From Selenomonadaceae bacterium (GTDB lineage: Bacteria > Bacillota > Negativicutes > Selenomonadales > Selenomonadaceae): a stretch of DNA of 15,161 nucleotides. The stretch is from positions 1 to 15,161 of the forward strand of contig JAFTEG010000163.1 in NCBI GenBank assembly GCA_017453765.1. The letters are read 5' to 3'. This document shows positions 1 to 15,161 of the stretch, in pieces (the stretch's first letter is position 1; the number at the start of each line of letters is the position of its first letter). The position numbers and the translations under genes are program-made. The notes below the pieces were generated by a model that saw only the letters and a program-made list of their open reading frames with translations, was not told where the DNA came from and searched no databases.

Positions 1-44
1 GTCATACCCGCCGCCTTATTCAAATTTATAAAACCGTTTATCAT
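1..44 (-). CDS. truB: tRNA pseudouridine(55) synthase TruB, first 15 codons only
   Basis: Only the amino terminus is in the window; the rest lies beyond position 1. Read on the minus strand from the ATG at 44, it gives MINGFINLNKAAGMT. This matches the conserved TruB opening (G-x-I-N-x-x-K-P-x-G-M-T-S), with Ala in place of the usual Pro. TruB isomerises U55 in the T-loop of tRNAs in the cytoplasm. The start is supported by an AAGGA Shine-Dalgarno (plus-strand 52-56) placed 7 nt upstream. The gene follows hisF by 72 bp in the same direction, with no visible terminator between them. In many Firmicutes truB sits with rbfA and other translation genes, so hisF directly upstream is unusual. The call rests on 15 residues of a well-conserved motif, so it is likely but not certain. 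Confidence 0.72.
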   Translation of the reverse strand, partial: MINGFINLNKAAGM

Positions 45-130
45 AATTTAATCCTTACTTAAATAATTTTAGTGGCTGTTTGTAAACTCAAATTTTAAAA
101 CCTTATAAATCGTAATTTAAAATCTTACTT
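21..130. repeat. Imperfect ~40-bp direct repeat at the hisF/truB junction
   Basis: Plus-strand 21-60 and 89-130 align at roughly four of five positions with a few 1-3 base gaps. Both begin CAAATTT and both end CTTACTT. The first copy covers the truB ribosome-binding site and first codons; the second covers the hisF stop codon and the 3' spacer. At the position of the truB ATG the second copy has ACG. This could be a decayed duplication of the truB start made when hisF and truB came together. The sequence is very AT-rich, so chance similarity is possible. Confidence 0.45.
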
Positions 131-878
131 CAATGCCGCGCATTTTCAAAAACTCTTTAACCTTTCGGATTGAGTACTTGCCGTAATGAAAAACCGATGC
201 CGCCAAAACCGCGTCCGCCTTGCCTACGGTCAAAACTCTAAAAAAATGTTCAAGCGTACCTGCGCCGCCCGACGCAATGACGGGGACGTTTACCGCCTCA
301 CTCACCGCGCGTGTCAGCTCAATATCGTAGCCGTCCTTCGTACCGTCCGCGTCCATACTTGTCAAAAGAATTTCGCCTGCGCCGAGTGCAACGGCTTTTT
401 TCACCCAGTCAATCGCGTCAATGCCGGTAGCTCTTCTGCCGCCGTGCGTGTAAACTTCCCAGCCGGAATTATCGTCGCGGCGTTTTGCGTCGACTGCAAG
501 CACGATACATTGACTGCCGAATTTTTTTGCGCCTTCAGAAATAATTTCAGGATTTTCAACAGCGGCAGTGTTGACTGAAACTTTATCGGCGCCTGCTTTT
601 AAAAGTGCGCGCATATTCGGCACGGTGCGAATGCCGCCGCCAACCGTGAATGGAATGAAAACCTGCGCGGCACATTTTTTTGCAATGTCAATCATTGTTG
701 CGCGACCTTCATGGGAAGCGCTGATGTCAAGAAAAACCAATTCGTCCGCGCGCTCTTCGTCGTAGCGTTTGGCAAGTTCCACCGAGTCACCGGCGTCACG
801 AAGTCCGACGAAGTTTGTCCCCTTTACCACGCGACCTTCTTTCACGTCAAGGCAAGGGATAATTCTTTTTGTCAACAT
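117..878 (-). CDS. hisF: Imidazole glycerol phosphate synthase cyclase subunit HisF
   Basis: HisF is the cyclase half of the HisF-HisH complex in histidine synthesis. It uses ammonia from HisH to turn PRFAR into imidazole glycerol phosphate and AICAR. From the ATG at 878 the protein is 253 residues, the usual family length, and begins [12 protein letters not shown]. With this start the two catalytic aspartates fall at D11 (PCLDV) and D130 (VLAVDAKR), the canonical numbering. The phosphate-binding (beta/alpha)8-barrel loops are present (TVGGGIR near 78-84, ASGGAG near the C-terminus). An upstream in-frame GTG at 887 would add three residues but sits too close to the GGGGA Shine-Dalgarno. The gene is complete. 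No hisH, hisA or hisI is in the window, so it is either an isolated his gene or the edge of a dispersed set. It may be transcribed from the PTS promoter upstream, because no good promoter was seen in the 112-bp spacer. Confidence 0.97.
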
Positions 879-903
879 AATTGTCACACTTCCCCGTTTA
901 ATT

Positions 904-980
904 GAATTAAGAGTTAAGAGTTAGGAGTTAGGAGTTAGGAGTTGGAAGTTAGGAGTTAGGAGTTGGGAGTTGGGAGTTAC
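904..980. repeat. Heptanucleotide tandem array upstream of hisF (11 units)
   Basis: From 911 to 980 there are ten back-to-back 7-bp units on the plus strand: GAGTTAA, GAGTTAG (three times), GAGTTGG, AAGTTAG, GAGTTAG, GAGTTGG (twice), GAGTTAC. A weaker unit, GAATTAA, precedes them at 904-910. The array fills most of the spacer between the PTS stop (991) and the hisF ribosome-binding site, so it would lie in the leader of any PTS-hisF readthrough transcript. It has no arms that could form a hairpin. It has the same 7-bp period as the arrays before topB and before the helicase module. Confidence 0.97.
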
Positions 981-990
981 CAGCTCTAAG

Positions 991-2322
991 CTACTCTTCA
1001 GGATCGTCAAAGCCCAAAAACCACGTTGCGATAAATCCTGCGACGTACGACACGCCGACGCCTAAAAGGTAAATCGGAATGTTATTAACCGTTGCGGCAA
1101 GCGGTAAGCCGGAAATTCCCAAAGTCGCCGCACCTACCATGTTTGACGCTTGCACTGCTCCGCCAAATGCCGCACCTATGCACGCGCCTATGAACGGTCT
1201 GCCCAGCGGAAATGTCACGCCGTAAATCAGCGGTTCGCCTACGCCCATCATTCCGATTGGCAACGCCGACGCGATAGTTTTTTTCAAAAATTTATTTTTC
1301 GTCTTGAAATAAACCGCCGCCGCCGCGCCGACTTGTCCCGCACCTGCCATTGCCAATATCGGAAGTAAAATAGTAAAGCCATAAGTTGAAATTAAATCCA
1401 CGTGTATCGGCGTGAAGGCTTGGTGGACGCCGAACATTACGAGCGGTAACCATACGCCTGCCAAAATCGCGCCTACCACGCCGCCGCCGGAACTTATCGC
1501 GCTTGTTGCCGCAGTACCTATCGCGTCAGAAATTGCGCCGCCTACCGGTTGCAAAATGAAAATTGCCGCCGCGCCCGCCGTCAGCACGGTTATGAAAGGC
1601 GTTAAAAATAAATCGAACATTTCAGGCACGACTTTGTGCAAAATTTTTTCAAGCCACGCGCCCAATGCCGCGACAAGTACCACTGAAATTACGCCGCCGC
1701 GTCCCGGTAAAAGATTATCGCCGAAAATATTTATATCGGCAAGCGCGGGGTGAGTTATTATCGCCGCCAATACGCCGCCGATTATCGGAGTGCCGCCGAA
1801 AATTTTTCCCGCGTTGTAGCCTACAAATAAATTCATTCCCCAAAATACCGCGTTGCCGAAGACTGAAAGCAACTTAATAATCTGCGCGTTTGCAAGTTCC
1901 GGCGAAATTTTCAGCGCCACGCCGACAAGTCCCGTTATCAAGCCGCACGCTATAAAGCCTGGTATCAGCGGGATAAATATGCTTGAAATTTTTTTCAGAA
2001 AAAGTTTGAACGGCGTAGCATTTTTCGCGCGTATTTCTTCGTGCAACGCCTTGCCGTCACCTATTCGCGGCTTATTAGACTTTTTTAAAATTTCGTTTAA
2101 CGCCGTCGCCACGTTGGTGGACTTGCCGGGACCTACGATAATTTGAAATTCGTTTTCCTCTTCATTGATGCCGGGAACGCCTTCAAGCTTTTTCACTTCG
2201 TCCGCAGAAATTTTTTTCGCAAGTTGAAGACGCACGCGCGTCATACAATTTGTCACGGATAAAATATTTTCAGCTCCGCCTGCAATTTTAAAAATTTGTT
2301 CGGCGAGTTGCTCATTAGTCAA
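991..2322 (-). CDS. PTS sugar transporter EIIBC, N-acetylmuramate/sucrose type (MurP-like)
   Basis: Inner-membrane permease that imports a sugar and phosphorylates it. It is 443 residues from a TTG start at 2322. Residues 1-85 are the cytoplasmic EIIB domain with the phospho-accepting Cys26 in VTNCMTRVRL. Residues about 105-440 are the EIIC domain, with many hydrophobic segments, the FGVHQAFTPIH motif (H300) and GVGEPLIYG (E363) of the glucose-fructose-lactose superfamily. There is no EIIA domain, so phosphate must come from a separate EIIA-Glc-like protein, as in the MurNAc and some sucrose/trehalose permeases. The overall look is closest to MurP, but no murQ etherase or kinase is nearby to fix the substrate, so no symbol is given. 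The TTG at 2322 is preferred over an in-frame TTG at 2340: it has GGAAGTGAT (plus-strand 2329-2337) at good spacing and leaves a normal leader after the promoter described here. hisF follows after 112 bp. Confidence 0.88.
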   Translation of the reverse strand: MTNEQLAEQIFKIAGGAENILSVTNCMTRVRLQLAKKISADEVKKLEGVPGINEEENEFQIIVGPGKSTNVATALNEILKKSNKPRIGDGKALHEEIRAKNATPFKLFLKKISSIFIPLIPGFIACGLITGLVGVALKISPELANAQIIKLLSVFGNAVFWGMNLFVGYNAGKIFGGTPIIGGVLAAIITHPALADINIFGDNLLPGRGGVISVVLVAALGAWLEKILHKVVPEMFDLFLTPFITVLTAGAAAIFILQPVGGAISDAIGTAATSAISSGGGVVGAILAGVWLPLVMFGVHQAFTPIHVDLISTYGFTILLPILAMAGAGQVGAAAAVYFKTKNKFLKKTIASALPIGMMGVGEPLIYGVTFPLGRPFIGACIGAAFGGAVQASNMVGAATLGISGLPLAATVNNIPIYLLGVGVSYVAGFIATWFLGFDDPEE

Positions 2323-2330
2323 AATAAAAT

Positions 2331-2356
2331 CACTTCCCAAAAATTTTTAGGAAGTG
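2331..2356. promoter_or_regulatory. 26-bp palindromic operator over the PTS transcription start
   Basis: The two halves are CACTTCCCAAAAA (2331-2343) and TTTTTAGGAAGTG (2344-2356). They are inverted copies with one mismatched pair. The palindrome overlaps the promoter -10 hexamer, the predicted start near 2346 and the PTS ribosome-binding site. Since transcription should start near its centre, a full RNA hairpin would not form, so it is better read as a DNA operator for a dimeric repressor. The cognate regulator is not in the window. RpiR/MurR, GntR or LacI types are possibilities for such transporters. Confidence 0.72.
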
Positions 2357-2381
2357 TAGCAATTTATATTTTGAAAGTCAA
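2353..2381 (-). promoter_or_regulatory. Sigma-70/sigma-A promoter of the PTS gene
   Basis: On the minus strand, TTGACT (-35, plus 2376-2381) and TACACT (-10, plus 2353-2358) are separated by exactly 17 bp of AT-rich spacer. The predicted start, about 7 bp further on near 2346, gives a leader of about 24 nt before the TTG start at 2322. This is the best promoter in the window. It gives the PTS gene, and perhaps hisF, independent expression from topB. Confidence 0.75.
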
Positions 2382-2399
2382 GAAACTCAATTTTCCGAA

Positions 2400-2438
2400 C
2401 AACTTAACACGGCAACTTCACGTGACAATTTAACGTGG
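2400..2438. repeat. Three tandem 13-bp repeats upstream of the PTS promoter
   Basis: The plus-strand units are CAACTTAACACGG (2400-2412), CAACTTCACGTGA (2413-2425) and CAATTTAACGTGG (2426-2438); a fourth partial start, CAACTC, follows at 2439. They fill the space between the topB stop codon (2443) and a point about 19 bp upstream of the PTS -35. They could be binding sites for an activator or simply another short tandem expansion. The 13-bp period does not match one helical turn. Confidence 0.7.
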
Positions 2439-2442
2439 CAAC

Positions 2443-4464
2443 TCATCTCTGCCGAAACATTTTTTCTTCAAGCGCGGGTTTACCTTTCAAGTCATTGCAA
2501 GTCATATTGCAGGCGGGATATCGACTGCAACCCCAAAATACGCCGTTCCTGCCGTTGCGCTGAACCATAACGCCTTTTTGACAGCGCGGGCATTTGTAGA
2601 GACCTGTAGGCGCTTTAAATTTGGCGTTGAGGGCGTCCGCGCAAAGTTCGCCGGTAAATTTTGCTTGACCGCTTAAAAATTCATCAAGCGTCCCTTTGCC
2701 GTCTGACATAAGGTAAAGTTTATCTTCCCAAATAGCCGTAGCGTCGGGATAAGTCAGCGCGTCCGGCAAGGCGTCAATCAGCAGAAAGGCTTTTTCAGTC
2801 GGCGTTAAAGTTTTTTTCTTGTCACGCGCAGTGACCAAAAAATTTCGCTTAATCAAGTCGTCAATGATAGCCGCGCGTGTCGCCTCCGTGCCGATGCCGT
2901 AAACATCTTTAAGTTTTACTTTTAAATCGGGGTCTTTCACGAACTTATGAATTTCTTTCATGCCTTGTACCAAAGTTGACGGCGTAAACCGCGCAGGTTT
3001 TTGAGTGGTGCTGATTTTAACTTCTGCGTTTTCATAAGTCACCTTGTCGCCCTGTTTCATCTTCGGCAACGTTTCAGCGACCTCATCTTCTTTGACAACT
3101 TTCGGCATTGTGTAAAAATCGCGCCAACCGTTTTGCGTAACCATTTTTGAAGTGACGGAAAAAATTTCATCCTTGTACGTGACAGTCACGGTAGTTTCGT
3201 CGTAAAGGTGCAGTTTGTGAAATTGCACGGCGTAATTTTTTGCAATGAGATTGTAGACGTTCAATTCAATCTGCGTGACTTCGCCGAGCGGCTTGACTGT
3301 AGGGATAATTGCATGGTGCGCGGAAATTTTTTTATCATTCCACGCGCGGCTTTTAATTTTCGCGTCGGCGTTGTCAACGAGTCTTTTTAAAATTTCGTCG
3401 TCGGTATTTTGCAGGTGCGCCAAAATTTTTGTAGCGGCGTGAAATTGATTCAGCGGCAAGTATTGACAGTCGGAGCGCGGGTACGTGGTAAATTTTTTTT
3501 CATACAAACTCTGCGCGGCGTCCAAAACTTGTTGCGGCGTGTAGCCGAATATTTTACCGGCGGCAATTTGTAAGGCTGAAAGTGAAAAAGGTAGCGGCGG
3601 CGATTCTTTACGCTTGGCAGATTCAAGCTTGGTAATTTCGGCGTCGTGCGGCATTTCGGAAAATTTTTTGAGAAAGTACGCTACGGCTTTTTTATTTACC
3701 AATCGCCCTTCCGAATCAATCGCCGTAGGATTTATGGACTTTATAAACTCTTCATTCGGACGCCATATCGCGGTAAACATTCCGTTAGCGTGTTGAAACT
3801 GCGCGTGAATTTTATAAAAATCTACCGGCTTGAAATTTTGAATTTCGCGTTCACGGCGAACAACCAGCGCTAAAGTCGGCGTCTTTACCCTGCCAATAGG
3901 CAACACCAATTTTTTATGTCCGGCATTTTGCGCGGCAAGAGTGTAGGCGCGTGAAAGATTCATACCGATAAGCCAATCTGCGCGGGAGCGTGCAAGGGCG
4001 GACTGTTTCAAGTTAAAAAAATTTTTATTGTCGTCAAGGTGCGACAGCGCGTAAATAATGCTGTCACGGTCAAGTGCGTTAAGCAAAATTCGCTTGACGG
4101 GTTTTTTATTGCCGATAAAATCCAAAACTTCGTCAACAAGTAATTGCCCTTCTCTGTCGGGGTCGCCGGCATGAACAATTACATCAGCCTTTGACACCAA
4201 ATTTTTTACAATGTTAAACTGCGCGGCGGCTTTGGGGTCGACTTCCATTTTCCATACGGCGGGAATTATCGGCAGGTCTTCAAGCCGCCAAATTTTATAT
4301 TTCGCGTCGTAAGCGTCCGGTTCAACTTGACGCAGGACGTGACCGAAAAGCCACGTTACAACGCCGTCGTCCGTCTTTATGTAGCCGTCACCTTTTTTGG
4401 GATTTTTAAGGCACGCGGCAATTTCTCTCGCCATACTCGGCTTTTCGGCAATGAACAAGCGCAA
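2443..4464 (-). CDS. topB: DNA topoisomerase III (type IA)
   Basis: Type IA topoisomerase that passes single strands to decatenate DNA and resolve recombination intermediates, often with a RecQ-type helicase. From the TTG at 4464 it is 673 residues and starts MRLFIAEKPSMAREIA, the standard TopB opening. The TOPRIM domain shows E7/K8 and the metal-binding DPDRE at 101-105. The catalytic tyrosine is Y328 in TTYPRSD, the same number as in E. coli TopB. The C-terminus (about 623-660) carries one Cys4 zinc finger (CPRC ... CSRYPAC), so the protein is full length. A longer frame from GTG at 4473 is rejected because that GTG lies inside the Shine-Dalgarno GAGGTGAT (plus 4469-4476), which is well placed for the TTG. 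Chromosomal and mobile-element TopB proteins look alike; its place next to a defence-like module is noted, but a functional link is only an inference. Confidence 0.96.
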   Translation of the reverse strand: MRLFIAEKPSMAREIAACLKNPKKGDGYIKTDDGVVTWLFGHVLRQVEPDAYDAKYKIWRLEDLPIIPAVWKMEVDPKAAAQFNIVKNLVSKADVIVHAGDPDREGQLLVDEVLDFIGNKKPVKRILLNALDRDSIIYALSHLDDNKNFFNLKQSALARSRADWLIGMNLSRAYTLAAQNAGHKKLVLPIGRVKTPTLALVVRREREIQNFKPVDFYKIHAQFQHANGMFTAIWRPNEEFIKSINPTAIDSEGRLVNKKAVAYFLKKFSEMPHDAEITKLESAKRKESPPLPFSLSALQIAAGKIFGYTPQQVLDAAQSLYEKKFTTYPRSDCQYLPLNQFHAATKILAHLQNTDDEILKRLVDNADAKIKSRAWNDKKISAHHAIIPTVKPLGEVTQIELNVYNLIAKNYAVQFHKLHLYDETTVTVTYKDEIFSVTSKMVTQNGWRDFYTMPKVVKEDEVAETLPKMKQGDKVTYENAEVKISTTQKPARFTPSTLVQGMKEIHKFVKDPDLKVKLKDVYGIGTEATRAAIIDDLIKRNFLVTARDKKKTLTPTEKAFLLIDALPDALTYPDATAIWEDKLYLMSDGKGTLDEFLSGQAKFTGELCADALNAKFKAPTGLYKCPRCQKGVMVQRNGRNGVFWGCSRYPACNMTCNDLKGKPALEEKMFRQR

Positions 4465-4467
4465 ATT

Positions 4468-4512
4468 TATCACCTCGATTAGTGAAGAGTGAAGAGGGAC
4501 TAGGGACTAGGG
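4468..4512. repeat. 45-bp direct repeat, copy 1 (topB leader)
   Basis: These 45 bp are identical to 14508-14552. The repeat includes the Shine-Dalgarno GAGGTGAT of topB (minus strand, plus 4469-4476), which fixes the TTG start at 4464. The identity stops abruptly four bases before the start codon on one side and within the heptad array on the other. With copy 2 it brackets the four-gene helicase module exactly; corresponding bases are 10,040 bp apart. Confidence 0.97.
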
Positions 4513-4541
4513 AGTAGTTGGTAGTGAATAGTCAGTAGTTA
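4479..4541. repeat. Degenerate heptad array upstream of topB (9 units)
   Basis: The plus-strand 7-bp steps are TTAGTGA, AGAGTGA, AGAGGGA, CTAGGGA, CTAGGGA, GTAGTTG, GTAGTGA, ATAGTCA, GTAGTTA. The array fills most of the 96 bp between the helicase stop (4561) and the topB start. The first five units lie inside or across the 45-bp direct repeat; the rest are specific to this site. No convincing promoter or terminator hairpin was seen here, so topB may be read through from the module. Confidence 0.88.
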
Positions 4542-4560
4542 GTATCCTAACTCATAAGCT

Positions 4561-7500
4561 TTAAAAGAATTGCTTTATTTTATCTAAAACATACGGTTTT
4601 GCATACTTAAAAAATGAATCGCAAATAAAAATTTTTCCGTCGCCAAAAGGTTCTGCCTGCATTGAAGGATACACAATCACTTCATAATTTATGCCGCACT
4701 TGCTGATATAAAATTTTTTATTTTCGACAGACAACTTGTAGCCGTCTTCGTTTAAAATATTTTTTACCGAATCAACATATTTACGTTGCGTATCAAAAGA
4801 AATTTCGCCGGCAATTTCCCCGCTTATCCCCCAATCAAGCAGATTTAAAGCATAAAAGCGATCCAACTTTCCATGCGCGTGTTGGTTACGGTAATGTTTT
4901 AAGCATTTGTCGCATGCAGACGCGCAATCGCAAGAGGATAAAAGCTCTTTCATATTTTTAAACAGATTTTTAATTTCCGATTCAATTTTTACCGAATAAC
5001 CAGCGCCTCCGGACAAAGTATCATAAACGTAAATGTCGACAAGAGTTTTTTGTTGAACAGCACTTCTGCGAATGCGATATCCCGTGACAAGTTCTCCGAA
5101 GTCTATGTCCAATTCTTTGCTGAGTGAAAGCCGAAATACCTCTGCCAAAGATTGAGCGGCACGATGCAACCAAAGATTTTCATTGCTGTTACGCGTATCA
5201 ATTTTGTTATCGTCAAGTGCAAATTCCAAAACAAGCATATCCGTGACAAAATCGTAGCCTAAATTTACGTTTATTATATCGTTATGTTTGCAGGTAGCTC
5301 TTGCGAAAGGTGACTTATAAGGACGTCCGACATATTTTAATGGGTCATCTTTAGTGGCGGGCATTGCGGCGCCACAATCTTTACAAACGGCAAAGCCTGT
5401 ATCGTTGGGACCTTTGTTCATCATGATAATGCGCTGATTTTTCCGTGACGCCATACGAACATTTTTACAAAAGTCTATGCAAGACATTTCGTCATCATTG
5501 GGCAAAGTGGAATATTCCGGCGCTTGCGCAAAAGAATATTCTTCCGTTAATTGAGCTTCGGCAATTTCGACTGAATCTTTCGGCGCAAAGCCCCAAGGTC
5601 TCAACAATTTATTTTCGGCAGGAATTAATTTTTCATTGCCGCAGAAAGGACATTCGGTGTAATTTTCTTCCTTTAAACCAAACCAGCCACATTTTTCACA
5701 CGTCATCAAAGTTTTAATGTAGTTGGGGTCCTCCATAAACGTTCGCGCAGGTCTTACAGCTTGCCCTCTACGCTTTTCACTGCCGTAGTAATATATGCCG
5801 CCTATCTGATAGGTTTTTTTGTCGACAACTATTGACCGACCCGGCGCATATTCACTTATGGCGATATCCAAGCCGCGTTCAACTTGATATTGAATTTTGC
5901 CGTTATTGTCGACAATGTATGTGCTGACTACATTTTTTGGAAAAGAGTATGTGGGAATAATGCCCTCTTCATAAAGCGCGTCCAACAAACTCTTTGCGTC
6001 TGCCGTAATTTCGCCGTCATCATTTATGCCGAACATTTCAGGGTGCATTTTCTTTTTTTCATTTAGCGAGTTTAATTCTTTGAAAAGTTCCGCGCAGAGA
6101 CTTTGCATATCGCCGTTTTTGAAAGTTACGGGAACCAACACGGTATCGGCGGGAAATTGAAAAGTGCCGACAAATTTTTTGAAGTCATCGAAGAGGTTAT
6201 TTAAAAATTCTGCCGCAGAAATGCCGTCAAGACTCAACTCTTTCTGCGCTAAATCCTTCTGCACTAAATTTTTCTGCGCTAAAAATTCTTGAAACAAGAT
6301 CATATTTAAATGGCGGCTGAATAATTTTTCGCTTTCAACATCGATAAAAGGCTTGCGGGGATCTCCGCGAAACATCGGCACGGGATTATTAAAGTAAAGC
6401 ATATCGTGCGGACCGTCTTTACAAAAAGTTACTATCGTTGAAAGACTTGCGCCGCGTCTTCCTGCACGTCCTGCGCGTTGCTGATAATTTTCGCGCATCG
6501 GCGGGATATTTCGCAAGCCGACAGCTACCAATGACCCTATGTCTATGCCAACTTCCATTGTCGTGGTACTGCTTAAAATGTCAACCGGCAATTCGCCTTT
6601 GTTCAAAAAATCTTGAAAGCGCAATTCGTACGTTTCGGTTTTAGACCAAAAAGCGTCACGTTGATCCTTATGAGAAAGTTGCGCGGTATGTTCTTCGGTA
6701 TCTATCACTCGAATTTTGCCGCCGTTCAAAGCAATTTCTATAGGCGTACGCCAAAATTCCAACGCTTTAAAATCATCTTCATTCAAAACGTGAGTAGAGT
6801 TACTGCCGCAATTAGGACATCTGCCTTTCAAAAGGTACGGCGTCAACTCTTTGCACTTTTCGCAACGGTGCCATTGGTGACTTTCATCAGGACTTTTATC
6901 AAAACTTTCATCAGGACTTTCATCAAAACTTTCATCAGGACTTTCATTAAAAGGCGACTTCAAACTTTTATCAAAACGCGCCTTCAAAGAGCTGACGTCA
7001 ACATAAAAATTTTTACTGTCCGTATTCTTACGCAAAAATCTATCCTGCAGAATCTGCTTGAAAATTTTCATCTGCTTAGAATCTTTTTTCCAATTCAAAA
7101 TCTCGCAAATGACTTTTGAAAATTCCCACGTGTCGCTTAAGCCGTAACCGCCGAAATTTTGACGTACGTTTTTTCTCACGGCATCTGAAAAATTATATCC
7201 CAGCGCCGTGTGTTTATCGCAAACTGACATTATCCACGCATTGAAAATTTCTAAAAAATCTTCTTGCGAAATTTCTATGCCGGCATCTTCCAACTTATCA
7301 ATGACAAATTCCATCTCATCTTGATTCGGCTCCAGCCAACTTACCGCAGAATCATACAAGGTATTGTAGCCGCCACAGAAAAGACGTAACAAAACTTCCT
7401 TCATCTGATTTTGCGCATTTTCCAAGTTAAGAGTAGGTTTATACTTTCGCCGTTTCTTTTTGGCATTTTGAAAATTTTCGGACGCCTTCTTACAATCTGC

Positions 7501-9936
7501 AACAAAATTTTCGCGCTCTTCGCCGGTAAAAATTTGCACGTTGTTGTTACCTGCGGCAATGCAAAAATAATCATACAGACTGCTTAAAGATAATTCGGAA
7601 GAGTTTTTTTCCATTTCGTAGGCGGCAATGGCGAATAACTGACGCGCCGCAATGTCATCGGAGATTTTTGACATGTCACGCGCCAAAGTTGCGGCACTTT
7701 GTCGGCTGTCTGAAAAAATTAATACCTTGCGCCCTTCATTCGGCATAATGTCAGGTTTATCGTCTTTACCGATAACGGCAGGTTGACTTTGAAATTGCGT
7801 TTTTATCAGATTGAAAAAAGAATTATTGCCGCGCGTGCTGAATGAGGTTAGTTGAGTGTTTGACATTTGGTGACGGCAATGCGGACATTCAAAAAAGGTT
7901 ACAACATTCGGACGACCTTTAACGCCGAAATCGCAGTAGTAAAGTTTGCGCATGCCTTCCATATTTTTCTTGGCGTCAAAATAAATATATCCGCTCTTCA
8001 CATCAAGATAGCAGGGCTTTAATGGATATTTTGAAGATTTTTGTTGATCGTCCACCTTGTAATCTTCGGGCGGTATGAAAAAATGATATTCCTTCATACG
8101 CTTATCGAGTATTTGACCGGAATTTCGCCACAGAAAAGTTTTGTCGACATTTTTAATATCACCGAGAATATAGCCTTTAAAAAATAACGCGCCGCAACGT
8201 CTGTCATTGTAAAGTTCATACACCGTGCTGTTGCAATGCGGACAAGTCAATTCGCCGTCCGAAAGAAAAATTTCTCCCAACGTCAAATTGCCGTAAGCCG
8301 TCTTTTCACTGTTAGAGTGAGGACAATTTGGATTGGTGCAGGCGTAAATGCCTTTTATACCGCGAAAGAGCATGTGCATTCTTACCGGAAACAAAACGGC
8401 GCCTTTATCGTTTCTTGCCTGCGGCGCTATTGCCAACAAATTGCTGACTGCTTTAAGTGCGTTCGATTCAGCGGCATTTGGAAAAATTTTTGTTGCCAGT
8501 TCACGCAGAGAAAGCGCCGTGCCGCGACAAAGACGTATCATTTCGTTGAAAGGCCTGTAGTCAGTCAAATAATCATAAAGCCACGCCGCCGCCTTTTGCA
8601 GGGAAGAAAATTTTTTCGGTGCATTTTCAACGTCTTGCCAAAATTTATTCAGCTCATTTAATTTGTCTTTTTCATTGCCTTCAAATTTTTCAGGGTCAAA
8701 GTTCAAAATCTTTTTAATATCGATATCGTACTTTGCAGTTGCAGACAAAATTTCACGTTCGCCGGTCAGATATTCAAAGTCACAATCACTTTCCGCACAG
8801 GTGAGATTTTTAAAAAAGTCTCGTACGGCTTTTTCGTTATCACCTGCGGGCATACTTGCCGTTGTCAAAATGAATTGAACTTTTTCACGCGAAATTCCAA
8901 GCTTGTAAAGCAATCTGCGTATAAGAAATGCCACTTCGCCGCCTGCAGAACCTTTGTACATATGCGCTTCATCAATTACAAAGAGCAATTTATTGGAAGG
9001 ATCTGCGTTAAGCCACGCTTTTGTTTCGTCCCAAATTTTTTTCTCCGCCGGTCTTATAAGCATATATTCAAGCATTGAATAGTTTGTAATTAAAATATCG
9101 GGACAAAAATTTTGAATTTCAAATCGCGTGATTAATTCTGCGTCTTCTGCGTCGGGAATGTGCTGACTTTTGCCTAACCTTTCAAGAAATTGACGTGGGC
9201 TTTCTTTGGCAGGTATCTTGCCGCTTTCAGAAAGTTCCTTGAAAAAATCGGCTGTATCATCTTCCGGCGTCATAATCAATTCCAACGTCGCTTTTAACTT
9301 TTTATCCTGCGTTTTAAGTTTTTCACCGGGATAAGGCGTACGCCCCGTGTACATTCCGAATTTAGGGCGGCGGGAATTTTTTCCGCAAAATTCGCGAAAG
9401 ATATTTACAAAATTTTTTTCCCTGTCACCCAGTAACCTTCTAAGTCTGCTTACTTGATCCGCTACAAGCGCATTCATCGGGTACATAATCATAACGCGAA
9501 CGCCGCGATTTTTCCACGTTGTCGGGGAATCTTTTGCCTCTTTTGCAAGTTTGGCAATTATAGGCCACATAAAGCATTCTGTTTTGCCTGAGCCTGTACC
9601 CGTTGAAACAAATAAATCCTTGCCCCTTGACGCATACTCCAATGCTTGAATTTGGTGTACAAAAGGCGAAGTGTAGACGCCTAAACCTGCTTTTCCCAAT
9701 TTAATAAAAAATCTTTTTAGCCAATCTTTCAAATTTATTTTTTGAAACCCGTCCGGCAAGCTTTTATATGCCGGTGAAGATTCTATGTAAGGTTCTCTGT
9801 ATAATAAGCCTTCTTCTTTCAATCTCTCGGACAAGGCATTAAGCAACAAGGGAGATCTGCCCAAGTACTGCGATTTAATGTAGTTTTCCAATGCCTTACA
9901 CAATTCGCTGTGAATGGAATTTGCGCAATATGACAT
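4561..9936 (-). CDS. Giant DEAD/DEAH superfamily 2 helicase with C-terminal DUF1998/MZB zinc module (DruE/MrfA-like)
   Basis: ATP-driven DNA helicase or translocase of 1791 residues. RecA1: Walker A TGTGSGKT (112-119), motif Ia MYPMNALVADQ (151-161), DEAH (322-325), motif III TTAS (358-361). A Cys-rich region follows (C533/C538/C565/C568; C684/C687). RecA2 opens with KVLIFSDSRQ (737-746), but motif V (SSTTTMEVGIDIG, 1122-1134) and motif VI (YQQRAGRAGRRG, 1151-1162) come about 375 residues later. The insert holds a helical segment, a repetitive linker (about 990-1020) and a zinc ribbon (C1025/C1028/C1040/C1043). Further zinc pairs are C1413/C1416/C1429/C1432 and C1518/C1521. The C-terminal DUF1998/MZB part shows YDTLSGGAGYS and CDCASACDKCLKHYRNQ (C1669, C1671, C1675, C1678). 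Such fusions occur in MrfA (DNA repair) and Druantia DruE (anti-phage); the great length and the neighbours favour DruE-like. The ATG is 3 nt after the previous stop, with GAGGAG 9 nt upstream. It is the last gene of the module. Confidence 0.9.
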   Translation of the reverse strand: MSYCANSIHSELCKALENYIKSQYLGRSPLLLNALSERLKEEGLLYREPYIESSPAYKSLPDGFQKINLKDWLKRFFIKLGKAGLGVYTSPFVHQIQALEYASRGKDLFVSTGTGSGKTECFMWPIIAKLAKEAKDSPTTWKNRGVRVMIMYPMNALVADQVSRLRRLLGDREKNFVNIFREFCGKNSRRPKFGMYTGRTPYPGEKLKTQDKKLKATLELIMTPEDDTADFFKELSESGKIPAKESPRQFLERLGKSQHIPDAEDAELITRFEIQNFCPDILITNYSMLEYMLIRPAEKKIWDETKAWLNADPSNKLLFVIDEAHMYKGSAGGEVAFLIRRLLYKLGISREKVQFILTTASMPAGDNEKAVRDFFKNLTCAESDCDFEYLTGEREILSATAKYDIDIKKILNFDPEKFEGNEKDKLNELNKFWQDVENAPKKFSSLQKAAAWLYDYLTDYRPFNEMIRLCRGTALSLRELATKIFPNAAESNALKAVSNLLAIAPQARNDKGAVLFPVRMHMLFRGIKGIYACTNPNCPHSNSEKTAYGNLTLGEIFLSDGELTCPHCNSTVYELYNDRRCGALFFKGYILGDIKNVDKTFLWRNSGQILDKRMKEYHFFIPPEDYKVDDQQKSSKYPLKPCYLDVKSGYIYFDAKKNMEGMRKLYYCDFGVKGRPNVVTFFECPHCRHQMSNTQLTSFSTRGNNSFFNLIKTQFQSQPAVIGKDDKPDIMPNEGRKVLIFSDSRQSAATLARDMSKISDDIAARQLFAIAAYEMEKNSSELSLSSLYDYFCIAAGNNNVQIFTGEERENFVADCKKASENFQNAKKKRRKYKPTLNLENAQNQMKEVLLRLFCGGYNTLYDSAVSWLEPNQDEMEFVIDKLEDAGIEISQEDFLEIFNAWIMSVCDKHTALGYNFSDAVRKNVRQNFGGYGLSDTWEFSKVICEILNWKKDSKQMKIFKQILQDRFLRKNTDSKNFYVDVSSLKARFDKSLKSPFNESPDESFDESPDESFDKSPDESHQWHRCEKCKELTPYLLKGRCPNCGSNSTHVLNEDDFKALEFWRTPIEIALNGGKIRVIDTEEHTAQLSHKDQRDAFWSKTETYELRFQDFLNKGELPVDILSSTTTMEVGIDIGSLVAVGLRNIPPMRENYQQRAGRAGRRGASLSTIVTFCKDGPHDMLYFNNPVPMFRGDPRKPFIDVESEKLFSRHLNMILFQEFLAQKNLVQKDLAQKELSLDGISAAEFLNNLFDDFKKFVGTFQFPADTVLVPVTFKNGDMQSLCAELFKELNSLNEKKKMHPEMFGINDDGEITADAKSLLDALYEEGIIPTYSFPKNVVSTYIVDNNGKIQYQVERGLDIAISEYAPGRSIVVDKKTYQIGGIYYYGSEKRRGQAVRPARTFMEDPNYIKTLMTCEKCGWFGLKEENYTECPFCGNEKLIPAENKLLRPWGFAPKDSVEIAEAQLTEEYSFAQAPEYSTLPNDDEMSCIDFCKNVRMASRKNQRIIMMNKGPNDTGFAVCKDCGAAMPATKDDPLKYVGRPYKSPFARATCKHNDIINVNLGYDFVTDMLVLEFALDDNKIDTRNSNENLWLHRAAQSLAEVFRLSLSKELDIDFGELVTGYRIRRSAVQQKTLVDIYVYDTLSGGAGYSVKIESEIKNLFKNMKELLSSCDCASACDKCLKHYRNQHAHGKLDRFYALNLLDWGISGEIAGEISFDTQRKYVDSVKNILNEDGYKLSVENKKFYISKCGINYEVIVYPSMQAEPFGDGKIFICDSFFKYAKPYVLDKIKQFF
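6241..6285. repeat. Three tandem 15-bp repeats inside the helicase gene
   Basis: The units at 6241-6255, 6256-6270 and 6271-6285 share the core TTCTGCRCTAAA. On the coding strand they give an in-frame five-residue repeat, LAQKN-LVQKD-LAQKE, at about residues 1219-1233 of the helicase, just after the RecA2 core. This is probably a helical spacer that grew by slippage. Confidence 0.9.
6880..6951. repeat. Six tandem 12-bp repeats inside the helicase gene
   Basis: Six 12-bp units alternate as ACTTTCATCAGG and ACTTTYATYAAA, a 24-bp higher-order period. They encode six in-frame tetrapeptides (FNES, PDES, FDES, PDES, FDKS, PDES) at about residues 996-1019. The acidic, Ser/Pro-rich stretch is likely a disordered linker between the helical insert and the zinc ribbon at C1025. 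Unit number can change without a frameshift, so linker length may vary between strains. Confidence 0.95.
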
Positions 9937-9939
9937 CTT

Positions 9940-10983
9940 TCACGTCTCCTCAATAAAAGTATATCCCACATTTTCAAAAAATTTTTTCAGCGCAAAGAAA
10001 ACGTCTTTGTCAAAAGTCCTTTTGAAAATGCTGAGTTCAGATAAATTTTGCGACCAGCTGTAAAGACACATCAAGTACAATTCGGCAGGCGGCGGAAGAT
10101 ATTTCAACTTCAAATGTACAATCGCGCCGTCAACTTCGTAGACAAAAGGCGGAAGTGTCCCGTTAGCCGCAAGACAAGCGCAGGAAATTTTTCTGTAGGC
10201 GCCTCCGCGTCGATTTTCCGTGCCTTCTGCAAAAAATTCGTCATTAGTCAGCCAATTCGGAATTTGACTGAATAACCTCTTTTCGCCGTCAAATTTGTAA
10301 AAATAATATATTCGCGGCTTGGTGACAGCAGTTCGGGTAATTGAAATTTTTCCGTCCGTCTCATGTTTATTTTGCCAATAACCCTTGCTGAAAGGCGGCG
10401 TCATTCTTAAAAATTCCATGTCATCAGCCAAATTTTCAACGCGCAGATTTATGGACGTCATCAACTCTTGCCACGTCTCAAGCAAAGTTTTACCCTGCAA
10501 ACAAAACATTTCGGTTAAACTCTTTAATTTCGTGTCGGCGGTAAAATTTTTTTCGCTTGCAGGTAAATAAAATCCTGCTCCGCTTAAATGAACTTTTTCG
10601 GCAGGCGTAATTCCACGCAAAAATAAATTCCCGCTCTTTTCGGCAACACAAGGAATTGAAGCGGAAATTCGGTGCGCTTTATGGTAAACGTAACCTGTCT
10701 TCAAATATAAATCGTAAAGTTCATCGGCAAGACATTCAGAAATTTTCACTTCGGGATAGAGTTCACTGTAGGCGCCTGAAAGTGCGGCAACTCTGTCTTT
10801 GAAATGCGTTATTGATACGGTTGATTCTGCGTCGTCCGATTTATCCCAAAGACTTGCATAGCTTAAACGTGCCAGCGCGGAGTAAATGATTCTGCTTTTG
10901 AAATTTTCATTCGGCTCATTTTCGCCTTGCCTTATGTCATACTCTGCGGCGATTGAACTTAAAAGTTCCGCATATTTTTTCAT
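9940..10983 (-). CDS. Module protein of unknown function, 347 residues
   Basis: I do not recognise a family. The protein is soluble, with no signal peptide or membrane segment. Residues about 1-110 look helical; the middle has a beta-type stretch (KSGNLFLRGITPAEKVHLSGAGFYLP, about 115-140); the C-terminal third has a proline-rich strand region (LKLKYLPPPAELYLM) followed by helices. No nuclease (HKD, PD-D/ExK), protease, methylase or NTPase motif is visible. The ATG at 10983 overlaps the stop of the upstream coiled-coil gene by four bases (ATGA), and its GGAGG Shine-Dalgarno ends 4 nt before it, so translation is coupled. Three nucleotides separate its stop from the helicase ATG. By position (small protein right before the giant helicase) it resembles druD of Druantia type I, but that is position only; I cannot confirm homology. 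It is probably a partner of the helicase. Confidence 0.85.
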   Translation of the reverse strand: MKKYAELLSSIAAEYDIRQGENEPNENFKSRIIYSALARLSYASLWDKSDDAESTVSITHFKDRVAALSGAYSELYPEVKISECLADELYDLYLKTGYVYHKAHRISASIPCVAEKSGNLFLRGITPAEKVHLSGAGFYLPASEKNFTADTKLKSLTEMFCLQGKTLLETWQELMTSINLRVENLADDMEFLRMTPPFSKGYWQNKHETDGKISITRTAVTKPRIYYFYKFDGEKRLFSQIPNWLTNDEFFAEGTENRRGGAYRKISCACLAANGTLPPFVYEVDGAIVHLKLKYLPPPAELYLMCLYSWSQNLSELSIFKRTFDKDVFFALKKFFENVGYTFIEET

Positions 10984-12932
10984 TCGTCCTCCAAAAAAGC
11001 GCGTATTCTTTCAGCAATTTTTTCATCGCCGTTAAAATTGTCCAAAAAATTTTTGTCGTTGCCTTTGACATAAGCCAACGGAAATTTTGTGAAAAGCACG
11101 GCGAAATTTTTTAACTTGTCCGCGTTGCTTTTAAAATGCGCGCCGGCAATTTCTTTCATATCTTTTGTAAGTTTTTTTATGCGTTCGGCGGCTGAAATAG
11201 GAATGTCGTCAGGAGTGTAGCCTTTAAACATAGCTTTTTTGACAGCGGAATTTAAATTGTAACCTGTAGAGTAAAAATCGCGCGAAGAGCGTTTGGCAAT
11301 GATAAGTTCTGTAAGCACCGGCAAAAAGTAATTGTACAAACTGCGCGGCTCAATACGCAGGTCCTCTGCAAAAGGATATATCGCAAAAATAAATTTATTA
11401 TCAAGGTTAATTATTTCTGGCAAGTACGCCATAAAATTCGGCGAAAAGGGATTGAGTACGGCAATTACTTCGTCGTCACTTTCAACACAAGCATTCAGAT
11501 CATCAAGCGAATTTACGCCTGCGCAATCCAAAATTGCCGCCGTTTTTCCTGTAAGCACCACTGAAAAAGCATCTGCAATGTCTCTGCCGTTTGGACCCGC
11601 CAAAAGCAAAGGAAATTTATTTCTGTAGGCGGAACAAAGATATATGGAAAAACTAAGCATCATGTCCGACGTCACGCCTTCGCAACCTATCGCCGTCTCC
11701 AAATCATATATAAAATCTTGAATACTTTCAATTTCTCTAACATCGTCACTTTCAATAATTTTGCCGTGACGATAGTTTTTAATTGCCGGAACTTCCCGCG
11801 CAGGTTGACTTTGAACGGCGGCGGGCTGTGCGTTTACAAAAATCGTTTCGCAGATAAAGTCGGTAACGTTTTTTCTTGCAGTTTCAATTCTTTCAGCAAC
11901 TTGGTGAGCGATATCGCGTAAAATAATTTTCTGCGTTTCAATTTGGCTTGAGATTGATTCAAGCTCCGCCTGCTTATCGGAAATTTGCTTCTCCAATTCC
12001 GCGCAGGTTGCTTGATATTCCTCAAGTTGTTTTGTATAGTCTTCAATCTTTTTTGTTGCCGCAGAAATTTTTTCCTCGTTTTCAAGACGCCATTTCTCTT
12101 CAATGCCGCTATAGTCAACAACATATTTATTTGAGCAGATATACAGACGATTATAAAACATTTTACCTGCCACATGGACAATGTCTTTAAAGCTGACTTC
12201 AAACCATTCAATATTTTTATTTTTAAGCTTGATTTTTTTGTGGTTGCCTACGGTCTCAAAATTTTTGCCGCATAAAAATATTCCGCAATAAGTCTTATGA
12301 TCTATAGGATATGTTATGAAAGCTTTGCCGCTGATTAAATTAATTTCTATGCCTTGAGTTAATAGTTTTTCCAAAGTCCTGTCGTCTTTACAATCCGGCA
12401 GGACGATTATTTCAATGGGAATCCTGTCTTCATACAGCGTGCAATATGTAAACTCGTCTCCATCTTGACATCTTGGATTAATTTCCGTACGCCAGCCCCA
12501 AACGCCGATTGAATTTAAAGTGTAATTTCTTTCCGCGTCAATCAAAACAGTTTTTTCAGGAATACAATTTTCACTAAGCGTTTTAATTTTATTACCTTCA
12601 ACGTCAGCCAATCTTTTCAATGTACTGCCGGCTCTTTGTGAAGTCCTGCCGGCGATACCTTCACTGTTAATAGTTTCAACAATGCATAATGACGTATAGG
12701 GATATTTTTCATTCTTTGAAAATTCGGCGGCAAGCATATCCAAAATCTCAGTTGTATCTCTAAAATGGCATGCCGCATTTTTATATTTGTTTCTTTCTCT
12801 TTCCAGTTTTTTACATCTTACATCAAGTTCTGTATATCGTGTTTCAAGTTCCCTGTAGCTTTCTTTTTCTTTTTCCACTTCTTCTATTTTATTAAATAAG
12901 GCGTCGTTCCAAGCGTCTTTCACACTTTCCAC
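10980..12932 (-). CDS. Coiled-coil protein with a degenerate P-loop/AAA-like C-terminal domain, 650 residues
   Basis: No family is recognised by name. Residues 15-55 are a charged coiled coil; 60-280 form a mixed domain of unknown type; 280-355 are a long coiled coil (KIEDYTKQLEEYQATCAELEKQ and onward); 365-395 are a Pro/Ala linker. Residues about 400-650 look like an AAA/McrB-type ATPase: a hydrophobic strand, then GPNGRDIA (446-453), where a Walker A would read GxxGxGK[ST]. Here the last Gly, Lys and Thr are replaced by D451, I452 and A453. The Walker B-like strand VIAVLNPF (489-496) lacks the acidic pair, and FIFAIYPFAEDL (514-525) sits where sensor 1 would be. I infer a non-hydrolysing structural or sensor domain. 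The GTG start at 12932 is set by AGGTG 6 nt upstream, inside the end of the preceding gene; the gap is 3 nt. A DruC-like role is possible by position only. Confidence 0.85.
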   Translation of the reverse strand: MESVKDAWNDALFNKIEEVEKEKESYRELETRYTELDVRCKKLERERNKYKNAACHFRDTTEILDMLAAEFSKNEKYPYTSLCIVETINSEGIAGRTSQRAGSTLKRLADVEGNKIKTLSENCIPEKTVLIDAERNYTLNSIGVWGWRTEINPRCQDGDEFTYCTLYEDRIPIEIIVLPDCKDDRTLEKLLTQGIEINLISGKAFITYPIDHKTYCGIFLCGKNFETVGNHKKIKLKNKNIEWFEVSFKDIVHVAGKMFYNRLYICSNKYVVDYSGIEEKWRLENEEKISAATKKIEDYTKQLEEYQATCAELEKQISDKQAELESISSQIETQKIILRDIAHQVAERIETARKNVTDFICETIFVNAQPAAVQSQPAREVPAIKNYRHGKIIESDDVREIESIQDFIYDLETAIGCEGVTSDMMLSFSIYLCSAYRNKFPLLLAGPNGRDIADAFSVVLTGKTAAILDCAGVNSLDDLNACVESDDEVIAVLNPFSPNFMAYLPEIINLDNKFIFAIYPFAEDLRIEPRSLYNYFLPVLTELIIAKRSSRDFYSTGYNLNSAVKKAMFKGYTPDDIPISAAERIKKLTKDMKEIAGAHFKSNADKLKNFAVLFTKFPLAYVKGNDKNFLDNFNGDEKIAERIRAFLEDE

Positions 12933-12935
12933 AAT

Positions 12936-14501
12936 CTACACCTGCAATTCATTGAGCAAAAAATTTCTAAAAATGTTAAAAGACTCTTCTGTTGCAAAAC
13001 CTGCGCGAATACTTTTGTAAAGCCAACTTTTAACTTTAGGATAAGACGCCAAAAATTTTTCCGCATTGCCCCAAGCGTGCGGGATTTTTATCGGACGTCC
13101 CGTGCCGCGCTCCAACAGCGCATATAATTTTTCATCATCTTGCGAGACATTCTCTTCCTGTCGTTCAAAAACTATTTCAAATACGCAATCCAAGCCTTGA
13201 AAAATTTTTACGGACATTCCGAAATGCAACGTGCTGATATCAATTTCAAAACCCTCCTTTAAAGAAATTTTGTTGACCGTCACGCCGTTTTCACTGACCA
13301 ATACAAAGCCGTCGAACTCGGTATAAATTTGCATGATAAAATTTTTCGGCAGTCTGTATGAAATTCCGGTTGCAATGTCATTGCCTAAAATATCCGTCAC
13401 CGTGACGGCAGGTAATTTTACTTCGTCTGCAGGTAAGCCCCTCCAAAGATACATATACTCTAAAGTTTGCCTGCGTCTTGCCGCAACAATTTGGTGACTT
13501 GACTTTACATTTACCTTGATTAATTTGGCATTTTCATGTTCAAAAAGCCTGTCACTTTTTGTCAAAGGAAAAACATCAGGTTGAAAATCTCCGGTAAAAT
13601 AAAAAAAGACACTCGAAGAATCATGCCGAGTGACATTGGGTTCATTGGTAAAAACGGGATAAATCGGCTGCATTGAAACAGTTCTTGCCGTCAAGCGGTA
13701 GTGATAACCGAGAAAAAATTTTGCCGCCTTTTCACTTATAGCCGTCGCCGAAATTTTGTAAATGCGCCACGTAGTACCGTTAATATATTTTTTAATTTTA
13801 AAAGACATGGCAACATCATCAGGCACATTCATAAGCTCAAGATTTTGGGTTGTCAAAAGATAGTAGACCTCATCAATTTTTACATCGGAATCCGGCTGCA
13901 ACTTCCTGCCGCTGTCAGCGTGAAACAAAGTCCCCTGCATATTGACCCCGCCTATTTTCGCGCCCCAATAAAAATTTAATTCACTGCACGCAGGCTCCAC
14001 CTTTACCGTGTAATTTTCTGTAACCATATTACCGACATTCAGCCACGTTACAGAGTCTTTGCGCAGATACTCTTGCACTGAAAAATTTTTTTCACTTTCG
14101 CCGTTCGTAATGGTTATTATGCTGTCAGAAATTTTTTCAAAAATATCCTCCGGCAACCGCAACAATCCGACTTCAAAATAAAAATCGTCAGTCCCTACGA
14201 AAATTCGTAACGGCAGATCGTGACGAATATTTGTGACAGAATGCGGCGAATTACGTAGTTCAAATTGTTTACTGCGGTCTTTGCAATCTTTGTCCTGTTC
14301 AGCCGAAAGGTGTCGGAAGTGTGCTCTATTTTTTTGACCGCGTGCAAGAGTCACGTACTGGCCGCAAAGTTCGCACATAAATAATTTTCCGTATGCCGAA
14401 ACCGTACCAATATTTGGATATTTTCTTACAATTTCTTCAGCCGTAACCTTTTGCCAAGCGCCTTTTTCGTTTGACCACATACAAACGTTATCCACCGACA
14501 T
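12936..14501 (-). CDS. Module protein with N-terminal CoiA-like zinc finger, 521 residues
   Basis: First gene of the four-gene module. From the ATG at 14501 it starts MSVDNVCMWS. Residues 38-80 carry C43-x2-C46, H61-F-R-H64 and C73, with GxxFMCELCG and a Gly-basic stretch between. This is the spacing of the zinc-binding N-terminus of competence-protein CoiA-like families (CPxCG...G...HFxH...C). After that the protein is rich in predicted beta strands (about 90-450) with no nuclease motif that I can see, and ends with a helical tail. The CoiA-type nuclease core is not evident, so the zinc finger may serve for DNA or protein binding. A longer frame from GTG at 14513 is rejected because that codon lies in the Shine-Dalgarno GAGGTGAT (plus 14509-14516), which sits in the 45-bp repeat. 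The stop lies 3 nt before the next gene. A DruB-like role is possible by position only. Confidence 0.85.
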   Translation of the reverse strand: MSVDNVCMWSNEKGAWQKVTAEEIVRKYPNIGTVSAYGKLFMCELCGQYVTLARGQKNRAHFRHLSAEQDKDCKDRSKQFELRNSPHSVTNIRHDLPLRIFVGTDDFYFEVGLLRLPEDIFEKISDSIITITNGESEKNFSVQEYLRKDSVTWLNVGNMVTENYTVKVEPACSELNFYWGAKIGGVNMQGTLFHADSGRKLQPDSDVKIDEVYYLLTTQNLELMNVPDDVAMSFKIKKYINGTTWRIYKISATAISEKAAKFFLGYHYRLTARTVSMQPIYPVFTNEPNVTRHDSSSVFFYFTGDFQPDVFPLTKSDRLFEHENAKLIKVNVKSSHQIVAARRRQTLEYMYLWRGLPADEVKLPAVTVTDILGNDIATGISYRLPKNFIMQIYTEFDGFVLVSENGVTVNKISLKEGFEIDISTLHFGMSVKIFQGLDCVFEIVFERQEENVSQDDEKLYALLERGTGRPIKIPHAWGNAEKFLASYPKVKSWLYKSIRAGFATEESFNIFRNFLLNELQV

Positions 14502-14507
14502 TTTTCG

Positions 14508-14552
14508 TATCACCTCGATTAGTGAAGAGTGAAGAGGGACTAGGGACTAGGG
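14508..14552. repeat. 45-bp direct repeat, copy 2 (leader of the helicase module)
   Basis: Identical over 45 bp to 4468-4512. It carries the GAGGTGAT Shine-Dalgarno of the first module gene and, on the other side, the last two codons (AsnPro, only partly on the low side) and stop of the upstream partial gene (stop at 14547-14549). It marks the upstream edge of the module as copy 1 marks the downstream edge. Confidence 0.97.
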
Positions 14553-14567
14553 GTTAGGGGTTAGTTT
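14519..14567. repeat. Heptad array upstream of the helicase module (6-7 units)
   Basis: The plus-strand 7-bp steps are TTAGTGA, AGAGTGA, AGAGGGA, CTAGGGA, CTAGGGG, TTAGGGG, then a weaker TTAGTTT. The first part is shared with the topB array as the 45-bp repeat; the last two units are specific here and encode, on the minus strand, part of the C-terminus of the upstream gene (LTPNP). No promoter for the module could be recognised in this stretch. Confidence 0.88.
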
Positions 14568-15161
14568 TTGTGCGGCAAAACTTTTCAACATCTTCAAAGC
14601 ATATTCAGCCTCATGAAAATCTTGCCAGCGATTTTGCATTCGGAAGTTCACCATAACCTGCGACAGTATTCTTATGCAAAGTTCATTTAATTGGCTGACT
14701 GCTGAATAAGGTAACGTCAAAATGCGCGGCATCTCTTCAACCAACATTAAGACATCGGAAATTTTCAAATTGGTGTACATAGCTCGGCAAATTGCATTGA
14801 GTGCGGCTTCTTCAAAAAATTTCGCGGCGTATTCATCAAGAAATTTTTCTTTAAGGTACGAACTCAAATTCAGGCAAGTTAAAAACGTTTCCATGTTGCC
14901 TTCAAAAAATTGCGGCGTTAAATTTTTGGTAACTACCGGCAAAAGATTTTGAGCAAGCGCGTTGAAAAGTCTGCCGTGATTTATTTTTTTGGACTGCAAA
15001 AGATTTTCCATGCCGCCGTACGGCAACAAAGAGACTAAGCGCGAATCACGGTACCTTACAATGCCGTCGTCAAATTCGTCATTGGTATCATGTTTTTTGA
15101 AAACGTCAATATCACGTTTCTTTGAGCCATCCGCAGTGCCGCGACTGATTTTTTGTTCGTA
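14547..15161 (-). CDS. Unrecognised protein, 3' part only (at least 204 residues)
   Basis: The frame is open from the window edge (codon 15161-15159) to a TAG at 14547-14549, so the true start lies outside. Inside the window the possible starts (TTG 15029, ATG 15011) lack a Shine-Dalgarno, and coding-like sequence continues upstream of them (YEQKISRGTADGSKKRDIDV and on). The first 45 residues are charged; from about residue 60 on the protein is a run of amphipathic helices (LFNALAQNLLPVV, FFEEAALNAICRAMY, LNELCIRILSQVMV), perhaps an alpha-helical repeat. It shows no catalytic motif and no similarity that I recognise to DruA (DUF4338). Its last residues, LTPNP, are encoded by the heptad array, so its end may have been rewritten when the repeat expanded. 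It runs in the same direction as the module with no terminator visible between them. Confidence 0.75.
   Translation of the reverse strand, partial: YEQKISRGTADGSKKRDIDVFKKHDTNDEFDDGIVRYRDSRLVSLLPYGGMENLLQSKKINHGRLFNALAQNLLPVVTKNLTPQFFEGNMETFLTCLNLSSYLKEKFLDEYAAKFFEEAALNAICRAMYTNLKISDVLMLVEEMPRILTLPYSAVSQLNELCIRILSQVMVNFRMQNRWQDFHEAEYALKMLKSFAAQKLTPNP

Follow-up and report, generated by a model that had tools for sequence, protein, structure and literature searches.

A druA-less relative of Druantia type I as a candidate anti-phage module in a Selenomonadaceae genome

Results

Layout of the module

The window, i.e. the whole stretch of 15,161 nt that was analysed, carries a four-gene helicase module that is, as judged from sequence comparison, a druA-less relative of Druantia type I and not an undescribed system. 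The module probably blocks phage DNA via its helicase DruE, with DruB, DruC and DruD as predicted non-catalytic sensors or adaptors. The window represents an entire contig (C31) of a 2.09-Mb assembly that consists of 431 contigs and is 69% complete, with 31% of the genome missing. The ORF listing of the window places four minus-strand genes within 4561-14501, separated by gaps of 3, -4 and 3 nt, in line with the four coupled genes of the initial annotation. Their ORFs comprise 525 aa (12936-14513), 650 aa (10980-12932), 347 aa (9940-10983) and 1791 aa (4561-9936), each uninterrupted from end to end. Counted from the ATG at 14501, the first protein has 521 aa. The features are as follows.

4561..9936, minus strand: druE-like gene (PADLOC DruE1; Pfam DEAD, Helicase_C and MZB; motifs)
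9940..10983, minus strand: druD-like gene (PADLOC DruD1; profile-profile match to DruD of the methyltransferase-linked branch)
10980..12932, minus strand: druC-like gene (predicted fold, coiled coil; profile-profile match to DruC of the methyltransferase-linked branch)
12936..14501, minus strand: druB-like gene (PADLOC DruB1; zinc finger; profile-profile match to the P. putida/G699 DruB pair)
4468..4512, no strand: direct repeat copy 1, topB ribosome-binding site and leader, bordering the module on its 3' side
14508..14552, no strand: direct repeat copy 2, druB ribosome-binding site and leader, bordering the module on its 5' side
2443..4473, minus strand: topB (DNA topoisomerase III), flanking and outside the module (NCBIfam PRK07726, 718 bits, above cut-off)
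14547..15161, minus strand: function-unassigned flanking gene, outside the module and cut at the contig end (multicopy genus family of about 430 aa)

Both flanking genes are common in the genus, with a match to topB in 63 and to the family of the cut gene in 61 of 66 genomes. The topB side of the module also carries hisF and a PTS transporter gene, and the best plasmid match of the window topB is found in Selenomonas (48%). No Rfam family reached its gathering score in the window, and promoter-like and terminator-like sites were fewer there than in shuffled sequence.

DruE, the helicase

The 1791-aa protein (P0001) is assigned to the YprA family of SF2 helicases, as a DruE of type I. Its best PADLOC match is DruE1 with 1759 bits, followed by DruE2 (646 bits) and, lower, by DruE4 and DruE3 (556 bits for the latter); DpdJ reached 75 and DrmA 39 bits. 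The DEAD, Helicase_C and MZB (DUF1998) domains all score above the Pfam cut-offs within this one protein, and the motifs GTGSGKT, DEAH and QRAGRAGR are located at residues 113, 322 and 1153, which bears out the DEAH helicase with DUF1998/MZB that had been read from the sequence at the outset. All 14 aligned DruE proteins share Walker A, DEAH, motif VI and a zinc-binding cysteine pattern. Past residue 1700, the same 14-row alignment has a single invariant column, a proline, and no acidic or lysine column that is kept in at least 11 rows. According to PMC12458937, type I and type II DruE end in a predicted inactivated Vsr nuclease domain; the lack of kept acidic or lysine columns at the end of the aligned DruE proteins agrees with this prediction. 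Judged on motifs, DruE is the one module protein in which a recognised catalytic core is kept.

A comparison with PDB chains gave 59 bits for the solved YprA chain versus 248 and 233 bits for two long helicases. Chains 9tu7 and 9wae, which their depositors named only as helicases, are tentatively linked to Druantia from length and score.

DruB, DruC and DruD

The partner proteins match their PADLOC models with weak bit scores (22.1, 9.5 and 33.6). For the DruB-like protein, an E-value of 1.5e-5 was obtained with DruB1, and profile-profile comparison gave 87% to the DruB pair of P. putida/G699 and 89% to a branch of related modules that carry a methyltransferase gene (see below). Its zinc finger matches CoiA_N (E 3.6e-4) and DUF7830 (E 6.6e-6), both under the Pfam cut-offs, and the CCHC residues C47, C50, H68 and C77 are kept in 46 of 46 aligned rows; the earlier description as a CoiA-like zinc-finger protein is retained on these grounds. 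CoiA_N is also found in P. putida DruB, there above the cut-off. Overall, the protein is predicted to consist of a CoiA_N-like CCHC zinc finger, Ig-like beta domains and C-terminal helices. In a whole-genome search of 13 genomes, eight had DruB-profile matches, all of them at the module except for one contig-end fragment in G152; the remaining five, G193 and the four methyltransferase-linked genomes, were without a match. A scattering of the partner genes, which the initial annotation had named as an argument against its reading, was for DruB not observed save for this fragment.

The DruC-like protein of 650 aa is predicted to fold into a coiled coil, a beta domain, a second coiled coil and an AAA+ fold. 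Its Walker A motif is degenerate (AGPNGRDIADAF), and GK[S/T] is absent from the P-loop position in 35 of 35 aligned rows, as anticipated from the initial reading of a coiled-coil protein with a dead P-loop. The match to PADLOC DruC1 (E 0.071) covers the coiled coil only. Profile-profile comparison gave 98.7% to its counterpart in the methyltransferase-linked branch and 24% to the P. putida/G699 pair. The DruD-like protein of 347 aa, in which no catalytic motif was recognised, gave an E-value of 5e-9 with PADLOC DruD1; its profile-profile values were 98.7% with the methyltransferase-linked DruD and 1.4% with the P. putida/G699 pair, barely over controls.

Absence of DruA and the DruE tree

According to PMC7251935 and PMC13316683, Druantia type I comprises five genes, DruABCDE. 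DruA (DUF4338, PF14236) was found neither on the window contig nor in the recovered 69% of the genome, and PADLOC gave nothing at E <= 1 for the cut gene that lies upstream of druB (14547-15161), so that the early remark that no DruA-like gene is visible holds for the contig. As type I has five genes and 31% of the genome is missing, the four-gene module may need a partner encoded elsewhere. DruA was likewise found in none of the 13 genomes with this DruE clade (12 of 380 class genomes and G723, the latter among the three of 398 genomes matched in a phylum search for this DruE), including seven of seven near-complete ones. The same search detected DruA in four of four controls outside the clade, i.e. 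G699 and three DruA plasmid records. A single one of the 380 class genomes, G233, has DruA, and it shows no DruE match. Near the druB of the relatives L024, L027, L035 and L036, PADLOC found no DruA in eight upstream ORFs; for L036, L066 and L078, the absence refers to the fetched stretch. Applied to 20 loci, a DruA profile derived from four proteins (L064, L065, L067, L068) hit no others than these four and L070 and L071; applied to ten viral-contig loci, it hit L081, L082, L083 and L084.

The DruE tree covers 25 proteins, of which 14 DruA-free rows form one group with support of 100/100. This group divides into four methyltransferase-linked rows (100/100) and ten others (87/84), and holds methyltransferase-linked modules, modules beside restriction-modification (R-M) genes, and bare BCDE modules like that of the window. 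Among the 11 rows outside the clade, the fetched stretch contains a DruA-type gene in nine; in L085 none was found and L079 is cut. The tree is midpoint-rooted, contains one long branch (L064), and the letter composition deviates from the alignment in 18 rows. Partial helicases were included for L026 (first piece only), L066 and L032, while L077 (same module as L030), L080 (cut), L086 (distant) and L033, L034 and L035 (decayed or fragments) were left out. The simplest reading of this topology is that DruA was lost or replaced once at the base of the 14-row group. The druA-less form of this clade spans several families.

Gene order in related modules

A complete B-C-D-E module in this order is present in L024, L027, L030, L036 and L078, and in L026 with an interrupted druE. 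The order is kept in the cut contigs of L025, L033 and L035, L034 being a remnant. In L066, a record filed as phage, B and C are found without druD, and the helicase is present from residue 584 on only. A scan of genome contigs yielded one relative, Mogibacterium kristiansenii. As the profiles used in the locus searches include several of the rows that they found, the respective E-values are not independent. Within the genus, the helicase or its remains occur in six of 66 genomes (the window genome G000, G152, G163, G188, G193 and G201); in two of them, G163 and G201, it is an aminotransferase gene that precedes the module. Taken together, the profiles, the synteny and the DruE tree support the resemblance to druB-druC-druD-druE of Druantia type I that the initial annotation had pointed out.

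Putative insertion at topB

The module is bracketed by an exact direct repeat of 45 nt (4468-4512 and 14508-14552), extending to 58 nt at 91% identity; base shuffles, 100 in number, yielded such repeats of 13 nt at most. Within three mismatches, its 32-nt core has two copies in the whole assembly, both at the module edges. Flanking direct repeats beyond the longest of 100 base shuffles were absent in 13 of 13 other modules, and the repeat therefore marks this one putative insertion and is not a trait of the family. In G188, 87% identity to the window runs from position 995 on and ends at 4530, 31 nt before the druE end. Beyond this break, the contig continues for 352 nt only and does not match window proteins; the sole copy of the module seen in G188 is decayed and located on a different contig. 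In G157, a distance of 15 nt separates topB from the end of a paralogue of the upstream gene, with no module in between. The GC content amounts to 38–41% for the module and 46–51% for hisF, the PTS gene and topB; as the upstream neighbour also has 40.5%, GC content is no proof of insertion. From these data, we infer that the module came as a cassette inserted in the topB leader, leaving the 45-nt repeat behind. Alternatively, the junctions may stem from an assembly misjoin at the repeat.

Methyltransferase and restriction-modification neighbours

In four of four modules of one branch (L028, L029, L031, L069), a D12 adenine methyltransferase gene follows druE at a distance of 3–13 nt. The D12 identity was established by Pfam for L028 and by 65–91% identity for L029, L031 and L069. 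DruE of this branch is 37% identical to the window DruE. With 831 bits for DruB1 and 586 bits for DruD1, the branch fits the PADLOC models closely, so that such sequences were probably already known to the PADLOC curators. Elsewhere, a C5 methyltransferase gene is located upstream of the module in L030 and L078, and L078 additionally encodes an Eco47II-type endonuclease. Downstream of the L036 module, an Eco57I-type methyltransferase and a protein with a ResIII domain are encoded, and L026 has a type IV enzyme upstream. No methyltransferase or R-M gene was found among the scanned neighbours of L024, L027 and L066. Pfam found no methyltransferase on the window contig, and D12 has no match in the recovered 69% of the genome. 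D12 is present in 35 of 66 genus genomes (E <= 0.001) and, among the six with the helicase or its remains, in G152, G163 and G201, with none in G000, G188 and G193; its presence does not track the module across the genus. A D12 methyltransferase acting in trans in the window host was considered and set aside, as the genus search is unsupportive of it.

Discussion

The module shares with Druantia type I the DruE type I helicase, the partners B-C-D in the same order and the CoiA_N-like zinc finger of DruB. It differs in that no DruA was found and in that its DruB, DruC and DruD are distant (87%, 24% and 1.4% to the P. putida/G699 pair). Also close is the methyltransferase-linked branch with the same B-C-D-E order, no DruA found and membership of the same DruE clade, although its D12 gene after druE and the DruE identity of 37% set it apart. 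For Type IV CoCoNuT/Druantia II (DruM-F-G-E), as for type I, PMC12458937 describes a coiled-coil protein with an inactivated NTPase beside DruE, to which the coiled coil and the predicted AAA+ fold with dead P-loop of the window DruC may correspond; however, the window has no DruF or DruM match, and its helicase reaches 646 bits with DruE2 versus 1759 bits with DruE1. Druantia III (DruH-DruE) has a DruE-family helicase as well, whereas the window lacks a DruH match and DruE3 scores 556 bits. DISARM is disfavoured, as it had been deemed unlikely from the start: helicase and MZB are fused, and neither a PLD nuclease nor a methyltransferase was seen among the scanned window proteins (six with PADLOC, eight with Pfam). 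Dpd is disfavoured as well, with 75 bits for DpdJ versus 1759 bits for DruE1, and with the DpdF match (260 bits, P0006) sitting on topoisomerase III.

The module had initially been put forward as undescribed or strongly divergent. The second term is apt, given the missing DruA and the weak DruB, DruC and DruD matches. The first is too strong, because the helicase belongs to DruE1 and PMC12458937 already reports an inactivated CnuB-type partner in Druantia of types I and II. Among the papers found, which were mostly covered as listing entries, no description of druA-less type I modules came up.

By analogy with Druantia, we infer that the module serves in anti-phage defence. DruB, DruC and DruD would recognise phage DNA, and DruE would be loaded by B-C-D on exposed single-stranded or unmarked phage DNA. 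It would then translocate and strip or stall the replication machinery, and the destruction of phage DNA, if any, would be left to host nucleases. According to PMC13192584, DruE is the sole component common to all Druantia types, and type III DruE is reported to act as a helicase-nuclease on ssDNA-containing replication intermediates; an active PLD-like nuclease domain is predicted for type III DruE in PMC12458937. Given the helicase-nuclease nature of type III DruE, the nuclease-free mechanism proposed here is an extrapolation.

Among the alternatives, modification sensing survives best. BCDE would attack unmethylated DNA, and a linked or distant methyltransferase would protect self DNA by its mark, in the place of DruA. 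The invariable D12 gene 3–13 nt after druE in the four modules of one branch and the other DNA methyltransferases adjoining L030, L078 and L036 speak for this possible, if unlikely, reading. However, the window contig is devoid of methyltransferases and the recovered 69% of the genome of D12, D12 does not track the helicase or its remains in the genus (3 of 6 genomes, 35 of 66 overall), and the scanned neighbours of L024, L027 and L066 include no methyltransferase. A related proposal would treat the family as a distinct subtype, a nuclease-free DruBCDE helicase core in a self-contained, mobile 10-kb cassette, in which D12, C5 or Eco57I methyltransferases replace DruA and the bare form has none; we regard this as rather doubtful.

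It is improbable that the module is an incomplete Druantia I after loss of druA, i.e. a passenger that is no longer protective. DruA is indeed missing, and the copies in G188, G193, G321 (with an IS30-like insertion) and L066 are decayed, interrupted or incomplete. Against this, the four genes of the window are open over their full length with intact helicase motifs, and the druA-less form is a supported clade over several families, which is unexpected for a dead remnant. Even less probable is a separate, undescribed defence system with a borrowed DruE-type helicase. The weak PADLOC matches of the partners (22.1, 9.5 and 33.6 bits) and the near lack of a match of D and C to the P. putida/G699 pair would fit such a system, but B, C and D have profile-profile matches at equal operon positions in the methyltransferase-linked branch, which itself fits DruB1 (831 bits) and DruD1 (586 bits), and P. 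putida DruB also has CoiA_N above the cut-off. Finally, a housekeeping operon around an MrfA-type DNA-repair helicase can practically be dismissed: the MZB domain is common to MrfA and the window helicase, but the latter scores 1759 bits with DruE1, the YprA chain reached 59 bits versus 248 and 233 bits for the long helicases (a distinction by score only), and the module is patchy in the genus.

Read as a druA-less relative of type I, the module and its clade offer a smaller Druantia core to test than five-gene type I. A way in which self DNA could be spared is suggested by the methyltransferases that recur beside modules of the clade. Should BCDE protect on its own, this would be a defence with a helicase ATPase as its only recognised catalytic site.

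Direct repeat and translation start of topB

The druB-druC-druD-druE module is bracketed by an exact 45-nt direct repeat (window 4468-4512 and 14508-14552), itself made of heptamers, which supplies topB and druB with one and the same ribosome-binding site. The GTG listed as the start of topB falls within this repeat-borne site, and the TTG at 4464 is therefore considered the likelier start codon. About ten copies of the heptamer TTAGGAG are arrayed between hisF and the PTS gene (907-979), and heptamer stretches of a similar kind occur in the topB leader of both the window and a genome of the same genus (G188). The gene at 14547-15161, upstream of the module, belongs to an uncharacterised family of ~430-aa proteins with matches in 61 of the 66 genus genomes; up to 11 matches are found per genome, often side by side.

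Interrupted and DruA-carrying relatives

In the one-contig genome G321, druE is split by a gene for an IS30-like transposase, whose recognised domains are HTH_38 and rve (L026:15848-16900). Another incomplete relative, L066 (MT836687.1, from human faeces), lacks druD; at 1193-10858 it encodes a transposase of the IS110 type together with druB, druC and a helicase minus its first 583 residues. The record is marked unverified, and its filing as a bacteriophage is doubtful. In the DruA-carrying control G699 (L070:14548-16916), the end of druE is overlapped by a PD-(D/E)XK (PF12705) nuclease-type gene, directly beyond which druA lies on the opposite strand. The sole DruA-type protein detected among 380 genomes of the class, a 1196-aa ORF (L071:8926-12516), belongs to a genome without DruE of the window's kind (G233).

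Tandem repeats within druE

The druE gene contains in-frame 12- and 15-nt tandem repeats (window 6879-6952 and 6242-6283), suggestive of possible length variation. The repeat at 6879-6952 encodes an SPDESFDE-type insertion that is absent from the other 13 aligned DruE proteins.
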